Part shown: positions 1 to 64,000 of the stretch, in pieces
How positions within the stretch are numbered: the first letter of the stretch is position 1
Layout: every line of letters begins with the position of its first letter
Assembly: GCF_001426185.1 (NCBI RefSeq)
Contig: NZ_LMRP01000002.1
Coordinates: 734,287 to 798,286, forward strand
DNA from: Rhodococcus sp. Leaf247
GTDB lineage: Bacteria; Actinomycetota; Actinomycetes; Mycobacteriales; Mycobacteriaceae
Reading direction: 5' to 3'
DNA: 64,000 nucleotides
Translations under genes and position numbers: made by a program
Notes under the pieces: model-generated
The model's input: only the letters and a program-made list of their open reading frames with translations
Databases searched by the model: none
What the model was told of the DNA's origin: nothing

Positions 1-133
1 CCCGTGTGCTCGTCGAGAGTGGCATGTCGACTCCTGTCCGGAGCCGGCCCGTCGCCGCCCCCTCTGACATACCTATCGGTCTCTTTACGACGACAGTTAC
101 CTTCGCTCAGGTCACGATCAGGACACGAGTCGG

Positions 134-439
134 CTAACTGCCGTCGAGGGGAGCGATGCCGACCCGAAGTTGGTAGGGAGTGAGCGAAAACCCGCTCTGC
201 GGCCCGAACGACCGCACACAGTCCACGAGGATCGTCGCGCCGGCTTCCCTTTCCGCTGCCGCGGCGATCTGACACGGCGTCGGCACGAATATTCCGCTCG
301 GGGCGTTCTCGTAGTACAGCGGCCCGATGTACGTCGGCGCAGCCGAGGCAGTTCCCGCCCCTGCCAGCACCGATCCCGCCGTGACCGCTCCGGCGGCGAG
401 CACCCCACCGATCATTCGTCGCACTCCGATTCGCACCAT
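134..439 (-). CDS. Small secreted protein of unknown function
   Basis: A 101-residue protein with a clear Sec signal peptide: basic start (MVRIGVRRM), an Ala/Gly/Val hydrophobic core, and a likely signal peptidase cut after ASA, just before APTYIGPLYYEN. The mature part is about 70 residues with two cysteines (in PTPCQ and VDCVRS), consistent with one disulfide. I chose the ATG at 439 because GGAAGG lies about 8 nt upstream; a GTG nine bases further upstream is also possible. The gene is divergent from htpG. I recognise no domain and assign no function beyond a likely extracellular location. Confidence 0.7.
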   Translation of the reverse strand: MVRIGVRRMIGGVLAAGAVTAGSVLAGAGTASAAPTYIGPLYYENAPSGIFVPTPCQIAAAAEREAGATILVDCVRSFGPQSGFSLTPYQLRVGIAPLDGS

Positions 440-538
440 GACATGCACCTTCCGATGAGAGAGTCCCGGCCTTCGCGAACCGTACCGCGTGGATTGTTAC
501 GGGGGAAGAGGCGTGCGGAACCGCATGCACGGTTGCCG

Positions 539-544
539 TAAAAT
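539..544 (+). promoter_or_regulatory. Candidate -10 box for htpG
   Basis: TAAAAT, a good match to an actinobacterial sigma-A -10 hexamer, lies about 40 bp before the htpG start. I see no convincing -35, and no CIRCE or HAIR-type repeat here. Confidence 0.35.
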
Positions 545-585
545 ACGAGGGTCCACCAGGCACTTGTTTCGATCAGGGGAGTCAC

Positions 586-2499
586 GTGACCGCGCACGTC
601 GAAGAAATGCAGTTCCAGGCCGAGACCCGGCAGCTGTTGGATCTGATGATCCACTCGGTCTACTCCAACAAGGACTCGTTCCTCCGCGAGTTGGTGTCGA
701 ACTCGTCGGACGCATTGGACAAGCTGCGCCTCGAGTCGTTCCAGAACAAGGATCTCGGCGCCGACACCACCGATCTCCACATCGACCTCGAGATCGACAA
801 GGAGAACCGCACCCTCACGGTGCGGGACAACGGCATCGGCATGTCCCGCGACGAGGTCGTCGATCTGATCGGCACGCTTGCCAAGTCCGGCACGGCCGAG
901 GTCCGGGCGAAGCTCAAGGAAGCCAAGGACGCCGCGGCATCGGAAGAACTGATCGGCCAGTTCGGTATCGGCTTCTATTCCACGTTCATGGTGGCCGACA
1001 AGGTCACCCTCGTCACCCGTCGCGCCGGTGAGGAGACCGCCACGCGCTGGGAGTCCAGCGGCGAGGGCACGTACACGATCGAGGAGGTTCCCGACGCGCC
1101 CCAGGGCAGTGCCGTGACGCTGCACCTCAAGCCGGCCGACGACGAGGACCACCTGTACGACTACACCTCGGAACACAAGATCCGAGAGCTGGTCAAGCGC
1201 TACTCCGACTTCATCGCATGGCCCATCCGCATGCAGGTCGAGAAGACCACCGGCGAGGGCGACGACGCCACGACCGTGCTCGAGGACGAGACCGTCAACT
1301 CCATGAAGGCGCTCTGGACGCGGTCGAAGGACGACGTCTCCGAGGAGGAGTACACCGAGTTCTACCGCCACGTCAGCCACGCATGGGACGAGCCGCTCGA
1401 GGTCATCCCCATGAAGGCCGAGGGCACCTTCGAATACCAAGCGCTGCTGTTCATTCCGTCGCGTGCGCCGTTCGACCTGTTCATGCGCGAATCGAAGATC
1501 GGTATCCAGCTGTACGTCAAGCGCGTCTTCATCATGGACGACTGCGAGGAGCTCGTGCCCGAGTACCTGCGCTTCGTCAAGGGTGTCGTCGACGCAGCCG
1601 ATCTGTCGCTCAACGTCTCTCGTGAAATCCTGCAGCAGGACCGGCAGATCCGCGCGATCCGTCGCCGCCTGACCAAGAAGGTGCTGAGCACCGTCAAGGA
1701 CCTGCAGGCGAACGAGCCGGAGAAGTACAGCACGTTCTGGGGTGAATTCGGCCGTGCCCTCAAGGAAGGGCTGCTGTCCGACCACGACAACCAGGAGACC
1801 ATCCTCGGGCTGTCGTCCTTCGCGACGACGCAGAGCGACGAGAAGCCGACCACGTTGGCGGAGTACGTCTCTCGCATGAAGGATGGTCAGGACGCGATCT
1901 ACTACATGACCGGCGAGTCGCGTCAGCAGGTGGAGAACTCCCCACACATGGAGGCGTTCACCGCCAAGGGGCTCGAGGTGCTGATTCTCACCGACGCCGT
2001 CGACGAGATGTGGACGGGTTCCGTCCCCGAGTTCGACGGGAGGCCGTTCCGCTCCATCGCCAAGGGCGCCGTGGACCTGGGCGACGACGAGGCCGAATCC
2101 GAGGAGAAGGACGCGCAGAAGGCTCGGTTCGCCGACCTCACCACCTGGATGGCCGAGACGCTGTCCGACGACGTCAAGGAGGTCCGTCTGTCCTCACGCC
2201 TGACCACATCACCCGCGTGCATCGTCGGTGACGACTTCTCGCTGAGCCCCCAGCTCGAGAAGATGTACCGGGCGTCCGGTCAGCCCGTGCCGAAGACCAA
2301 GCGCATCCTGGAACTCAATCCGGATCATGCCCTGGTCACGGCTCTGGAGACGGCCCATGCCGAGCACAAGGACGACATGGCTCTCGCCGAGACCGCGAAG
2401 CTCCTCTACGGCACCGCATTGCTCGCCGAGGGCGGCGAACTCGAGGATCCGGCGTCGTTCGCAAAGCTGTTGGCGGAGCGCCTGACCCGCACGATGTGA
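586..2499 (+). CDS. htpG: Molecular chaperone HtpG (Hsp90)
   Basis: A 637-residue cytosolic Hsp90-family ATP-dependent chaperone. The N-terminal GHKL ATPase motifs are intact: NSSDALDK at residues 39-46, DNGIGM at 81-86 and the glycine-rich lid motif GQFGIGF at 124-130. The middle domain carries the conserved stretch around SLNVSREILQQ with its ATP-sensing arginine. Length is normal for bacterial HtpG and the C-terminal dimerisation region is present. The start is a GTG preceded by AGGGGAG. The next gene begins 68 bp downstream on the same strand but has its own promoter-like -10. Confidence 0.97.
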   Translation: MTAHVEEMQFQAETRQLLDLMIHSVYSNKDSFLRELVSNSSDALDKLRLESFQNKDLGADTTDLHIDLEIDKENRTLTVRDNGIGMSRDEVVDLIGTLAKSGTAEVRAKLKEAKDAAASEELIGQFGIGFYSTFMVADKVTLVTRRAGEETATRWESSGEGTYTIEEVPDAPQGSAVTLHLKPADDEDHLYDYTSEHKIRELVKRYSDFIAWPIRMQVEKTTGEGDDATTVLEDETVNSMKALWTRSKDDVSEEEYTEFYRHVSHAWDEPLEVIPMKAEGTFEYQALLFIPSRAPFDLFMRESKIGIQLYVKRVFIMDDCEELVPEYLRFVKGVVDAADLSLNVSREILQQDRQIRAIRRRLTKKVLSTVKDLQANEPEKYSTFWGEFGRALKEGLLSDHDNQETILGLSSFATTQSDEKPTTLAEYVSRMKDGQDAIYYMTGESRQQVENSPHMEAFTAKGLEVLILTDAVDEMWTGSVPEFDGRPFRSIAKGAVDLGDDEAESEEKDAQKARFADLTTWMAETLSDDVKEVRLSSRLTTSPACIVGDDFSLSPQLEKMYRASGQPVPKTKRILELNPDHALVTALETAHAEHKDDMALAETAKLLYGTALLAEGGELEDPASFAKLLAERLTRTM

Positions 2500-2544
2500 G
2501 CAGGCAGGCCGGAGGCCGTTCTTGATTAGGTCGGCCCGACATGG

Positions 2545-2565
2545 GGCCCGCCCGTAGGGTGGGCC
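2545..2565 (+). promoter_or_regulatory. Hairpin overlapping a -10 box before the FAD oxidoreductase
   Basis: GGCCCGCCC (2545-2553) can pair with GGGTGGGCC (2557-2565) with one mismatch around a 3-nt loop. The same stretch contains TAGGGT at 2555-2560, exactly 7 nt before the ATG at 2568, the spacing expected for a leaderless transcript. The hairpin has no T-run, so I regard it as a weak htpG terminator at best; the -10 reading is better supported. Confidence 0.4.
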
Positions 2566-2567
2566 TC

Positions 2568-3896
2568 ATGTCGGGGGACGTGATCGTGATCGGGGCGGGA
2601 CTCAGCGGGCTCGTCGCTGCTCGGGAGCTCGAGCGAGCGGGTCGGTCCGTCACGGTGCTCGACGCTGCCGATCGCATCGGCGGGAAGGTGCTCACCCGAG
2701 ATGTCGACGGACACCACGTCGACTACGGCGCTCACTGGGTCGGCGGGGATCAGACGGCTGTCCTGGACCTGGCCGACGAGCTCGGCGTCGCCACTGCACC
2801 CGAACCGCGTCGTCGACGTGGTGCCGACGAACTCTTCGCTGCCGCTGGACGCGTCCTCCGATATCACGGGCAGGTGCCACCGATACCGGCACGGGAGTGG
2901 CTGCCGGTGGGACTCGGAATCGCCGGACTGGACGTGGCAGTGCGACGCAGCCGCAGTACCCCGCTCCCCGTACTCGACGCCTGGCGTCCCGGCGAGCACG
3001 ACATGTCGAACGTGATCGGCGATCGACTGTTCCGGTCCGCGTACGGGCGCGACATCCTCACCTGCTTCTATCGCCTGATCTTCGGAGCCGACCCCGACGA
3101 GGTCCCGGCCCGCGCCGCGCTCGAGTACCTGCGGGCGGCCGGCAGCCTGCGCGCGATCGCGGAAGTACGTGACGGTGCGCAGGAGCGGTACTTCGTGGAC
3201 GGCGCCGGGGCCCTCGTCGCCGCTGTGGCGCAGCAACTCTCGTCGGAGCCTCGTCTACGGCGACCGGTCACCGCCGTCCGGTCCGATGGGTCGGGAGTCG
3301 ACGTCGTCACCGAGGACGGAACTCTACGAGCGTCCGCCGTGGTGATCGCGGTACCCCTGCCCCGCGCCGCGGACATCGAGGGCGCACTCCCTGCCGGTGC
3401 CGGTGACCGGATGCGGAACTCACACATGGGCGAGTACGCGAAGACCATCGTCGTGTACGACAGACCGTGGTGGCGCGAGGACGGCCTCACCGGAACCGTC
3501 CTCGACGTCGACGGACCCGTGCAGATGGTCGTCGACGGTAACCCCGGCGCGGCCTCCCCCGGTGTCCTCGTCGCCTTCAGCGGTGGGCGAGCGGCGTCGG
3601 ACCTGTTCTCCCGCAGTGACCGTCGTGAGGTCGTCGTCGCGGAGCTGGTCCGCCTGTTCGGCGCGCATGCGGCGTCCCCACGCCTGGTCGACGACATCAC
3701 CTGGTCGGAGCAACCGTGGCTGGGCGGCGCACCCACCGCCATCCCCCCGTACGGCGGAATCTTCGAGCCCGCCGACCTGACCACCGGCCGAGTGCACTGG
3801 GCGGGAACGGATCTGGCGGACCGCTGGCCGGGCTACCTCGACGGAGCCGTGCGATCCGGTCGGCGAGCGGCACGAGAGATCATCAGCGCACCGTGA
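2568..3896 (+). CDS. FAD-dependent amine oxidase / protoporphyrinogen-oxidase-like protein
   Basis: A 442-residue flavoprotein. The N-terminal Rossmann motif GAGLSG (residues 9-14) is followed by RELERAG and a VLDAADRIGGKV segment, the typical dinucleotide-binding fold of the flavin amine oxidase family. The C-terminal FAD-contact segment reads HWAGTDLADRWPGYLDGA. The family includes monoamine oxidases, phytoene desaturases and HemY; the substrate cannot be read from sequence. The ATG at 2568 is preferred over an in-frame ATG 27 bases upstream because a TANNNT -10 lies 7 nt before it. The 3' end overlaps the convergent aminotransferase gene by 14 bp. Confidence 0.85.
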   Translation: MSGDVIVIGAGLSGLVAARELERAGRSVTVLDAADRIGGKVLTRDVDGHHVDYGAHWVGGDQTAVLDLADELGVATAPEPRRRRGADELFAAAGRVLRYHGQVPPIPAREWLPVGLGIAGLDVAVRRSRSTPLPVLDAWRPGEHDMSNVIGDRLFRSAYGRDILTCFYRLIFGADPDEVPARAALEYLRAAGSLRAIAEVRDGAQERYFVDGAGALVAAVAQQLSSEPRLRRPVTAVRSDGSGVDVVTEDGTLRASAVVIAVPLPRAADIEGALPAGAGDRMRNSHMGEYAKTIVVYDRPWWREDGLTGTVLDVDGPVQMVVDGNPGAASPGVLVAFSGGRAASDLFSRSDRREVVVAELVRLFGAHAASPRLVDDITWSEQPWLGGAPTAIPPYGGIFEPADLTTGRVHWAGTDLADRWPGYLDGAVRSGRRAAREIISAP

Positions 3897-5211
3897 GATC
3901 CGGCAGTCGACGCGGAGCCGCACGGCGACGCACCGCGGGTGCGACCGGCCGACCCCGGAGCAGCCCCTCCGTAGTACCCGCCTCGATGGCCTTGCGATAG
4001 ACCAGGACGGCGGCACGCACCGCGTCCACCGTGTGATCGACATCGGCATCGGTATGTGCCGCGGACACGACGAAGGACTGGCCGAGAACACCCCGCGTCA
4101 GCAGTTCCTGAAGGAACAGAGTCCGGTACTCCTGCGAGGGAGCGCCGTGCGCATCCGCCGTGGCGAACACCAGGCAGCTGGGCCGCCCCAGCACCCGAAG
4201 ATACTGCTCGACACCGGCATCGGCCGCAACCTCGGTCACCGCGTCGCGCAAGCGCGTGCCGGCGCGCTCCATGGCGGCGACCGGGTCCTCCTCCTCGTAG
4301 GCCCGCACCACGGCACGGAACGCGGCGAGTCCGGTGGTCTCGGGTCCGTGTGTCGTCGACAGCAGGAAGACGCGATCGGAATCCGTCCGCAGGCCGCCCA
4401 ATTCCATCAGGTCACGCGTGCCCGCGAGGGCCGACACCGGGAGTCCGTTGCCCATCGCCTTGCCCCAGCACGACAGATCGGGGGTCACCCCGTACACACC
4501 CTGAGCACCGGCGGACGACCAGCGGAACCCGGTGATCATCTCGTCGAACACCAGGATGGTTCCGTACCGATCACAGAGTGCACGAACATCTTCGAGATAT
4601 CCCGGGGCCGGCTCCGCTAGCGCGCCGGCGGCTTCCATGACCACGCACGCGATGTCGTGTCCGGCCAGCACACGGCCCAGGGCCGACGCGTCGTTGTACG
4701 GGAACCGATGTACCGGGCTGTCGGGAATGCCCGCGTTCATCTCCGTCGTTCCGATGAACCAGTCGTCGACCGAGAAGAACGGCTGCGCGCACACGGCGAT
4801 GTCGGTGCGCCCGGTCGCCGCGCGCGCCAATCGCACCGCGGCGGTCGTGGCGTCGGAGCCGTTCTTCGCGAACTTCACCATCTCCGCGGTGGGGACCGTG
4901 CGGAGGAAGTCCTCCGCCGCGAGCACCTCGAGCTCGGTCGGCCGCGAGAAGTTCGTTCCTCGGGCGACCGCTGACGCCACGGCATCGACCACCGGACGGT
5001 AGCCGTGCCCCAGAGTCACCGAGCGCAGGCCGCTCCCGTACTCGACGTACTCGTTGTCGTCGACGTCCCACACACGGGCGCCCACGCCGTGCGTGAGAAT
5101 CGGCGTGAGGTGTTCTGGATACTGATCGGGACCACGTGCGTAGGTATGGCTTCCGCCGGGCACCAGTCGGTGCAGGCGGGCCTGGAGTTCCGAAGATCTC
5201 TCGTGTGTCAT
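3883..5211 (-). CDS. Class III aminotransferase, glutamate-1-semialdehyde aminomutase-like
   Basis: A 442-residue PLP enzyme. The pyridine-ring aspartate is in VFDEMITGFR (D223) and the Schiff-base lysine in SCWGKAMGNG (K251). It resembles GSA aminomutase (HemL), including the early PGGSHTYARG segment, but it is the last gene of a glycan cluster and overlaps the flippase gene by an ATGA. I therefore infer that it aminates a sugar or a small moiety attached to the glycan rather than making tetrapyrroles. A true hemL elsewhere in the genome would support this. The start is the ATG that completes the overlap. Confidence 0.82.
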   Translation of the reverse strand: MTHERSSELQARLHRLVPGGSHTYARGPDQYPEHLTPILTHGVGARVWDVDDNEYVEYGSGLRSVTLGHGYRPVVDAVASAVARGTNFSRPTELEVLAAEDFLRTVPTAEMVKFAKNGSDATTAAVRLARAATGRTDIAVCAQPFFSVDDWFIGTTEMNAGIPDSPVHRFPYNDASALGRVLAGHDIACVVMEAAGALAEPAPGYLEDVRALCDRYGTILVFDEMITGFRWSSAGAQGVYGVTPDLSCWGKAMGNGLPVSALAGTRDLMELGGLRTDSDRVFLLSTTHGPETTGLAAFRAVVRAYEEEDPVAAMERAGTRLRDAVTEVAADAGVEQYLRVLGRPSCLVFATADAHGAPSQEYRTLFLQELLTRGVLGQSFVVSAAHTDADVDHTVDAVRAAVLVYRKAIEAGTTEGLLRGRPVAPAVRRRAAPRRLPDLTVR

Positions 5212-6446
5212 CGGGTGGCCTCTCGATGGTCGGCGCGGAAGGGCACCGTGTCCTGTCGCGGAGCACTGCGCAGTGTGGTGACGACGAACCAGAGCGCCAC
5301 TGCCCACTCGGACACCAGGACACCCACGACCATCGTCACGACCGATCCGGTGACGGAGGTGACCAGCAGCGCCGACACGGCGAGGGTGACGCCGATGATC
5401 GCGCCGCTGAGCACGGTCGACGTCCGTCCCTGCGCGGGCAGCACCGCGGTGGTGATGTACGACGTGAGCGTCGTGGCGGGCAGGATCCACGCCAGGATGC
5501 GCAACAGTGCTGTCGCATCGTCGAACTCGGTGCCGTAGACGATGCGGATCACCACCGGCGCCGACAGCGTCAGTCCCGCTGCGGCGACGACGGCCAGGGC
5601 GAGGCATCCGAGAGCGCCCTGCACCGTCCGCGCACGGAAGGCCTGACCGTCCCGGATGCGCGCCATCCTGGGGAGCAGCGCGAACCCGATCGGATCGAGG
5701 ACCGATTGGCCCGCCCGCACGAGCCGGTCGGCCGCCGAGAAGAGCCCGAGCGACGCGGCGTCGAGCACCGTCGAATACGCAGCCGCACCGCCCTGCCCGT
5801 ATCCCGTCAGCAGGAGCCGCGACGCGAGGACGGGCGCCGCAGTTCTCACGGTGTCCCCGAGCCGCAGGGTGGGAACGATCGGACCGAAGTGCCGGTCCGC
5901 GTCCATCCACGTGGCGACGACGGTGATGATCGACGACCCCCCGAGACACGCCAGGGCGACCTCCGGGGACGGGAACTGCGGAAGAAGGGTCACCAGGGCG
6001 ACGAGGTAGGCGATACGCCCCGCGGCCTGGTACGCGGTCGACGCCCCGAAGCGTCCACGACCGATCAGGAGCCAGTCCTCGGACAGAGACCAGATGCCGC
6101 CGGCTACCGCACCGACCAGGAAGGCCCGAGCCGCCCCGTCCGCGCCCACCACCGACCCGATCAGCAATGCCCCGACCAGTACGGAGAACAGCAACCCTCG
6201 CACGACGGCGTAGGCGCCGCGCACCCGCGTGATGTCGGCATCGTCGACCCGTGCCGCGAAGTACTGCGTCGCACCGAGATCCACGAGTACGGATCCCAGG
6301 AAGTAGGCCGACATTCCCACGGCGACCAGACCTACGCCTTCCGTGCCGAGCAGTCGGGCGGTCAGCGGGAGGGTGACGAGCGTGACGAGGAACTGCCCGT
6401 AGGTACCGAAACCCACGAGCAGGACATCACGGAGAAGTCGCACCAT
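5208..6446 (-). CDS. Polysaccharide flippase-type membrane protein (Wzx/MATE-like)
   Basis: A 412-residue integral membrane protein with about 12-14 hydrophobic segments. It starts MVRLLRDVLLVGFGTYGQF, followed by a TLPLTARLLGTEG segment typical of the polysaccharide-export (MOP/MviN-like) superfamily. Such proteins flip lipid-linked oligosaccharides across the cytoplasmic membrane. It lies between a glycosyltransferase and an aminotransferase and overlaps both genes (TGATG upstream, ATGA downstream), so it is translationally coupled within the cluster. The ATG at 6446 is chosen for that overlap. The cargo is presumably the glycan built by neighbouring enzymes; that is inference. Confidence 0.83.
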   Translation of the reverse strand: MVRLLRDVLLVGFGTYGQFLVTLVTLPLTARLLGTEGVGLVAVGMSAYFLGSVLVDLGATQYFAARVDDADITRVRGAYAVVRGLLFSVLVGALLIGSVVGADGAARAFLVGAVAGGIWSLSEDWLLIGRGRFGASTAYQAAGRIAYLVALVTLLPQFPSPEVALACLGGSSIITVVATWMDADRHFGPIVPTLRLGDTVRTAAPVLASRLLLTGYGQGGAAAYSTVLDAASLGLFSAADRLVRAGQSVLDPIGFALLPRMARIRDGQAFRARTVQGALGCLALAVVAAAGLTLSAPVVIRIVYGTEFDDATALLRILAWILPATTLTSYITTAVLPAQGRTSTVLSGAIIGVTLAVSALLVTSVTGSVVTMVVGVLVSEWAVALWFVVTTLRSAPRQDTVPFRADHREATR

Positions 6447-7279
6447 CAGCGCCGCAGGACTCGGTCGACGACGCTGCCCGCACGCGAGCGCAGCCGCGTG
6501 AGGACCGCACCCAGTATGCGACCGTCTCCCACCAGAACGTCGCACGTGGACACCAGCGCCGGGATTTCACGGGCCAGGCGGTGGTGCATCCGCACGGACT
6601 CGCTGAGCTTGCTGTAGCTGGAGGTCCGGCTACAGAGGTTGAACGACGAATCACGCCACGCGGCGTCGATGGTGGGCACCCCGTGGAAGTCTCCGTGCGC
6701 GCCCATCCGCGCGAAGAGGTCGACGTCCATCGGGAACACCAGGTCTCCACGGAACCCCCCGACGCGGTCGAAGAGGTCGCGTCGGAATGTCGTGGCCGCG
6801 GTCGGACCGAATTCGGCAGGGCCACGGCGGACGATGACGCCCGCCAACTCCTGTCCCCCGCGACGACCGAGGAGACCGGGGAGGCCGAGGCCCGTTTCCT
6901 TCACCTCACCCTGCTCGTCGATGACCTCGAACTTCGAGGACACCACGGCGACGTCCGCATCGTCCAACACGGCGCGCTGCCCGGCCAAGGCGCCCGGACG
7001 CAGCACGTCGTCGGCGCAGACGACCTTCACCAGTCGCCCGGACGAGGCGCGCACCGCGGCATTCCAGTTGTCACCGATCGCGAGCACCCGATCGTTGGAC
7101 ACGACCGTGACACGGTCGTCCCGGAACGATCGCGCGATATCGCCCGTGCCGTCCGTGCTGGCGTTGTCGAGTACCAGCACCTCCATGTCCTCGTCCTGGT
7201 CCAGGACCGAGCTCATGGTGGTCTCGAGCGTGCGTGCGGCTTCGTAGGCCGGAATACACACCGAGAGAGGGATCGTCAT
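6446..7279 (-). CDS. Family 2 glycosyltransferase
   Basis: A 277-residue GT-A glycosyltransferase. It opens MTIPLSVCIPAYEAARTLE, has VLDNASTDGT for nucleotide-sugar contact, and ADD in VVCADDVLRPG as the metal-binding DxD equivalent. A later segment, FPMDVDLFARMG, fits the acceptor side. Only a weak hydrophobic stretch is present, so it is probably a peripheral cytoplasmic-face enzyme. It is the only glycosyltransferase in this cluster and is coupled by short overlaps to the methyltransferase-like gene upstream and the flippase downstream. Donor and acceptor are unknown. Confidence 0.88.
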   Translation of the reverse strand: MTIPLSVCIPAYEAARTLETTMSSVLDQDEDMEVLVLDNASTDGTGDIARSFRDDRVTVVSNDRVLAIGDNWNAAVRASSGRLVKVVCADDVLRPGALAGQRAVLDDADVAVVSSKFEVIDEQGEVKETGLGLPGLLGRRGGQELAGVIVRRGPAEFGPTAATTFRRDLFDRVGGFRGDLVFPMDVDLFARMGAHGDFHGVPTIDAAWRDSSFNLCSRTSSYSKLSESVRMHHRLAREIPALVSTCDVLVGDGRILGAVLTRLRSRAGSVVDRVLRR

Positions 7280-8406
7280 GTGCGGCTTCCTTCCGTGACC
7301 GAGATCAGATCGACGATGTGCAGATCCGGATGCGCCGCGGCCACCTCGGGCACGAGATCCGGGACGGTCACCAGCACGCGATCGGGCCGATGGGCGTACA
7401 TCCAGTCCGGCCCCACGATGGGAACATCGGTGGCCGGCATTCGCCTGCCCCACTTGGCAGGTGATGCATCCACCACGGCGCCGATCATCGAGGCGTCGAC
7501 CCCGGCCATCGCGAAGAGCGCGACGGCGCGCGACGCCGCGCCGTAGGCGGCGATAGCCGTTCCTGTCAGGACCGAGTCGGCGAGCACCGCACGCAGAGCG
7601 GCCACATCGGCGCTCATCGCGGACCCCAGCGCGGACACGAGCACGGGTCTCGTGATGCCTGCCGCCGCCTCGCTCTCGCGCACGCGTCGTGCTGCCTCGA
7701 GGTCGGCCGCCGGTGCGTCCGGTCCGTTCCCGTCCGCGCGACGTGCGGACACCAACAACGTGCCGCCGTACAGATCGGACTCCCAGCACCCGAGCGACGT
7801 CAGGCCAGCCGACTGCAGAGCGGATTCGAGCGCAGTGAGCGACCAGTAGGCGAAGTGACCGTGCCGCAGCGCATTCCACTGGCGTTCCCGCACGATGGTG
7901 GCGAATGAATGGATCTGCAGGACGAGCACCCCGCGATCGCCGAGCAGCTCCCGTCGCTCGATCAATGCCGCCGCCTGGTTCGGCTCGTGCATCAGGCCGA
8001 ACCCGTCGACGACCAGATCCGCAGGCCCGGATCCGACGTGTGCCGGCGCGGCATCGGAGATACCCCTGCCGACCACATCGGGAATCCACGAACCGCCGTG
8101 GGGGCTGCCGTACTCGCGCACCACCGCGCCGACGGGCAACCACCCGCGCCGAACGATCTGATCCATCGCGTGAGAAGCGGCCCGTCTCAACGCTTCCGGC
8201 TCGACTCCGCGCGGCTCGTCCGCACGCGTGTCGTCGTGCAGGAGCTGCGCGAGACCACATGCCGTGCACAGACCCATGGCGAGAGAGTGCCGCTCGTCGT
8301 TCCCGGGCGGCGATCCCACCGACGGGAACGTGTCGGCGGCAGGAACACGGCCGAGATCCAGCACGGTGGTGACGTCGACGGACGAGCAGGCCCTGCAGGG
8401 ACTCAT
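7276..8406 (-). CDS. C-methyltransferase-family protein with altered catalytic motif
   Basis: A 376-residue protein with the architecture of NDP-sugar C-methyltransferases (TylC3/TcaB9 type): an N-terminal zinc-binding region (CRAC near the start, CTAC about 50 residues later), a SAM-type Rossmann domain, and a C-terminal Rossmann-like domain (GAASRAVALFAMAGVD). The signature of the family, seen as YHEHFQYW in the sister gene at 11557-12813, is RHGHFAYW here, and the usual acidic glycine-rich SAM motif is degenerate. It may have a changed activity or act as a partner subunit. The ATG at 8406 has GGAG 7 nt upstream; its gene overlaps the glycosyltransferase by ATGA. Confidence 0.78.
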   Translation of the reverse strand: MSPCRACSSVDVTTVLDLGRVPAADTFPSVGSPPGNDERHSLAMGLCTACGLAQLLHDDTRADEPRGVEPEALRRAASHAMDQIVRRGWLPVGAVVREYGSPHGGSWIPDVVGRGISDAAPAHVGSGPADLVVDGFGLMHEPNQAAALIERRELLGDRGVLVLQIHSFATIVRERQWNALRHGHFAYWSLTALESALQSAGLTSLGCWESDLYGGTLLVSARRADGNGPDAPAADLEAARRVRESEAAAGITRPVLVSALGSAMSADVAALRAVLADSVLTGTAIAAYGAASRAVALFAMAGVDASMIGAVVDASPAKWGRRMPATDVPIVGPDWMYAHRPDRVLVTVPDLVPEVAAAHPDLHIVDLISVTEGSRT

Positions 8407-8459
8407 GCGATTCTCCGCGTCGCCGCACGGCCCGGCCGGAGATCGGCGACACTGGTGCC

Positions 8460-9023
8460 ATGCGCGTCGAGACCACACCTCTGCGAGATGTCCTGCTGTT
8501 CCTGCCCACGCCGCATCGAGACGACCGCGGCTTCTTCACGAGGACCTTCGACACGGAGATCTTCGACGCGGCGATCGACGAGCACACGACGCTCGCGACG
8601 CGAGCCGGTGACTTTCGTCAGGATTCGCAATCGCGTTCTGCTGCAGGCGTTCTGCGCGGCATGCACGGTCGCGGTGGACGCGGTGAGGCCAAGCTGGTTC
8701 GATGCGCGCGCGGAGCCGTACAGGACGTTCTCGTCGATGCCCGACCGGACTCGCCCACCCGGGGTCGGTGGATGGACGTCGTGCTGGACGACGTGGACTG
8801 TGCGCACCTGTTCGTGCCTCCGGGGCTCCTGCACGGATTCCTGACGCTCGGCGAGAGTGCCGACGTGTGCTACCGCATCGACCGTCCGCACCAGCCCGGC
8901 GAGGACGTCGGTGTCCGATGGGACGACCCGGATCTGGCGATCGCGTGGCGCGCAACACCGACCACGGTGAGCGAGCGTGACGCGTCCGCGGGATCCTGGC
9001 GCGATCTCGTCGCCGGCGGCTGA
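8460..9023 (+). CDS. dTDP-4-dehydrorhamnose 3,5-epimerase family protein (RmlC-like)
   Basis: A 187-residue cupin-fold sugar epimerase. The catalytic-His motif is present as RGMH (around residue 68), followed by AKLVRCARGAVQDVLVDARPDSPTRGRW and FVPPGLLHGF, all typical of RmlC. In RmlC a PY/YY motif near residue 140 supplies tyrosines; here the region reads CYRIDRPHQP, so one of the two aromatic positions is a histidine. A 3-only or 5-only epimerase, or a changed stereochemical outcome, is possible. It is the only plus-strand gene in the glycan cluster and is divergent, by 53 bp, from the methyltransferase-like gene. Confidence 0.85.
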   Translation: MRVETTPLRDVLLFLPTPHRDDRGFFTRTFDTEIFDAAIDEHTTLATRAGDFRQDSQSRSAAGVLRGMHGRGGRGEAKLVRCARGAVQDVLVDARPDSPTRGRWMDVVLDDVDCAHLFVPPGLLHGFLTLGESADVCYRIDRPHQPGEDVGVRWDDPDLAIAWRATPTTVSERDASAGSWRDLVAGG

Positions 9024-9027
9024 CGAC

Positions 9028-10065
9028 TCACGCACTGCCGGCCCCGACGCGGATCCTGCGGAGTTTGCCGTCGACGGCACCGGTCCGTTGGAGCTCGGTG
9101 ACGCGGGCGAGCCGAGTGAAGCGCTGCGCGAGCGCCTCCCCGGTCAGACCGTGACGGGTATAGGCGTCGTACAGTTCCTCGGCGCCGGCTCGGACAGTCC
9201 ATCGAGGAACGAACGCCGGCAACACCTCCCGTGCGGCCGAGAAGTCGACGCGGTACGAGCGTGGGTCCGACCCGTACTCTCCGGTGACCACCACCTCCGC
9301 ACCGGTGACCTCCGCGACCGTGTCGGCGATGTCGCGCACCGTGACGTTGTTGTCCTCGGTGCCGATGTTCAACGCGCGGTTCCGGATCCGGTCGGCGGGA
9401 GCATCGAGGGCCGCGGCGAACGCCTGCGCGATGTCCAGAGCGTGGACCAGGGGTCGCCACGGGGTGCCGTCCGACTTGACGACGATGCGTCCGGTGAGGA
9501 ACGCCGACGCCGTGAGGTCGTTGACCACGATGTCCGCCCGTAGCCGCGGTGAGTATCCGAAGGCCGTGGCGTTACGCAGGAACACGGGGGCGAACGCCTC
9601 GTCCGCCATCGCGGCGACGTCGGCCTCCACGCGGACCTTGCTCACGGCATACGGAGTCAGAGGCCGGAGGACGGCATCCTCGGTCACCGCGTCCTGACCC
9701 GCCGCGCCATAGACCGAACACGTCGACGCATACAGGAACCGGGACACGCCGGCGTCCTTCGCGGCACGCGCGAGGCGCACGGACGCATGGTGATTGATGT
9801 CGTGCGTGATCTCCGGAGCCAACGTTCCCAGCGGGTCGTTCGACAGCGCCGCGAGATGGACGACCGCGTCGAATCCTTCGAGATCATCGGCCACGACGTC
9901 GCGCAGGTCCGTCGCCAGGGTCGTCGGATCGGTCGGTGCCTCGCCGAGAACACAGTCCGCGAAGAGGCCGGAGTCCAGACCCACCACCGTGTGACCTCGG
10001 TCCTGAAGGACCGGGACCATGACGGTGCCGAGGTATCCCTGGTGTCCGGTGAGGAGTACACGCAT
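9028..10065 (-). CDS. NAD-dependent sugar epimerase/dehydratase (extended SDR)
   Basis: A 345-residue extended short-chain dehydrogenase. It opens MRVLLTGHQGYLG with the GxxGxxG NAD motif, has the active-site serine in ASTCSVYG and the catalytic YxxxK in YAVSK. It could be a 4-epimerase, a 4,6-dehydratase or a 4-reductase; the sequence alone does not decide. The cluster has no other dehydratase, so this enzyme may perform the first oxidation of the CDP-sugar. The ATG at 10065 is 5 bp after the PIG-L stop, and the 3' end converges on the RmlC-like gene with only 4 bp between stops. Confidence 0.87.
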   Translation of the reverse strand: MRVLLTGHQGYLGTVMVPVLQDRGHTVVGLDSGLFADCVLGEAPTDPTTLATDLRDVVADDLEGFDAVVHLAALSNDPLGTLAPEITHDINHHASVRLARAAKDAGVSRFLYASTCSVYGAAGQDAVTEDAVLRPLTPYAVSKVRVEADVAAMADEAFAPVFLRNATAFGYSPRLRADIVVNDLTASAFLTGRIVVKSDGTPWRPLVHALDIAQAFAAALDAPADRIRNRALNIGTEDNNVTVRDIADTVAEVTGAEVVVTGEYGSDPRSYRVDFSAAREVLPAFVPRWTVRAGAEELYDAYTRHGLTGEALAQRFTRLARVTELQRTGAVDGKLRRIRVGAGSA

Positions 10066-10070
10066 GGTCT

Positions 10071-10754
10071 TCACGAGCCTTTCCGGTGCGCCGTCGGACG
10101 TTCCGACGGTGGATGCTCCGTCCGCAGCAGCATCTTCTCCACGACGAATGCCTCCGCATATCGGTTGCGGCACTGCACCCCTCGTACCCGGGCGAGACCG
10201 AGGAACGTCTCGGTGTCGTACCAGTCGTGGTGATGCTGGGACGGGTAGTGGACTGCCAGCAATTCCGCTTTGCGCGCGGCGATCTCGTCACCGAGCGGAT
10301 GGAAGAAGCTGGGAGTCGGGAGATCGGACTCCCATTTGATGATCTCGTAGCCCAGAATCAGATGATCGCGGAACACGGTCGGGACCGACTCCGCCAGCAG
10401 TCGGTGATCCTGGTGCGCATCGCGGCGCTGCGGCGCGAGGACGATGTCGGGTTCGCAGGTGCGGCGGAACTTCTCGAGGCCCTCCTTGACGGCGCTCCAG
10501 TGATCCGGGGTGCGACCGTCGGGAATGTCGAGCACGGTGAGCGAGAGCGGACCGTCGGAACAGAAGTGCGACAGTGCTTTTCGCTCCTCGGCCTCACGAT
10601 CGGTGCCCCCGCCCGTCAGTACGAGAGCGTGAACTTCGGTCTCGCCCGAGCGGGTGAGGTCGAGGAGCGTCCCTCCGGCACCGATGGCGATGTCGTCGGG
10701 GTGCGCCCCGAGGACGGCCACCGAGCGGACACGACCGGGGGACAGGCCGATCAT
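10071..10754 (-). CDS. PIG-L family deacetylase
   Basis: A 227-residue LmbE/PIG-L family zinc hydrolase. The metal motif reads AHPDDI (canonical AHPDDE, so the last acid is lost), and the second metal/catalytic region is PQRRDAHQDHR. Family members remove N-acetyl groups from sugars, for example in mycothiol and GPI synthesis. In this cluster it probably deacetylates an amino-sugar intermediate, or hydrolyses another amide. It overlaps the upstream cytidylyltransferase gene by ATGA. The late His pair (SQHHHDWY) is close to where the family has its third metal ligand. Substrate is inference. Confidence 0.85.
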   Translation of the reverse strand: MIGLSPGRVRSVAVLGAHPDDIAIGAGGTLLDLTRSGETEVHALVLTGGGTDREAEERKALSHFCSDGPLSLTVLDIPDGRTPDHWSAVKEGLEKFRRTCEPDIVLAPQRRDAHQDHRLLAESVPTVFRDHLILGYEIIKWESDLPTPSFFHPLGDEIAARKAELLAVHYPSQHHHDWYDTETFLGLARVRGVQCRNRYAEAFVVEKMLLRTEHPPSERPTAHRKGS

Positions 10755-11560
10755 GCGACGACGCTCGACAATGCGGGCCGGTCCTGTGCGCCCTCCCATA
10801 CCGCCCACGGACGGATGCCGCGGCCGTAGTCGTTGTCCAGTTCCGCGCGTTCCTTGAAGGTGTCGGCAGGCTTCCAGAATCCCTGGTGCCGGTACCCGAA
10901 CAGTTCGCCGCGACCTGCCAGCGCCATGCAGGCATCGCCGACCAGATCGCCGCCCTCGGGAATGTGGTCGAAGACTTCCTGGCTGAGGACGAAGTAGCCG
11001 CCGTTCTCCCAGATCGGGAAACGGCTGACCGGAACGATGTCCTTGATCTCGCCGGTCTCGGACACGTCGACGCAGTGGAAGCTCGACTGCGGCGGCACCA
11101 CCAGCATCGACGCGACGGCGCCCGACTCGTGGTAGCGCTCGATCATGGTGTCCAGCGGCGCATCCGTGAGCACGTCGGAGTAGTTGGCCAGGAAGTACCG
11201 ATCGCCGCCGAGATGGTCGCGGACACGACGCAGACGTTCGCCGATGGGCGACTCGACTCCGGTGTCCACGAACGTGATCGACCAGTCGCTCATGTCGGTG
11301 CTCAGCAATTCGACCTTGCCGTCGCGCATGACGAAGTCGTTCGACTGTTCCTCGTGATAGTCCAGGAAGAACTGTTTGATCGCGGCTGCGCCGTAGCCGA
11401 GACACAGGATGAAGTCCTTGTGCCCGTAGTGGGCGTAGTACTTCATGATGTGCCAGAGCAGCGGGCGGGGTCCGACCATCTGCAACGGCTTCGGGATCTC
11501 GTCGTTGCGGTCGTTGCGCATGCGCATGCCGTAACCGCCGCAGAAGAGAACGACCTTCAT
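10751..11560 (-). CDS. Glucose-1-phosphate cytidylyltransferase-like nucleotidyltransferase
   Basis: A 269-residue nucleotidyltransferase resembling RfbF/DdhA, which makes CDP-glucose from CTP and glucose-1-phosphate. Family hallmarks are visible: an N-terminal GGYGMRM signature (canonical GGxGTRL), IPKPLQMVGPRPLLWHIMK, KDFILCLGYG, and the C-terminal GFWKPADT. The usual GDG metal motif appears as NYSDVL. It most likely commits sugar phosphate to the pathway of this cluster. The gene is second in the run that starts at 12813 and is coupled by ATGA overlaps on both sides. UDP- or dTDP-specificity cannot be excluded. Confidence 0.87.
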   Translation of the reverse strand: MKVVLFCGGYGMRMRNDRNDEIPKPLQMVGPRPLLWHIMKYYAHYGHKDFILCLGYGAAAIKQFFLDYHEEQSNDFVMRDGKVELLSTDMSDWSITFVDTGVESPIGERLRRVRDHLGGDRYFLANYSDVLTDAPLDTMIERYHESGAVASMLVVPPQSSFHCVDVSETGEIKDIVPVSRFPIWENGGYFVLSQEVFDHIPEGGDLVGDACMALAGRGELFGYRHQGFWKPADTFKERAELDNDYGRGIRPWAVWEGAQDRPALSSVVA

Positions 11561-12813
11561 GACAGAGCCTCCGATGTGTCGGACCGCGAGTAGTCCGCGG
11601 TGTGGAGAACGGGGAGTGGGAACACGACGCGCCCACCCCAGTCGGCGACGTAGCCCAGTTGCTCGGTGAGCTCGCGCTCGAGGTTCCAGGGCAGGACCAG
11701 CACCACGTCCGGCTCGTCCGCCGCGATGCGATCGGGATGGTGCACCGGAATGCGAGTCCCCGGGGTGTATCGACCGTGCTTGTAGGGGTTCCGGTCGACG
11801 GTGTACTCCACGAGGTCCGTCCGGATGCCGCAGTAGTTGAGCAGGGTGTTGCCCTTGCCCGGCGCGCCGTACCCGACCACTCGTTCACCGCGCCGACGGC
11901 ATTCGAGGAGGAACTCGAGCAGAGTGGCGCGCACGGCGCGCGCCGCGTTCTCCAGCCCGCGGTACCCGTCGACGTGGTGCAGGCCGGCACGGCGCTCGGC
12001 AGCGAGAATGTCGAGCATCCGCTCGCTGGGCGGCCCCGCGTTCGACGACGGTGTCGCCCAGAGTCGGATGGAGCCACCGTGAGTGGGGAGTTCCTCGACG
12101 TCGACGACGGTCAGGTCGCCCTCCGCCAGCGCCCTCGTCGCGGTCAATACCGTCCAGTACTGGAAGTGCTCGTGGTAGACCGTGTCGAACTGGGCGTCGG
12201 CCACCAGGTGGAGTGCGTGATGCACCTCGATGCTGACCATGCCCCGGTCCGAGACCAGGGCCCGGAGACCCTCGGTGAAGCCGGCGACGTCCGGGATGTG
12301 CGCGTAGACATTGTTCGCGACGACCAGATCGGCCGGACCGTGCGCGGTACGCACTCGCGCCGCGGTGTCGGGGTCGAGAAACGCCGTCTCGGTGGGTACG
12401 CCGGTATCACGCGCCGCTGCACCGACATTCGCGCTGGGCTCGATGCCGAGGCATCGGATGCCGGCGTCCACGACGTGCTGCAGAAGGTATCCGTCGTTGC
12501 TGGCGACCTCCACGACGAACGAGCTCTCCGACAGGGCGAGCCGATCGACAGCCCCCGTCACGAAGGTCCGGGCGTGTTCGACCCAGCTGCTCGAGAACGA
12601 CGAGTAGTACGCGTACTCGGTGAACGTCTCGGCCGGTGTCACCAGCGCCGGAATCTGCAGCAACAGGCATTCCCGGCAGATCCGGAGATGGAGCGGATAC
12701 GTGGGCTCGGGGTCGTCCAGTTGCGCGGCAGTGAGGAACGACTCGCAGGGAGGAGTGGCCCCCAGGTCGAGGACGCTCTCGAGGTCGGTGGATCCGCAGA
12801 GGCGGCAGAGCAT
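11557..12813 (-). CDS. NDP-sugar C-methyltransferase (SAM-dependent)
   Basis: A 418-residue protein with full TylC3/TcaB9-type architecture: an N-terminal zinc module (CRLCG near the start, CREC about 45 residues later), a SAM-binding domain (VVEVASNDGYLL), the family signature YHEHFQYW that supplies catalytic residues, and the C-terminal GYGAPGKGNTLLN domain. Such enzymes add a methyl carbon next to the keto group of a 4-keto-sugar, giving branched deoxysugars. First gene of the minus-strand run 12813 to 9028. The ATG at 12813 begins the MLCRLCGS zinc motif. Confidence 0.88.
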   Translation of the reverse strand: MLCRLCGSTDLESVLDLGATPPCESFLTAAQLDDPEPTYPLHLRICRECLLLQIPALVTPAETFTEYAYYSSFSSSWVEHARTFVTGAVDRLALSESSFVVEVASNDGYLLQHVVDAGIRCLGIEPSANVGAAARDTGVPTETAFLDPDTAARVRTAHGPADLVVANNVYAHIPDVAGFTEGLRALVSDRGMVSIEVHHALHLVADAQFDTVYHEHFQYWTVLTATRALAEGDLTVVDVEELPTHGGSIRLWATPSSNAGPPSERMLDILAAERRAGLHHVDGYRGLENAARAVRATLLEFLLECRRRGERVVGYGAPGKGNTLLNYCGIRTDLVEYTVDRNPYKHGRYTPGTRIPVHHPDRIAADEPDVVLVLPWNLERELTEQLGYVADWGGRVVFPLPVLHTADYSRSDTSEALS

Positions 12814-13012
12814 GTGCAGTCCTAACGACAGGCAGCACGCTCGGTTCTCACGCTCGACGAGCGAGTCCGACCGGCCGCGCTGCTTTGTACGATTTGCACG
12901 TATTCTGCCACACAAACCGACCCAGTGCCGGTTTATGACCCCGAATCATTCGTTCGGTCTACACCGACGATGGCGCGAACAGCAGTGACATCCCACAGGC
13001 GTCAGGGAAGGA

Positions 13013-13972
13013 TCACGCCTGTTCCTCGGGCTCGGACAGCCCTTCCCGCTCGTCGCGCTCGGCCCATTCGATCAGCGGCTCGATCGAGTACGCCGCATCG
13101 TCCATTCCGGCGTGCAGATCGCCCAGGTCTGCATACCGGGCGGGCACCGTGTACATCGTCAGGTCACCGGGCTCGACGTCCGCGATCTCGTCCCACGTGA
13201 TCGGAGTCGACACGGTCGCATCCTGATTCCCGCGCACGGAATACGCGCTGGCGATGGTGTGATCCCGCGCGTTCTGGTTGTAGTCGACGAACAGCTTCGA
13301 AGGATCGCGATCCTTGCGCCACCACGTCGTCGTCACGTCCTCGGGTGCGCGCCTCTCGACCTCGCGGGCGAACGCCAGTGCAGCCCTGCGCACATCCTTG
13401 AACCCGTGATCCGGGGCGATACGGACGTAGACGTGTAACCCGTTGCCGCCCGACGTCTTCGGCCATCCCTCAGCGCCCAGTTCGTCCAGCACCTCGTGAA
13501 CGACACCCGCGACCCGTCGCACCCGGTCGAACGAGCAGTCGGGCATCGGATCCAGATCGATCCGCCACTCGTCCGGACTCTCCACGTCGGCGCGGCGACT
13601 GTTCCATGGATGGAACTCCACCGTCGACATCTGCACGGCCCAGATCACGTGCGCCAGTTCCGTGACGCAGAGTTCGTCCGCGGTGCGGTTGTAGCGCGGG
13701 AAGGTGACCTTCACGGTCTCCATCCAGTCCGGAGCACCCTTGGGCAGGCGCTTCTGATGCACCTTCTCCCCCGCCAGGCCGTCCGGGAAGCGGTGCATCA
13801 TGCACGGCCGCTCGCGAAGTGCGCGCACGATGCCGTCCCCGACGGACAGGTAGTACTCGACCAGATCCCGCTTCGTCGCGCCGCTCGCGGGGAAGTACAC
13901 GCGGTCGGGGTTGGACACCCGCACCGTGCGTCCGCGGACATCGAGCTCGATCGCCGGTGACGTGGCTGCCAT
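13013..13972 (-). CDS. Stand-alone LigD-type NHEJ polymerase domain protein
   Basis: A 319-residue archaeo-eukaryotic primase-superfamily polymerase as found in LigD. The metal-binding DLD is at residues 139-141 (WRIDLDPMP), the nucleotide-binding SGGNGLH motif at 175-181, and the third motif in LFVDYNQN. No ligase or nuclease domain is attached, as in mycobacterial PolD-type paralogues. The family performs short gap-filling and ribonucleotide addition in end joining with Ku. No ku or ligase gene lies nearby, so a repair role is inferred from family. The C terminus is acidic. The ATG at 13972 has a leaderless-type -10 just upstream. Confidence 0.9.
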   Translation of the reverse strand: MAATSPAIELDVRGRTVRVSNPDRVYFPASGATKRDLVEYYLSVGDGIVRALRERPCMMHRFPDGLAGEKVHQKRLPKGAPDWMETVKVTFPRYNRTADELCVTELAHVIWAVQMSTVEFHPWNSRRADVESPDEWRIDLDPMPDCSFDRVRRVAGVVHEVLDELGAEGWPKTSGGNGLHVYVRIAPDHGFKDVRRAALAFAREVERRAPEDVTTTWWRKDRDPSKLFVDYNQNARDHTIASAYSVRGNQDATVSTPITWDEIADVEPGDLTMYTVPARYADLGDLHAGMDDAAYSIEPLIEWAERDEREGLSEPEEQA

Positions 13973-13979
13973 GCTCGCG

Positions 13980-13985
13980 ATACTA
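13980..13985 (-). promoter_or_regulatory. Leaderless -10 box for the NHEJ polymerase gene
   Basis: On the minus strand TAGTAT lies 7 nt before the ATG at 13972, with no Shine-Dalgarno. The spacing fits transcription starting at or next to the ATG. Confidence 0.55.
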
Positions 13986-14043
13986 GTGCGGGCCGAGGGG
14001 GTACACAGGGAGTCGACCCATCCGCTCGTTCGAAGGAGCCCCG

Positions 14044-14367
14044 TTGATCTTCATCACCGCCAAGTTCAGAGTAAAGCCCGAGCACGCCGACGACTGGCCG
14101 CAGATCTCGCGCGCCTTCACCGAGGCGTGTCAGGCGGAAGAGGGATGCCTCTGGTACTTCTGGTCGCGCACGCTCGACGACCCCACCGAGTACGTCCTGG
14201 TCGAGGCATTCCGCGATCCCGATGCCGGCGCGGCCCACGTCCAGTCGGACCATTTCAAGCAGGCGCAGAAGGACCTCCCGCCGTACCTGCAGGAGACCCC
14301 GAAGATCATCAGCCAGGAAGTGGACGGTACGGACTGGAACGAGCTGGGAGAGCTCGCAGTCGACTAG
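14044..14367 (+). CDS. Putative quinol/antibiotic-biosynthesis monooxygenase (ABM domain)
   Basis: A 107-residue dimeric ferredoxin-like (ABM) protein: MIFITAKFRVKPEH at the start, GCLWYFWSRTLDDP in the middle, then DHFKQAQKDLPPYL. This family includes YgiN-type quinol monooxygenases and heme-degrading enzymes, but many members are uncharacterised. The start is a TTG preceded by GAAGGAG at a good distance, which fixes the frame. The stop overlaps the stop of the convergent hydrolase gene through a shared CTAG. Confidence 0.75.
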   Translation: MIFITAKFRVKPEHADDWPQISRAFTEACQAEEGCLWYFWSRTLDDPTEYVLVEAFRDPDAGAAHVQSDHFKQAQKDLPPYLQETPKIISQEVDGTDWNELGELAVD

Positions 14368-15260
14368 TTCTCCGCCAGCGTCCGGACGGCGTCGGCGAAT
14401 TGTCCCGGGAGTTCCTGGGGCGGATTGTGCCCGGCGTCGACGGCTCGGACGTCGATCAGATCGGTGAAGTGAGCCGAGTGGTCGGATGCTCCGTACAGCG
14501 CTGCCACGGTGTCCTCCGTCGGATCGATCACGATGGTGGGCACCGTGATTCGCGGTTGCGTCGCCAACAGCTGTTCGGTCTCGGCGTACGCCGCGTCACC
14601 GGGTACCAGGTCGTACCGGTGGCGGTACGAATGAACGGCTACGTCCACGAAATCCGGATTGTCGAACGACGGCGCCGTGGCGGCGAACTCGGAGTCACCG
14701 AACCTCCACGTCGGCGACCAGTCGGTCCACAGTGTCTGTGCGATCTCCGCGCGGTACGCCGCCAGACCGGCGCGACCTCGCTCCGAATGGAGGTAGTACT
14801 GGTACCAGTACCGCTTCTCCAGATGCGGTGGCGCCGGCGTCGCCGCAGCCGCCGCGCGGTCCTGCACCAGGTACCCGGACACGCTGAGAAGACCCGACAC
14901 CGACTCCGGCCAGACGGCGGCGACGACACACGCGGCCCGGCCGCCCCAGTCGTACCCGGCGACGAGTGGCCGGTCGAGGTCCAGCGCCGCGATCAGGTCA
15001 CGCAGGTCGTGGCCGAGTGCCGCCTGTTCTCCCGACCGCATCGCCTCTGCGTCGGCAAAGCGTGTCGGTCCGAAGCCGCGCAGATACGGAACGACCACAT
15101 CGAACCCCTGCTTCGCCAGGATGCGCGCGACGTCGTCGTAGCAGCGGGGGTCGTACGGGAAGCCGTGCAGCAGTATGACAGTCCGCCCCGCCGGATCGCC
15201 GTGGCGCTCGTAGGCGACGTCGAGAACCCCGGCCCTGACGGTGCTGATCACTGGTGCCAT
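14364..15260 (-). CDS. Alpha/beta hydrolase, epoxide-hydrolase/dehalogenase-like
   Basis: A 298-residue alpha/beta hydrolase. The oxyanion motif is LLHGFPYDPR, the nucleophile elbow reads GYDWGG, so the nucleophile is aspartate as in epoxide hydrolases and haloalkane dehalogenases, and the histidine is in DAGHNPPQ. PDF-like lid residues YWYQYYLHSERGR follow the core. The ATG at 15260 lies 7 bp after the stop of the TetR gene, so both are probably co-transcribed and the regulator may respond to a substrate of this enzyme. An in-frame start 48 bases upstream would overlap the TetR gene. Confidence 0.82.
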   Translation of the reverse strand: MAPVISTVRAGVLDVAYERHGDPAGRTVILLHGFPYDPRCYDDVARILAKQGFDVVVPYLRGFGPTRFADAEAMRSGEQAALGHDLRDLIAALDLDRPLVAGYDWGGRAACVVAAVWPESVSGLLSVSGYLVQDRAAAAATPAPPHLEKRYWYQYYLHSERGRAGLAAYRAEIAQTLWTDWSPTWRFGDSEFAATAPSFDNPDFVDVAVHSYRHRYDLVPGDAAYAETEQLLATQPRITVPTIVIDPTEDTVAALYGASDHSAHFTDLIDVRAVDAGHNPPQELPGQFADAVRTLAEN

Positions 15261-15267
15261 GGATCCA

Positions 15268-15846
15268 TCATGCCCGTCGACCACCGCGGCCGGCCGAGGT
15301 AACGACACCGATGCAGTGGTCGACGAACCGCTGCCGATCGACCTCGATGCTGCCGTCGAGGTACATCGTGAACAGAGCCGTGATCGCCCCCACGACGCCG
15401 GTCGCCGTCAGCTGGCGATCCACGTCGTCGGACTCGAGCTGCTCACCCACCACCGACACGAAGACGGGCATCGTCGTCATGCCCAGCGTGCTCAATGCAG
15501 GATCCACGAACGGCGCTGTCAGAAGCACTCGGCCACGAGCCGGTTCGTCGATCATCAACTCCACGAATGCCGTGACGGCGCGGCGGGCGCGCTCGTCCGG
15601 GCGACGGGCCTGACCCACGGCCGTGACCAGTGCCTCGCGCGCACCCTCGGCGACCTCGCGATAGACGGTGCGCACGAACGTGTCCCGATCGGTGAAGTTC
15701 TCGTAGAAGTAGCGTTCGGTGAGCGAGGCGCGCGAACACACCGAGCGCACGGTGACCGCGGGCCGACCGACCGAGCCGAGAAGTTCCACCCCGACCGCCA
15801 GCAGGGTTGCGCGCCGCTGCTCCCGTCGGGCCTCGAGCGTGGTCAC
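15268..15846 (-). CDS. TetR family transcriptional regulator
   Basis: A 192-residue regulator. The N-terminal helix-turn-helix reads TVRSVCSRASLTERYFYENFTD, a standard TetR recognition region, followed by an all-helical ligand domain. I chose the GTG at 15846 because TGAGGTG lies about 8 nt upstream; longer in-frame readings are Cys/Arg-rich and unlike the family. It is divergent from the MpaB-family gene by 53 bp and upstream of the hydrolase, so it may control both. The MpaB promoter lies in this gap. Confidence 0.87.
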   Translation of the reverse strand: MTTLEARREQRRATLLAVGVELLGSVGRPAVTVRSVCSRASLTERYFYENFTDRDTFVRTVYREVAEGAREALVTAVGQARRPDERARRAVTAFVELMIDEPARGRVLLTAPFVDPALSTLGMTTMPVFVSVVGEQLESDDVDRQLTATGVVGAITALFTMYLDGSIEVDRQRFVDHCIGVVTSAGRGGRRA

Positions 15847-15863
15847 GTTGCGACACCTCACTG

Positions 15864-15893
15864 TTGACGACCGTCCACCCAGGACCCTACGGT
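15864..15893 (+). promoter_or_regulatory. Sigma-A-like promoter for the MpaB-family gene, leaderless
   Basis: TTGACG at 15864-15869 and TACGGT at 15888-15893, 18 bp apart, with the ATG 6 nt after the -10. This is one of the best promoter matches in the window, and it lies between the divergent TetR gene and its neighbour. Confidence 0.6.
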
Positions 15894-15899
15894 GACAAC

Positions 15900-16817
15900 A
15901 TGCGTAGTCAGCCGTTGGGGCCGGAGTCACTCACCTGGCGATACTTCGGGGACTGGCGCGGCATGCTGCAGGGGCCCTGGGCCGGTTCCATGCAGAACAT
16001 GCACCCGGCACTCGGCGCCGCCGTGACCGAGCACTCGACCTTCGAGTCCGAGCGATGGCAGCGCGTGATGCGGTCGCTGTACCCCATCGGCGGCGTGGTC
16101 TTCGACGGCGACCGTGCCGCGGACACCGGCGCTCGAATCCGTAACTATCACAGGGACATCAGCGGTCTCGATGCCCACGGGAAGCCGTACCACGCCCTCG
16201 ATCCCGACGTCTTCTACTGGGCGCACGCCACGTTCTTCGTCGGCACGATGCTCACCGCCGACTACTTCATGGGCGGCATCACCGAGGCCGAGCGTGAGCA
16301 GCTGTTCGTCGAACACCGGCAGTGGTACTCCCTGTACGGCATGAGCATGCGCCCGGTTCCCGAGACCTGGCCCGACTTCCAGCGCTACTGGGACCACATG
16401 TGCCGCGAGGTGCTCGAGGACACCGCCGCCGCACGATCGGTGCTCGACATGTCCGCCCTCCCCCGGCCACCCTTCCTCCCGTGGTTGCCCCAGCGGTTGT
16501 GGGCTCTGCTGCTCCCCGGCATCGAGAAGTCCGCGGTCCGGATGACTGTCGGCCTCTACGACCCGGCGGTCCGAGATCTCCTGGGCTACAACTGGACCGA
16601 CAGGGACGAGCGGTGGCTTCGCCGTGTCGGCACACTGGTGAACCTCGCCTTCCGCATGGTCCCGGCGCGCCGGCGTATGCATCCCCGCGCCCGAGCCGGC
16701 GTCGACATCGCTGCCGGTCGACAGCCCGCGAACTCGCCGCTCGCGGAGACCCCCGACCGCAATCTGCCGCCCCTCGGCCGTCGGGACAACCCCCGGCATT
16801 ACGTACCCGGCCGCTGA
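15900..16817 (+). CDS. Oxygenase MpaB family protein (DUF2236)
   Basis: A 305-residue protein matching the DUF2236/MpaB family by its YFGDWRGMLQGPWAGSMQ start, the GVVFDGDRAADTGARI segment, the DPDVFYWAHATFF motif with the conserved His, and a Trp/Asp-rich middle. The family includes latex-clearing-protein-like b-type cytochrome oxygenases and fungal MpaB, but most bacterial members have unknown substrates. Short hydrophobic stretches in the second half suggest membrane association. The divergent TetR gene is its likely regulator. The ATG at 15900 is preferred because the -10 lies 6 nt upstream. Confidence 0.82.
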   Translation: MRSQPLGPESLTWRYFGDWRGMLQGPWAGSMQNMHPALGAAVTEHSTFESERWQRVMRSLYPIGGVVFDGDRAADTGARIRNYHRDISGLDAHGKPYHALDPDVFYWAHATFFVGTMLTADYFMGGITEAEREQLFVEHRQWYSLYGMSMRPVPETWPDFQRYWDHMCREVLEDTAAARSVLDMSALPRPPFLPWLPQRLWALLLPGIEKSAVRMTVGLYDPAVRDLLGYNWTDRDERWLRRVGTLVNLAFRMVPARRRMHPRARAGVDIAAGRQPANSPLAETPDRNLPPLGRRDNPRHYVPGR

Positions 16818-16829
16818 CCGCACGTCAGT

Positions 16830-16870
16830 GCACCCGATCGCGCACGAATCAGCGGAAAGGCAGATTCCGG
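16830..16870. repeat. Left copy of a palindromic repeat flanking the DUF559-type gene
   Basis: Begins GCACCCGATCG and continues through GAATCAGCGG and a GGCAGATTC. Read on the opposite strand it aligns with the right copy at 17835-17888 (GAATCTGCC, a T-run, CGC, then CGATCGGGTGC). The two copies are therefore inverted around the gene. The second outer arm is not recognisable in this copy. Confidence 0.65.
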
Positions 16871-16989
16871 CACCATAATGTGGCACCAGATGCAACAGCC
16901 GCTGGAGCGCTGTTGATGAGCGATCGGTAGTCCACAGGGGCACCTCCTGGTGGGAGTACCGCCGCTACGGGCGTCGCGACACTGTTGCG

Positions 16990-17832
16990 ATGGACGTGTT
17001 CACCTGGCACCAGCTCATCGCCGGCGGAATCGACGGCTCGACGGTGAGCCGGCGGGCCGCACGCGGCGCTCTTCACCGTGTGCTTCCCGGTGTCTACTCG
17101 TCGGAAGTGCCTACGTACACGACACGATGCGAGGCAGTGAGGCTCTGGAAGCCCGACGCAGTGTTCAGCCACGACACCGCGGCGTGGATGTGGGACCTCC
17201 TCCCCGAGCCCGGCATCGTGCACGCCACCCTTCCGAGGACCGGCACCGCGAGAGGTCCCGACTGGCTGAAATTGCATCGCCGAACCCTCACGAACGTCCG
17301 ATGGTTGGGGGACACACCTGTCGTGTCGATCGAGCACGCGATCCTCGACGTCGCGGGCACGTTGAGTCAGCCTCGGTTCGAGAAGGTGATCGACAGTGCA
17401 CTGTCACGAGCGGTGAGCTGGCGTTCTCTGGCACAGCTCTGCGACGAGGCAGCCGGGAAGACGGGCATGCGGATGCTGCGCGTCCAGTTGCGGCGTGCAT
17501 GCCCGAACACACTGTCCGAACCCGAACGGAAGGTTGCCAGGGCGCTCACCGCCCGGAACCTCCACATGGAGATCAACGGCAAGGTCGGTCCGTACTACGG
17601 AGACCTGGTGGATCGGCGAGCTCGCGTGATCGTGGAAGTCGACGGACGCGAATTCCACACTGCCGGCGCCGTCTTCACCAGTGACCGGCGCCGTCAGAAT
17701 GCACTGGTGCTCGATGAATGGATGGTGCTGCGATATTCCGCAGCGACCGTGTCCGCACACGTCGACTCTGTCGCGGACGAGATAGTCGCCACCGTGCGCC
17801 GTCGACGATCCTCGGCTCGACGACGCACGTGA
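16990..17832 (+). CDS. AbiEi-like winged-helix plus DUF559 nuclease-fold protein
   Basis: A 280-residue protein. Residues 1 to about 60 resemble the AbiEi antitoxin N-terminal winged helix (HQLIAGGIDGSTVSRRAARGALHRVLPGVYS). The C-terminal third resembles DUF559/Vsr-like restriction-endonuclease folds: an acidic residue in LSEPERKVARAL, then YGDLVDRRARVIVEVDGREFH, a D-(x)n-ExD pattern of PD-(D/E)XK enzymes. Such genes occur in multiple copies in Rhodococcus-type genomes and have no proven role; a mobile-repeat or defence role is speculative. It lies between inverted copies of a palindromic repeat. I see no Shine-Dalgarno for the ATG at 16990. Confidence 0.8.
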   Translation: MDVFTWHQLIAGGIDGSTVSRRAARGALHRVLPGVYSSEVPTYTTRCEAVRLWKPDAVFSHDTAAWMWDLLPEPGIVHATLPRTGTARGPDWLKLHRRTLTNVRWLGDTPVVSIEHAILDVAGTLSQPRFEKVIDSALSRAVSWRSLAQLCDEAAGKTGMRMLRVQLRRACPNTLSEPERKVARALTARNLHMEINGKVGPYYGDLVDRRARVIVEVDGREFHTAGAVFTSDRRRQNALVLDEWMVLRYSAATVSAHVDSVADEIVATVRRRRSSARRRT

Positions 17833-17834
17833 CT

Positions 17835-17888
17835 GCACCCGATCGCACTCGAATCTGCCATTTCGCAGAATTACCGACGATCGGGTGC
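17835..17888. repeat. Right copy of palindromic repeat; possible bidirectional terminator
   Basis: A 54-bp near-palindrome. The outer arms GCACCCGATCG (17835-17845) and CGATCGGGTGC (17878-17888) are perfect complements. Inside them TCTGC (17854-17858) and GCAGA (17865-17869) form a second stem. It fills the whole gap between two convergent genes, starting 2 bp after one stop codon and ending directly at the other, so it could also terminate both transcripts. An inverted copy lies at 16830-16870. Confidence 0.75.
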
Positions 17889-18374
17889 CTACACGTGCAC
17901 CGAGGCCGCCACCTCCCCGAGCACCCCCTCGAACTGGTGCCCACCGTGCTCGTGCTCGACCACCCGAGCATCGGGGAGTGTCGCGGAGGCGAGGGCGAGG
18001 TGTGAGAAGGGGACCACCTCGTCGTCGCGGCAGTGGTGCAGCGACAGAGACACCCCGAGCGGCGCGGAGTATTCGTACTGAGGAACGTCCCAGCCGGACG
18101 TAGTCCAGTCGGGCATTGCCAGCAGCGTGGCGGCGGGAAACGGGACCGAGGCGAGCACGTGCAGCAGGACGGTGGCGCCGAAGGAGTGGGCGACGACGAT
18201 GTCGGGTCCGGCATCGAGCCCGCGGCGCACGTACGCCGCCCACGCATCGACGGACATGTCGTCGTCCGGGATGCGCGGCATGTCGACGGCCGCACCGAGC
18301 AGGGAGCCGAGCCCCTCGGCCAGCGGCAGATCGTCGTCCTCGCCGCCGGCACCGTGGATGAACAGCATTCTCAT
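17889..18374 (-). CDS. Small alpha/beta hydrolase (RBBP9/YdeN-like)
   Basis: A 161-residue single-domain hydrolase. It opens MRMLFIHGAGGEDDD, has the serine elbow in VVAHSFGATVLL, an aspartate in CRDDEVVPFSH and the histidine in HEHGGHQFEGV, giving a complete Ser-Asp-His triad. The short lidless form fits RBBP9/YdeN-type serine hydrolases of unknown substrate. The stop codon abuts the palindromic repeat, and the start is 70 bp downstream of the groEL2 stop on the same strand, with a strong terminator between. Confidence 0.82.
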   Translation of the reverse strand: MRMLFIHGAGGEDDDLPLAEGLGSLLGAAVDMPRIPDDDMSVDAWAAYVRRGLDAGPDIVVAHSFGATVLLHVLASVPFPAATLLAMPDWTTSGWDVPQYEYSAPLGVSLSLHHCRDDEVVPFSHLALASATLPDARVVEHEHGGHQFEGVLGEVAASVHV

Positions 18375-18395
18375 GGCCTACATCCGAACACGGAA

Positions 18396-18427
18396 AAGCC
18401 CGGCCCACCAGAAGGTGGGCCGGGCTT
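18396..18427 (-). terminator. Intrinsic terminator of groEL2
   Basis: A perfect 14-bp stem (AAGCCCGGCCCACC, 18396-18409, pairing with 18414-18427) around a 4-nt loop, 17 bp after the groEL2 stop. On the minus strand the stem ends in a TTTT run, as expected for a Rho-independent terminator. Confidence 0.85.
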
Positions 18428-18444
18428 CTACGACAGAGCTGGAC

Positions 18445-20277
<1,833 letters not shown>

Positions 20278-20412
20278 TCACACGGTGTTCACGCGCGGGA
20301 ACGACGACGGAACACCGGTAGAGAAAGATCGTACGAGCGCCGAGTTCTTCGGTGGCAGAACCGAATCGGACAAACCGAACACGCCTACCCGCGCGGACGA
20401 AAGGACATCACC

Positions 20413-21900
20413 GTGTCCGATGCAGTCGACACCACCTATGACAATTCCGCGATGGCCCACGAGGAGGAGGGCTACGACAAGGGTCTGAAACCGCGTCAGC
20501 TGCAGATGATCGCGATCGGCGGCGCCATCGGCACCGGCCTGTTCCTCGGAGCGGGCGGCCGACTCGAATCCGCAGGCCCCGGCCTCTTCATCGTCTACGC
20601 CGTCTGCGGCGTCTTCGTCTTCTTCATCCTCCGGGCACTCGGCGAGCTGGTCCTGCACCGCCCGTCCTCCGGATCCTTCGTCTCCTACGCCCGGGAGTTC
20701 TACGGAGAGAAAGCAGCCTTCGCCGCGGGCTGGATGTACTTCCTGAACTGGGCCATGACGGCGATCGTGGACGTCACCGCCGTCGCCACCTACATGCACT
20801 ACTGGGGAGCGTTCAAGGGCATTCCTCAGTGGACCATCGCGCTGATCGCCCTGGCCATCGTGCTCGCGGTCAACCTGGTCTCGGTGAAGTGGTTCGGCGA
20901 GATGGAGTTCTGGGCCGCGATGATCAAGGTGGCCGCACTGGTCACCTTCCTCGTCGTCGGCACCGTGTTCCTCGCGGGCCGCTTCGAGGTCGACGGACAG
21001 TCCACCGGGTTCGGCGTCATCTCCAGCAGTGGCGGGCTGTTCCCCACCGGCGCCTGGCCGCTGGTCATCGTGACCTCGGGAGTCGTCTTCGCGTACGCCG
21101 CCGTCGAGCTGGTGGGTACCGCCGCCGGCGAGACGGAGAACCCGGCGAAGGTGATGCCGCGAGCGATCAACTCCGTCATCGTCCGCATCGCACTGTTCTA
21201 TGTGGGATCGCTCGTCCTGTTGGCATTGCTGCTGCCGTACACGACGTACAAGTCGGGCGAGAGCCCCTTCGTCACCTTCTTCTCCCGCATCGGCATCGAG
21301 GGCGCCGGCACCATCATGAACATCGTCGTAGTCACCGCGGCGCTGTCCAGCCTCAACGCCGGCCTGTACTCCACCGGCCGAATCCTGCGATCGATGGCCA
21401 TGAACGGCAGCGCACCGTCCTTCACGGCGAAGATGAGCAAGAACGGCGTTCCGTTCGGCGGCATCCTCCTCACCGGGGCTCTGACACTCTTCGGCGTCGC
21501 GCTGAACGCGTTCAAGCCGGGCGAGGCGTTCGAGATCGTGCTGAACATGTCGGCGCTCGGCATCATCGCCTCGTGGGCGACGATCGTGCTGTGCCAGCTG
21601 CAGCTCTACCGCTGGAGCAAGAAGGGCATTCTCGACCGGCCGTCGTTCCGACTCTTCGGAGCCCCGTACACGAGCTACGCGACGCTGGTGTTCCTCGCCG
21701 CGGTGCTGGTGCTGATGGCACTCGACGCGCCCATCGGTACGTGGACGGTCGCCACCCTCGTGATCATCGTGCCGCTGCTGATCGGCGGGTGGTTCCTGGT
21801 GCGCAAGAGGGTGCTGGCCGTCGCGGAGGAGCGCATGGGATACACGGGCAAGTACCCCGTCGTCGCGAACCGTCCGGTGGATCCCGAAGCACCCGAGTAA
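20413..21900 (+). CDS. Amino-acid permease (APC family, AnsP/GabP-like)
   Basis: A 495-residue transporter with about 12 membrane segments. The N-terminal signature [24 protein letters not shown] is typical of the amino-acid transporter family, followed by [25 protein letters not shown]. The pattern is closest to L-asparagine (AnsP) and GABA/Asp/Phe-type permeases; the substrate is not certain. The start is a GTG with GAAAGGAC upstream. It is divergent from groEL2, and the CIRCE sites lie about 150-200 bp upstream, so co-induction by heat is possible but not implied. The stop codon abuts the stop of the convergent kinase gene. Confidence 0.88.
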
Positions 21901-22797
21901 CTATCGACGCCGATACCAGGGCCGTAGCGGCGGTGGCGGTGGCACGTATCCCTCGAGGGCACGGGCCACCGCCACACTCATGTCGTGGCACGAGCCGAAA
22001 CGGTCGGCCGGGTCCTTGGCCATCGCACGGTGGACGACAGCGTCGACTGCCCTCGGAAGATCGGCGCGACGGGTACTGATGTCCGGTGGTGTGCGGGTGA
22101 GGTGCGCATTCATGACGGCGAACTGTGTGGGCAGCGGGAAGGGTGTGCGTCCCGTCAACAGTTCGACGAGCGTCGCACCCAGGGCGTAGATGTCGGTCCG
22201 CGCCGTTAGCGTCTCGCCGCGGAGAAGCTCCGGCGCCGCGTACCCGATGGACGCGAGGACGGTTCCGTCGTCGGACACCAGCGGCATCCTCTCGTCGACC
22301 ATGCGCGCGATACCCCAGTCCGACAACAGGACCTGTTCGAGTTCGCCCGGATCGACCACCGTCGAGATGAGGATGTTCGCGGGCTTGACGTCCCGATGCA
22401 CGACGCCGACGCCGTGCGCATGATCGAGCGCGTGCGACACCTCGTCGACGATGCGGGCGGCCCGCAGCACATCCATCGGTATCTGGCCGCGCGCCACCAG
22501 CCGTGCGGCGCTGTATCCGTCGACATAGTGCATCGACATCCACAGTCGGCCGTCGCAGTCGCCGTGGGCGTGCACCGCGACGATGTTCCGATGACGCAGT
22601 CGCACGCCGAGTTCCGCCTCGGCGACGAACTTGCGCCGGATCACCTCGGACTGCGATGCCGCAGCGTCCAGGATCTTCAGAGTCTCGAGCTCGGTGGAGC
22701 CCTCCCGGTGCACGAGGTACACCTCGCTCATGCCGCCGCGCCCCAGGATCCTCTCGATGCGGTGACCCGCGAACTCGGACCCCGGGGGCAAGATCAC
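21901..22797 (-). CDS. Soluble serine/threonine protein kinase (PknB-like)
   Basis: A 298-residue Hanks-type kinase without membrane or sensor domain. Visible motifs: glycine loop GRGGMSEVY, ATP-binding lysine in ELETLKILD, catalytic HRDVKPAN, metal motif as SDWGIAR (DWG instead of DFG), and IGYAAPELL. It ends in a proline-rich tail. The start is a GTG sharing GTGA with the HAD phosphatase stop, so translation of the two is coupled. The regulator or substrate is unknown; the pairing with a HAD-IIA phosphatase is suggestive only. Its stop abuts that of the permease without any gap. Confidence 0.88.
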   Translation of the reverse strand: MILPPGSEFAGHRIERILGRGGMSEVYLVHREGSTELETLKILDAAASQSEVIRRKFVAEAELGVRLRHRNIVAVHAHGDCDGRLWMSMHYVDGYSAARLVARGQIPMDVLRAARIVDEVSHALDHAHGVGVVHRDVKPANILISTVVDPGELEQVLLSDWGIARMVDERMPLVSDDGTVLASIGYAAPELLRGETLTARTDIYALGATLVELLTGRTPFPLPTQFAVMNAHLTRTPPDISTRRADLPRAVDAVVHRAMAKDPADRFGSCHDMSVAVARALEGYVPPPPPLRPWYRRR

Positions 22798-23591
22798 GAC
22801 GCCCCGATGTCCAGCACGGCCGGCAGGTCCGCGACCGAGTCGACGACGAAGGCGGGCTGCATCGCGTACTGGTCGCGGGCGTGCCGGTCGAGTCGCTCCT
22901 GACGGAACTTGCCCGTGCGCACCAGAACTCCGCGCATTCCCACGACCTGGGCCGCGAGAACGTCGTTGTCCAGATCGTCGCCCACCATGACCACCAGATC
23001 CGGGTCGACACCCATCCGCTCGGCCGAGGTCTGGAATCCGAGCGGTGCAGGCTTGCCGACGGCGGTGGCCTTGCGCCCCGACGCCGACTCCATTCCCGTC
23101 AGATACATTCCCGTGTCGATGCGCAGGCCCTTCTCGTTGGTCCACATCAGACTGCGATGCATCGCGACGACGGGCACGCCCTGGCACATCCAGTCGTAGA
23201 CGCGGCTCAGGGCGTCGTGCGTGAACTGTTCGCCCGCACCGCCGAGCACGACGACGTCGGGATCGGTGTCGACCCATTCCACTCCAGGCAGGTCGTCGGC
23301 GATGACCCCGCTGTTGAGGAGCACGCAGCGAGCACCCGGGTACGTGGTGCGCAGGTGGTCCGCCGTCAGGGTTGCGGCGGTGACGATCTCGTCGGCGTGG
23401 ACCTCGATCCCGGAGCCGCCGAGAGCGTCGGCGATCTGCTCGCGCGTCTTCGACGTCGTGTTGGTCAGGAAGGCGCACGCGACGTCGTGGTCCCGCAGGA
23501 TCTTCACGGTCTCCGCCGCGCCGGAGATGGGCTGCCAGCTGGACATGAGTACACCGTCGATGTCGAACAGCACCCCACCGATCGGACTCAT
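22794..23591 (-). CDS. HAD-IIA family hydrolase (NagD-like)
   Basis: A 265-residue HAD phosphatase. Motif I is GVLFDIDGVL (nucleophile Asp and general acid Asp), motif II is in FLTNTTSKTREQ, motif III the lysine of VGKPAPLGF, and motif IV VMVGDDLDNDV. The order and spacing are those of the HAD-IIA (C2-cap) group, which includes NagD and p-nitrophenyl phosphatases. The substrate is unknown; family members handle nucleotides, sugar phosphates and phosphoglycolate. Overlaps the kinase start by 4 bp and follows the DMT transporter by 9 bp. Confidence 0.9.
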   Translation of the reverse strand: MSPIGGVLFDIDGVLMSSWQPISGAAETVKILRDHDVACAFLTNTTSKTREQIADALGGSGIEVHADEIVTAATLTADHLRTTYPGARCVLLNSGVIADDLPGVEWVDTDPDVVVLGGAGEQFTHDALSRVYDWMCQGVPVVAMHRSLMWTNEKGLRIDTGMYLTGMESASGRKATAVGKPAPLGFQTSAERMGVDPDLVVMVGDDLDNDVLAAQVVGMRGVLVRTGKFRQERLDRHARDQYAMQPAFVVDSVADLPAVLDIGAS

Positions 23592-23600
23592 GCGACGAGC

Positions 23601-24497
23601 CTAGTGGCGCTCCGGGTTCGGGGCAGGATGGGCGGAATCGACGTCCTCGGACGCTCCCGCCGACCGGGCGAGCGCGACGGCCGCCACCAGCACCAGGACC
23701 AGTGCTGCGACCAGGAGCGCCGTCACCTCGGGGTCCGCGTCGAGGTATTCGCCGAGGACGACGAAGCCCAGCAGCGATGCGACCATCGGTTCCATCACCG
23801 TGGTGGCCGGCAGCGATGCCTGCAATGCGCCGACCTGGAATGCCGACTGCTGCAGGGAGATGGCGACGACGGCCACGCCGATCAGCGCGTAGAGCTCGAC
23901 CGACGTCATCAGCGGAACGATGCCTCGCCCGGCGAGATGGACGACGGCCTTGGTCAGCACGGCGGCGACTCCGAACAGCGCGCCGCCCGCGAGGCCGAGC
24001 AACAGCGCCCGCCGCGAGCGTGACCCCGTTCTGGATGCGACCACGCAGGCGGCGACGAACGGAAGCCCGATGCACAGCACGATGATCCAGTGGCGCGTCT
24101 CGGCGCGTTCGACGCCGGGCCGGGGGTCGCCGACCACGACGAGCACCGCGATCGCGGCGGTCAGAATCGATGCCCACGCCCAGTCCTTCGCCCCGACGGC
24201 ACGCCCCGAGAAGCGTGCGCCGAGAGGAAGAGCGAACAGGAGCGACGTCACCAGCAGTGGTTGCACCAACAGCAGAGAGCCGAGACCGAGTGCCGCGGCC
24301 TGGAGGGCGTATCCCCCGATGCCCACGACGGTGCCGAACCACCACAGTGGTTCGCGCACCAGCGCGGTGATCGGTCCCAGCCTCCCGACGGCGTCGTCGG
24401 GAACCGCCGAGGCCGACCGTTGACGCACCACCGTCCCCACCGCGATGCAGAGCGCTGCGCCGAGCGCGCAGACGACGGCGAGGACGGTGTCGTTCAC
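23601..24497 (-). CDS. DMT-superfamily transporter (EamA/NIPA-like)
   Basis: A 298-residue protein with about 9-10 membrane segments in two internally similar halves, opening MNDTVLAVVCALGAALCIAVGTVV. The repeated arrangement, and LGSLLLVQPLLVTSLLFALPLG, fit the drug/metabolite transporter superfamily; the closest recalled type is the NIPA-like magnesium-transporter branch common in actinobacteria. Substrate unknown. It starts with a GTG 4 bp after the stop of the secreted-protein gene and precedes the HAD gene by 9 bp. The C terminus is hydrophilic and acidic. Confidence 0.8.
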   Translation of the reverse strand: MNDTVLAVVCALGAALCIAVGTVVRQRSASAVPDDAVGRLGPITALVREPLWWFGTVVGIGGYALQAAALGLGSLLLVQPLLVTSLLFALPLGARFSGRAVGAKDWAWASILTAAIAVLVVVGDPRPGVERAETRHWIIVLCIGLPFVAACVVASRTGSRSRRALLLGLAGGALFGVAAVLTKAVVHLAGRGIVPLMTSVELYALIGVAVVAISLQQSAFQVGALQASLPATTVMEPMVASLLGFVVLGEYLDADPEVTALLVAALVLVLVAAVALARSAGASEDVDSAHPAPNPERH

Positions 24498-24501
24498 TCG
24501 G

Positions 24502-25044
24502 CTACGAACCGGCGATGCAGGACCGTCCGGTGGAGAGGTCGAGAGCGAAGGAGTTCAGTCCGGCGCAGTCCACCCCGGTGACCGTGCTCGCGGTGGCGCC
24601 GCCGCCGTAGCCGGCGATGGCGATGGAGGTGCCGCCGTCGGTGGCGAACGACTGCGAGATACCGCCGCCGATCGAGTACGAGTACGAGGTGCCCGCTCCC
24701 AGAACGGCACTGAGCGCCGTGCCGAAGCCCGTCGCGTTCGAGGTGGACCGGCCACCGTCGGCGACGCTGACCGCGGTGCCGCTGTCGGCCGCGGACGAGG
24801 TGGCGACACCGGCGCCGGTGGCCTTCGCTCCGCAGCTGGCCGTCCCGTTCACCTGGATGTCGTTGGCCGACGGCGGCGAGACGCAGGAGACCGGGGCGGC
24901 CGTGGCGACACCGGTGCCGAGGATCGCGCCGGCGGCGACGGTGGCGCCGACGGCGACGGTTGCGCTGAATCGCGTTGCACGAGAGCGACTTCGATCCGAA
25001 CGTGTGATGGAGGAGAAGAAGGACTGGGTGGAGTGAAACGACAC
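24502..25044 (-). CDS. Secreted Ala/Gly/Ser/Thr-rich protein of unknown function
   Basis: A 180-residue protein with a long (about 50-residue) Sec signal: a Ser/Arg-rich n-region, the hydrophobic core SATVAVGATVAAGAILGTGVA, and a probable cut at ATAA before PVSC. The mature part has four cysteines in two groups (VSC, ASC; VDC, RSC) around a Gly/Ser/Thr-rich low-complexity centre, so two disulfides are likely. The start GTG at 25044 is chosen because CAGGAG lies 6 nt upstream. Similar actinobacterial proteins exist as uncharacterised families. First gene of the run secreted protein, DMT, HAD, kinase. Confidence 0.72.
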   Translation of the reverse strand: MSFHSTQSFFSSITRSDRSRSRATRFSATVAVGATVAAGAILGTGVATAAPVSCVSPPSANDIQVNGTASCGAKATGAGVATSSAADSGTAVSVADGGRSTSNATGFGTALSAVLGAGTSYSYSIGGGISQSFATDGGTSIAIAGYGGGATASTVTGVDCAGLNSFALDLSTGRSCIAGS

Positions 25045-25151
25045 GGACGGCTCCTGAGGCTGTGCGAGAGAATGCATCGTGCAATGCACCGCAGACCTTA
25101 CCGCGCCGAATGACCTACCGGTGAGTAACGAGGTAACGATTCGACAGCGCG

Positions 25152-25493
25152 TCAGCGGACGCGGTTCTGCCAGTCCCACGGCACCCGCGACGCAGGCCCG
25201 GGAACGGTCTGGTCCAGCGGATGATGCTGCGGCGCAGCCAGTTCGGGTCCGTCGAAACCTTCCTCCGTCACGTAGTCCCAGAACCAGGTCTCGCCGGGTT
25301 CGTACGACTGCACGATGGGGTGTCCGGAGCCGGCGGCGTGGGCGCTCGCATGCTGCGACGGTGACGAGTCACAGCATCCGACGTGACCGCACTGTGCGCA
25401 CCGGCGCAGATGCACCCACCACCCTCCGGTGGCCTCGCAGTCCGCGCATCCGGGTCCGCTCGGCGCCGCCGTCGGGTCGATTCCTGCGGTCAT
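25152..25493 (-). CDS. UBP-type zinc-finger protein
   Basis: A 113-residue protein consisting almost entirely of a zf-UBP module: CADC, then RRCAQCGHVGCC, then two histidine groups (HASAHA, GHP), followed by YEPGETWFWDYV. In eukaryotes this fold binds the ubiquitin C terminus; bacterial copies have no established role. The start ATG shares an A with the TGA of the histidine kinase gene (TGATG), which indicates coupled expression and probably a common function with the kinase and receiver-flavoprotein. The zinc ligand pattern looks complete. Confidence 0.88.
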   Translation of the reverse strand: MTAGIDPTAAPSGPGCADCEATGGWWVHLRRCAQCGHVGCCDSSPSQHASAHAAGSGHPIVQSYEPGETWFWDYVTEEGFDGPELAAPQHHPLDQTVPGPASRVPWDWQNRVR

Positions 25494-26944
25494 CAGATCT
25501 CCTCTTCCGCTGTCGGCATCGGCGCGCCGGTCGGCCCGTCGATCGGAATCCTGACCTGGAACCGGGTGTCCCCCGGTTCCGACAGCAACCGTAGGTCGCC
25601 GCCGTGCTTCTTCACCACGATCCGCCAGGAGATGTCGAGCCCCAGGCCGGTGCCCTCGCCCACCGGTTTGGTGGTGAAGAACGGTTCGAAGATGCGTGAG
25701 CGGATCTCCTCGGGCACCCCGGGGCCCGTGTCGCAAATTTCGACGAGGGCCGTCTCGCCTTCCCGCGCGGTTCTCAGCGTGAGCGTTCCGCGGCCGCCCA
25801 TCGCCTGGACGGCGTTGTCGATCAGGTTGGTCCATACCTGGTTCAGTTCGGCCGCGTACGCCGCCACCGGAGGCAGCGCGGGATCGAAATCCTTGACGAC
25901 GCGAATGTCGTCGCCGATCTTGCGTCCGAGCATCACCAGCGTGCTCTTGAGCAGGACGCGCAGGTCCGCGCGCTGGAAGGGTGCACGGTCCATCTGCGAA
26001 TACTGCTTCGCCGCATTCACCAGCGTCGACACCCGCGTCGTCGAGTCGGAGATCTCGTTCATGAGCAGCTCGGTCTCGATGGTGTAGTTGAGCCACCGGA
26101 TCGTGCTCTCGAGAAGGTCCTTGCCGGTGTCCGCGGCGACGCGTTCGAGCCAGTTCGAGTCGATACCTGCCTGGACGAAGGTGGGAGCCAGATCCCAGCC
26201 GTCGGTGATCCCGTGCTCGTCGAACCACTCACCGAGCACGTCCTCGCGATCGGAGGCCTCCATCGGACTCAGATCCGGTGCCTTGCCGACCAGCTCGGCG
26301 GCCTCGTCCTGCAGACGGATCAAGCCCGTCAGCGAGTCGGTGTCGTAGACACCCGAGGCGATGACCCCGAGTTTGCGCCGCATGTGCGACACCCGATCCC
26401 GCAGTGCCGCCGTCGCGCGGACCGCCGCCGCAGCAGGGTTGTTCAGCTCGTGCGTCAGTCCGGCCGACAACGACCCCAGAGCCAACAGCCGTTCCCGCTG
26501 GTCGATGACCTGTTTGCTGTTCTGCTGCCCGAAGAAGAGTCCCTCGAGCATGTGCACGGCCATCGGGAACCACTCGCGCATCAGGTCCCCGAACCGCTCG
26601 GAGTCGAGCACGAAGAACCGGGACGGACGCGTCACGTCCATCCCCGACATGTACTTCTGCGGAGCGCGGTCCCCGAGGTACGCCTGCCACGCGCCCGCGT
26701 AGACGCCGCGCGACGACGTGCGGTTGACCTCGATCTTCTCGCCGCCCGACATCTTGGTCAGCACCAGTTCCCCGTCGAGAAGGACGTAGAAGCACGTGGC
26801 GTCGTCACCCTCGGCGAACACGGGACCGGCCTCGATCATCTCCACGTGCCCGTTCTCGCACAGCTGCGCGAGCTGGTGCTCGTCGAGAGCCTCGAAGAGG
26901 AAGAGCGTCTTCAGTTCGTCGGTGCTGCAGTCGAGTTCGGTCAT
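25493..26944 (-). CDS. Soluble sensor histidine kinase with cyclic-nucleotide-binding-like domain
   Basis: A 483-residue kinase without membrane segments. Residues 15-130 form a cNMP-binding-like beta-barrel (LFEALDEHQLAQLCENG, FYVLLDGELVLTK), but the phosphate-binding cassette is poorly kept, so the ligand may not be cAMP. The catalytic core is complete: phospho-acceptor His in GLTHELNNPAAAA, N-box NQVWTNLIDNAVQAM, G1 DTGPGVPEEI, F-box FEPFFTTKP and G2 GTGLGLDIS. The partner receiver is on the flavoprotein encoded 32 bp upstream. The ATG at 26944 is used; a GTG 18 bases upstream is also possible. Confidence 0.9.
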   Translation of the reverse strand: MTELDCSTDELKTLFLFEALDEHQLAQLCENGHVEMIEAGPVFAEGDDATCFYVLLDGELVLTKMSGGEKIEVNRTSSRGVYAGAWQAYLGDRAPQKYMSGMDVTRPSRFFVLDSERFGDLMREWFPMAVHMLEGLFFGQQNSKQVIDQRERLLALGSLSAGLTHELNNPAAAAVRATAALRDRVSHMRRKLGVIASGVYDTDSLTGLIRLQDEAAELVGKAPDLSPMEASDREDVLGEWFDEHGITDGWDLAPTFVQAGIDSNWLERVAADTGKDLLESTIRWLNYTIETELLMNEISDSTTRVSTLVNAAKQYSQMDRAPFQRADLRVLLKSTLVMLGRKIGDDIRVVKDFDPALPPVAAYAAELNQVWTNLIDNAVQAMGGRGTLTLRTAREGETALVEICDTGPGVPEEIRSRIFEPFFTTKPVGEGTGLGLDISWRIVVKKHGGDLRLLSEPGDTRFQVRIPIDGPTGAPMPTAEEEI

Positions 26945-26976
26945 GATTTCCAGCTCTCTCACAGGGTGCGCGAGGT

Positions 26977-28668
26977 TCAGGGTTGCGCGAGGTAACGGTG
27001 GACGAGCATGACGGCCATCGCACCTTCACCGACGGCCGACGCGACGCGTTTGGCGGAATCCGCACGGACGTCACCGGCCGCGAAGATTCCGGGCACGCTG
27101 GTCTCGAGATGGTGCGGTGCGCGGTCGACCGACCACCCCGGCGGTCGAGTGCCGTCGACCGTGAGGTCCTGACCCGAGACGACGAAGCCGTGGCGGTCGC
27201 GCACCACGACACCGTCGAGCCACTCGGTCCGCGGCGCCGCCCCGATGAAGAGGAAGAGGTAGCCGGTGTCGACGGTCTCCTCGGCGCCGGAGACCCTGTC
27301 GCGCAACGTGATCCGTTCCAGGTGTCCGTCCCCGTCCGCGGCGGTCACCTCGGTGCAGGAGCGGACCGAGATGACGGGGTTCTTCTCGATCTGCTGCACC
27401 AGGTAGTACGACATCGACGCCTCCAGCGACTCCGCGCGCACGACGATGGTGACGGACTTCGCCCACTTCGACAGATACATCGCGGCCTGCCCTGCCGAGT
27501 TGGCACCGCCGACGATGTAGACGTCCTGTCCCGTGCACCCGACCGCTTCGGTCACCGCGGACCCGTAGAACACGCCGCGACCCGCGAAGTCGTCGACACC
27601 CGCCGCCGGATGCCGACGGTACGAGACTCCCGTGGCCAGGATGATCGAGTGGGCGGCGATGGTGGTGCCGTCGGTCAATCGGACCAGGCGCGCCGGCCCG
27701 TCCACTTCGAGGCCGGCGACCTCACGCGTGGTGATCAGCTCGGCGCCGAACTTCTCCGCCTGCCGACGCGCACGTTCGGCCAACTGCGCCCCGGAGACAC
27801 CGTCGGGAAAGCCCAGGTAGTTCTCGATGCGCGAGCTCTGACCCGCCTGCCCGCCCGTCGCGGTGCGCTCGACCAGGACCGTCTTCAGTCCCTCCGAGGC
27901 GCCGTAGACCGCGGCGCCGAGTCCGGCGGGTCCACCACCGACGACGACGAGGTCGTAGAACTCCTCCGTCGGCGTCGTTCCCAGTCCGAAGTAGTCGGCC
28001 AACTCGGTGTCGGTGGGGTCTACCAGGCACGATCCGTCGGCGCACACGACCACGGGAAGCGTGCGGTCGTCGTGTCCGGCGGCGGCGAGGAGTCGAGCAC
28101 CCTCGGGCTCGTCCGCCAGGAACCACCGGTAGGGAAGTCGGTTGCGAGCCAGGAACTCTCGCATCTCGGACGAACGGGACGCCCAGCGACCGGCCACGAC
28201 CTTGGTTTCGAATATCGGCCGGATGTCGGCGGCGTGCCACGACTCGAGCAAGGTGTCGACCACCGGGTACAGCTTCTCCTCCGGCGGATCCCACGGCTTG
28301 AGGAGGTAGTAGTCGAGGTCGACGACGTTGATCGCCTCGATGGCGGCATCCGTGTCCGCGTAGGCGGTCAGCAGCACGCGACGCGCGAAGGGGAACACGT
28401 CCATGGCCTGTTCGAGGAACTCGAGACCGCTCATCGACGGCATCCGATAGTCCGCGAGCAGCACGGCGACCTGGTCGCCGCGCAGTGCGATCTCCCGCAG
28501 CGCCTCGAGCGCCGATTCACCGGACTCCGCCCGGATGATGCGGTAGTTCTCGCCGTACTTGCGGCGGAGGTCACGGGCTACCGCGCGGGAGACACCCGGA
28601 TCGTCGTCCACCGTGAGAATTGCCGGCTTGCTCCGTGAATCCGACGTTCGGGCAACCTGATCGGGCAC
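26977..28668 (-). CDS. Response-regulator receiver fused to thioredoxin-reductase-like flavoprotein
   Basis: A 563-residue fusion. Residues about 15-140 form a receiver domain with the acidic pocket (LTVDDDPG), phospho-acceptor Asp in LLADYRMPS, Thr in LLTAYAD and Lys in YLLKPWD. A thioredoxin-fold-like linker (EFLARNRLPYRWFL) follows. Residues from about 245 are a TrxR-like flavoprotein: FAD motif VVVGGGPAGLGAA, NAD(P) motif VYIVGGANSAGQAA, and FAD motif FAAGDVRADSAKRVASA. The redox CxxC expected before the NAD(P) motif is replaced by VGCTGQ. The GTG at 28668 has AAAGG about 8 nt upstream. Likely phosphorylated by the adjacent kinase. Confidence 0.9.
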   Translation of the reverse strand: MPDQVARTSDSRSKPAILTVDDDPGVSRAVARDLRRKYGENYRIIRAESGESALEALREIALRGDQVAVLLADYRMPSMSGLEFLEQAMDVFPFARRVLLTAYADTDAAIEAINVVDLDYYLLKPWDPPEEKLYPVVDTLLESWHAADIRPIFETKVVAGRWASRSSEMREFLARNRLPYRWFLADEPEGARLLAAAGHDDRTLPVVVCADGSCLVDPTDTELADYFGLGTTPTEEFYDLVVVGGGPAGLGAAVYGASEGLKTVLVERTATGGQAGQSSRIENYLGFPDGVSGAQLAERARRQAEKFGAELITTREVAGLEVDGPARLVRLTDGTTIAAHSIILATGVSYRRHPAAGVDDFAGRGVFYGSAVTEAVGCTGQDVYIVGGANSAGQAAMYLSKWAKSVTIVVRAESLEASMSYYLVQQIEKNPVISVRSCTEVTAADGDGHLERITLRDRVSGAEETVDTGYLFLFIGAAPRTEWLDGVVVRDRHGFVVSGQDLTVDGTRPPGWSVDRAPHHLETSVPGIFAAGDVRADSAKRVASAVGEGAMAVMLVHRYLAQP

Positions 28669-28729
28669 GATCACACCTTTCGGGACTGACGAGTCGTTTC
28701 CGGACGAACGCACCGCTGCAGAAAGTATG

Positions 28730-29656
28730 TCAGCGTCGTCGACGCGGTGCCTGAGTCCGCTTCGCCGGAGTCCGTTTCGCGGGTGCGGCCTTCTTCTTGG
28801 CAGGGGTCGACCGCTCGACCTCGGACCGCGAGCTGTGTGCCGCTCGCCCGCGCACGACGCCGAGGAATTCCTGGGCCAGGTCGAGCGAATCGGTCGGCTC
28901 GTCGCGCGCTCCGGCCATCGGCCAGGCCAGCATGATCGCGGTGGGGTCGGCGTCGCTGACCGGCCGGTAGAGGAGATCCTTGCGGCTGTGCAGACGGGCG
29001 AGCGAGTGCGGGAGGATCACTGGACCGACACCTGCCGCCACCATCTCCAGGGTGACATCCAGCGTGGGCTCCGACCGATCCGTCAGCTCCTGCAGGGTCT
29101 CACCGCTCAAGTCTTCGGTCGTCACCGACTCGTAGGCCGTCGCGGGGTGGTCCTTGGGGACCACGACCACTGCCACCTCCGAATACAGCGGCACGCAGTG
29201 CAGGCCATCCCGGTCACCCGGGTCGCGGACGAAGCACATGTCGACGCGACCCTCGCGCACCGCGGTGATCTGCTCGGATTCCTCGACGACTACCGTCTCG
29301 AGGATCGTCCGGGGAAAGCGCTCCGCCCAGATACGAGTCCACTTGGTGACGGTCACTCCGGGAACGAACCCGACCGTGAGCGTGGGCAGCGCGGGAGCGG
29401 CTGCGGCGGCCTCGGCTCGCGCCCGGTCGTCCTCGGCGACGACTTCGCGCGCGTGCTCCAACAGAGTGCGCCCCGCATCGGTGAGTTCGGTGGGCCCGTC
29501 ACCGGGAACGAAGAGAGGTTCGCCGACGGCGTCCTGCAGTTCGAGAACGGCGGCGCTCAGGCGTTGCCGGGAGATGTTCAGCGCCTTCGCGGCACGACCG
29601 AAGGCCAGGATCTCGGCGACCGTGATGTACCAGCGCAGGACCGTCGGATCGTTCAC
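28730..29656 (-). CDS. LysR family regulator with basic C-terminal tail
   Basis: A 308-residue regulator. The N-terminal helix-turn-helix (FGRAAKALNISRQRLSAAVLEL) and an effector domain beginning LTVGFVPGVTVTKW fit LysR. The last about 25 residues are Lys/Pro/Ala/Arg-rich (TPAKKKAAPAKRTPAKRT), like the tails of actinobacterial histone-like proteins, unusual for LysR. The GTG at 29656 is chosen because TAGTCT lies 6 nt upstream; the GTG two codons earlier would sit directly on the -10. Divergent from a small conserved gene and 61 bp upstream of the receiver-flavoprotein gene. Confidence 0.87.
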   Translation of the reverse strand: MNDPTVLRWYITVAEILAFGRAAKALNISRQRLSAAVLELQDAVGEPLFVPGDGPTELTDAGRTLLEHAREVVAEDDRARAEAAAAAPALPTLTVGFVPGVTVTKWTRIWAERFPRTILETVVVEESEQITAVREGRVDMCFVRDPGDRDGLHCVPLYSEVAVVVVPKDHPATAYESVTTEDLSGETLQELTDRSEPTLDVTLEMVAAGVGPVILPHSLARLHSRKDLLYRPVSDADPTAIMLAWPMAGARDEPTDSLDLAQEFLGVVRGRAAHSSRSEVERSTPAKKKAAPAKRTPAKRTQAPRRRR

Positions 29657-29662
29657 CTGCAC

Positions 29663-29692
29663 AGACTAGTCGCACACCGCGGACGCTAGGAT
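29663..29692. promoter_or_regulatory. Divergent leaderless promoters of lysR and the neighbouring gene
   Basis: Minus-strand -10 TAGTCT (29663-29668) lies 6 nt before the LysR GTG. Plus-strand -10 TAGGAT (29687-29692) lies 6 nt before the GTG at 29699. The two hexamers are only 18 bp apart, so each polymerase footprint covers the other start. Confidence 0.6.
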
Positions 29693-29698
29693 GTCGCG

Positions 29699-30109
29699 GT
29701 GAGCCAGGATGCGAATGCCCAGACGATGAAGCCATTGACGGCAGCCGCCAAGCTCGGCATCTACCTCCCTGCCGCGCCCGAGGACTTCCGTGCGCAGCCC
29801 ATCTCGCGCGGCGACCTCGACGCACTGCGGGCGGATCCGCCGGAGTGGCTGACACAGCTGTGGACCGCCGGGCCGTTCCCGCGCGATGTCGTGGCACGCA
29901 AACTCGGCGTCACCAATACGGCGTTGTCACGGCACGATGTGTCCGACTCGATGACTCAGGCGCAGATCGACGACCTGATCGCAGCGGAGCCGGCGTGGTT
30001 GACCAAGGAACGCGAGAACTTCGCCGAGGTCCAGCGTGAAGCGATCCGCGTCAAGGAGAAGGACGCTGCTCGACGCGCGGAGTCGAACCGCCCGCCCAAG
30101 AATCGCTGA
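29699..30109 (+). CDS. Conserved actinobacterial protein (DUF5997-like)
   Basis: A 136-residue cytosolic protein with the conserved segment MKPLTAAAKLGIYLPAAPEDF, then PPEWLTQLWTAGPFPRDVVARKLGVTN, which looks like a small helix-turn-helix or DNA-contact helix, and a Lys/Arg/Glu-rich C-terminal helix. I recall similar proteins annotated DUF5997 next to LysR genes; the assignment is from memory. No function is known to me. The GTG start is fixed by a -10 six nt upstream, so it is probably leaderless and competes with the divergent LysR promoter. Confidence 0.72.
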   Translation: MSQDANAQTMKPLTAAAKLGIYLPAAPEDFRAQPISRGDLDALRADPPEWLTQLWTAGPFPRDVVARKLGVTNTALSRHDVSDSMTQAQIDDLIAAEPAWLTKERENFAEVQREAIRVKEKDAARRAESNRPPKNR

Positions 30110-30123
30110 CCGCGTCGGCTGAC

Positions 30124-30450
30124 TCAGCCGACCGCTGCGTGGACGACGACGTCGTCGTTCAGAGCGACGAGATGAGCCGTCCGACGCTGTGCGACCTCGT
30201 CGACCTCTCCGACCAGCGCGGCGACGAGTCCTGCGGGATCGAGGGCCCACCGACACTCGATGGCCGCGATCTCTCCCGGCAGGAAGAGGCCGGTCGAACT
30301 AAGGTCCGAGATCCAGCGGGCGATGTCGCCGGCTCCGATGAGCTCGAGCGCATCGTGATCGACGCCGATCTCGAACTCGTCACAGAACACGGCGCTGATC
30401 AGATCGGTGTGGCCGATGTTGACCGCGTGGCTGGTCACGACGTCGTGCAT
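30124..30450 (-). CDS. Conserved hypothetical protein
   Basis: A 108-residue acidic, soluble protein starting MHDVVTSHAVNIGHTD. It has no signal peptide or membrane segment, and one or two Cys (VFCDEF, IECRW). The start ATG has GGGGAG 8 nt upstream, and codon use matches neighbouring genes, so I believe it is real. I do not recognise the family. It lies alone between a plus-strand gene ending 14 bp away and the membrane protein at 30658; the intervening 207 bp hold no gene that I can support. Confidence 0.6.
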   Translation of the reverse strand: MHDVVTSHAVNIGHTDLISAVFCDEFEIGVDHDALELIGAGDIARWISDLSSTGLFLPGEIAAIECRWALDPAGLVAALVGEVDEVAQRRTAHLVALNDDVVVHAAVG

Positions 30451-30657
30451 GTGTATCTCCCCGACACGAGGGGCGTCGACACGACGCCGGATCGATCTTG
30501 TGTAACGACTGGGAAGTCACGAACGATGTACAGCCCTGGTCGTGGCCCGAAGCGTACGCGTCGGACGGCGTTCGCAGTGGACCTCGCGAATGTCGGTGAC
30601 AGAACACAGTGACGCGGACATGACACGCGTCGACACCGACAGCGCATACTGACCCGC

Positions 30658-31038
30658 ATGATCGCCGCCGCCGCCGTCCTCGCGGGAATTGCCGCCCTGC
30701 TCCACGCCTACATCTTCGTGCTCGAGTCGGTCGCGTTCCGCTCGCGTGGACGCACCGTCTTCGGTGTCCGTGACGACGCCGAAGCGAAGGTCGTCGAGCG
30801 ATGGGCCTTCAACCAGGGCTTCTACAACCTGTTCCTCGCGGTGGGTGCCGCCGTGGGTGCCCTCGTTCTCGTGACCGGTGACCGCCACGTCGGCGCGGCG
30901 CTGATATTCCTGGCGGCCGGGTCGATGGTCGGAGCGGGCAGTGTTCTGCTGGCCACCGACCGTCGACTTCTCCGCGGCGCCCTGGTCCAGATCGTTCCGG
31001 GGGCACTCGCCGTGGTGGCTACCGCACTGAGCCTCTAG
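30658..31038 (+). CDS. DUF1304 family membrane protein
   Basis: A 126-residue protein with four predicted membrane segments. The sequence ALLHAYIFVLESVAF, followed by VERWAFNQGFYNLFLAVGAAVG, is the typical DUF1304 signature. The function of the family is unknown. The ATG has a CATACT hexamer 7 nt upstream, possibly a leaderless -10, and no Shine-Dalgarno. Its 3' end converges on the AmaP gene with 7 bp between stops. Confidence 0.82.
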   Translation: MIAAAAVLAGIAALLHAYIFVLESVAFRSRGRTVFGVRDDAEAKVVERWAFNQGFYNLFLAVGAAVGALVLVTGDRHVGAALIFLAAGSMVGAGSVLLATDRRLLRGALVQIVPGALAVVATALSL

Positions 31039-31045
31039 TCGTCTG

Positions 31046-31594
31046 TCACGAACCCGACAGAAGCACTCGCACGCCGATGGCGTCGTCTCCGACCACCGAG
31101 GCGACCGCCGAGCGGACGTCACCGAGGTCACGGGCCACCGTGGCCGTCGCCGCACCCTTCTCCGCTCGCGCGATGACGGTGATGACCGGAACTCGCCGAC
31201 CGCTGATGCGTTCGCGACGGAATCTCGATCGTGCGGACTTCACGCCGTCGACGGCCCTCGCGGCCTCGGCCGCCTTCTTGGTGACGGCGCGCAGATCGAC
31301 CGTCACCGTGCCGTCGGGTTCGTCGGTCACGGGAAGCGCGAGGTCGCGGCCGCTCGACGACGGGAGTCGACGCAGCAACGAGAGCAACACCAGAAGTGCC
31401 ACCAGAACACCGGCGCCCAGGAGCGCCCACGGCCACCACTGCTGATCCTGCAGGTCGACGACCGACGACGCGTCGATCGACTCGATGCCGAGGCGGTCCT
31501 GCTTCCACAGCACTGCGGCGACTCCGAGAGCGGCGACGGCGAGGCCGATGATCAGGACCCCGAGCCTGTCGAGGACCACGGTCGAGCGCTTCAT
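31046..31594 (-). CDS. Alkaline-shock membrane anchor protein AmaP-like
   Basis: A 182-residue membrane protein: one segment near the N terminus (LGVLIIGLAVAALGVAAVLW) and one around residues 55-72 (WWPWALLGAGVLVALLVLLSLL), followed by a soluble domain with beta/alpha pattern (GTVTVDLRAVTKKAAEAARAV). The layout matches AmaP, the anchor that binds Asp23 at the membrane in Gram-positives. Last gene of the Asp23 operon; the start overlaps the preceding gene by ATGA. Confidence 0.8.
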   Translation of the reverse strand: MKRSTVVLDRLGVLIIGLAVAALGVAAVLWKQDRLGIESIDASSVVDLQDQQWWPWALLGAGVLVALLVLLSLLRRLPSSSGRDLALPVTDEPDGTVTVDLRAVTKKAAEAARAVDGVKSARSRFRRERISGRRVPVITVIARAEKGAATATVARDLGDVRSAVASVVGDDAIGVRVLLSGS

Positions 31595-32376
31595 CGTGCG
31601 TCCTCGCTGTCCGTGGTGGGGGCGGCGTCCTTCTCGGTCAGCGACGCGACGTCCGACTTGTGCACCCACACGTCGTCCGCGATGCCGCTGGGGCGGTACC
31701 GGCGCGCGCGCCACTTGAGCGCTGCGAGCACCAGGAGCGCACCGACCACCGCGAGGGCGATGCCGACCGGGAACATCCAGGACTGCACGGTGAGGCCGTC
31801 GATCGCGTCGAGCGCATCGGCGGTCCACGCGGTTCCGGTCAGCACTGACAGCCCGACGAGTCCGTCGCGGATCAGGACGGCAGCTCCCGCCAGCAGCAGA
31901 AGAGAGAGGAGGATCGCGAGCGGGGTCGCTGCCGGGGTCGCGAGGGGACGCGGCGCCGGAACCGTGGTCGCGTCGCCGGCCGCGGATGCGGGCCCGGTTT
32001 CGCCGAAATCACCCACGTGGACATCGACGGAATCCGTGGTCAAGCCCGACTCGGACATGCCGCGGACGATGTCGCGACGCAGGTCGGTGGCGACGGTCGC
32101 TGCGGACAGCGGCCACCGCGAGGTCACGTCGACGGCGGCCCGGACGTGGTCGTCCTGCTTGGTCACCTTCACCCGTGACGGGCGGCGACCGAAACTGCCT
32201 CCGGCGGTGAGCACGCCGCTGGTTCGCGTCAGCGACGCATCGGCGATGCGCTCGACCGCACGGTCGAGCACCGTCAGTGTGCCCCGGCTGCCGGGGTCGG
32301 CGAGCTCGCCGGTCTCGGGGACGTCGGCCGGCGCGGGGACGTCGGACGGCGCGGGGACGTCGGACGACTCAGCCAC
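31591..32376 (-). CDS. DUF6286-type membrane protein of the Asp23 operon
   Basis: A 261-residue protein. The N-terminal about 25 residues are a Ser/Asp/Val/Pro repeat region, followed by an Asp23-like soluble part (RVKVTKQDDHVRAAVDVTSRWPLSAATVATDLRR), then two membrane segments around LAILLSLLLLAGAAVLI and WMFPVGIALAVVGALLVLAAL. It resembles DUF6286 proteins that accompany Asp23/AmaP genes in actinobacteria. The GTG at 32376 has GAGGT about 8 nt upstream and overlaps the small upstream gene by 8 bp. The probable role is envelope stress or membrane anchoring of Asp23-type proteins. Confidence 0.72.
   Translation of the reverse strand: MAESSDVPAPSDVPAPADVPETGELADPGSRGTLTVLDRAVERIADASLTRTSGVLTAGGSFGRRPSRVKVTKQDDHVRAAVDVTSRWPLSAATVATDLRRDIVRGMSESGLTTDSVDVHVGDFGETGPASAAGDATTVPAPRPLATPAATPLAILLSLLLLAGAAVLIRDGLVGLSVLTGTAWTADALDAIDGLTVQSWMFPVGIALAVVGALLVLAALKWRARRYRPSGIADDVWVHKSDVASLTEKDAAPTTDSEDAR
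32313..32366. repeat. Three 18-bp tandem repeats in the DUF6286-type gene
   Basis: Unit GCGCGGGGACGTCGGACG: two exact copies (32331-32348, 32349-32366) and a diverged copy (32313-32330). They encode SDVPAP, SDVPAP and ADVPET at the very start of the protein. Copy number could vary between strains without frameshift. Confidence 0.85.
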
Positions 32377-32548
32377 GGCCGCGACCTCGGAGAAGTGCTT
32401 CGGGGTCGAAGTTTCCGTCGCGATAGGCGCCGACGGCGAACCCGATGGCACCCAGGACGAGTGCGACGAGGAAGCCGGTGAAACCGCCGGCGGCGGCCGC
32501 GACGGCCAGCAGCAGACCGGCGAGAAGACCGATGGTCGAGGAAGTCAT
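32369..32548 (-). CDS. Small membrane protein of the Asp23 operon (DUF2273-like)
   Basis: A 59-residue protein, MTSSTIGLLAGLLLAVAAAA at the start, with two closely spaced hydrophobic segments (residues about 5-22 and 24-42) and a short charged C terminus (YRDGNFDPEALL). Size, topology and position match the small integral membrane proteins (DUF2273-like) found in Asp23 operons. It is read from the ATG at 32548 to a TGA at 32369-32371 that overlaps the next gene's GTG by 8 bp, so translation is probably coupled. Confidence 0.78.
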   Translation of the reverse strand: MTSSTIGLLAGLLLAVAAAAGGFTGFLVALVLGAIGFAVGAYRDGNFDPEALLRGRGRG

Positions 32549-32574
32549 GGTGCTCCGATCGAGAGTGGGGTGAC

Positions 32575-32868
32575 TTACGAGATGTCGGTGCGGGGCAGGT
32601 CGATGTAGGTGCGTCGACTCGGGAACATCGAGCGCACTGCCTTCAGACGCCTGGTCAGGAGGCTTCTGCGAGACAGTCCGACGATCGGGGAGGACGTAGC
32701 ACGGGTCGACCCGACACTCGACGACCGGGCGTAACGAGCGTCGACGGCGCGGAGCGCATCGATGAGCGCCTGCGCATCGCCGCCCGCGTCGGGGTGGTGA
32801 GCACGAGCTGCCGCACGCCGGGCCTCGCGGTAGGCGCGGTCGGCGTGCGGCAGCTGCTCGTCGGTCAC
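32575..32868 (-). CDS. Small protein with a partial J-domain (HPD motif)
   Basis: A 97-residue protein. Residues about 8-45 read as J-domain helix II, loop and helix III: a basic helix ending REARRAAARAHHPD, then AGGD, then ALIDALRAVDARY. The HPD tripeptide is what activates DnaK-type chaperones. Helix I of a full J-domain appears to be absent. The C-terminal half is basic and unrelated. The GTG start shares GTGA with the stop of the Asp23-like gene upstream, so it belongs to the operon. A DnaK-coupled role in envelope stress is inference. Confidence 0.68.
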   Translation of the reverse strand: MTDEQLPHADRAYREARRAAARAHHPDAGGDAQALIDALRAVDARYARSSSVGSTRATSSPIVGLSRRSLLTRRLKAVRSMFPSRRTYIDLPRTDIS

Positions 32869-33203
32869 GGGCGCAGAGTACCCGCGGGGGGATCGTTCGA
32901 CTCCGCCTCGTTCTCCGGCGCTGCGACGTCCTCGACGACCACGTGAACGGGGGCGTCGACGACCGCGCGAACGGCCCGTCGCACCGCGTCCGCGGTGTCC
33001 CGAACGACAGCGTCGGGAGTCACGGCGATGTGGATCTCGGTCGCGTCGTCGCGGATGGCGACACCCGCCACGCGCCTCCCGGGGAGGTACGTGCCGATCT
33101 CGCCGAACATTCCGCCGTGCAACGCCGCGACACCGGCCACGGCCGTCACCGCGTCCGCGACGAGATCGGCGCGGTCGCTACCCGACGGGGCCGTGGGGCT
33201 CAT
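32865..33203 (-). CDS. Short Asp23/Gls24-like protein
   Basis: A 112-residue protein with an Asp23-like core (VAGVAALHGGMFGEIGTYLPG, then VAIRDDATEIHIAVTPDAVV and VRRAVRAVVDAPVHVVVEDV), smaller and more diverged than the 157-residue neighbour. Such proteins are soluble and associate with membrane anchors. Coupled by overlaps both upstream (ATGA) and downstream (GTGA). The acidic C-terminal tail is unlike the core. No function is established beyond its operon context. Confidence 0.75.
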   Translation of the reverse strand: MSPTAPSGSDRADLVADAVTAVAGVAALHGGMFGEIGTYLPGRRVAGVAIRDDATEIHIAVTPDAVVRDTADAVRRAVRAVVDAPVHVVVEDVAAPENEAESNDPPAGTLRP

Positions 33204-33673
33204 CGAACGCGGGCGGGTGCTGCGTCGTCGTGGGTGTCTTCCTCTTCGAACAGGTAGACGTCGTGGACCGTGATGTTGACTTCGGTCACCTGCAGTCCGG
33301 TCATCCGCTCGACCGCGTCGATGACGTTGCGACGGATACCCGTAGCGAGGTCGGCGATCGACACTCCGTAGTCGGCCACGATGTCGATGTCCACGGCTGC
33401 CTGGCTCTCGCCGACCTCCACGGACACGCCCTGCGAGTGGTTGACGCGGGCGCCGGGGATGCGCTCACGCAACGCGCCGATGGCGCGGGTGGCGCCGCCG
33501 CCGACGTCGTGCACGCCCTGGACCTCACGGGTGGCGATGCCGGCGATCTTGGAGACCACGACGTCCGCGATGGTGGTGCGGCCGTCCGAGGCGACCAGCG
33601 CGCCGGAGGAGTCGGCGGTCTTGTCCAGGGTGCCGTTCGCGGTGGTGGTGGTGGAACCGGTGGCGGTCGTCAT
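33200..33673 (-). CDS. Asp23/Gls24 family envelope stress protein
   Basis: A 157-residue protein with the full Asp23/Gls24 core: a Thr/Ser-rich N terminus, then TTIADVVVSKIAGIATREVQG, VEVGESQAAVDIDIVADYGV, and LQVTEVNITVHDVYLFEEED. Members are abundant cytosolic proteins held at the membrane by AmaP and linked to cell-wall or alkaline stress. First gene of a six-gene operon (Asp23, Asp23-like, J-like, DUF2273-like, DUF6286-like, AmaP). The 160-bp gap upstream separates it from a divergent ECF sigma gene and must hold the promoters of both. Confidence 0.9.
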   Translation of the reverse strand: MTTATGSTTTTANGTLDKTADSSGALVASDGRTTIADVVVSKIAGIATREVQGVHDVGGGATRAIGALRERIPGARVNHSQGVSVEVGESQAAVDIDIVADYGVSIADLATGIRRNVIDAVERMTGLQVTEVNITVHDVYLFEEEDTHDDAAPARVR

Positions 33674-33833
33674 CTTCTGTCGTCCTTTCGAAGGATTCGA
33701 GTGAGCGCCGGATGTGGCGCGTCATCGAGAAGTCGATGTCGTTGTCGACAGGAGTTGGTCGGGGCGAGTCTCGGAAAACGCGCGCTATTGTGACGTATGC
33801 CACAGCACAGTCATTCCAACCCTCGGGCATCGA

Positions 33834-34382
33834 ATGCGTCGCGTGGACAATGACGCTGCGCTGGTCGATGCCGCGGTCATCGGTGACCGCGTCGCGTTCG
33901 AGGCGATCGTCGCGGCTCACGGCCCGGCAATGTTCCGATACGCCCGGAACATGCTCCGCGACGAAGGTCTTGCAGAGGAAGTAGTGCAGGACGCGTTCGT
34001 CGCAGCGTGGAAGAACCTCGGTAACTATCGGTCGGACTCCGCACTCCGCACCTGGCTGTTCAGCATCACCGCACACAAGGCGATCGACGCCACCCGGCGC
34101 CGAGTTCCCCGCCCGGCCGAGGAATGGTTGTTCGACGACGCCGTCAGCGACGCGTCCGACGATCCCGAGGTGCGGGCGACCGAGACCGGTTTCCTGGCCG
34201 AGTTGCGCCGGGCGCTCGCCACCCTGCCGCAGGTGCAGCGCTCGTGCTGGTTACTCCGGGAAGTGGAGGGAATGTCCCACGTCGAGATCGGGGAGGTTCT
34301 GTCCATGTCGCCGTCGGCGGTGCGTGGCCAGGTCACCCGAGCACGAAGAACGTTGAGCGAGAGGATGGCGGCATGGCGTTAG
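33834..34382 (+). CDS. ECF-type RNA polymerase sigma factor
   Basis: A 182-residue sigma-70 family factor with region 2 (AMFRYARNMLRDEGLAEEVV, FVAAWKNLGNYRSDSALRTWLFSITAHKAID) and region 4 (LATLPQVQRSCWLLREVEGMSHVEIGEVLSM). There is no zinc-finger anti-sigma gene after it; instead it overlaps an Asp23-like gene by 10 bp, and faces the Asp23 operon. It probably transcribes this locus in response to envelope stress. I use the ATG at 33834; there is no strong Shine-Dalgarno, and an earlier start would add a cysteine-containing extension that does not resemble the family. Confidence 0.88.
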   Translation: MRRVDNDAALVDAAVIGDRVAFEAIVAAHGPAMFRYARNMLRDEGLAEEVVQDAFVAAWKNLGNYRSDSALRTWLFSITAHKAIDATRRRVPRPAEEWLFDDAVSDASDDPEVRATETGFLAELRRALATLPQVQRSCWLLREVEGMSHVEIGEVLSMSPSAVRGQVTRARRTLSERMAAWR

Positions 34383-34825
34383 ACGAGATCGACGATCCGG
34401 CAGATCCCGTCCTGACCCGAGCGGCACAGGAGCTTCGCGACGAGGACGTTCCCTCGTGGGTCGAGGCGAGCACCGCGATTCTTGCCGCCCTCCGCAAGAC
34501 GGCTCGCCGCACGCGAGCACTCGACGCCGTGTTCCCCGACGGTGCTGCGGACGATTCGTTGCGGATCGCGGACCACCTGGTGCTGCTGGCCGTGTCCCGC
34601 GCAGTCGCCGACCTGCCGTGCACGATGCGAGGAATCGACCTCGACGTCGAGGGCCGCAGATGCATCGGGGCTTCCCTGGACATCGCCGTGCCCTACGGCG
34701 AGGACGTGTCCGAGTTGGCCGTCGCGCTCACCCGTCGCACGGCCGACGCGGTGAATTCGACTCTGGGGACAACGCTCACCGCGGACGATGTGGCAGTGCA
34801 CGTCGTGGACGTCCTACTACCCTGA
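34373..34825 (+). CDS. Asp23/Gls24-like protein coupled to the sigma factor
   Basis: A 150-residue soluble protein. Its C-terminal half resembles Asp23-like domains (LPCTMRGIDLDVEGRRCIGASLDIAVPYGEDVSELAVALTRR, TTLTADDVAVHVVDV). The N-terminal part is acidic, with a segment SWVEASTAILAALRKTARRTRAL. GAGGATGG lies just before the ATG, which overlaps the sigma gene, so the two are co-translated. In place of an anti-sigma, it might modulate the sigma factor or join the Asp23 assembly. Both are inference. Confidence 0.74.
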   Translation: MALDEIDDPADPVLTRAAQELRDEDVPSWVEASTAILAALRKTARRTRALDAVFPDGAADDSLRIADHLVLLAVSRAVADLPCTMRGIDLDVEGRRCIGASLDIAVPYGEDVSELAVALTRRTADAVNSTLGTTLTADDVAVHVVDVLLP

Positions 34826-34862
34826 GCGCACCTCGCCACCACACACGACCGGGAGAACCTCC

Positions 34863-35330
34863 ATGGCCACACCGCTGTCCGCCACGATCGATATCGACGC
34901 TCCCCCCAGCGCGGTCTGGGCAGTGGTGTCGGACCTGAAGCGCATGGGCGAGTGGAGCCCGCAGTGCGCCGTGATGAAGGTGTTCGGACCACTTCGCGTC
35001 GGCACCCGGACGCTGAACCTGAATCGTCGCGGACTGCTCGCGTGGCCGACGTCGTCCACGGTCGTCCGGCTCGAGCCGGAGCGCCTCCTCGCGTTCCGCA
35101 TCACCGAGAACCACACCGTCTGGTCGTACTTCCTCGAACCGACCGAGACCGGAACGCGCGTGACGGAGCGCCGGGAAGCGCCGGGTGGAACGACCACCGT
35201 GTCGAACATCGCCGTGCGTCTGGCTCTCGGGGGGTCCGCGAATTTCGAGAAGGAACTGCTGCGGGGAATGACCGAGACACTGGCGAAGATCAAGGCCGCC
35301 GCCGAGGGCGCTCGTACCGTGAAGGTATGA
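34863..35330 (+). CDS. SRPBCC family (polyketide cyclase/dehydrase-like) protein
   Basis: A 155-residue START/Bet v1-fold protein: MATPLSATIDIDAPPSAVWAVVSDLKRMGEWSPQ is the standard first strand and helix, and the C-terminal helix is FEKELLRGMTETLAKIKAAA. The family binds hydrophobic ligands; the particular ligand cannot be predicted. GGGAG lies before the ATG. The stop overlaps the ATG of the dehydrogenase lipoprotein gene (ATGA), so they are likely coupled. Confidence 0.86.
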   Translation: MATPLSATIDIDAPPSAVWAVVSDLKRMGEWSPQCAVMKVFGPLRVGTRTLNLNRRGLLAWPTSSTVVRLEPERLLAFRITENHTVWSYFLEPTETGTRVTERREAPGGTTTVSNIAVRLALGGSANFEKELLRGMTETLAKIKAAAEGARTVKV

Positions 35331-36523
35331 CCCGACTCGTCCTCGCCGGCCTCGCCCTCTCCGCCGCCCTCACCGCGACTGCATGCTCCTCCGCCGAAGG
35401 GGCCGACGCGTCACCGGCCGCGGGTACACCGTCGGCAACCACGTCGTCCTCGCAGGCGCCCGCTCCGGAGGCCGGTGACTCCGATGCCGTGCCGACCGTC
35501 GACGTCACCACGGTGGCGTCCGGTCTCGACCACCCGTGGGACGTCGTCCGAGCGCCCGACGGGACCGTCCTCTTCGACGAGCGAGCCGGGCGATTCACGG
35601 CCATCCGGCCCGGCGGCGAGCCGACTCCGGTGTCCGCGGACCTCGGCGACCTGTTCGTCGGCAGCGAGACGGGATTGATGGGACTCGCCCTGTCCCCCGA
35701 CTTCACGCAGGACCGCACTCTCTACTCGTGCCAGGGCATCGACGGAGATTCGCCGACCATCGGAGTCGTCGCGTGGACCGTGTCGGACGACTGGTCGTCG
35801 CTCACCCGGACACGCACCGTCATCTCGGGCTTCCCCGTCACCTCCGGTCGCCACGGCGGGTGCCGAGTCCTGGCACAGCCGGACGGAACGCTGTTCGTCG
35901 GCACCGGCGACTCCGCGCAGGGAACCGTGCCGCAGGACCCGACATCGCTCGGCGGCAAGGTGCTGCACATCGACGCGGTGACCGGCGCGCCCGCGCCTGG
36001 CAACCCCGATCCGGCGAGCCCCGTCTTCACCCTCGGACACCGCAACGTTCAGGGATTGGCGGCGCGCCCGGGTTCCGACCAGATCTTCTCCGTCGAGCAG
36101 GGCACCTCACGCGACGACGAGGTGAACCTCCTCGTGGCCGGCGGGAACTACGGGTACCGCCCGGACCGCAGCGCCGGATACGACGAGTCGGTCGCCATGA
36201 CGGACCCCGAGCGCGTCCCCGGCGCCCTCGATGCGGTGTGGAGTTCGGGTCCGAGCACCATCGCGACCGCGTCGGCAAGCTTCCTCGACGGAGATGCCTG
36301 GGGCGCCTGGAACGGCATGCTCGCCGTCGGAGTGCAGAAGGGTCAGGAAGTTCTCCTGCTCGACATCAGCGACGACGGATCCACGGTGATCTCGCAGACG
36401 ACGATCCCGGCGCTCAGCGAGCAGGGTCGGATCCGGACGGTCTCCGCGCAACCCGACGGGACCCTCCTGGTCACCACCGACAACGGCGACACCGACCAGG
36501 TTCTCCTGGTCACCCCTCGTTAG
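35327..36523 (+). CDS. PQQ-dependent sugar dehydrogenase-like lipoprotein
   Basis: A 398-residue exported lipoprotein. The signal ends with the lipobox LTATACSS (lipidated Cys at about residue 20). A Ser/Thr/Ala-rich linker leads into a beta-propeller of the glucose/sorbosone dehydrogenase family: VASGLDHPWDVVRAPDGTVLF, SETGLMGLALSPDF, GRHGGCRVLAQPDGTLFVGTGD, LGHRNVQGLAARPG and NYGYRP. The catalytic-type His in GRHGG is kept. Many actinobacterial members are annotated as PQQ-dependent dehydrogenases without proof of cofactor. Located on the outer face of the membrane. Confidence 0.88.
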   Translation: MTRLVLAGLALSAALTATACSSAEGADASPAAGTPSATTSSSQAPAPEAGDSDAVPTVDVTTVASGLDHPWDVVRAPDGTVLFDERAGRFTAIRPGGEPTPVSADLGDLFVGSETGLMGLALSPDFTQDRTLYSCQGIDGDSPTIGVVAWTVSDDWSSLTRTRTVISGFPVTSGRHGGCRVLAQPDGTLFVGTGDSAQGTVPQDPTSLGGKVLHIDAVTGAPAPGNPDPASPVFTLGHRNVQGLAARPGSDQIFSVEQGTSRDDEVNLLVAGGNYGYRPDRSAGYDESVAMTDPERVPGALDAVWSSGPSTIATASASFLDGDAWGAWNGMLAVGVQKGQEVLLLDISDDGSTVISQTTIPALSEQGRIRTVSAQPDGTLLVTTDNGDTDQVLLVTPR

Positions 36524-36662
36524 ACCCGCCGACATCGATTCGACACGGAACCGTGATGCTGCTGTGAAGTCTTAACGTTTGCTGAGTGTGAGGGCGGGGT
36601 AGACACAGTCAGTAGTCGTGCCCGGTCCTCGGGCAGCATGCTTAATCGAAAGAGGTTCCATC

Positions 36663-36935
36663 ATGTTGGGTCTGGGCATCATCGGTTGGATCATCATCGG
36701 CGGACTCGCCGGATGGATCGGCAGCAAGATCATGAAGACGGACGCCCAGCAGGGCATCATCCTGAACATCGTCGTCGGCATCATCGGCGGCCTGCTCGGT
36801 GGATTCCTCCTCCGTGCCTTCGGTGTCGACGTGCAGGGCGGCGGCATCATCTTCAGCTTCGTCACGTGCCTCGTCGGCGCGATCATCCTGCTGTTCATCG
36901 TCAAGGCGGTCACAGGTCGCGGTTCACGCGTCTGA
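36663..36935 (+). CDS. GlsB/YeaQ/YmgE family membrane protein
   Basis: A 90-residue protein with three hydrophobic segments and repeated glycines: [20 protein letters not shown], then [20 protein letters not shown], then [19 protein letters not shown]. This is the Transgly_assoc/GlsB family, small membrane proteins linked to stress. GAAAGAGG lies 5-6 nt before the ATG at 36663. It lies close to, but is not in, the Asp23 locus; GlsB-type genes often accompany Asp23/Gls24, so a shared stress role is possible. A long perfect hairpin follows. Confidence 0.88.
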
Positions 36936-36951
36936 CAGCAACCACATCGCT

Positions 36952-36994
36952 CGAGTCGGGGCCCCTCACGTAATCTGTGAGGGGCCCCGACTCG
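36952..36994 (+). terminator. Strong terminator hairpin after the GlsB-type gene
   Basis: An 18-bp perfect stem (36952-36969 with 36977-36994) around a 7-nt loop; left arm CGAGTCGGGGCCCCTCAC. There is no obvious T-run on the plus strand, so it is a GC-rich actinobacterial-type terminator. Confidence 0.78.
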
Positions 36995-37053
36995 TACGGT
37001 CATCACCTTCGGGGCCGCGTACCTACTCGCCCCACCCGACGTTAGAGGAGCCT

Positions 37054-37767
37054 GTGGCCCGCCGACCTGTCCCAGCTGGTACACCCGAACCGACCGGAGC
37101 AGGACACCTCGTCGACCTGATCCGCAGGAGTGTTCCGCCGCTGCATCCGGCAGGAACCCCATTCGTCGCGGTGCCTCTCGCGCTCGCCGCCCTCGGCCGC
37201 CGTCACCGCAGCGTGCGCACCGCGTCGCTGCTGACGGCCGGTGCCATGGCGGGATTCTTCCGGCATCCCCCGCGCGTTCCCCCGAACCGCGCCGGCATCG
37301 TGGTCTCCCCCGCGGACGGCGAGGTCGCTCTGGTCGACACCGCGGTTCCCCCTCCTGAACTGAACCTCGGAAGTGCCCCGCGGCCCCGCGTCAGCATCTT
37401 CCTGTCGGTTCTCGACGTCCACGTGCAGCGGGTTCCCGTCTCCGGCACCGTCGAGGCCGTCGTGCACAAGAACGGTCAATTCCTCTCCGCCGACCTGGCC
37501 GACGCCAGCGAGGTCAACGAGCGCACGAGCATGCACCTGCGCACCGCCGGCGGACACGATCTGGCCGTCGTGCAGATCGCGGGCCTTCTTGCCCGACGCA
37601 TCGTCAACAACACCTCGGTCGGTGACTCGCTGACCATCGGCGACACGTACGGCCTCATCCGGTTCGGCTCGCGCGTCGACACCTACTTCCCGGAAGGGTC
37701 GACGACCACGGTCCTCGTGGGCCAGCGCGCCATCGGAGCCGAGACGGTCCTGGCCGAGCTTCCGTGA
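37054..37767 (+). CDS. psd: Phosphatidylserine decarboxylase proenzyme
   Basis: A 237-residue decarboxylase that converts phosphatidylserine to phosphatidylethanolamine at the membrane. Visible: [33 protein letters not shown] with the conserved His, and the C-terminal autocleavage motif in [14 protein letters not shown], where the Ser becomes the pyruvoyl group. The short form is the mycobacterial type. Start GTG with AGAGGAG at good distance. It shares GTGA with pssA, so the two steps of PE synthesis are coupled. Confidence 0.93.
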
Positions 37768-38696
37768 ACGCAGCCCGCGAGAACACCGACGAGCTCGGCG
37801 GCAGACAGGGCGCGGTCCGGCTTCTTCCCAGTGCGGTGACCGTACTGGCCATGTGCGCCGGGCTGTCCGCCGTGAAGTTCGCACTGGACGGCCGGCTCGG
37901 TCTGACTCTGGCCATGATCGGCGCGGCCGCGGTGTTCGACGCTCTCGACGGTCGCATCGCCCGCATGCTCGACGCCACCAGCCGCATGGGCGCCGAACTC
38001 GACTCCCTTGCCGACGCCATCTCGTTCGGCGTCGCGCCGGCGCTGGTTCTGTACCTGACGCTGCTCGAGGGCAGCAGTGGCGGATGGGTCGTCGCCCTGA
38101 TCTACGCCGTCAGCATGGTGCTGCGACTCGCCCGGTTCAACACCCTGATCGACGACGATTCCCGGCCCGCCTTCGCCGGTGAGTACTTCGTCGGTGTTCC
38201 CGCTCCGGCGGGCGCCCTGGTCGTGCTGCTGCCGCTGGCGGTGGAACAGCAGTTCGGCGACGGATGGTGGTCGTCCTACTACGTCGTCGCCACGTGGACG
38301 GTCTTCTCGGCGCTGCTCGCCGTGAGCCGCATTCCGACGTTCGCGATGAAGTCCGTCTCGGTTCCTCCGCGCATGGCCGCGATCCTGCTGGTGCTGGTCG
38401 GTCTCGCCGGCGCCGCGCTGATCACGTTCCCGTTCGTGCTGCTCATCGTCCTCATCGCCCTGTACCTCGCGCACATCCCGTTCTCGATCCGCTCGCGGCG
38501 ATGGGTAGCCGCACGGCCCGAGACATGGGAGGCCAAGCCTGCGGAGCGCCGCGCCGTCCGCCGTGCGGCACGCCGTGGCCGCCCGACGCGCACCGGTATC
38601 GCGCGTCGACGCACCACCTCTCGCGCGGGTGTGTCGTCGGCGCGGCTGCGGCTGCGCTCTCCGGAGCAGCGCGGTACATCCAGAGACGAGAGCTAG
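37764..38696 (+). CDS. pssA: CDP-diacylglycerol-serine O-phosphatidyltransferase
   Basis: A 310-residue membrane enzyme making phosphatidylserine from CDP-diacylglycerol and serine. The CDP-alcohol phosphatidyltransferase motif D-G-x2-A-R-x8-G-x3-D-x3-D is complete in [20 protein letters not shown] followed by LDSLAD. About 6-7 membrane segments follow. The C-terminal about 60 residues are Arg/Ala-rich, beyond the family core. The GTG start overlaps the psd stop. Its stop overlaps the stop of the convergent amidotransferase gene (shared CTAG). Confidence 0.93.
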
Positions 38697-39403
38697 CGGA
38701 ACCCGGCGGACCGGTCGAGGAACGCATCGACCAGCCTGCCGCACGCCTGCCGTGACGACTCCTCGCGTGCGACAACCTCGGCGCGGATCGCCTCGACGTC
38801 GACAGACGCTTCCACCTCGGCGCGGACACCGCGGGCATCCCATCCCTGCACCCACGACTCGAAGACGTCGGCGGTGATCTCGGGATGGAACTGCAGGCCG
38901 AGGTGCGGACCGTGGACGAACGCCTGCTGTGCTGCGGCAGTCCGAGCGACCGACAGACCGTTCGGCGGGACGGAGAACGTGTCGTCGTGGAACTGCATCC
39001 ACGGTCCGGACGGAATCAGATCACGATCGTCGGATTCGACGTCGACGAACCCGTGCTCCGACTGCTCGGCGCGCATGACCGTTCCACCGAGCACGCGCGC
39101 GAGTAACTGACCGCCGAAGCACACACCGAGGACCGGAACACCCTGTGCCACCGCGCTGTCGATGAACTCGATTTCCTCCGCCAACCAGGGCAACGAGTCG
39201 TCGTACGCGGCGTCGGGTGACCCCATGAGGACGACGACGTCGAACGCCTCCGCGGGCGGGCGCTGCGCGTCGCGGCTGTCTCCTTCGAAGGAGAACGTCG
39301 TCGTCTCGAACCCTCGCTCCCGAAGGGCCGGGCCCAGCGACCCGACGTTGCGTACTCCCAGATCGTGGTCGCGTTCGTGGAAGACGACGGCTGCGCGTGA
39401 CAT
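38693..39403 (-). CDS. Class I glutamine amidotransferase-like protein
   Basis: A 236-residue GATase-fold protein. Catalytic Cys in VLGVCFGGQLLARVLGG, His and Glu in LGLQFHPEITAD; the triad is complete. It is of the GuaA-type glutamine amidotransferase family; stand-alone forms often hydrolyse gamma-glutamyl compounds. Target unknown. In M. tuberculosis pssA and the AAA ATPase gene are close neighbours; here this gene lies between them on the opposite strand. ATG at 39403 has a TACGCT -10 six nt upstream, indicating a leaderless start. Confidence 0.86.
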   Translation of the reverse strand: MSRAAVVFHERDHDLGVRNVGSLGPALRERGFETTTFSFEGDSRDAQRPPAEAFDVVVLMGSPDAAYDDSLPWLAEEIEFIDSAVAQGVPVLGVCFGGQLLARVLGGTVMRAEQSEHGFVDVESDDRDLIPSGPWMQFHDDTFSVPPNGLSVARTAAAQQAFVHGPHLGLQFHPEITADVFESWVQGWDARGVRAEVEASVDVEAIRAEVVAREESSRQACGRLVDAFLDRSAGFR

Positions 39404-39409
39404 GAGCGC

Positions 39410-39436
39410 AGCGTAACGGTGTGCGGTCGATAGGCT
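39410..39436. promoter_or_regulatory. Divergent leaderless -10 boxes between amidotransferase and AAA ATPase genes
   Basis: Minus strand TACGCT (39410-39415), 6 nt before the ATG at 39403. Plus strand TAGGCT (39431-39436), 6 nt before the GTG at 39443. Both fit leaderless transcription. The whole gap is only 39 bp. Confidence 0.58.
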
Positions 39437-39442
39437 CGTCCG

Positions 39443-41614
39443 GTGAGCTCCCCCGATCTCTCCCTGACCGTCCGCCTCACGACGTCCGCAGCCGATGCCC
39501 GACGCGGTGTCGTGCGCGTCCACGCGGAGGTGCTCACCGCGCTGGGCCTGCGTGAGTGGGATGCCATCGAACTGATCGGGTCGCGCCGCACGGCCACCGT
39601 CGTCGCGCAGGCTCCGCCCGGAACACCCACCGGCACTGCACTACTCGACGATGTCACGCTGTCCAACGCCGGACTGACCGAGAACGCCTCGGTGGTCGTC
39701 GCACCCGTCGCGGTCCAGGGTGCCTCGGTGGTCACCGTCACGGGATCGGCCGGTACTGCCGCGCTCGACGACGCCACGTTGCGACGCGCCCTGCTGGGCA
39801 AGGTCGTCGTCGCCGGTGACGCGGTGTCCCTTCTCCCGCGAGATCTCGGACCCGGGACGTCCACGTCGTCGGTGTCGAAGACCCTGTCGCAGACAGTCGG
39901 CGTCGCGTGGACGACCGAGCTGCTGACGGTCACCTCGACCGACCCCGCGGGCGCGGTGAGCATTCAGCCGAACACCTCCGTCACCCGCGGGTCGGCCCCC
40001 CGAACTGTTCCCGCACCGGCCGCGCCAGCTCCGGAGCACGATGTCGTCGACGTCCAGGATCTTGTCGGCGTGCAGGAGCAGGCGTCGAAGGTCACGGAGT
40101 GGCTCGAACTGGCACTGGACCGACCGGAACTCCTGCAGTCCCTCGGCGCTTCGGCGCAGCTGGGTGTGCTGGTGACCGGGCCCGGAGGAGTCGGGAAATC
40201 CACGTTCGTCCGCGCAGTGGCGTCGACGCGGCGCGTCGTCGAGATCGACGGGCCGTCGACCGGTTCCCTCGCCGCGGAGGATCGCCTGGCGGCCGTGTCG
40301 GACGCGGCCGACCGTCTGGCCGGGAGTATCGACGGCGCCGTGCTGCTCGTGACCAACATCGACGCACTCGTCCCTGTCGCCGCAGAGGGCCGACCGGCAG
40401 ACCCCGTGTCGGCGCTGATCCTCGACCGTCTGCGGCGCGTCGTGCGCACTGCTGGAAACGCCCTGCTGTGCACCACGTCTCGACCCGATGCCGTCGACGC
40501 GCGACTCCGCGCACCGGACTTGTGCGACCGTGAGATCGCCCTTCCCCTTCCGGGAACGTCAGGACGCACCGCTCTGATCGAGATGCTGCTGCGTGACGTA
40601 CCCACCCGCAAGATCGCGGCACACGACATCGCGTTGCGCACACCGGGTTTCGTGGCGGCCGACCTGGCGTCGCTCTGCCGCGAGGCCGCGGTGGGTGCGG
40701 CTCTGCGCGCTCACCGGGACTCGTCCGAGCCCGTACTCACGCAAGAGGATCTGGTCGCTGCGCTCGCGGTCATCCGTCCGCTGTCACGCTCGGGTACCGA
40801 GGAACTCGCGGTCGGCAGTGTGACACTCGACGACGTCGGGGACATGGTCGAGACCAAGCAGGCACTGACGGAGGCCGTGCTGTGGCCACTGCGCCACCCC
40901 GACTCGTTCGCTCGACTCGGCGTCGATCCGCCTCGCGGGGTCTTGCTCTACGGACCACCGGGATGCGGCAAGACCTTCGTCGTACGCGCGCTCGCCAGCT
41001 CGGGTCAACTCAGCGTGCACGCCGTCAAGGGCGCCGAGCTGATGGACAAGTGGGTCGGATCGTCGGAGAAGGCGGTGCGCGAGTTGTTCCGCCGCGCACG
41101 CGATTCCGCGCCGTCCCTGATCTTCCTCGACGAGGTGGACGCGTTGGCGCCGCGCCGCGGACAGACCGGTGACTCCGGCGTCGGCGACAGAGTGGTCGCG
41201 GCGCTGCTGACCGAGATGGACGGTGTGGAGCCGCTGCAGGACGTCGTCGTGCTGGGCGCCACCAATCGGCCCGAGCTCATCGATCCGGCACTCCTGCGAC
41301 CCGGTCGTCTGGAGAAGTTGGTGTTCGTACCGCCGCCGGACGCCGAGGCTCGACGCGCCATCCTGTCCACGGCCGGCAAATCCGTCCCGTTGGCGGACGA
41401 CGTCGACCTGGATGCTCTCGCGGTGGACCTCGAGGGCTACTCGGCCGCGGATTGCGCTGCGCTGCTGCGGGAAGCGGCACTGACGGCGATGCGCCGCGAC
41501 GTCGACACGGCCGTGGTGACGGCCGACGACGTCGCGGCAGCGCGCGACGCCGTCAGGCCGTCCCTCGATCCTGCGCAGGTGGCCGCTCTCGAGGCCTACA
41601 GCACGCGCGAGTAG
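39443..41614 (+). CDS. CDC48-like AAA ATPase
   Basis: A 723-residue protein with an N-terminal double-psi barrel-like domain (LGLREWDAIELIG) and two AAA modules. D1 Walker A is GPGGVGKST (about residues 245-253), but its Walker B ends VTNIDAL, without the catalytic Glu. D2 is complete: GPPGCGKT (about 504-511), LIFLDEVDALAPR, NRPELIDPALLRPGR. This organisation matches the ATPase next to pssA-psd in M. tuberculosis (Rv0435c in my recollection), a p97-type unfoldase of unknown targets. GTG start, predicted leaderless. Confidence 0.9.
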   Translation: MSSPDLSLTVRLTTSAADARRGVVRVHAEVLTALGLREWDAIELIGSRRTATVVAQAPPGTPTGTALLDDVTLSNAGLTENASVVVAPVAVQGASVVTVTGSAGTAALDDATLRRALLGKVVVAGDAVSLLPRDLGPGTSTSSVSKTLSQTVGVAWTTELLTVTSTDPAGAVSIQPNTSVTRGSAPRTVPAPAAPAPEHDVVDVQDLVGVQEQASKVTEWLELALDRPELLQSLGASAQLGVLVTGPGGVGKSTFVRAVASTRRVVEIDGPSTGSLAAEDRLAAVSDAADRLAGSIDGAVLLVTNIDALVPVAAEGRPADPVSALILDRLRRVVRTAGNALLCTTSRPDAVDARLRAPDLCDREIALPLPGTSGRTALIEMLLRDVPTRKIAAHDIALRTPGFVAADLASLCREAAVGAALRAHRDSSEPVLTQEDLVAALAVIRPLSRSGTEELAVGSVTLDDVGDMVETKQALTEAVLWPLRHPDSFARLGVDPPRGVLLYGPPGCGKTFVVRALASSGQLSVHAVKGAELMDKWVGSSEKAVRELFRRARDSAPSLIFLDEVDALAPRRGQTGDSGVGDRVVAALLTEMDGVEPLQDVVVLGATNRPELIDPALLRPGRLEKLVFVPPPDAEARRAILSTAGKSVPLADDVDLDALAVDLEGYSAADCAALLREAALTAMRRDVDTAVVTADDVAAARDAVRPSLDPAQVAALEAYSTRE

Positions 41615-41615
41615 G

Positions 41616-42365
41616 TCACGCCCAGTCGGCGAGAACGTCCTTCGCGCGCTCGGCGAGGACCATCTGGAAGATCGGGCCGAAGCTGACACGGCCGACACCC
41701 AGCTGTGCGAGCGCGGACTTCGAGTTGTTCACCGGGTGGCCGATGGCGTTGACCGGCAACGGAAGTTCCGCGGTGAGTCGCTTCTGGTCGTCGTCGCTGT
41801 GGAAGCCGACCGGGTAGAGCACGTCGGCACCGGCTGCGGCGGCGAGCTTCAGTCGAGCGATCGCACGGTCGACACGGTCGTTCTCGTCACCGATCTGCTT
41901 GACGAAGAGGTCGGTGCGGGCATTGATGACCACGTGGACGTCGGTGGCATCCGACGCCGCGCGCAGTGCTCCGACGAAGTCGGCGTGTTCCTGCGCCTCA
42001 CGCAGACGGCCACCCTCGCTGTGCACGGTGTCCTCGATGTTCAGGCCCACGGCGCCGGCGTCGATCAGGCCCTCGATGAGTCGTTTCGGGTCCTCGCCGT
42101 ACCCGGACTCGATGTCCACGGAGATCGGCACGTCGACGGCCGCGGTGATTTGACGGATGCGGGTGAGCAGTTCGTCGAAGGTGATGCCCTCGTTGTCGGG
42201 CTTGCCGATCGAGTCGGAGACCGGATGCGAGCCGACGGTCAGGGCGGTGAAACCGGCGCTCACCGCGAGGTTCGCGGACCAGGCATCCCAGACGGTCGGC
42301 AGGATCACCGGGTTTCCGGGGACGTGCAGTTCGAGGAGTGTCGTGGCCTTCGTTGCGAGTGTCAT
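41616..42365 (-). CDS. Isocitrate lyase/PEP mutase family protein
   Basis: A 249-residue TIM-barrel enzyme: FTALTVGSHPVSDSIGKPD, ISVDIESGYGEDP, LNIEDTVHSEGG, and VINARTDLFV, typical of the PEP mutase / isocitrate lyase superfamily with metal-binding Asp/Glu. The characteristic CG motif of isocitrate lyases is absent, so oxaloacetate decarboxylase or a carboxyphosphonoenolpyruvate-like lyase is more likely. The substrate is unknown. It converges on the AAA gene with a single base between the stops and is divergent from the first large membrane protein. Confidence 0.83.
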   Translation of the reverse strand: MTLATKATTLLELHVPGNPVILPTVWDAWSANLAVSAGFTALTVGSHPVSDSIGKPDNEGITFDELLTRIRQITAAVDVPISVDIESGYGEDPKRLIEGLIDAGAVGLNIEDTVHSEGGRLREAQEHADFVGALRAASDATDVHVVINARTDLFVKQIGDENDRVDRAIARLKLAAAAGADVLYPVGFHSDDDQKRLTAELPLPVNAIGHPVNNSKSALAQLGVGRVSFGPIFQMVLAERAKDVLADWA

Positions 42366-42420
42366 GTCTGTGGCAACCGCCGACCGCCTCGGTCGATTCC
42401 CGTTCCCGGACAGAGACCGC

Positions 42421-42426
42421 TAGGTT
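42421..42426 (+). promoter_or_regulatory. Leaderless -10 box of the tandem membrane protein genes
   Basis: TAGGTT ends 7 nt before the ATG at 42434, with no Shine-Dalgarno between. Confidence 0.5.
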
Positions 42427-42433
42427 TCCTCGC

Positions 42434-43678
42434 ATGGGTCGCCTCCGGACCGTGTCCACGATGGTCGCTCTGATCGTCGGCGGTCTCGGCGCCGTGTACG
42501 CGGTGTGCGCTCCCGATGTCCTGCTCGGCACCGAATCGGCACCCGCCGCAGTCTCCGCCGCCGTGCTCGCCGCGCTGTTCCTGTCCCGCCGCATCGGAAG
42601 ACTCTCGACGACGCTGTTCGCTGCTCTCGGTGTGGGAGCCCTGGCCGTCGCCGTTCTCGGTCCCGACGACGCGCCGGTGTCGCTGGTCGGCGGGCTCGGG
42701 TCGGGACTGGTGCTCGGCGCGCTGGCTGCGTTGGCCGCACCGCGTCGTGCGCTGATCGCGATACTCGGCACGAGCGTGGTCGTGGGATTCGTCCTCGCAC
42801 GCAGCGTCGCCTCGGTCGTCCCTCGACGCTATGCCGACTACCTCCCCGCCATGCCCCCGACCGCGTCGGCCGGCGCTGTGCTGGGCGCACTGATCGTCGC
42901 CGTCGTCGCGGTGGCTCTGGCGGAGCATCGCGAGCGGCCGGCGTCCTCGACGCTCTCGACAGCAGTGGCGCTCGCTATCTCCCTGACCGCATTGGTTCCC
43001 GTGTTCGTCAGCAATCTGACAGCGGCTGTCGGCGCTGCCGGGATCACCGGACCGGTCCCTACGTCGAGTTCCTGGATTCTGTCGACTGTGCTGGTCACGG
43101 TGCTGATGGTGGCCGCCGCGGTGGCGGTGCCGTCCGCGGGCGCGCTGATCCTGGCAGGGACTGTGCTGTGGTTGCTGCTCCGGACGGCGGCGCTCACGTT
43201 CCTCACCGCCTCCCGCGGTATCGAGGCTCTCGATCCCCGGCTCGCCGCGGTGGTCGTGGTGTCGGCGTCTTTCGGAGCCGTCGCCGGTGTCCTGGCACGC
43301 CCCGGGATCGGAGTTCCCGTCGCGATCCTGTGCGCTGCCGCCGCTGCCGTCGCTGCTCACCTCGGCGGGACGGGAAGCTGGGGTGCTGTCGTCGCCGTCG
43401 CTGCAACTGCCGGCGCGGTCGTCGGAGGGTGCTCGAGTGCCACGGACGACCACCCGGCGCCGACTCTGGTCGCTGCCGGACTGCTGATCCCGCTCGCGCT
43501 CTCCGACATGCCGTCCTCCCCGATCACCGCAGATTTCGGGTGGACCGCGTACACCCCGCTGACCCTGCAGCCGGACTCGATCACCGTCGCCGACCCGACG
43601 GCAGGGACACTGGTGGCGATGATCTCCCTAGCTCTGTGCGCCGTGGGCGCCGAACTCGTCCGACGGCGCCGCGCATGA
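42434..43678 (+). CDS. Large multi-pass membrane protein of unknown function (first of a pair)
   Basis: A 414-residue protein with about 11-12 membrane segments, rich in Ala, Val and Leu. A gap in the hydrophobic pattern near residues 360-385 (DMPSSPITADFGWTAYTPLT) should face one side of the membrane. I recognise no transporter or enzyme motif. The stop overlaps the start of a second large membrane protein (ATGA), and both end in a similar way, with a positively charged tail, so they probably form a complex or have duplicated. Annotated only as integral membrane protein. Confidence 0.75.
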   Translation: MGRLRTVSTMVALIVGGLGAVYAVCAPDVLLGTESAPAAVSAAVLAALFLSRRIGRLSTTLFAALGVGALAVAVLGPDDAPVSLVGGLGSGLVLGALAALAAPRRALIAILGTSVVVGFVLARSVASVVPRRYADYLPAMPPTASAGAVLGALIVAVVAVALAEHRERPASSTLSTAVALAISLTALVPVFVSNLTAAVGAAGITGPVPTSSSWILSTVLVTVLMVAAAVAVPSAGALILAGTVLWLLLRTAALTFLTASRGIEALDPRLAAVVVVSASFGAVAGVLARPGIGVPVAILCAAAAAVAAHLGGTGSWGAVVAVAATAGAVVGGCSSATDDHPAPTLVAAGLLIPLALSDMPSSPITADFGWTAYTPLTLQPDSITVADPTAGTLVAMISLALCAVGAELVRRRRA

Positions 43679-45063
43679 GAACTGCGAGTGCACTCCTCGC
43701 CTCCGCGCTGGCCGGTGCTGTCGCCGGGATCGCGTGGTCCGGTCCCCGCAGCGACGTGTGGCCGTTCGCCGCGACGGTCGACGACCTCATCGGATGGTCC
43801 TCGACCCAATCCACCGCCACTACGGTCGGTCAATTACTGGTCGTGGTCACCGTCGCGCTCGCCGCGGCGACGTGTCTGTCCGCTCGCATCACGCCCTGGG
43901 CGCTCGCCGCCGTCATGCTGGTCGTCCTCGCATTCACCAAGGTCGCCCTCCCCGAGGCCGCGAGTCTGTCCGTCTTCACCGCATTGCACTTACTCAAGTC
44001 CTGTGCGGCCGGACTGCTGATCGGACTCGTGCTCTACGCGACGCGTCGTTCCAGGGCGGGGTGGGTCGCGCTGGCGACAGGACTGTTCGGCGGCACGCTG
44101 CTGGCCTCGGTCGGAACGATCGCGACGTCCGACTCCTTCGCCGCCTCACGGCTCGACAGTTCGAGTGTGTTCGGCGAGCCCGCCTGGTGGCTGCTCGGCG
44201 CGGCATTCGTGCTGTGTGTCGCGGCCGCCGCGCTGTACCGCACGGGTGTCGACGACAGTGCCGATCCGTCCCGCAGCGAACTCGCCCGGCTCGTCGTCTA
44301 CGCCGGCATCGTCGCGCTCGTGTGCCGACTCTGCGTCGAGTTCGTCGGGACCTCCGAGTACCAACTGTGGAAGGCGATCACCGTGCTGGTCGTCGCCCTG
44401 CTCGTCATCGACCGTGTGGCCGCGCGATGGGAAGCAGCCGACGCCCGAACCGTGATCATCGGTGTGCTGATCACCGCGTCGGCAATCGCGATGTGGAACG
44501 CCGGGGCGCGCACGACGATCGACCCGCGAGTTCTCACCGCCGCCGGAGTCGCCGGCCTCGTCGTCGGGGCAGCGATCGCTTGGCGGTTGCCCGTCGGACG
44601 AATCACCTCGTGGGTAGCGGCAGCTCTCCTGACCGCCGCCCCGATGATTGCAGCGGCCGTCCATGTCGACGCGGTCACCGCCGTCGCACTCGGAGTGGTC
44701 GCCGCGCTGGTCCCGATCGCACTGACCGCGGTCACGGCGGATCCGCATGCGTCGGTACGACCGTTGGCAGTGTCGCTACCGGGGCTTGCAATCCTGCTAG
44801 CGGCGGCAGTGCCGGTGCCGACCGTGGATTTCTCCGACCTGGCGGCCTTGGTTCCGATGGATGCATCGCAGCTGCCGGAGGAGGGAGAGACAGGGAGCCT
44901 GTCGATTCTCGGCTACGGCAACCTCGATGCACTAGCCGATGCCGCGAAGGGCACCACCGATCTCACCTCGGCCTACCTCGCGCTCGCGGTCGGGGTGCTG
45001 TGCACACTGCGCATCGTGTGGCTCTCCCGCCGCCCGGACTCACCCGAGCCGGGCACGGCGTGA
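43675..45063 (+). CDS. Large multi-pass membrane protein of unknown function (second of a pair)
   Basis: A 462-residue protein with about 11-12 hydrophobic segments. The last periplasmic-or-cytosolic loop, residues about 400-440 (DASQLPEEGETGSLSILGYG, NLDALADAAKG), is the most polar region. There is no recognisable domain. Co-translated with the preceding gene, whose stop overlaps this ATG. Its C-terminal end stops 3 bp before the convergent Nudix gene. Neither gene carries lipobox, ATPase or catalytic signatures that I can see. Confidence 0.75.
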   Translation: MRTASALLASALAGAVAGIAWSGPRSDVWPFAATVDDLIGWSSTQSTATTVGQLLVVVTVALAAATCLSARITPWALAAVMLVVLAFTKVALPEAASLSVFTALHLLKSCAAGLLIGLVLYATRRSRAGWVALATGLFGGTLLASVGTIATSDSFAASRLDSSSVFGEPAWWLLGAAFVLCVAAAALYRTGVDDSADPSRSELARLVVYAGIVALVCRLCVEFVGTSEYQLWKAITVLVVALLVIDRVAARWEAADARTVIIGVLITASAIAMWNAGARTTIDPRVLTAAGVAGLVVGAAIAWRLPVGRITSWVAAALLTAAPMIAAAVHVDAVTAVALGVVAALVPIALTAVTADPHASVRPLAVSLPGLAILLAAAVPVPTVDFSDLAALVPMDASQLPEEGETGSLSILGYGNLDALADAAKGTTDLTSAYLALAVGVLCTLRIVWLSRRPDSPEPGTA

Positions 45064-45066
45064 CGC

Positions 45067-45477
45067 TCAGTTCACGAGCCCCCGGGCCTGCAGGTGGCGG
45101 AAGACCAGCATCGAACCCGGCGCCACGTCGGGCATCGCGGCGTACTCGGCGACTGTGAACCAGCGGAGTTCGGCGATCTCACTGGTCGCGGCGGGCTCGC
45201 CGGTCAGGTCCGCGATGAAGCAACTCATGTGCAGTTCCCGGCCCTGGGGGTCTCCGAAGGCGGGGCACTCGAACACCCCGAGAAGTTCGACGGTGGAACC
45301 GACGACGTCGACTCCTAGCTCTTCGCGAACCTCGCGATGCAGCGCGTCGATCGGCGTCTCACCGGGGTCGATCTTGCCGCCGGCCATGTAGAACGCACGC
45401 TTGCCGTGCGATCTGGCCTGAAGCATCCGACCGTCACGGACGAGAGCCAGAGCAGCGGTGCGGAGAGGTCCGTTCAT
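45067..45477 (-). CDS. Nudix hydrolase
   Basis: A 136-residue Nudix protein with a complete Nudix box, beginning GGKIDPGETPIDALHREV and continuing REELGVDV. The family hydrolyses nucleoside diphosphates linked to another moiety; the substrate is not determined by the box. The region MLQARSHGKRAFYMAG precedes it. I chose the ATG of MNGPLRTAALALV at 45477, which gives a normal Nudix length; a longer in-frame reading is Arg-rich and unlikely. A TATCGT hexamer lies 9 nt before the ATG. Confidence 0.88.
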   Translation of the reverse strand: MNGPLRTAALALVRDGRMLQARSHGKRAFYMAGGKIDPGETPIDALHREVREELGVDVVGSTVELLGVFECPAFGDPQGRELHMSCFIADLTGEPAATSEIAELRWFTVAEYAAMPDVAPGSMLVFRHLQARGLVN

Positions 45478-45609
45478 AGCGAGCAGACGATACCCGTACC
45501 GGGGGTGGGTATGACGATCGCGACTGCGGTTCACGTCCCCCGTAGTATGGACTCCGAAGGATTCACGTCCTGACACCCCGCCGCCCCGACGTCCCCGACG
45601 GAGTGCCAC

Positions 45610-48435
45610 TTGCTTTTCATCCTCGTTGCCCACGCGGTAGCAGCGCTTGTCGCGCCCGTTCTCGTCCGGTTCTGGGGTCGTCATGCCTTCCTCCCCCTCG
45701 CCGTGGTGCCCGCCGCGTCACTGGGATGGGTGGCCGCGAACTGGAACACCGAGCAGCGGTTGTCGATCGAATGGGTTCCCGGCCTGTCGATGAACATCGA
45801 CCTGCGATTCGACTCGCTGGCCGCGGTCATGTCGACTCTGGTGCTCGGTATCGGCGCCCTCATTCTGCTGTACTGCGCGCGCTACTTCGAGGACGACGAG
45901 CCCCGCCTCGGCATCTTCGCCGCAGAGCTCGTGGCGTTCGCCGGCGTGATGTTCGGTCTGGTGACCAGCGACAACATGCTGATGCTCTACATCTTCTGGG
46001 AATTGACGACGGTGTTGTCGTTCCTTCTGGTCGGCCATTACGCCGAGCGCGCCTCGAGTCGCCGCGCCGCGACGCAGGCCCTGCTGGTCACCACGGCGGG
46101 TGGACTCGCAATGCTCGTCGGCATCATCGTGCTGGGCGAGATGGTGGGCAGCTACAACCTGTCCGACGTCGTCGAGGCCGCACCTCGCGGGTGGCTCGCC
46201 GGCACGGCGCTGGTCCTGGTCCTGGTCGGCGCATTGAGCAAGTCGGCCATCGTTCCGTTGCACTTCTGGCTCCCCGGCGCCATGGCCGCACCCACACCCG
46301 TCAGTGGCTATCTGCACGCCGCCGCGATGGTCAAGGCCGGCATCTACCTCGTTGCCCGGCTCGCCCCGGGCTTCGCCGACGCAGGACCGTGGCGGGTCAC
46401 CATCCTCGTCCTCGGATTGGGGTCGATGATCATCGGCGGCTACCGCGCGCTCCGCGCGTACGACCTGAAATTGATCCTCGCGTTCGGCACGGTCAGCCAG
46501 CTCGGCTTCCTCGTCGCCATCGTCGGCATCGGGTCCCGCACGGCGATGCTGGCGGGCCTCGCCATGGTGTTGGCACACGGCTTCTTCAAGGCCGCGTTGT
46601 TCATGGTCGTGGGCATCATCGACCACTCCACCGGCACCCGCGACGTCCGTAAGCTCGCCCACCTCGGCGACCGTGCCCCGGTGTTGGCCGCAACGGCCGT
46701 CGTCGCTGCCGCCAGCATGGCGGGCCTCCCGCCGTTCCTCGGATTCATCGGCAAGGAAACCGCGTTCGAATCGACTCTGGACTCCGACGCGATGGGCCCG
46801 CTGGCCTCGGCACTCGTCCTCGCCGCGATGGTGGTGGGGTCGATCCTGACCGTGGCCTACAGCCTGCGGTTCGTGTGGGGCGCATTCGGACGGAAGAAGC
46901 TCCGCGGCCCCAGTGCGGCTGTCGCCGGAATGCACGCCCCGGGAGCGTTCTTCCTGTTCCCGCCGGTGCTGCTCGCAGTTCTGGGCGCCGTAGCGGGACT
47001 GGCAGCACCTGTCGTGGACACGCTGATCGCCCCGTACAGCAAGACTCTCCCGACGTACGGCGCGAAGGACTACCACCTGGCGCTGTGGCACGGCGTCAAC
47101 CTCCCGCTGATCCTGACCGCTGTCGTCATCGCCGCCGGCGTCCTTCTCTACCGGGTGCACAAGACCATCGCGCGGACGGTCCCGGCGGTTCCGCTCAATG
47201 CCGACCGCGTGTACGACCGGGTCCTCTACCTCATGGATCTGCTGTCGCTGCGCCTCACCGGAACCACTCAGCGCGGTTCGCTGCCCGGCACGCAGGCCAC
47301 GATCCTGGTGACGCTCGCTCTGTTCCCGCTGATCTCGCTCGTGGTCTACACCCGCGACGGCGTGCAGGGACGGCTGGCGGACTCCCCGATCCAACTCATC
47401 GTGGGCGCCATCATGGTGGCCGCCGCGATCGGTGCGGTCGTCATGCGGAACCGCCTCGCGGCCGTCCTGCTCGTCGGTGTGACCGGGTACGGCTGCGGGG
47501 TGCTGTTCGCCATCCACGGCGCCCCGGACCTGGCCCTCACACAGTTCCTCGTCGAGACGCTGACGCTGGTCGTCTTCGTCCTGGTGCTGCGCAAGCTGCC
47601 CGCCGAGATCGACGAGGGCCGCAGCTTCGGACGCAAGAAGTTGCGCGCCGCACTGGCCGTCGTCGTCGGCATCACCGTCACCGTGGTGGGCGCCTACGCG
47701 ATGAACGGGCGCAGCACCCGGCCGATCGCGGACCTGCTCCCGGACGCCGCCTACAACCTGGGCAACGGCAGCAATGTCGTCAACGTGATCCTCGTCGACA
47801 TCCGCGCGTGGGACACCCTCGGGGAGATCTCGGTCCTGCTCGTGGCCGCCACCGGCGTCGCGAGCCTGGTGTTCCGCAATCGCCGGTTCGGTAGCGCCCC
47901 CCGCGTGTCGGACGCCCCGTCGTCGATGGACGGCCAGCAGGTGGCGTCGGAGATCACGTGGCTGAGCGGCAGCGATCTGATCGATCCGAGGCATCGAGTG
48001 CTGGTCCTCGAGATCACCACCCGACTCGTCTTCCCGACCGTGATGATGTTGTCCATCTACTTCTTCTTCGCCGGACACAACGCGCCCGGCGGTGGTTTCG
48101 CGGGTGGGCTCACCGCCGGTCTGGCTCTCGTCCTGCGGTACCTCGCCGGTGGTCGGTACGAACTCGGCGAGACGCTGCCGTTCGACGCCGGCAAGATTCT
48201 CGGCATCGGACTGCTGTTCGCCGGAGGCACTGCCGCGGCGTCCCTGTTCCTGGGTGCACCGGTGCTCTCGTCGGCGACCTTCGAGCTGACGCTGCCCATC
48301 CTGGGTGACATCAAGATGGTGACCGCCCTGTTCTTCGACCTCGGCGTCTACCTCATCGTCGTCGGACTCGTCCTCGACGTCCTGCGCAGCCTCGGGGCTC
48401 GCCTGGACGCACAGATCGAAATGAGTCGCCAGTGA
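45610..48435 (+). CDS. mrpA: Na+/H+ antiporter subunit A/B fusion (MrpA-MrpB)
   Basis: A 941-residue membrane protein. The first about 500 residues are a NuoL-like proton-translocating domain (LYIFWELTTVLSFLLVGHY, SKSAIVPLHFWLPGAMAAPTP). Next comes the MrpA C-terminal domain (LLVGVTGYGCGVLFAIHGAP). The last about 150 residues are MnhB/MrpB (LSIYFFFAGHNAPGGGFAGG), fused rather than separate. The start is a TTG with GGAG 6 nt upstream; no better start exists in frame. The promoter may use TAGTAT at 45543-45548. First gene of a six-gene mrp operon. Confidence 0.94.
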   Translation: MLFILVAHAVAALVAPVLVRFWGRHAFLPLAVVPAASLGWVAANWNTEQRLSIEWVPGLSMNIDLRFDSLAAVMSTLVLGIGALILLYCARYFEDDEPRLGIFAAELVAFAGVMFGLVTSDNMLMLYIFWELTTVLSFLLVGHYAERASSRRAATQALLVTTAGGLAMLVGIIVLGEMVGSYNLSDVVEAAPRGWLAGTALVLVLVGALSKSAIVPLHFWLPGAMAAPTPVSGYLHAAAMVKAGIYLVARLAPGFADAGPWRVTILVLGLGSMIIGGYRALRAYDLKLILAFGTVSQLGFLVAIVGIGSRTAMLAGLAMVLAHGFFKAALFMVVGIIDHSTGTRDVRKLAHLGDRAPVLAATAVVAAASMAGLPPFLGFIGKETAFESTLDSDAMGPLASALVLAAMVVGSILTVAYSLRFVWGAFGRKKLRGPSAAVAGMHAPGAFFLFPPVLLAVLGAVAGLAAPVVDTLIAPYSKTLPTYGAKDYHLALWHGVNLPLILTAVVIAAGVLLYRVHKTIARTVPAVPLNADRVYDRVLYLMDLLSLRLTGTTQRGSLPGTQATILVTLALFPLISLVVYTRDGVQGRLADSPIQLIVGAIMVAAAIGAVVMRNRLAAVLLVGVTGYGCGVLFAIHGAPDLALTQFLVETLTLVVFVLVLRKLPAEIDEGRSFGRKKLRAALAVVVGITVTVVGAYAMNGRSTRPIADLLPDAAYNLGNGSNVVNVILVDIRAWDTLGEISVLLVAATGVASLVFRNRRFGSAPRVSDAPSSMDGQQVASEITWLSGSDLIDPRHRVLVLEITTRLVFPTVMMLSIYFFFAGHNAPGGGFAGGLTAGLALVLRYLAGGRYELGETLPFDAGKILGIGLLFAGGTAAASLFLGAPVLSSATFELTLPILGDIKMVTALFFDLGVYLIVVGLVLDVLRSLGARLDAQIEMSRQ

Positions 48436-48998
48436 CCGCGAACATCGGAATGCTCGTCCTCGTCGCCGCGCTCATCGCGGCGGGCGTCTACCTGCTGATC
48501 GAACGCAGCATCATCCGCATGCTTCTCGGCGTGCTGCTGATGGGCAACGGTCTGAACCTGCTGATCCTCACCTCGGGCGGCGGTTCCGGTAATCCGCCGG
48601 TGGTCGGCCGAGTCTCGGAGGTCGCCGAGGGCGACGCCGATCCGTTGGCGCAGGCCCTGATCCTCACCGCGATCGTCATCACCATGGGTATCGCGGCGTT
48701 CGTCCTGGCACTGGCCTACCGCTCGTACACCATCAACGTCGCCGACGTCGTCGAGAACGACCCGGAGGACACCAAGGTCCTCACCCGTCGCAGCCTCGCG
48801 GACGCACCGGACCGCGACAAGTCCGACGACCCGATCACGGGTGAACCCGGCGAGGCCGGCGACGCCTTCGACAAGGACGGAAATCCCATTCCCCTGGACA
48901 AGCTGGCCAACCGCGAGGACCTCGAATGCTACGAGGACCTGCACGAAGGCAAGTTCCGTGATCGCGACGACGTGGAGACCGGCGGTACCAGCCGATGA
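48432..48998 (+). CDS. mrpC: Na+/H+ antiporter subunit C (MrpC)
   Basis: A 188-residue NuoK-like subunit. Three membrane segments, with the typical LIERSIIRMLLGVLLMGNGLN stretch and DPLAQALILTAIVITMGIAA. After about residue 105 it has a long acidic, hydrophilic tail (about 80 residues), beyond the usual 110-120-residue length. The GTG start overlaps the mrpA stop (GTGA). Part of the Mrp proton-exchange complex. Confidence 0.93.
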   Translation: MTANIGMLVLVAALIAAGVYLLIERSIIRMLLGVLLMGNGLNLLILTSGGGSGNPPVVGRVSEVAEGDADPLAQALILTAIVITMGIAAFVLALAYRSYTINVADVVENDPEDTKVLTRRSLADAPDRDKSDDPITGEPGEAGDAFDKDGNPIPLDKLANREDLECYEDLHEGKFRDRDDVETGGTSR

Positions 48999-50626
48999 CA
49001 CTGTCACCCGACATCATCGGGACGCTGACGCCGCTCCCCGTCCTGATTCCACTGCTCGCTGCGGCGCTGTGCCTCGTCCTGGGCCGCAAGCCTCGGGCTC
49101 AGCGGGCGGTCACGATCATCGCGCTCGTCGCGGTCACCGCGATCTCCTGCGTCCTGCTCTACCTCGCCGATCGCGACGGCACCACCGCACTGCAGGTCGG
49201 CGGCTGGGAAGCCCCGATGGGCATCACCCTCGTCGTGGACCGGCTGTCGGCCCTGATGCTCGTGGTCTCGACCATCGTTCTACTCGCGGTCATCGTCTAC
49301 GCCGTCGGGCAGGGCATTCGCGACGGCGACGCCAACCAGCCCGTGTCGATCTTCCTGCCGACGTACCTCGCCCTGACCGCCGGTGTCTGCAACGCGTTCC
49401 TCGCGGGTGATCTCTTCAATCTCTACGTCGGGTTCGAGGTCCTGCTCGTCGCATCGTTCGTGTTGTTGACGCTCGGTGCCAGCGCCGAGCGCGTCCGCGC
49501 GGGCGTCTCGTACGTCATGGTGTCGGTCGTGTCGTCGATGATCTTCCTGGCGGGCATCGCCGCGACGTACGCCGCGACAGGAACGTTGAACTTCGCTCAG
49601 CTCGCGCTGCGGTTCGACGACATCCCGCACGGCACGCGGTTGGCCATCTTCTCGATCCTGCTCATCGCCTTCGGCATCAAGGCCGCGGTGTTCCCGTTGT
49701 CCGCATGGCTTCCCGACTCCTATCCGACGGCTCCGGCCCCCGTCACCGCGGTCTTCGCCGGGTTGCTCACCAAGGTCGGCGTCTACGCCATCATCCGGAC
49801 GCACACGTTGCTGTTCCCGGACGGCGCGATGGACAACGTGCTGCTGGTCGCCGGTCTGCTGACCATGGTGATCGGCATCTTCGGTGCCATAGCGCAGAGC
49901 GAGATCAAACGACTGCTGTCGTTCACACTGGTCTCCCACATCGGCTACATGATCTTCGGCGTCGCGTTGTCGACGAAGGCGGGACTGTCGGGGTCGGTCT
50001 ACTACGTCGCGCACCACATCCTGGTGCAGACCACGCTGTTCCTCGTCGTCGGACTCATCGAGCGTCAGGCCGGCTCGTCGTCGCTCCGGCGGCTCGGCGG
50101 CCTCGCGGCGGCCAGTCCGCTGCTGGCGATCCTCTTCCTCGTCCCGGCGCTGAACCTGGGCGGTATCCCCCCGTTCTCGGGCTTCATCGGCAAGGTCGCC
50201 CTGCTCCAGGCCGGCGCGGAGAAGGCGACGTCGCTGGCGTGGATCCTCGTCGCCGGCGGAACCGTCACCAGCCTGCTGACGCTCTACGTCGTGGCACGTG
50301 TGTGGACCAAGGCGTTCTGGCGTGCACGCGCCGACGCGCCCGACGGCGACATGTCCGACGACTCCCCGAACGCGCTGTTGGACAACGCGAACGACGTGGA
50401 CTTCGGCAGCCGGACGGATCCGGGCAGGATGCCGATCGGCATGCTGATCCCGACGGTGGGCCTGGTCGCGGTCGGACTGTCCCTCACGGTGTTCGCCGGA
50501 CCGTTCATCGGCATCAGTGATCGAGCGGCGGACGATCTGCGGGATCGGAACGTCTACATCTCCGCGGTGCTCGGCACCGTGGACGATCCGGTCACGTACG
50601 CGGACGGCCGGGAGGGCGGGCGATGA
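48995..50626 (+). CDS. mrpD: Na+/H+ antiporter subunit D (MrpD)
   Basis: A 543-residue NuoN/M-like subunit with about 14 membrane segments. GDLFNLYVGFEVLLVASFVLL and IKAAVFPLSAWLPDSYPTAP contain the conserved Glu and Lys of the proton path. Its start ATG shares ATGA with the mrpC stop, and its stop overlaps mrpE. The C-terminal hydrophilic region (DDSPNALLDNANDVDFG) is acidic. Confidence 0.95.
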   Translation: MTLSPDIIGTLTPLPVLIPLLAAALCLVLGRKPRAQRAVTIIALVAVTAISCVLLYLADRDGTTALQVGGWEAPMGITLVVDRLSALMLVVSTIVLLAVIVYAVGQGIRDGDANQPVSIFLPTYLALTAGVCNAFLAGDLFNLYVGFEVLLVASFVLLTLGASAERVRAGVSYVMVSVVSSMIFLAGIAATYAATGTLNFAQLALRFDDIPHGTRLAIFSILLIAFGIKAAVFPLSAWLPDSYPTAPAPVTAVFAGLLTKVGVYAIIRTHTLLFPDGAMDNVLLVAGLLTMVIGIFGAIAQSEIKRLLSFTLVSHIGYMIFGVALSTKAGLSGSVYYVAHHILVQTTLFLVVGLIERQAGSSSLRRLGGLAAASPLLAILFLVPALNLGGIPPFSGFIGKVALLQAGAEKATSLAWILVAGGTVTSLLTLYVVARVWTKAFWRARADAPDGDMSDDSPNALLDNANDVDFGSRTDPGRMPIGMLIPTVGLVAVGLSLTVFAGPFIGISDRAADDLRDRNVYISAVLGTVDDPVTYADGREGGR

Positions 50627-51273
50627 CCATGATGAGTCGCGACGTCGCGCTCAAGGCAGCGTTGCTGGCCTGGCTCACCGGTGTGTGGGTGTTGCTGTGG
50701 GGCAACGTGTCCCCCGCGAACATCCTCGGCGGCATCGCGGTCGGCATCTTCGTCATGACCGTTCTGGCCCTGCCTCGAGTTCCTGTCGAGGGCCGCGTGC
50801 ACCCGTTGTCGATGGTCAAGCTGATCGGGGTCCTGGTGTACTACGCCGCGGTCTCCAGCGTGCAGGTCGCGTGGGCTGCGGTTCGACCCGGTCCGCCTCC
50901 GGTCAACGCCGTTCTGCGGTATCCGGTGCAGATCAAGTCGGATCTGGTGCTGACGTTCATGGTGGACGCGCTCAACATGGTGCCCGGCACGATGGTCCTC
51001 GACATCGACCGCGAGGACCGTGTCCTCTACATCCACGTGCTGGACGTCGCGAAACCCGATGCCGTGGACCAGTTCCGCACCATCGTGCGGGCCTACGAGA
51101 CCGCGTTCATCTCCGCTTTCGAGCGCGACCCGGAATGGCACCCTGCTCTCGAGACCACCTCCACGGCCGACACCGACGTCGATTCGGTGGCCGAGACCGT
51201 CGAGGACATCTCGACCGACTATTCGGAACGCGGCGGGCCATCGAGCCCCGACGACAAGGACGAACGATCATGA
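50623..51273 (+). CDS. mrpE: Na+/H+ antiporter subunit E (MrpE)
   Basis: A 216-residue protein. Two or three hydrophobic segments in the first 90 residues, followed by a soluble domain with the MrpE signature NMVPGTMVLDIDREDRVLYIHVLDV. The C-terminal about 45 residues are acidic (DTDVDSVAETVEDISTD) and extend beyond the usual family end. Coupled to mrpD and mrpF by ATGA overlaps. Confidence 0.93.
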   Translation: MTMMSRDVALKAALLAWLTGVWVLLWGNVSPANILGGIAVGIFVMTVLALPRVPVEGRVHPLSMVKLIGVLVYYAAVSSVQVAWAAVRPGPPPVNAVLRYPVQIKSDLVLTFMVDALNMVPGTMVLDIDREDRVLYIHVLDVAKPDAVDQFRTIVRAYETAFISAFERDPEWHPALETTSTADTDVDSVAETVEDISTDYSERGGPSSPDDKDERS

Positions 51274-51617
51274 CCGTCGTACTCGTGGCGTCCGGCGTCA
51301 TGCTGTTGGCTGCCGCGGTCATCACCGCGTATCGCCTTCTGGCGGGCCCCAATTCGCTGGACCGCCTGGTCGCGGTCGACACGCTCATCGCGCTGACGGT
51401 GTGCGGGGTGATGGTGTGGGCGGTGTACAGCCGCGACACCACCCTGGTGCCGTCGATCGTCGCGCTGTCGGTCGTGGGATTCGTCGGATCGGTCAGCGTC
51501 GCCCGGTTCCGCGTCGCCGACACCCCCGAGACACGTCGCGCCGCAGCGGCGGCCGCAGCCCGCACCCCTCATCCGCCGCGTGAGAGCGGCGCGCGCGATC
51601 GTCGGGAGAACTCGTGA
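51270..51617 (+). CDS. mrpF: Na+/H+ antiporter subunit F (MrpF)
   Basis: A 115-residue subunit with three membrane segments; the LAGPNSLDRLVAVDTLIAL segment is the MrpF/PhaF signature with its conserved Asp. It ends in a basic/Pro tail. Start ATG overlaps the mrpE stop; the stop overlaps the mrpG GTG. Confidence 0.93.
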   Translation: MTVVLVASGVMLLAAAVITAYRLLAGPNSLDRLVAVDTLIALTVCGVMVWAVYSRDTTLVPSIVALSVVGFVGSVSVARFRVADTPETRRAAAAAAARTPHPPRESGARDRRENS

Positions 51618-51955
51618 AACTCGTTCTGGACATCGTCAGCGGCACGTTCATCATCCTCGGGTCGATCCTCGCGCTGACAGCGGCTATCGGTGTCGTGCGC
51701 TTCCCCGACACCCTCTCCCGCATGCACGCCGCCACGAAACCTCAAGTCGTGGGGCTGATCCTGATCCTCATCGGAGCGTTCATCAGCCTGCGAGGGAACG
51801 TCGACATCTGGATGATCTTCCTCGTGGGCGTCTTCACCGTGCTCACCGCGCCGATCATCGCGCACACCGTCGGCCAGGTGGCCTACCGGGAGCAGAGCAG
51901 CCGAGGCGACCTGTTCATGGTCGACGACCTCCGCGAGGACGAGCGCAACGACTGA
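51614..51955 (+). CDS. mrpG: Na+/H+ antiporter subunit G (MrpG)
   Basis: A 113-residue subunit with three membrane segments. GTFIILGSILALTAAIGVVRFPDTLSRMHAA contains the MrpG signature RFPDxxSRMHAATK. Completes the mrpA(B)CDEFG set. The stop is 3 bp from the stop of the convergent ligase gene. Confidence 0.94.
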   Translation: MKLVLDIVSGTFIILGSILALTAAIGVVRFPDTLSRMHAATKPQVVGLILILIGAFISLRGNVDIWMIFLVGVFTVLTAPIIAHTVGQVAYREQSSRGDLFMVDDLREDERND

Positions 51956-51958
51956 ACG

Positions 51959-53098
51959 TCAGGCCAGTTCGGCGATCAGGGAGTCGACGACGGCCACCAG
52001 GTCGCCGCCCGACGTCCGCGCGACCTCACGCTGGCGTTGGTACGACGCGCCCTTTCGCGGAATGTCCGCGACGCTCGCCAGCTCGTCGGAGCATCCGAGT
52101 CGCACGGCGATCGGGGTCAGCTTCTCGAGCAGGTCGTTCAGATCGTCCGTCATCAACCGCTCGTTGCTGTCCGCGTCGAGCACGATCTCGGCGTCGAGGC
52201 CGTATCGCGCTGCGCGCCACTTGTTCTCCTGCACGTGCCAGGGCGGGATGGTGTGCAGAGTCTCGCCGGCGTCGAGGCGCTCGTCGAGGTGGACGACCAG
52301 GCAGTGGATGAGCGCGACCAGGGCGCCGAGTTCGCGTTTGGTGGACACGCCGTCGCACACGCGGATCTCGATGGTCCCCAGCCGAGGTACCGGCCGGATG
52401 TCCCAGTGCATGCCCCCGAGCTGGGAGATGACGCCGGTCTTCATCTGGTCGTGCACGAATCCCTCGAACTGCGACCATTCCTCGAACTGGAACGGCAGTC
52501 CGGCCGTCGGCAGCTGCTGGAACATCAAGGCGCGGTTGCTGGCGTACCCGGTATCGGAACCGGCCCACATGGGCGACGACGCCGACAGTGCCAGCAGGTG
52601 CGGGTACTGCAGCAGGATCGAGTTGAGGATCGGGAAGACCCGGTCGGCCGAGCGCAGTCCGACGTGGACGTGCACTCCCCAGATCAACATCTGACGCCCC
52701 CACCACTGGGTGCGCTCGATGAGCTCGTCGTAGTGGGGCGCGGCGGTGAGCTGCTGCGAGGACCACTCCGCGAACGGGTGCGTGCCGGCGCAGAACAAGT
52801 CGACGCCCAGCGGATCTGCCGCTCGCCGTACGAGATCGAGCGATTCGCCCAGATCGTCCATCGCTTCGCCGACGGTGTCGCAGATGTCGGTGACCAGTTC
52901 GACGGTGTTGCGCAGCAGTTCCTTGGTCACCCTCGGTGTCGCACCACCGGCGAGCTCGACCACCCCCTCCATGACTTCGGAAGCGGTGTTGGAGAGGTCG
53001 CGTGTCGTCCTGTCGACGAGCGCGATCTCCCACTCGACGCCGATGGTCGGACGCTCCGACCCGGCGAACGGAACCCGGGTGTCGCGGGGCGATGTCAG
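51959..53098 (-). CDS. Carboxylate-amine ligase, YbdK/GCS2 family
   Basis: A 379-residue member of the glutamate-cysteine ligase 2 family, similar in length to the mycobacterial Rv0433-type protein. The conserved N-terminal block FAGSERPTIGVEWEIALVD lies upstream of the first ATG (52972) and has no ATG, GTG or TTG in frame before a stop. A CTG at 53096-53098 has AGGA 8 nt before it and is the best start. Later: GMHWDIRPVPRLGTIEIRVCD, and HVQENKWRAARYGLDAEIVL. It follows sodC by 15 bp, so both may respond to the same redox stress. The substrate in vivo is not known. Confidence 0.85.
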   Translation of the reverse strand: MTSPRDTRVPFAGSERPTIGVEWEIALVDRTTRDLSNTASEVMEGVVELAGGATPRVTKELLRNTVELVTDICDTVGEAMDDLGESLDLVRRAADPLGVDLFCAGTHPFAEWSSQQLTAAPHYDELIERTQWWGRQMLIWGVHVHVGLRSADRVFPILNSILLQYPHLLALSASSPMWAGSDTGYASNRALMFQQLPTAGLPFQFEEWSQFEGFVHDQMKTGVISQLGGMHWDIRPVPRLGTIEIRVCDGVSTKRELGALVALIHCLVVHLDERLDAGETLHTIPPWHVQENKWRAARYGLDAEIVLDADSNERLMTDDLNDLLEKLTPIAVRLGCSDELASVADIPRKGASYQRQREVARTSGGDLVAVVDSLIAELA

Positions 53099-53113
53099 AG
53101 CGACGGTCCTGCT

Positions 53114-53848
53114 CTACTCGGACTCGACGACGGCGCAGGCAACGCGGCCGCCTGCGTCACCGGTGCTGAGCGTGGTGGCGTCGGGCACTGCGGCACCGTC
53201 GGGGAGCGTGTAGCGGTTGGGGATATTGGCGAAGTTGTCGGCGCCGGCGTGCACGATGACGGCGACGCCGCCGCTCAGGTCGTCCAGGGTGACCGAGTCC
53301 GTGGTGGTGGTGAGGTCGGCGGTGCCGTCCTCACGGACCTGCAGCGACGTCAGGTCGCCGCTGGCCGGGTGTCCGGTGTTGCCGTTCACCTGGAGGTGGC
53401 CGCCCGCGGACAGGAAGTTGCCGGGCTCGCCGCCGGTGGGTGCCACCGAGTTCGGCTCGCACACCGGGTTCTGATGCATGTGGAGGCCGTGGAAGCCGGG
53501 GGTCAGGCCCTCTGCCTCGACGGTGACGGACAGGTGGCCGTCGACCTCGGAGAAGGACACCGTTCCGACGGTGGCACCCTCGGGGTCGCGCAGATCGCCC
53601 GTCATGGCGACCTCGCCGCCCTCGGCGCTCGCGCCCGACGCACTGCCCTCTTCGCTGTGCGACTCGCCGCCGTGGCTTTCCATGCCCTCCGGGGCGGCGG
53701 AGCTGGTGAACACGGGCGGGGTGGTGCCGGCGACGTCGCTGGCCTCCTCGCCGTTGCTGCAGGCCACCAGGCCGAACACGGCGACGGCGGCGAGAGGAGC
53801 CACCACGAGGTGGCGACGGGCGACTCGGCTGCGCTTCGAGCTGGCCAT
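53114..53848 (-). CDS. sodC: Cu,Zn superoxide dismutase lipoprotein
   Basis: A 244-residue exported lipoprotein. The signal ends at lipobox FGLVACSN. Copper/zinc ligands are present: HGLHMHQN, the bridging His in SAGGHLQV, zinc His/Asp in [11 protein letters not shown], and the later Cu His in VIVHAGADN; Cys of the disulfide in NPVCEP and VACAV. The linker after the signal is His/Ser/Glu-rich ([14 protein letters not shown]), possibly a metal-buffering segment. It protects the outer surface against superoxide. Start ATG of MASSKRSR with AGGTC upstream. Confidence 0.93.
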
Positions 53849-53928
53849 GGTGGAGGTCTCCTTGACAGGTGGGACGTGTGTGGAATCGACTCTAGTCAAC
53901 GGTGTCGGCAGGTCCGTCGGTCGGGGAG

Positions 53929-54474
53929 CTACTGCGTGACGATGACGATGATGCCGGGCGCGGAGGATTCGATGCCCTCGAAGCGCGGCTGCACCTCGTA
54001 ACCCAGAACCGTCCCGATCCGCTCGGCCTCGGCCTGCTGTCCGGACACCGCACTGTCGTAGTAGACCGTCGACGCCGAGATGGTTCCGCTGCTGTAGTTG
54101 CCGGTCTCCCCGACGGTGAAGCCGGCCGATTCGAGTGTCTGCGCGGTCTCCGCCGCGAGTCCGCTGACGTTGCTGTTGTTGAGAACGCGGACGCTGTCGG
54201 ACGCGGCTGCGGCACTGGTGGTGGGCGTCGCCGTGGTGGTCGCCGGTGCAGGGGTCGCTGCTGGCGCGGCGACCGCGGAACTGGTGGTGGCGCTGGTCGC
54301 GGCGGCCTCCGCGGGAGCCGTCTCGTCACCGGAGTCGGTCAGCGAGAACGCACCGAGCCCCAGGAACACGATCGCGAGGGACAGCAGAACCATCGCGAGC
54401 GCCCGCAGCGGCGGACCTGAGTTCTCCGGTGTCCGACTGTCGGGATCCGGACTGCCCGGGGTCTGGTTACTCAC
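53929..54474 (-). CDS. Membrane-anchored LytR C-terminal domain protein
   Basis: A 181-residue protein with one membrane segment ([19 protein letters not shown]), an Ala/Thr/Pro-rich linker, and a LytR_C domain ([30 protein letters not shown]). The domain is found attached to cell-wall ligases, but here no LCP catalytic part is present. The position next to DUF3263 and sodC matches Rv0430-Rv0432 of M. tuberculosis as I recall it. GTG start, no strong Shine-Dalgarno. Cell-wall binding is inferred from the domain. Confidence 0.82.
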
Positions 54475-54497
54475 GCTGTCGAGCCTAGCGACCGGAG

Positions 54498-54824
54498 TCA
54501 GATCTCGAATCCGAGGCGCCGGGCGGCACGTGCCTTCTGACGGCTGGCCCGCAGTCGGCGCAGGCGCTTGACCAACATGGGATCCGCGGCGAGCGCCTCG
54601 GGCTTGTCCACCAGTGCATTGAGCACCTGGTAGTAGCGCGTCGCCGACATGTCGAACAGTTCCTTGATCGCTTCTTCCTTGGCGCCGGCGTACTTCCACC
54701 ACTGGCGCTCGAAGGACAGAATGTCGTGTTCCCGACGGGAGAGTCCGTCACTCGGATCGTCGGTTCCGGAACCCTCGGCTCCTGTGCCGGATCGTCCGTG
54801 ACTTCGCGCTGCAGCGCTGTCCAT
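54498..54824 (-). CDS. DUF3263 family protein
   Basis: A 108-residue soluble protein. After an acidic, Ser/Gly-rich start it has the DUF3263 core: LSRREHDILSFERQWWKYAGAKEEAIKELFDMSATRYYQVLNAL, a helix-turn-helix-like segment, and a basic end (RRLRASRQKARAARRLGFE), consistent with DNA binding. The ATG at 54824 has AGGAG 5 nt upstream; longer readings are Arg-rich and not conserved. The function is unknown; the family is widespread in actinobacteria. The 252-bp gap to def holds nothing else I can support. Confidence 0.85.
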   Translation of the reverse strand: MDSAAARSHGRSGTGAEGSGTDDPSDGLSRREHDILSFERQWWKYAGAKEEAIKELFDMSATRYYQVLNALVDKPEALAADPMLVKRLRRLRASRQKARAARRLGFEI

Positions 54825-55076
54825 CTCGCTCCTGTCGTCTGTGTCGCCCGACCTGCCGTGTGCTGCGGGCAGGCGTGATACTCGGGCTACGCCGTGTTCT
54901 CGCGCGCGTTCCCCCGGACCCCGAAAGGTCCGCGCACGGCGGTGAATCACATCCGTGTCGTTCGTCGCCAATCTAACCACGGACGGACGCCCCGGACGCG
55001 CCGACACTTCCGGCGCGTCGACACCGGCGACAGTGGACGAAAGTGTGCCCGGGAGTGGGCAGTATCCTTACCGACC

Positions 55077-55673
55077 ATGGCAATTCTCCCCATCCGCATC
55101 GTCGGCGACCCGGTGCTGCACACCCCGACCCAGCCCGTCACGGCGTCGCCCGCGGAACTCGAGACGTTGATCGCCGACATGTACGACACGCTCGAAGCGG
55201 CCAAGGGTGTCGGCCTGGCTGCCAACCAGGTCGGCGAGTCGCTGCGACTGTTCATCTACGACTGCCCCGATCACGCCGAGGACGGCACGGTGACGCGTCG
55301 CCGCGGCGAGGTGATCAACCCGGTCCTCGAGACGTCCGCGATCCCCGAGACGATGCCGGACCCGGACGACGACGACGAGGGCTGCCTGTCCGTTCCCGGC
55401 GAGCAGCATCCGACCGGCCGCGCCGAGTGGGCAAGGGTCACGGGCACCGATGCCAAGGGTGAACCGGTCGACATCGAGGGCCACGGCTTCTTCGCCCGGA
55501 TGCTGCAGCACGAGGTGGGCCACCTCGACGGCTTCCTCTACGTCGACGTCCTCGTCGGCCGCAACGCTCGCGCGGCCAAGAAGGCCATCAAGAAGCAGGG
55601 GTGGGGCGTCCCCGGACTGAGCTGGATTCCGGGAACCGTGGCCGATCCGTTCGGTCACGACGACGACGACTGA
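55077..55673 (+). CDS. def: Peptide deformylase
   Basis: A 198-residue iron/zinc deformylase that removes formyl from nascent Met. All three motifs are present: [18 protein letters not shown] and the metal HExxH in QHEVGHLDG. The C-terminal extension past residue 170 is Lys/Gly/Trp-rich, as in actinobacterial forms. The ATG at 55077 has TATCCT 8 nt upstream, close to leaderless spacing. Co-directional with the GNAT and xthA genes. Confidence 0.96.
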
Positions 55674-55674
55674 C

Positions 55675-56583
55675 GTGGCCGATCCGGCACCGGGCACCCG
55701 GGTGGTGGTGCGCTACCGGCTGCCGGAGGGCTCGACGCCGCCGCTCACCGACGTCATCGGCCGGCTCGACGCCGCGGGCGAGAGCCTGGTCGTGCAGCCG
55801 GAGTCGGGCGAGGCGGTGACGATCCCGCGCGATCGCGTCGTCGTCGTCAAGGCACTCGCTGCACGCCCGATCCGTAATTCGGAGATCCGCAATCTGGAGA
55901 GTGCCGCCGCCCATGCGTGGCCGGGCGGCGAGCAGGAATGGCTCGACGGATGGTTGCTGCGCGCGGCCGACGGCCTCACACTCCGCGGGAACTCCGCGGT
56001 CCCGGTGCGTCCCGACGCGTCCGAGGCCTCCCTTCCCGACATCGAGCGGTGGTATCGAGATCGGGGCCTGACTCCTCGGTTGTCGTTGCCGGACAGAGTC
56101 TTCCGACCGCCGTCCGGGTGGACGCTCACGGACGCAGCCGTGGTGCTCACCCGCCCTCTGACGGACGAGCGTGCCCCGAGTGACGCCGTCGCGATGGCGA
56201 CTCCCGACGATCGCTGGCTCGCCCATCACCCGCGTTACGACGCTCCGGCCGGTGTCCCTCTGCTGACCTCGGTGGTCGACGGGGTCGCCGCGTTCCTCCG
56301 GCTCGACGATGCTGCCACCGCCCGCGTCGCCGTCACGTCGGCTCCCGACGGCAGGCGCTGGGCGGGTATCACCGCCGTGACGACGCACCCCGACCGGCGC
56401 CGGCAGGGATGGGCGCGGCGGATCTGCGCCGAGGCGTGCGCGTGGGGTGCGGAGAACGGCGCGACCCACGGGTACGTCCAGGTGGAGGAATCGAACGCGG
56501 CTGCTCTGCGGCTCTACGACGGTCTCGGCTTCGGTGAGCACCATCGCTACCGCTACGCGGAGCCGGGTCCGTCCTCGAGTTAG
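55675..56583 (+). CDS. GNAT family N-acetyltransferase
   Basis: A 302-residue two-part protein. The first half is a small beta-barrel-like domain (RVVVRYRLPEGSTPPLTDVIG) plus a linker to EEWLDGWLLRAADGLTLRGNSA-type acyltransferase start (first half GNAT-like); the last 90 residues are a complete GNAT fold with acetyl-CoA loop (AVTTHPDRRRQGWARRI) and the final ALRLYDGLGFGEHH. Matches the Rv0428c-type protein next to def. The GTG start is 1 bp after the def stop, so the two are co-transcribed. Substrate unknown. Confidence 0.85.
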   Translation: MADPAPGTRVVVRYRLPEGSTPPLTDVIGRLDAAGESLVVQPESGEAVTIPRDRVVVVKALAARPIRNSEIRNLESAAAHAWPGGEQEWLDGWLLRAADGLTLRGNSAVPVRPDASEASLPDIERWYRDRGLTPRLSLPDRVFRPPSGWTLTDAAVVLTRPLTDERAPSDAVAMATPDDRWLAHHPRYDAPAGVPLLTSVVDGVAAFLRLDDAATARVAVTSAPDGRRWAGITAVTTHPDRRRQGWARRICAEACAWGAENGATHGYVQVEESNAAALRLYDGLGFGEHHRYRYAEPGPSSS

Positions 56584-56594
56584 TCTCGCTCACC

Positions 56595-57407
56595 GTGCGC
56601 ATCGCTACGTGGAACGTGAACTCCGTCCGATCCCGAGCAGATCGCATCGTCGACTGGCTGGGGCGTTCGGATGTCGATGTCCTGGCGATCCAGGAGACGA
56701 AGTGCAAGGACGAGCAGTTCCCCTACCAGCGCTTCACCGACATCGGGTACCAGGTCGCCCATGTCGGGACGAGTCAGTGGAACGGTGTCGCCATCGCCTC
56801 CCGTGTGGGCTTGGACGACGTGCAGATCGGATTCGAGAATCAGCCCGGCTTCAGCAAGGACCCGGAGGTTGCGCCGGCCGACGAGGCACGCGCGATCGGT
56901 GCGACATGCGGGGGCGTGCGGATGTGGAGCCTCTACGTTCCCAACGGTCGGTCGCTCTACGATCCGCACTACCGCTACAAGCTGGACTGGCTCGCCACCT
57001 TGCGTGACGACGCCCGGTCGTGGCTCGCGGCCGACCCCGATGCCCGCATCGCGCTGGTCGGGGACTGGAACGTCGCGCCCACCGACGACGACGTGTGGGA
57101 CCCCGCGCTGTTCGAGGGGCGCACTCACACCTCACCGGACGAGCGTGCAGCGTTCCAGGCGGTGGTCGACGCGGGGTTCGCCGACGTGGTCCGTCCGTTC
57201 ACGCCGGGTCCCGGGGTGTACACGTACTGGGACTACACGCAGCTACGGTTCCCGCGCAGGGAAGGCTTGCGGATCGACTTCGTGCTGGGATCGCCCGCAC
57301 TCGCGGCCCTGGTCACGGACGCATCGATCGACCGCCAGGAACGCAAGGGGAAGGGTGCGAGCGATCACGCACCGGTCGTCGTGGAACTGAGCGACGCCGG
57401 ATCCTGA
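56595..57407 (+). CDS. xthA: Exodeoxyribonuclease III
   Basis: A 270-residue AP endonuclease / 3'-5' exonuclease. Motifs: MRIATWNVNSVRSR, IQETKCKDEQFP, YVPNGRSLYDPHYRYKL, LVGDWNVAPTDDD, RIDFVLGSP, and catalytic His in GASDHAPVVVEL. The start is a GTG 11 bp after the GNAT stop. The 3' end overlaps the convergent GNAT gene at 57365 by 43 bp. Confidence 0.95.
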   Translation: MRIATWNVNSVRSRADRIVDWLGRSDVDVLAIQETKCKDEQFPYQRFTDIGYQVAHVGTSQWNGVAIASRVGLDDVQIGFENQPGFSKDPEVAPADEARAIGATCGGVRMWSLYVPNGRSLYDPHYRYKLDWLATLRDDARSWLAADPDARIALVGDWNVAPTDDDVWDPALFEGRTHTSPDERAAFQAVVDAGFADVVRPFTPGPGVYTYWDYTQLRFPRREGLRIDFVLGSPALAALVTDASIDRQERKGKGASDHAPVVVELSDAGS

Positions 57408-57694
57408 TCGGCGACCAGGTCGAGGTACTCGATGTTGGCACCGATGAACCGTCGGACGTAGGTACAGACGGGCCACACTGTCAGATTGCCGATGCGCAGG
57501 ATGTCGAGCGCCCCGCGGACCAGCACGGCGGCCCACCCGTGGTCACCGAATTCTTCTCTGACGACCGTGTGCTGCAGGACGACGGTGGTGGTTCCGGGTG
57601 CGACCTCGTAGGCCAGGATGCCCACGAGCTCGTCGTCCACCGTCAGTTCGAACCGCGAGCGGCTCGGATCGTCGGACACGAGACTGTTGTGCAT
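57365..57694 (-). CDS. Small GNAT-like N-acetyltransferase (YjdJ/NATD1-like), copy 2
   Basis: A 109-residue protein of the short YjdJ-type GNAT family: SRFELTVDDELVGILAYEV, VVREEFGDHGWAAVLVRGAL, and VWPVCTYVRRFIGANIEYLDLV. Closely resembles the upstream protein at 57782-58108, so the two are tandem paralogues. The C-terminal end overlaps xthA on the other strand. Substrate unknown. Confidence 0.75.
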   Translation of the reverse strand: MHNSLVSDDPSRSRFELTVDDELVGILAYEVAPGTTTVVLQHTVVREEFGDHGWAAVLVRGALDILRIGNLTVWPVCTYVRRFIGANIEYLDLVADQDPASLSSTTTGA

Positions 57695-57781
57695 GACAAC
57701 AGTCCATCACCGATTCTGTGACTCATGGGACTGAAGTGGCAGTTGATACGCGATCGCGACCGTATCGACACCGTGTCGAGA

Positions 57782-58108
57782 TCAGTCGGAGGTGACCATG
57801 TCCCGGTATTCGGGGTTCTCGGCGACGAACCGCTGGACGTAGGTGCACACCGGCTTGACCTTCCAGCCGTAGCTGCGGGCGGCGTCGAGCGAGTTGCGCA
57901 CCATGATGGCTGCGAGTCCGCGATGACCGAAGTCCTCGGTGATCACCGCGTGCATGAAGCTGACCACCGGTTGACGGCGCGCCCCGCGCCCCACGGAGTC
58001 GACCGGGAAATATCCCACGATGCCGACGAGGTCGCCGTTGAGCCTGAGCTCGAAACGGTTCTGATGGGGGTTGTCCGTGACATCGGTGACGGGCGCATCC
58101 GACAGCAT
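57782..58108 (-). CDS. Small GNAT-like N-acetyltransferase (YjdJ/NATD1-like), copy 1
   Basis: A 108-residue protein: NRFELRLNGDLVGIVGYFPV, VITEDFGHRGLAAIMVRNSL, and VKPVCTYVQRFVAENPEYRDMV. AGGAGA lies just before the ATG at 58108. With the 57365-57694 gene it forms a tandem pair; both keep the acetyl-CoA-type loop and the final PEY motif. Substrate unknown. The gap between the pair contains a short inverted repeat (57745-57766). Confidence 0.78.
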   Translation of the reverse strand: MLSDAPVTDVTDNPHQNRFELRLNGDLVGIVGYFPVDSVGRGARRQPVVSFMHAVITEDFGHRGLAAIMVRNSLDAARSYGWKVKPVCTYVQRFVAENPEYRDMVTSD

Positions 58109-58293
58109 AATTCATTCTCCTGGCGACCATGGTTCTGTGCGAACACGTGGAACGGGGCGATACACGTGCAGCCTCGTTGCCGCGAGCGTGCGCGTCACGT
58201 GGGTGTGTGACGTAGGCCACTATTCCACAGGTCGGCGTTCTTCGCCGGTGGAGCAGGCAAATATGTGGCGAAGTCACTGCGAACGGGCTCGAG

Positions 58294-58299
58294 TACAGT
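58294..58299 (+). promoter_or_regulatory. Leaderless -10 box of thiD
   Basis: TACAGT lies 7 nt before the GTG at 58307. This favours that start over the GTG at 58265, which has no clear Shine-Dalgarno. Confidence 0.55.
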
Positions 58300-58306
58300 T
58301 CCGCGT

Positions 58307-59161
58307 GTGACACTGCTCCCGCTCGCACCGTCCGGCTCCACTCCGCTCCGTGTGCTCACGATCGCCGGAACCGACTCCGGTGGCGGCGCCGGAATCCAGG
58401 CCGATTCCCGCACGATCGCCCTGTGCGGACTGCACGCCTGCGTGGCCGTCGCGGCCGTCACGGTGCAGAACACGGTCGGTGTCAGCGGTTTTCACGAGAT
58501 CCCGCCCGAAGTCGTCGCTGCTCAGGTCCGAACGGTGGTGTCCGACATCGGGATCGGCGCGGCAAAGACTGGCATGCTCGCCTCGACGCGGATCATCGAC
58601 GCGGTGACGGACGTGTGCCGCGAGGTCGGCATCGGGCGCGGTAGCGCCGTACCCCTGGTGGTCGACCCGGTCTCGGCATCCATGCACGGCGACTCCCTGC
58701 TGCACGCGGACGCTCTGGATGCGTTGCGCAGCAAGCTCATTCCTCTCGCCACCGTGGTCACGCCCAACCTCGACGAGGTGCGACTCCTCACCGGCATCGA
58801 GGTCGTCGACGAGCGGACCGCACGGTCCGCCGCCGAGGCGCTGCACGCACTCGGAGCACAGTGGGCCGTGGTGAAGGGCGGTCACCTCCGGTCGTCGTCG
58901 GACAGCACGGATCTGCTCTACGACGGTGATCGGATGCTCGAGTTCACCAACCCCCGCATCGACACGGGAAACGATCACGGCGGCGGCGACACCTTGGCGG
59001 CCGCGCTGGCCTGCGCGTTGGCACACGGATGGTCGGTTCCCGATGCGTTCGCCTTTGCCAAGGAGTGGGTCACGAAGTCCCTGGAGGCGGCCTACGACCT
59101 CGGCGGCGGCCACGGACCGGTGTCACCGCTCTGGCGTCTGCACCAGTCTCACGATGCGTAG
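58307..59161 (+). CDS. thiD: Hydroxymethylpyrimidine/phosphomethylpyrimidine kinase
   Basis: A 284-residue ribokinase-fold enzyme in thiamine biosynthesis. Motifs: LTIAGTDSGGGAGIQAD at the start, VVDPVSASMHGDSLL, VTPNLDEVRLLTGI, and the anion-hole/catalytic segment NDHGGGDTLAAALACAL. The GTG at 58307 is chosen on the -10 spacing; a GTG 42 bases upstream would add 14 residues. With thiG at the right edge it marks a thiamine neighbourhood, as in M. tuberculosis. The 3' end overlaps the cyclase gene by 39 bp. Confidence 0.93.
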   Translation: MTLLPLAPSGSTPLRVLTIAGTDSGGGAGIQADSRTIALCGLHACVAVAAVTVQNTVGVSGFHEIPPEVVAAQVRTVVSDIGIGAAKTGMLASTRIIDAVTDVCREVGIGRGSAVPLVVDPVSASMHGDSLLHADALDALRSKLIPLATVVTPNLDEVRLLTGIEVVDERTARSAAEALHALGAQWAVVKGGHLRSSSDSTDLLYDGDRMLEFTNPRIDTGNDHGGGDTLAAALACALAHGWSVPDAFAFAKEWVTKSLEAAYDLGGGHGPVSPLWRLHQSHDA

Positions 59162-59941
59162 ATCCTCCGGCACCCCGGTCAGCTTCGGCGAGAACAACCC
59201 GCGCCGATAGGGCTTCACCGACAGCTGCGCCGCGTCGAGCACCTGCGGCGACACCAGATCCATCGCGGTGTTCGAGATCATGACGTTGCCGTCGGCGCCC
59301 GTCTGCATGACGCGCGCGGCGACCGTGACGTCGACACCGAGCCAGTCGGACCCGACGGCGCGTGGACAGCCCGTGTGGATACCGACGCGCATCCGCGGGG
59401 TGTAGCCGTTCACGTCGACCCGCGCGAGCGCCGCCTGCGCCTCGAACACGGCTCGCACGGCGTTGTCCGCACTGGGGAAGACGGCCATCAAGCCGTCGCC
59501 GAGCCGTTTGACGATGTGCCCACCGCGGTCCAGCATCGGACGCTCGACCGCCCGCGCGACCTGCTTGAGCAGCACCAACGTCGTCGCGTCGCCGGCGCCC
59601 AGCGACCAGGTGGAGAAGCCGACCAGATCGGTGAAGACGATGGTCACCTCGCGTTCGCCACGGCCGCGGCCGGTGCGTTCGAGCAGCGCCTGCCACACCT
59701 GGAGGGCACCGAGCGACATCTCCTTGGAGGCGCCGGGGGTGTCGCCCTGCAGCCGATCGGTCACTCTCGCGACCATGCGCGCGGCGCCCGGCCCCGCCGT
59801 CGACAGCGGATCGCCGAACGACGGATCGCCGGGGAGAGCGCCGCGGACACGCCTGACCATCTCCACCACACGCGGAGTTCTGTTCACGGTGCGGGCGGTG
59901 TCGGCTACCTTGCGGAGGGCGGCACCGACATCACGATTCAC
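59123..59941 (-). CDS. Class III adenylate/guanylate cyclase-like protein
   Basis: A 272-residue soluble protein. Residues about 90-250 form a class III cyclase domain: IVFTDLVGFSTWS (first metal Asp), VKRLGDGLMAVFPS (purine-type Lys and second metal Asp), RVGIHTG, and GVDVTVAARVM, where the usual transition-state Asn of the VNxAAR motif is Thr. Activity may therefore be lower or altered. The N-terminal part is basic with no known domain. GTG start with AAGG 7 nt upstream. Its 3' end overlaps thiD by 39 bp. Confidence 0.87.
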   Translation of the reverse strand: MNRDVGAALRKVADTARTVNRTPRVVEMVRRVRGALPGDPSFGDPLSTAGPGAARMVARVTDRLQGDTPGASKEMSLGALQVWQALLERTGRGRGEREVTIVFTDLVGFSTWSLGAGDATTLVLLKQVARAVERPMLDRGGHIVKRLGDGLMAVFPSADNAVRAVFEAQAALARVDVNGYTPRMRVGIHTGCPRAVGSDWLGVDVTVAARVMQTGADGNVMISNTAMDLVSPQVLDAAQLSVKPYRRGLFSPKLTGVPEDLRIVRLVQTPER

Positions 59942-59983
59942 CCGGCAACCTTATCTTGTCGTTACTCGGGGTGACAGTAAATG

Positions 59984-61456
59984 TCACTCGGGTTGGCGGG
60001 CGGCGACCCGATCCGCACCCACCGGAACCCCGTTCGCGCCGGTCACGGACTCGGCGTAGGTGCCGATTCCGTACGCCACGGCCTTCGCATTGATCTCCAG
60101 AGCGTCGCGGTCGACGTTCTCCAACGTGTCCTGCGCGGTGTGATAGTTCGGGTCGAACTGGGCATCGGCCTCCCCGCCCCACTTCTGCGCCTGCTCCGCC
60201 GTCTTGTTCTCGTCCGCACCGCTGAACACACCACCCGACGGGATGCCCACCTCGATGAACGGGCCGTAGTCCGAGCGGCCGTCGAAGTCGGTTCCGTCGG
60301 CGTCTTCCGGTGCCAACGTCTCCTCGAAGACCCGCTCGATGGCGTCGGATCCGTCGGGACCGGCAGGCTCGCCGGTCTTGTCGGAGTCGTCACCGTCGTA
60401 GACGAGGTAACCGGCGTTGTTCGACCCGACCATGTCGAAGTTCAGGTACAGCGCGATCGCGTTCCTGTCTTCGTCCGACAGCGACTCGACGTATTTCGTG
60501 GACCCGACGAGGCCCAACTCCTCCGCGCCCCAGAACCCGAAGCGCACGGCGTTGGTGACGTCGGGCGCCCCGCCCATCTGCAACGCCGTCTCGAGAACCG
60601 CCGCGGTGCCGGTGCCGTTGTCGTTGATCCCCGGCCCCTCGGGTACCGAGTCGAGGTGCGCACCCGCCATGACGACGTCCTCGGTGGATCCCGTCGTCGT
60701 CTGCGCGACGATGTTGCGACTCTTCGTGGTCTCGGTCTCCGCCGCGACGGTGATCACCGCAGGGCCGGGGGCCGCGGCCAAAGCTGCGCCGTCCTCGCGG
60801 CTCACACCGACCGACGGGATGCGCGCGTCCTCCTTCGACCCCAGGGTGCCGGCGTCGAGCGGGCCGTCCTCGTTGTTCGAGACGACGACGGCGACAGCAC
60901 CGCGATCCGCCGCGATCTGCCCCTTCTGCGCGAACGAGCAGACACCGCGCGGAACCAGGACGACCGCGCCGGTGACCGGCAGTCCGTCGTAGTCGGACGC
61001 TTCACAGCCCGGCGACTCGTCCGCCGGGGCTGCGACGATCGGACCGGTCACCCCGCCGGTGGGTGTAGCCGGGGAGTACGTGAACGCGTTGACCTCGACG
61101 TCCCGGTCGAGCGCACGGAGCGCGACCGAGTCGAGGGTGTAGCTGTCGAACTGGAACTCGGGTGTCTCGACGTCGAAGCCTGCATCGCGCAGCGCACCGG
61201 CCACGTAGTCGACGCTGGCGTCGTATCCGGAGGTTCCCGCCGCGCGGTTGCCGTCGTTGGCATCCGCGATGTCCGTGAGCTTCTGCAGGTGGCCGACGAC
61301 GGCGTCGAGCGAGACGGCCTCGGACAGCGACGAACCCGTGACCGGTGCGGCCACGGGTTCGTCGGACGGTTCTGCGGTGTCACTGCTGCACGATGCCAGG
61401 GCCAGAACCCCGGCGGCGCACATCGCGAGGGACAGGGTCGACCGTTTCGTCCGCAT
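59984..61456 (-). CDS. M28 family aminopeptidase lipoprotein (LpqL-like)
   Basis: A 490-residue exported lipoprotein with lipobox LALASCSS. A PA domain (VVLVPRGVCSFAQKGQIAADRGAVAVVVSNN) is inserted in the M28 catalytic domain, whose zinc ligands and base are in AGAHLDSVPEGPGINDNGTG, GFWGAEELGLVGS, NFDMVGS and NYHTAQDT. Acts outside the membrane on peptides. The position near thiD/xthA matches the LpqL gene of M. tuberculosis. A repeat of Asp/Glu-rich loops is present in the second half. Start ATG with basic n-region. Confidence 0.9.
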   Translation of the reverse strand: MRTKRSTLSLAMCAAGVLALASCSSDTAEPSDEPVAAPVTGSSLSEAVSLDAVVGHLQKLTDIADANDGNRAAGTSGYDASVDYVAGALRDAGFDVETPEFQFDSYTLDSVALRALDRDVEVNAFTYSPATPTGGVTGPIVAAPADESPGCEASDYDGLPVTGAVVLVPRGVCSFAQKGQIAADRGAVAVVVSNNEDGPLDAGTLGSKEDARIPSVGVSREDGAALAAAPGPAVITVAAETETTKSRNIVAQTTTGSTEDVVMAGAHLDSVPEGPGINDNGTGTAAVLETALQMGGAPDVTNAVRFGFWGAEELGLVGSTKYVESLSDEDRNAIALYLNFDMVGSNNAGYLVYDGDDSDKTGEPAGPDGSDAIERVFEETLAPEDADGTDFDGRSDYGPFIEVGIPSGGVFSGADENKTAEQAQKWGGEADAQFDPNYHTAQDTLENVDRDALEINAKAVAYGIGTYAESVTGANGVPVGADRVAARQPE

Positions 61457-61480
61457 ACGTCACCCTAACGGGAGACACCG

Positions 61481-62275
61481 TCATGCGTCGCGCTTGTTCA
61501 CCACCACCACGGCCGCGCCGAAGATGACGACGACGAAGGCCGCGAAGTAGGCGAGACTGCCCCACGGACCCCAGTGGTACTCGACCCCGCCGGGCGATCC
61601 GAGGAAGTTGTTCGCATTCATGAACGGCAGGAACGGCATGATCTCGCGCCCGACGCTGCCGAAGAGGTTGAACAGCGACTCGATGAGCAGCGGCCAGAGC
61701 AGGAGAAGTGCCACCGCGGCTGCCGACTGACGCAGCAGCGCACCGACACCGACGGCCAGCACGACGCACAGGAACGCGTAGATCGGCACACCGTAGATCG
61801 CCCGCCACGCCTCACCGCCCTCGAGCACCAGAGCCGACCCCGCATCGGGTCCTGCGAACGCCTTGGCGACGTAGAACGCACCGAGAGTGAGCACGAAGGA
61901 CAGCACCGCCCCGAAGACACCGATCAGAAGGGCTTTGACACCCAGAACCGATGCGCGAGAGGGGATTGCCTGGAACGTCGTGCGGATGATGCCGAACCGG
62001 TACTCGCTGGTGATCGCCAGCGCGGCCAGGATCATGAGCACCAGGACGCCGAAGCCGCTGACGCCCGCGACGGCGTCCGGCAGAGTCGGCAGGAAGGGCT
62101 CGAACCCGGGGTTCTCACCACTGGTGACGTCGTTCTGGAACGACGAGAAGGACGACTTGGCGGTGATGCCGATGACGGCGCCGATACCCAGTCCGAGCAC
62201 GACGATGATCACCGTGCACCACCACGGGGATTTGGTCGACGTAAGCTTTATCCGTTCCGCTGCAAGAACACTCAT
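61481..62275 (-). CDS. ABC-2 type transporter permease
   Basis: A 264-residue permease with six membrane segments, opening MSVLAAERIKLTSTKSPWWC, with a long first extracellular loop, and ITSEYRFGIIRTTFQAIPSR, typical of ABC-2 (NatB/YhaP-like) permeases. Its start overlaps the stop of the ATPase gene (ATGA), so both form a transporter. Substrate unknown; drug or antimicrobial-peptide export is common in this family. Confidence 0.88.
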   Translation of the reverse strand: MSVLAAERIKLTSTKSPWWCTVIIVVLGLGIGAVIGITAKSSFSSFQNDVTSGENPGFEPFLPTLPDAVAGVSGFGVLVLMILAALAITSEYRFGIIRTTFQAIPSRASVLGVKALLIGVFGAVLSFVLTLGAFYVAKAFAGPDAGSALVLEGGEAWRAIYGVPIYAFLCVVLAVGVGALLRQSAAAVALLLLWPLLIESLFNLFGSVGREIMPFLPFMNANNFLGSPGGVEYHWGPWGSLAYFAAFVVVIFGAAVVVVNKRDA

Positions 62276-63225
62276 CGCAGTGCCCCTCCCATCGAGTCGT
62301 CGCCCGCGCCGGCACCGTGGTACTGCACGTCGTCACCGGTCAATTTCATGAATGCTTCTTCGAGCGACCCGTGCTGCGACGCCAACTCGTGCAGGACGAT
62401 GTTGTGACGAGCCGCGATCTCACCGATCGCCTCGGTGGTCGATTCCGACACCACGAGGGCGGGGTGCACCTCGTCGAGGCTGCTGGGTTCCTTCACCGTC
62501 AGACCGGCGGATGTCAGCGCACTCCGGAGCGCGTCGAGCTGCGGGCTCCGGACGCGCACCGAGGACTCCGATGCATGGTCGACAAAGTCCTGCACGGACG
62601 AGTCGGAGATGAGCTTGCCGCGGCCGATGACGATCAACTGCTCTGCGGTGAGCGCCATCTCGGACAGCAGGTGCGAGGACACCAGGACCGTGCGGCCCTC
62701 GGATGCCAGGCGCTGCATGAACTTCCGGATCCAGACGATCCCCTCGGGATCGAGGCCGTTGACCGGCTCGTCGAACATGAGGACCTTCGGATCTCCCAGC
62801 AGGGCGCCGGCGAGGCCGAGCCGCTGGGACATACCGAGGGAGAACCCGCCCGCCTTCTGCTTGGCCACCTCGGTCAGCCCGACGAGCCGCAGCACCTCGT
62901 CCACGCGGGACGCGGAGATGCCGTTCGACGCGGCCATCCACTGCAGGTGGGCCTTGGCGGATCGGTTGGGGTGCACCCACTTCGCATCGAGCAGCGCACC
63001 GACGGACCGGAGCGGGTTCTTCAGCTCACGGTAGGGCCGGCCCTCGATGAGAGCAGTTCCCGACGTGGGCTGGTCGAGCCCGAGGATCATCCGCATCGTG
63101 GTGGACTTACCGGCGCCGTTCGGCCCGAGAAAGCCTGTCACGATGCCGGGGCGGACCGTGAACGACAGATCGTCCACGGCTTTCTTGGCACCGAACTGTT
63201 TGGTCAAGCCTGTCACTTCGATCAT
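62272..63225 (-). CDS. ABC transporter ATP-binding protein
   Basis: A 317-residue ATPase: Walker A GPNGAGKST, Q-loop in LGLDQPTSG, signature LGMSQRLGLA (variant of LSGGQ), Walker B VLMFDEPVNGLDP, and H-loop VLVSSHLLSEM. The C-terminal about 95 residues are a regulatory domain common in ABC-2 exporters. Start: the ATG at 63225 (MIEVTGLTKQFGA); ATGs slightly upstream are also in frame. Coupled to the permease gene by ATGA. Confidence 0.92.
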   Translation of the reverse strand: MIEVTGLTKQFGAKKAVDDLSFTVRPGIVTGFLGPNGAGKSTTMRMILGLDQPTSGTALIEGRPYRELKNPLRSVGALLDAKWVHPNRSAKAHLQWMAASNGISASRVDEVLRLVGLTEVAKQKAGGFSLGMSQRLGLAGALLGDPKVLMFDEPVNGLDPEGIVWIRKFMQRLASEGRTVLVSSHLLSEMALTAEQLIVIGRGKLISDSSVQDFVDHASESSVRVRSPQLDALRSALTSAGLTVKEPSSLDEVHPALVVSESTTEAIGEIAARHNIVLHELASQHGSLEEAFMKLTGDDVQYHGAGAGDDSMGGALR

Positions 63226-63266
63226 GTGCACCACCATGCCCGTGCACACTGCCGTCGCACATCAGC

Positions 63267-63284
63267 CCCGGGTCTCGACCCGGG
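63267..63284. repeat. Short perfect inverted repeat downstream of thiG
   Basis: CCCGGGTC / GACCCGGG, 8 bp each around 2 nt (a 4-nt loop after fraying), in the 112-bp gap between thiG and the ABC gene. Could be a weak terminator or an operator; no T-run is present. Confidence 0.4.
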
Positions 63285-63337
63285 TCATCCGAAGGGATGA
63301 CGTACACCCCGACCCGTCCCCTAGCGGTCCCCCGAGA

Positions 63338-64000
<663 letters not shown>

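Follow-up and report, generated by a model that had tools for sequence, protein, structure and literature searches.

A conserved histidine kinase and receiver-flavoprotein pair, with a UBP zinc-finger gene, in Rhodococcus sp. Leaf247

The window analysed here is a stretch of 64,000 nucleotides of Rhodococcus sp. Leaf247, in which three co-directional genes on the minus strand encode a receiver-flavoprotein, a soluble histidine kinase and a small UBP-type zinc-finger protein (Table 1). The genes lie as the original prediction had placed them: with the ATG starts taken, 32 bp separate the receiver-flavoprotein gene from the kinase gene, and the kinase stop overlaps the UBP start in a TGATG. An alternative in-frame GTG start at 28713 would add 15 residues to the receiver-flavoprotein, and the kinase has an alternative GTG start at 26962. 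A scan of positions 24900 to 29800 revealed no promoter-like site, a result that is weakly informative in a Rhodococcus-like host; a terminator scan gave one terminator-like site, within the kinase gene, while shuffled sequences average 1.5.

Table 1. Features of the locus, in window positions
Feature	Positions	Strand	Details
Receiver-flavoprotein gene	26977..28668	minus	ATG 28668, stop ends 26977, 563 aa
Receiver domain	28231..28626	minus	residues 15-146; Response_reg 50.2 bits
Codon of predicted phospho-acceptor Asp73	28450-28452	minus	receiver D/D/D/T/K set
Thioredoxin-fold-like domain	27973..28230	minus	residues ~147-232; own profile and alignment columns
FAD/NAD(P)-binding half	26980..27972	minus	residues 233-563; Pyr_redox_2; S370-A-V-T373 replaces CATC
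Soluble histidine kinase gene	25493..26944	minus	ATG 26944, stop ends 25493, 483 aa; ORF and HATPase_c
N-terminal CRP-like (cNMP-fold) domain	26495..26944	minus	cNMP_binding 19.8 bits, cut-off 27.5; cassette not conserved
Codon of predicted phospho-acceptor His165 in HELNNP	26450..26452	minus	invariant in 40 + 42 sequences
Helical insert	26114..26356	minus	residues ~197-277, between two long dimerisation/phosphotransfer hairpin helices; AlphaFold model
Catalytic ATP-binding domain	25535..25984	minus	residues ~321-470
TGATG, kinase stop overlapping UBP start	25491..25495	minus	sequence
UBP-type zinc-finger gene	25152..25493	minus	113 aa; zf-UBP 52.3 bits; finger ~25251-25448

The proposed fusion of a receiver to a thioredoxin-reductase-like flavoprotein was confirmed, since the Pfam matches to Response_reg and Pyr_redox_2 (114 bits) both exceed their cut-offs, and the receiver residues are all intact as claimed (the acidic pair D21 and D22, D73, T101 and K124). 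The region linking receiver and reductase suggests a thioredoxin-fold-like domain, with a strand-helix pattern in the structure model; this fold name is our own reading rather than a library match. The domain is an addition to the domain list of the original prediction, and no CxxC was present in columns 157-172 of its 46 aligned rows. The FAD/NAD(P)-binding half has the two-domain fold of thioredoxin-disulfide reductase.

In both fold and sequence the flavoprotein is nearest to thioredoxin reductase (TrxR) and AhpF, and public names of its relatives include ‘thioredoxin reductase (NADPH)’, ‘fused response regulator/thioredoxin-disulfide reductase’ and ‘FAD-dependent oxidoreductase’. The nearness to TrxR and AhpF, like the first two of these names, would favour a genuine thioredoxin or alkyl-hydroperoxide (AhpF-type) disulfide reductase under phospho-control. 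However, the CxxC at the thioredoxin reductase active site occurs in 0/198 sequences (two of the 198 have a CxxC elsewhere), while the TrxB of the same genome, used as a control in a side-by-side alignment, has CATCDG at this site. Moreover, the NCBIfam model of thioredoxin-disulfide reductase, TIGR01292, matches with only 224 bits, short of its equivalog cut-off at 343, and the HRRxxxR stretch of the same genome's TrxB has shrunk to a single Arg. Compared with low-molecular-weight TrxB (e.g. Lactococcus lactis 5mh4), the flavoprotein lacks the redox-active CxxC, has a longer loop in which W512, R516 and P518 are conserved, and carries a fused receiver. AhpF works through two CxxC pairs. It likewise has a thioredoxin-fold domain preceding its TrxR half (1hyu, 4xvg), but in the flavoprotein neither domain contains a CxxC, including the N-terminal one characteristic of the AhpF type. 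Thioredoxin reductase or AhpF chemistry was rejected because both CxxC sites are absent, and we regard a phospho-controlled disulfide reductase as highly improbable. The label ‘thioredoxin-reductase-like’, if read as chemistry, was thus not borne out.

The kinase matched HATPase_c (83 bits, above the Pfam cut-off) and gave no match to Pfam HisKA at E 0.01; PF00512 was carried by 4 of the best 120 relatives of the fused kinase L106. Its H-, N- and G-boxes are intact, as had been stated, with H165, N169, N377, D405, G407, G409, G429, G431, G433 and G435 invariant in alignments of 40 and 42 sequences. The AlphaFold model inserts helices 202-220, 227-243, 249-258 and 263-273 between helices 126-196 and 278-320, with the orientation of domains unsure (pTM 0.42), and the alignment of 42 kinase relatives contains this insert as well. 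HK853, ZraS and AtoS-type sensor kinases have similar DHp and catalytic cores, but the window kinase differs in the ~80-residue DHp insert seen in the model, in being soluble and in its CRP-like N-terminus. Structure-match listings mostly span one domain per model, and the missing of other folds is therefore uninformative.

For the N-terminal domain, described earlier as cyclic-nucleotide-like, the CRP-like fold stood, but the match to cNMP_binding lies below the cut-off. The phosphate-binding cassette of cyclic-nucleotide-binding domains is marked by a Glu and an Arg. This E/R pair was absent in 51/57 rows, including the window kinase, which has A/Y, and present in 6/57. Hence cAMP or cGMP sensing through a canonical cassette was rejected, and the suggestion that the kinase senses cyclic nucleotides is unsupported.

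The UBP protein matches zf-UBP above the Pfam cut-off, and its nearest solved structure is 2ida_A (E 6.5e-26). Its predicted zinc ligands, C16, C19, C32, C35, C40, H48, H52 and H58, are conserved in 72-74 of 75 rows, and its profile matched an HDAC6 entry at E 3.4e-5. In ZnF-UBP domains the Arg following Cys-Gly contacts the C-terminal carboxylate of ubiquitin. The Cys/His zinc framework is common to the window protein and eukaryotic ZnF-UBP domains (HDAC6, USP5, USP49), whereas the ubiquitin-contact Arg of HDAC6 and USP49 aligns with Asp42/Ser43, Asp42 being found in 65/75 rows. Binding of a ubiquitin-like C-terminus as in HDAC6/USP5 was rejected as improbable on this residue comparison. Burroughs, Iyer and Aravind reportedly treated prokaryotic UBP fingers in 2011 and may already have noted UBP neighbourhoods. 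No described function for bacterial UBP zinc fingers was found in our searches of the open-access literature, and passages of one paper already present small stand-alone bacterial zf-UBP mini-proteins (PMC2602986).

To place these genes in a wider context, we read a phylum sample of 246 genomes, in which kinase matches amounted to 40 rows in 28 genomes. Thirty of the 40 adjoin a flavoprotein row from among the best 33 and another seven are arrayed with one, and this 37/40 supports the predicted kinase-flavoprotein pairing; all 28 kinase-bearing genomes have both proteins. A cognate kinase lies beside the receiver in 30/33 of the best flavoprotein rows, as it does at 32 bp in the window, and the remaining three comprise two contig-end kinase fragments and one divergent kinase. 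Among the best 80 of 587 relatives, the flavoprotein is adjacent to 16/17 window-type kinases at named loci in seven phyla, with the gene order reversed in four Bacteroidota loci and one Gemmatimonadota locus; for the 17th kinase, the contig edge falls inside a receiver. Left out of this count are the other 63 of these 80 (L153, L162-L223), which are either different kinases or a variant lacking the cNMP domain. The kinase/flavoprotein pair is thus the core of the module. No extra conserved partner of this core was found with one representative scanned per cluster, the clusters of MFS, DAC and metallophosphoesterase genes occurring in 6, 4 and 3 loci, respectively. A further cluster, overlapping the kinase gene in 12 loci, was taken as shadow ORFs.

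The state of the receiver goes with the presence of the kinase. With an adjoining kinase, the D/D/D/T/K set was intact in 46/46 flavoproteins, the window included, while 14/14 flavoproteins with degenerate or missing receivers had no kinase, and neither had 16 further receiver-less ones. Two loci with intact receivers (L125, L130) were tabulated as ‘no kinase’, the contig edge lying inside a kinase fragment. The tree used here has 62 rows: the phylum sample contributes 45 of its 74 flavoprotein rows, the named loci 16 and the window one; nine more of the 74 were examined outside the tree, and 20 stand outside all readings. The correlation stems from about two evolutionary switches, so that a sign test is without power. 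In the degenerate-receiver clade, once ORFs that overlap the flavoprotein are set aside, any one neighbour recurs in three loci at most. Thirteen receiver-less flavoproteins (L111, L112, L228, L230-L232, L235, L236, L239-L243) are fronted by a cNMP domain; these resemble the window protein in their thioredoxin-fold and flavin half and in the absence of the site CxxC, but the cNMP fold replaces the receiver and no window-type kinase lies nearby.

These data bear on the direction of signalling. The flavoprotein might itself be the sensor, the redox state of NAD(P)H/FAD altering the docking of the receiver on the kinase, which would then signal to a regulator elsewhere. Such a scheme would accommodate the co-occurrence of receiver, flavin half and kinase, a kinase N-terminal domain without known ligand, and a clade whose flavin half has kept a receiver fold, albeit a degenerate one, by which the receiver fold is evidently useful beyond phosphorylation. 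However, the surroundings of the pair, as far as read, contain no conserved second response regulator, and loci in which two or three kinases are arrayed next to a single flavoprotein (L104, L105, L122, L123) resemble inputs converging on a single output, and we consider a sensor role of the flavoprotein unlikely.

Linkage of the UBP gene to this pair is looser. In the 41 nearest genomes, 8 of 38 receiver-flavoprotein rows were set aside as partial matches, and in 25 of the 30 left a UBP gene lies one kinase-length downstream. In three genomes of the same order (G204, G273, G280) UBP is far away or on another contig, while G246 keeps a close UBP gene yet has no flavoprotein at E 1e-100. The genes do occur together in related genomes, as the original prediction required of a functional unit, given this spacing and the presence of the pair in seven phyla among the best 80 of 587 relatives. 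A chance neighbourhood of the trio was rejected in view of the 37/40 pairing, the 16/17 named loci within those best 80, the 25/30, and a distance from kinase stop to finger of 20-122 nt in 13 loci, to which one fused protein and L160, with its split kinase, can be added.

Might the UBP gene nonetheless be no more than a loose neighbour, encoding a small, mobile zinc protein that works for transporters and stands outside the phosphotransfer pair? In the phylum sample 55/72 UBP rows lack any flavoprotein row within 8 kb, fusions to Na+/H+ exchangers account for 4/9 of the long UBP-bearing ORFs scanned, UBP genes also sit by MFS transporters, and none of the nine further receiver-less flavoproteins of this sample has UBP nearby. 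Against this, the best 120 relatives of L106 include 52 kinases with a C-terminal UBP fusion, in a list that favours fusions because the query itself is a fused kinase, and the stop-to-finger distance is narrow as given above. Furthermore, the UBP label on the flavoprotein tree requires ten parsimony changes, at least six of them forced by well-supported branches of this UBP-enriched set, and the link thus seems to have repeatedly arisen or disappeared. UBP is present in 21/62 tree rows, a figure enriched because the fetched rows included all 16 that have UBP within 8 kb; the plain figure is 16/74, and UBP is not obligatory. One UBP search missed the UBP gene of L100, which our own profile finds. 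UBP adjoins 7/13 cNMP-fronted flavoproteins, five of these seven being one Rhodococcus locus; the two first fetched had been chosen for a nearby UBP, nine receiver-less rows of the phylum sample and seven of the relatives were added later, and this wider reading weakened the UBP-flavoprotein link. Altogether, we find the loose-neighbour account improbable. The suggestion of UBP as a partner finds support in the L106 relatives but not among the 120 nearest relatives of the window kinase, none of which has a UBP domain.

The best reading of the locus is likely a two-component system with a predicted NAD(P)H flavoenzyme as output. The system had been called a phosphorelay; a two-component His/Asp set is there, but the term is overstated because one His and one Asp make a simple two-step system. 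Judging from conserved residues and gene order, we put about even weight on a conserved module in which the kinase phosphorylates the receiver and thereby switches the NAD(P)H-dependent activity of the flavoprotein, with UBP as the likely partner. Here the input would be carried by the CRP-like domain of the kinase and its helical cap, His165 would pass phosphate to Asp73, and phosphorylation would alter the rate or the partners of the predicted flavoenzyme. NAD(P)H might then pass electrons via FAD to a non-thioredoxin acceptor, which could be a quinone, a one-electron carrier or oxygen, and the UBP protein could dock on either kinase or flavoprotein and read a ligand or partner. A downstream regulator may be encoded elsewhere. 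A broader proposal, which we hold only tentatively and as rather doubtful, would make this a widespread module in which up to three histidine kinases exert direct control over a thiol-free NAD(P)H flavoenzyme through aspartyl phosphorylation and not through transcription, the kinase hairpin having a dedicated helical cap and UBP being a reader of non-ubiquitin ligands that is common to Na+/H+ exchangers.

The receiver-reductase fusion has been published before: passages of a 2018 paper describe REC-thioredoxin reductase fusion response regulators as a ‘Mycobacterium-like combination’, an architecture of receiver and TrxR-like domain that matches the window flavoprotein, but these passages mention no kinase, thioredoxin-fold domain, missing CxxC or UBP partner (PMC5847659). 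In our searches of the open-access literature we found no functional study of the kinase/flavoprotein/UBP triplet, and the statement that it has no described function holds to this extent, the fusion alone having been published.

Active-site cysteines being present in 0/198 sequences, the public ‘thioredoxin reductase’ names of relatives would need correction. Candidate partners for bacterial UBP fingers are the kinase (by fusion), the flavoprotein (by neighbourhood) and the exchanger (by fusion). Most studied response regulators act on transcription, chemotaxis or cyclic-di-GMP. If true, the two-component reading with a redox flavoenzyme as output would link a kinase signal directly to the flow of electrons in the cell.

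An ORF and sequence check on the minus strand bore out the coordinates and gene calls of the triplet. The flavoprotein and kinase genes are separated by 32 bp, and a TGATG is common to the genes of the kinase and of the UBP-type zinc-finger protein (UBP). Pfam matches were obtained for the receiver, the pyridine-nucleotide flavin fold, the kinase ATPase and the UBP finger; the cyclic-nucleotide-binding (cNMP) match of the kinase scores under the Pfam cut-off. The top named protein matches are from Rhodococcus and other Nocardiaceae (94-95% identity). The fused receiver-reductase protein is already named in databases, and PMC5847659 presents it as a 'Mycobacterium-like combination'; PMC2602986 lists bacterial UBP mini-proteins. 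Searches of an open-access library found nothing on the kinase type with insert, the missing cysteines (absence of the active-site CxxC from the flavoprotein), the UBP fusion or the receiver/kinase co-variation.

Positions of the triplet, its surroundings and related features in other genomes (G, nearest relatives; L, other loci)
Feature	Position	Strand	Remarks
Receiver-flavoprotein gene	28668-26977	-	563 residues
Soluble histidine kinase gene	26944-25493	-	483 residues
UBP zinc-finger gene	25493-25152	-	113 residues
LysR-type regulator gene	28730-29662	-	co-directional; ends 61 bp ahead of flavoprotein ATG
DUF6764 protein	24502-25179	-	directly downstream of UBP gene; longest ORF overlaps UBP end
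Small-gene run resembling Asp23/Gls24 proteins, then putative ECF-type sigma factor on opposite strand	31046-34382		reading of translations
Decayed trio remnant, same genus	G259:C17:217371-218078		flavoprotein residues 78-277 with stop, then last 32 UBP residues 13 bp on
Second locus in five same-genus relatives	L239-L243		UBP directly upstream of cNMP-flavoprotein (no receiver), no kinase
Na+/H+ exchangers with C-terminal UBP finger	L051:4307-6220, L080:5943-8315, L082:4291-6165, L093:5972-7855
Encapsulin shell protein (SrpI-like) with own cNMP domain	L089:8836-10293		near UBP gene; cluster in six loci

When the N-terminal 293 residues of the kinase were used as query against 246 Actinomycetota genomes (the phylum sample), 40 rows were found in 28 genomes; 30 rows adjoin a flavoprotein, 7 share a tandem array with one and 3 lie apart. 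Moreover, among loci from named genomes (best 80 of 587 relatives), 17 contain a kinase of the window type, and the flavoprotein adjoins it in 16, the 17th being cut by a contig edge inside a receiver. By record titles, these 17 loci come from Actinomycetota, Pseudomonadota (Caballeronia), Gemmatimonadota, Verrucomicrobiota, Acidobacteriota, Bacteroidota (Chitinophaga, Mucilaginibacter and others) and Cyanobacteriota (Pelatocladus). The kinase comes first in five of them (four Bacteroidota, one Gemmatimonadota), and thus the link between kinase and flavoprotein has outlived rearrangement. Judged by neighbourhood, this pair is the core of the module; a UBP gene is also present in 6/17, third in line in Pelatocladus and 1.7 kb further in Mucilaginibacter.

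The three-gene arrangement was sought in 41 nearest-relative genomes, which gave 38 flavoprotein rows, 30 of them matching at least residues 128-561. The genes were found together in 25/30, where the UBP match shares the flavoprotein's strand and starts 1439-1587 bp past its match, an interval with room for one kinase gene; the trio was judged by this spacing, the kinase itself not being read in these rows. The spacing is present in 22 of 25 same-genus genomes. As to the three exceptions, no flavoprotein was found at E 1e-100 in G246 and G264, with a close UBP gene still in G246, and G259 holds a remnant only. The five rows lacking the spacing belong to G276, G204, G273, G280 and G283, the last with a UBP match 161 bp upstream on the opposite strand. 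By its conserved spacing, the trio is a unit.

Every residue that phosphotransfer requires is present, with no variation over alignments of 40 and 42 kinases, and the kinase boxes and receiver residues are intact, as first noted. In a flavoprotein tree of 62 rows, the 46 with a kinase alongside (one kinase divergent) all have the full receiver set, while none of the 14 rows in which the receiver is degenerate (12) or replaced by a cNMP domain (2) has the kinase; the other two have intact receivers, and their contigs break off within a kinase fragment. For 16 further receiver-less flavoproteins, no such kinase was found within ~4 kb, as far as the contigs extend. This pattern, which amounts to about two evolutionary switches and for which no significance can be claimed, fits retention of the receiver for phosphorylation where the kinase exists and its loss where the kinase is absent. 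In the flavoprotein clade with degenerate receivers (L133-L143 and L110), where no window-type kinase is nearby, the receiver residue Asp73 is kept in 5/12 and Thr101 in 1/12; the receiver fold is retained without its chemistry. In four loci (L104, L105, L122, L123), two or three tandem kinases of one type, with all phosphotransfer residues, stand behind one flavoprotein; such arrays suggest several inputs into one output. Genes for an MFS transporter and a DisA-type diadenylate cyclase lie near these arrays (one representative each scanned).

In the predicted kinase structure (pLDDT 83.3, but pTM 0.42), the CRP-like N-terminus is followed by a long helix that bears His165; four short helices (202-273) separate this helix from a second one (278-320), after which comes the ATPase domain. 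The helical insert probably accounts for the missing Pfam HisKA match. Cyclic-nucleotide sensing, which the original prediction had considered, was not borne out: the cyclic-nucleotide cassette contains an E and an R, a pair present in 6/57 rows and absent from the window kinase, and thus the input is probably not cAMP.

In the phylum sample, the UBP domain occurs in 56 genomes, the flavoprotein (E 1e-80) in 50 and both in 40, an odds ratio of 45 uncorrected for relatedness or genome size. In 13 loci, the kinase stop is 20-122 nt away from the finger; to these come the kinase-UBP fusion of L106 and L160 with its split kinase. A C-terminal finger is found in 52/120 relatives of the fused L106 kinase (best 120 of 5366, a list that favours fusions), and in 0/120 nearest relatives of the window kinase. 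Trio spacing, short distances and kinase fusions taken together, UBP is tied to the system; counting against this, 55/72 phylum UBP rows are situated elsewhere. Of the 62 flavoproteins in the tree, 21 have UBP within 2.5 kb, with ten parsimony changes, six forced by well-supported branches; these rows are enriched for UBP neighbours, and the plain figure is 16/74 flavoprotein rows with UBP within 8 kb. All 18 receiver-less flavoproteins were read: 13 have a cNMP domain, and UBP stands beside 7/13 and 1/5 of the others. The eight include six Rhodococcus-genus rows, of which five represent a single locus; for the phylum sample, the figure is 2/11 receiver-less flavoproteins.

The zinc residues of UBP are all conserved. 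HDAC6 and USP49 have a ubiquitin-binding Arg, whereas Asp42/Ser43 of the window protein are aligned opposite it; this replacement makes a ubiquitin-like C-terminus an unlikely ligand. Fusions to Na+/H+ exchangers show that the finger has a broader use; L092 has an exchanger ORF next to a UBP gene on the opposite strand.

From sequence evidence throughout, we infer a two-component system that acts through a flavoenzyme as its output, and commit to this reading. The kinase would sense its input and then phosphorylate Asp73; the phosphorylated receiver would alter either how NAD(P)H reduces the flavin half or the partners of that half, and UBP would dock on the kinase-flavoprotein complex and read a ligand or partner.
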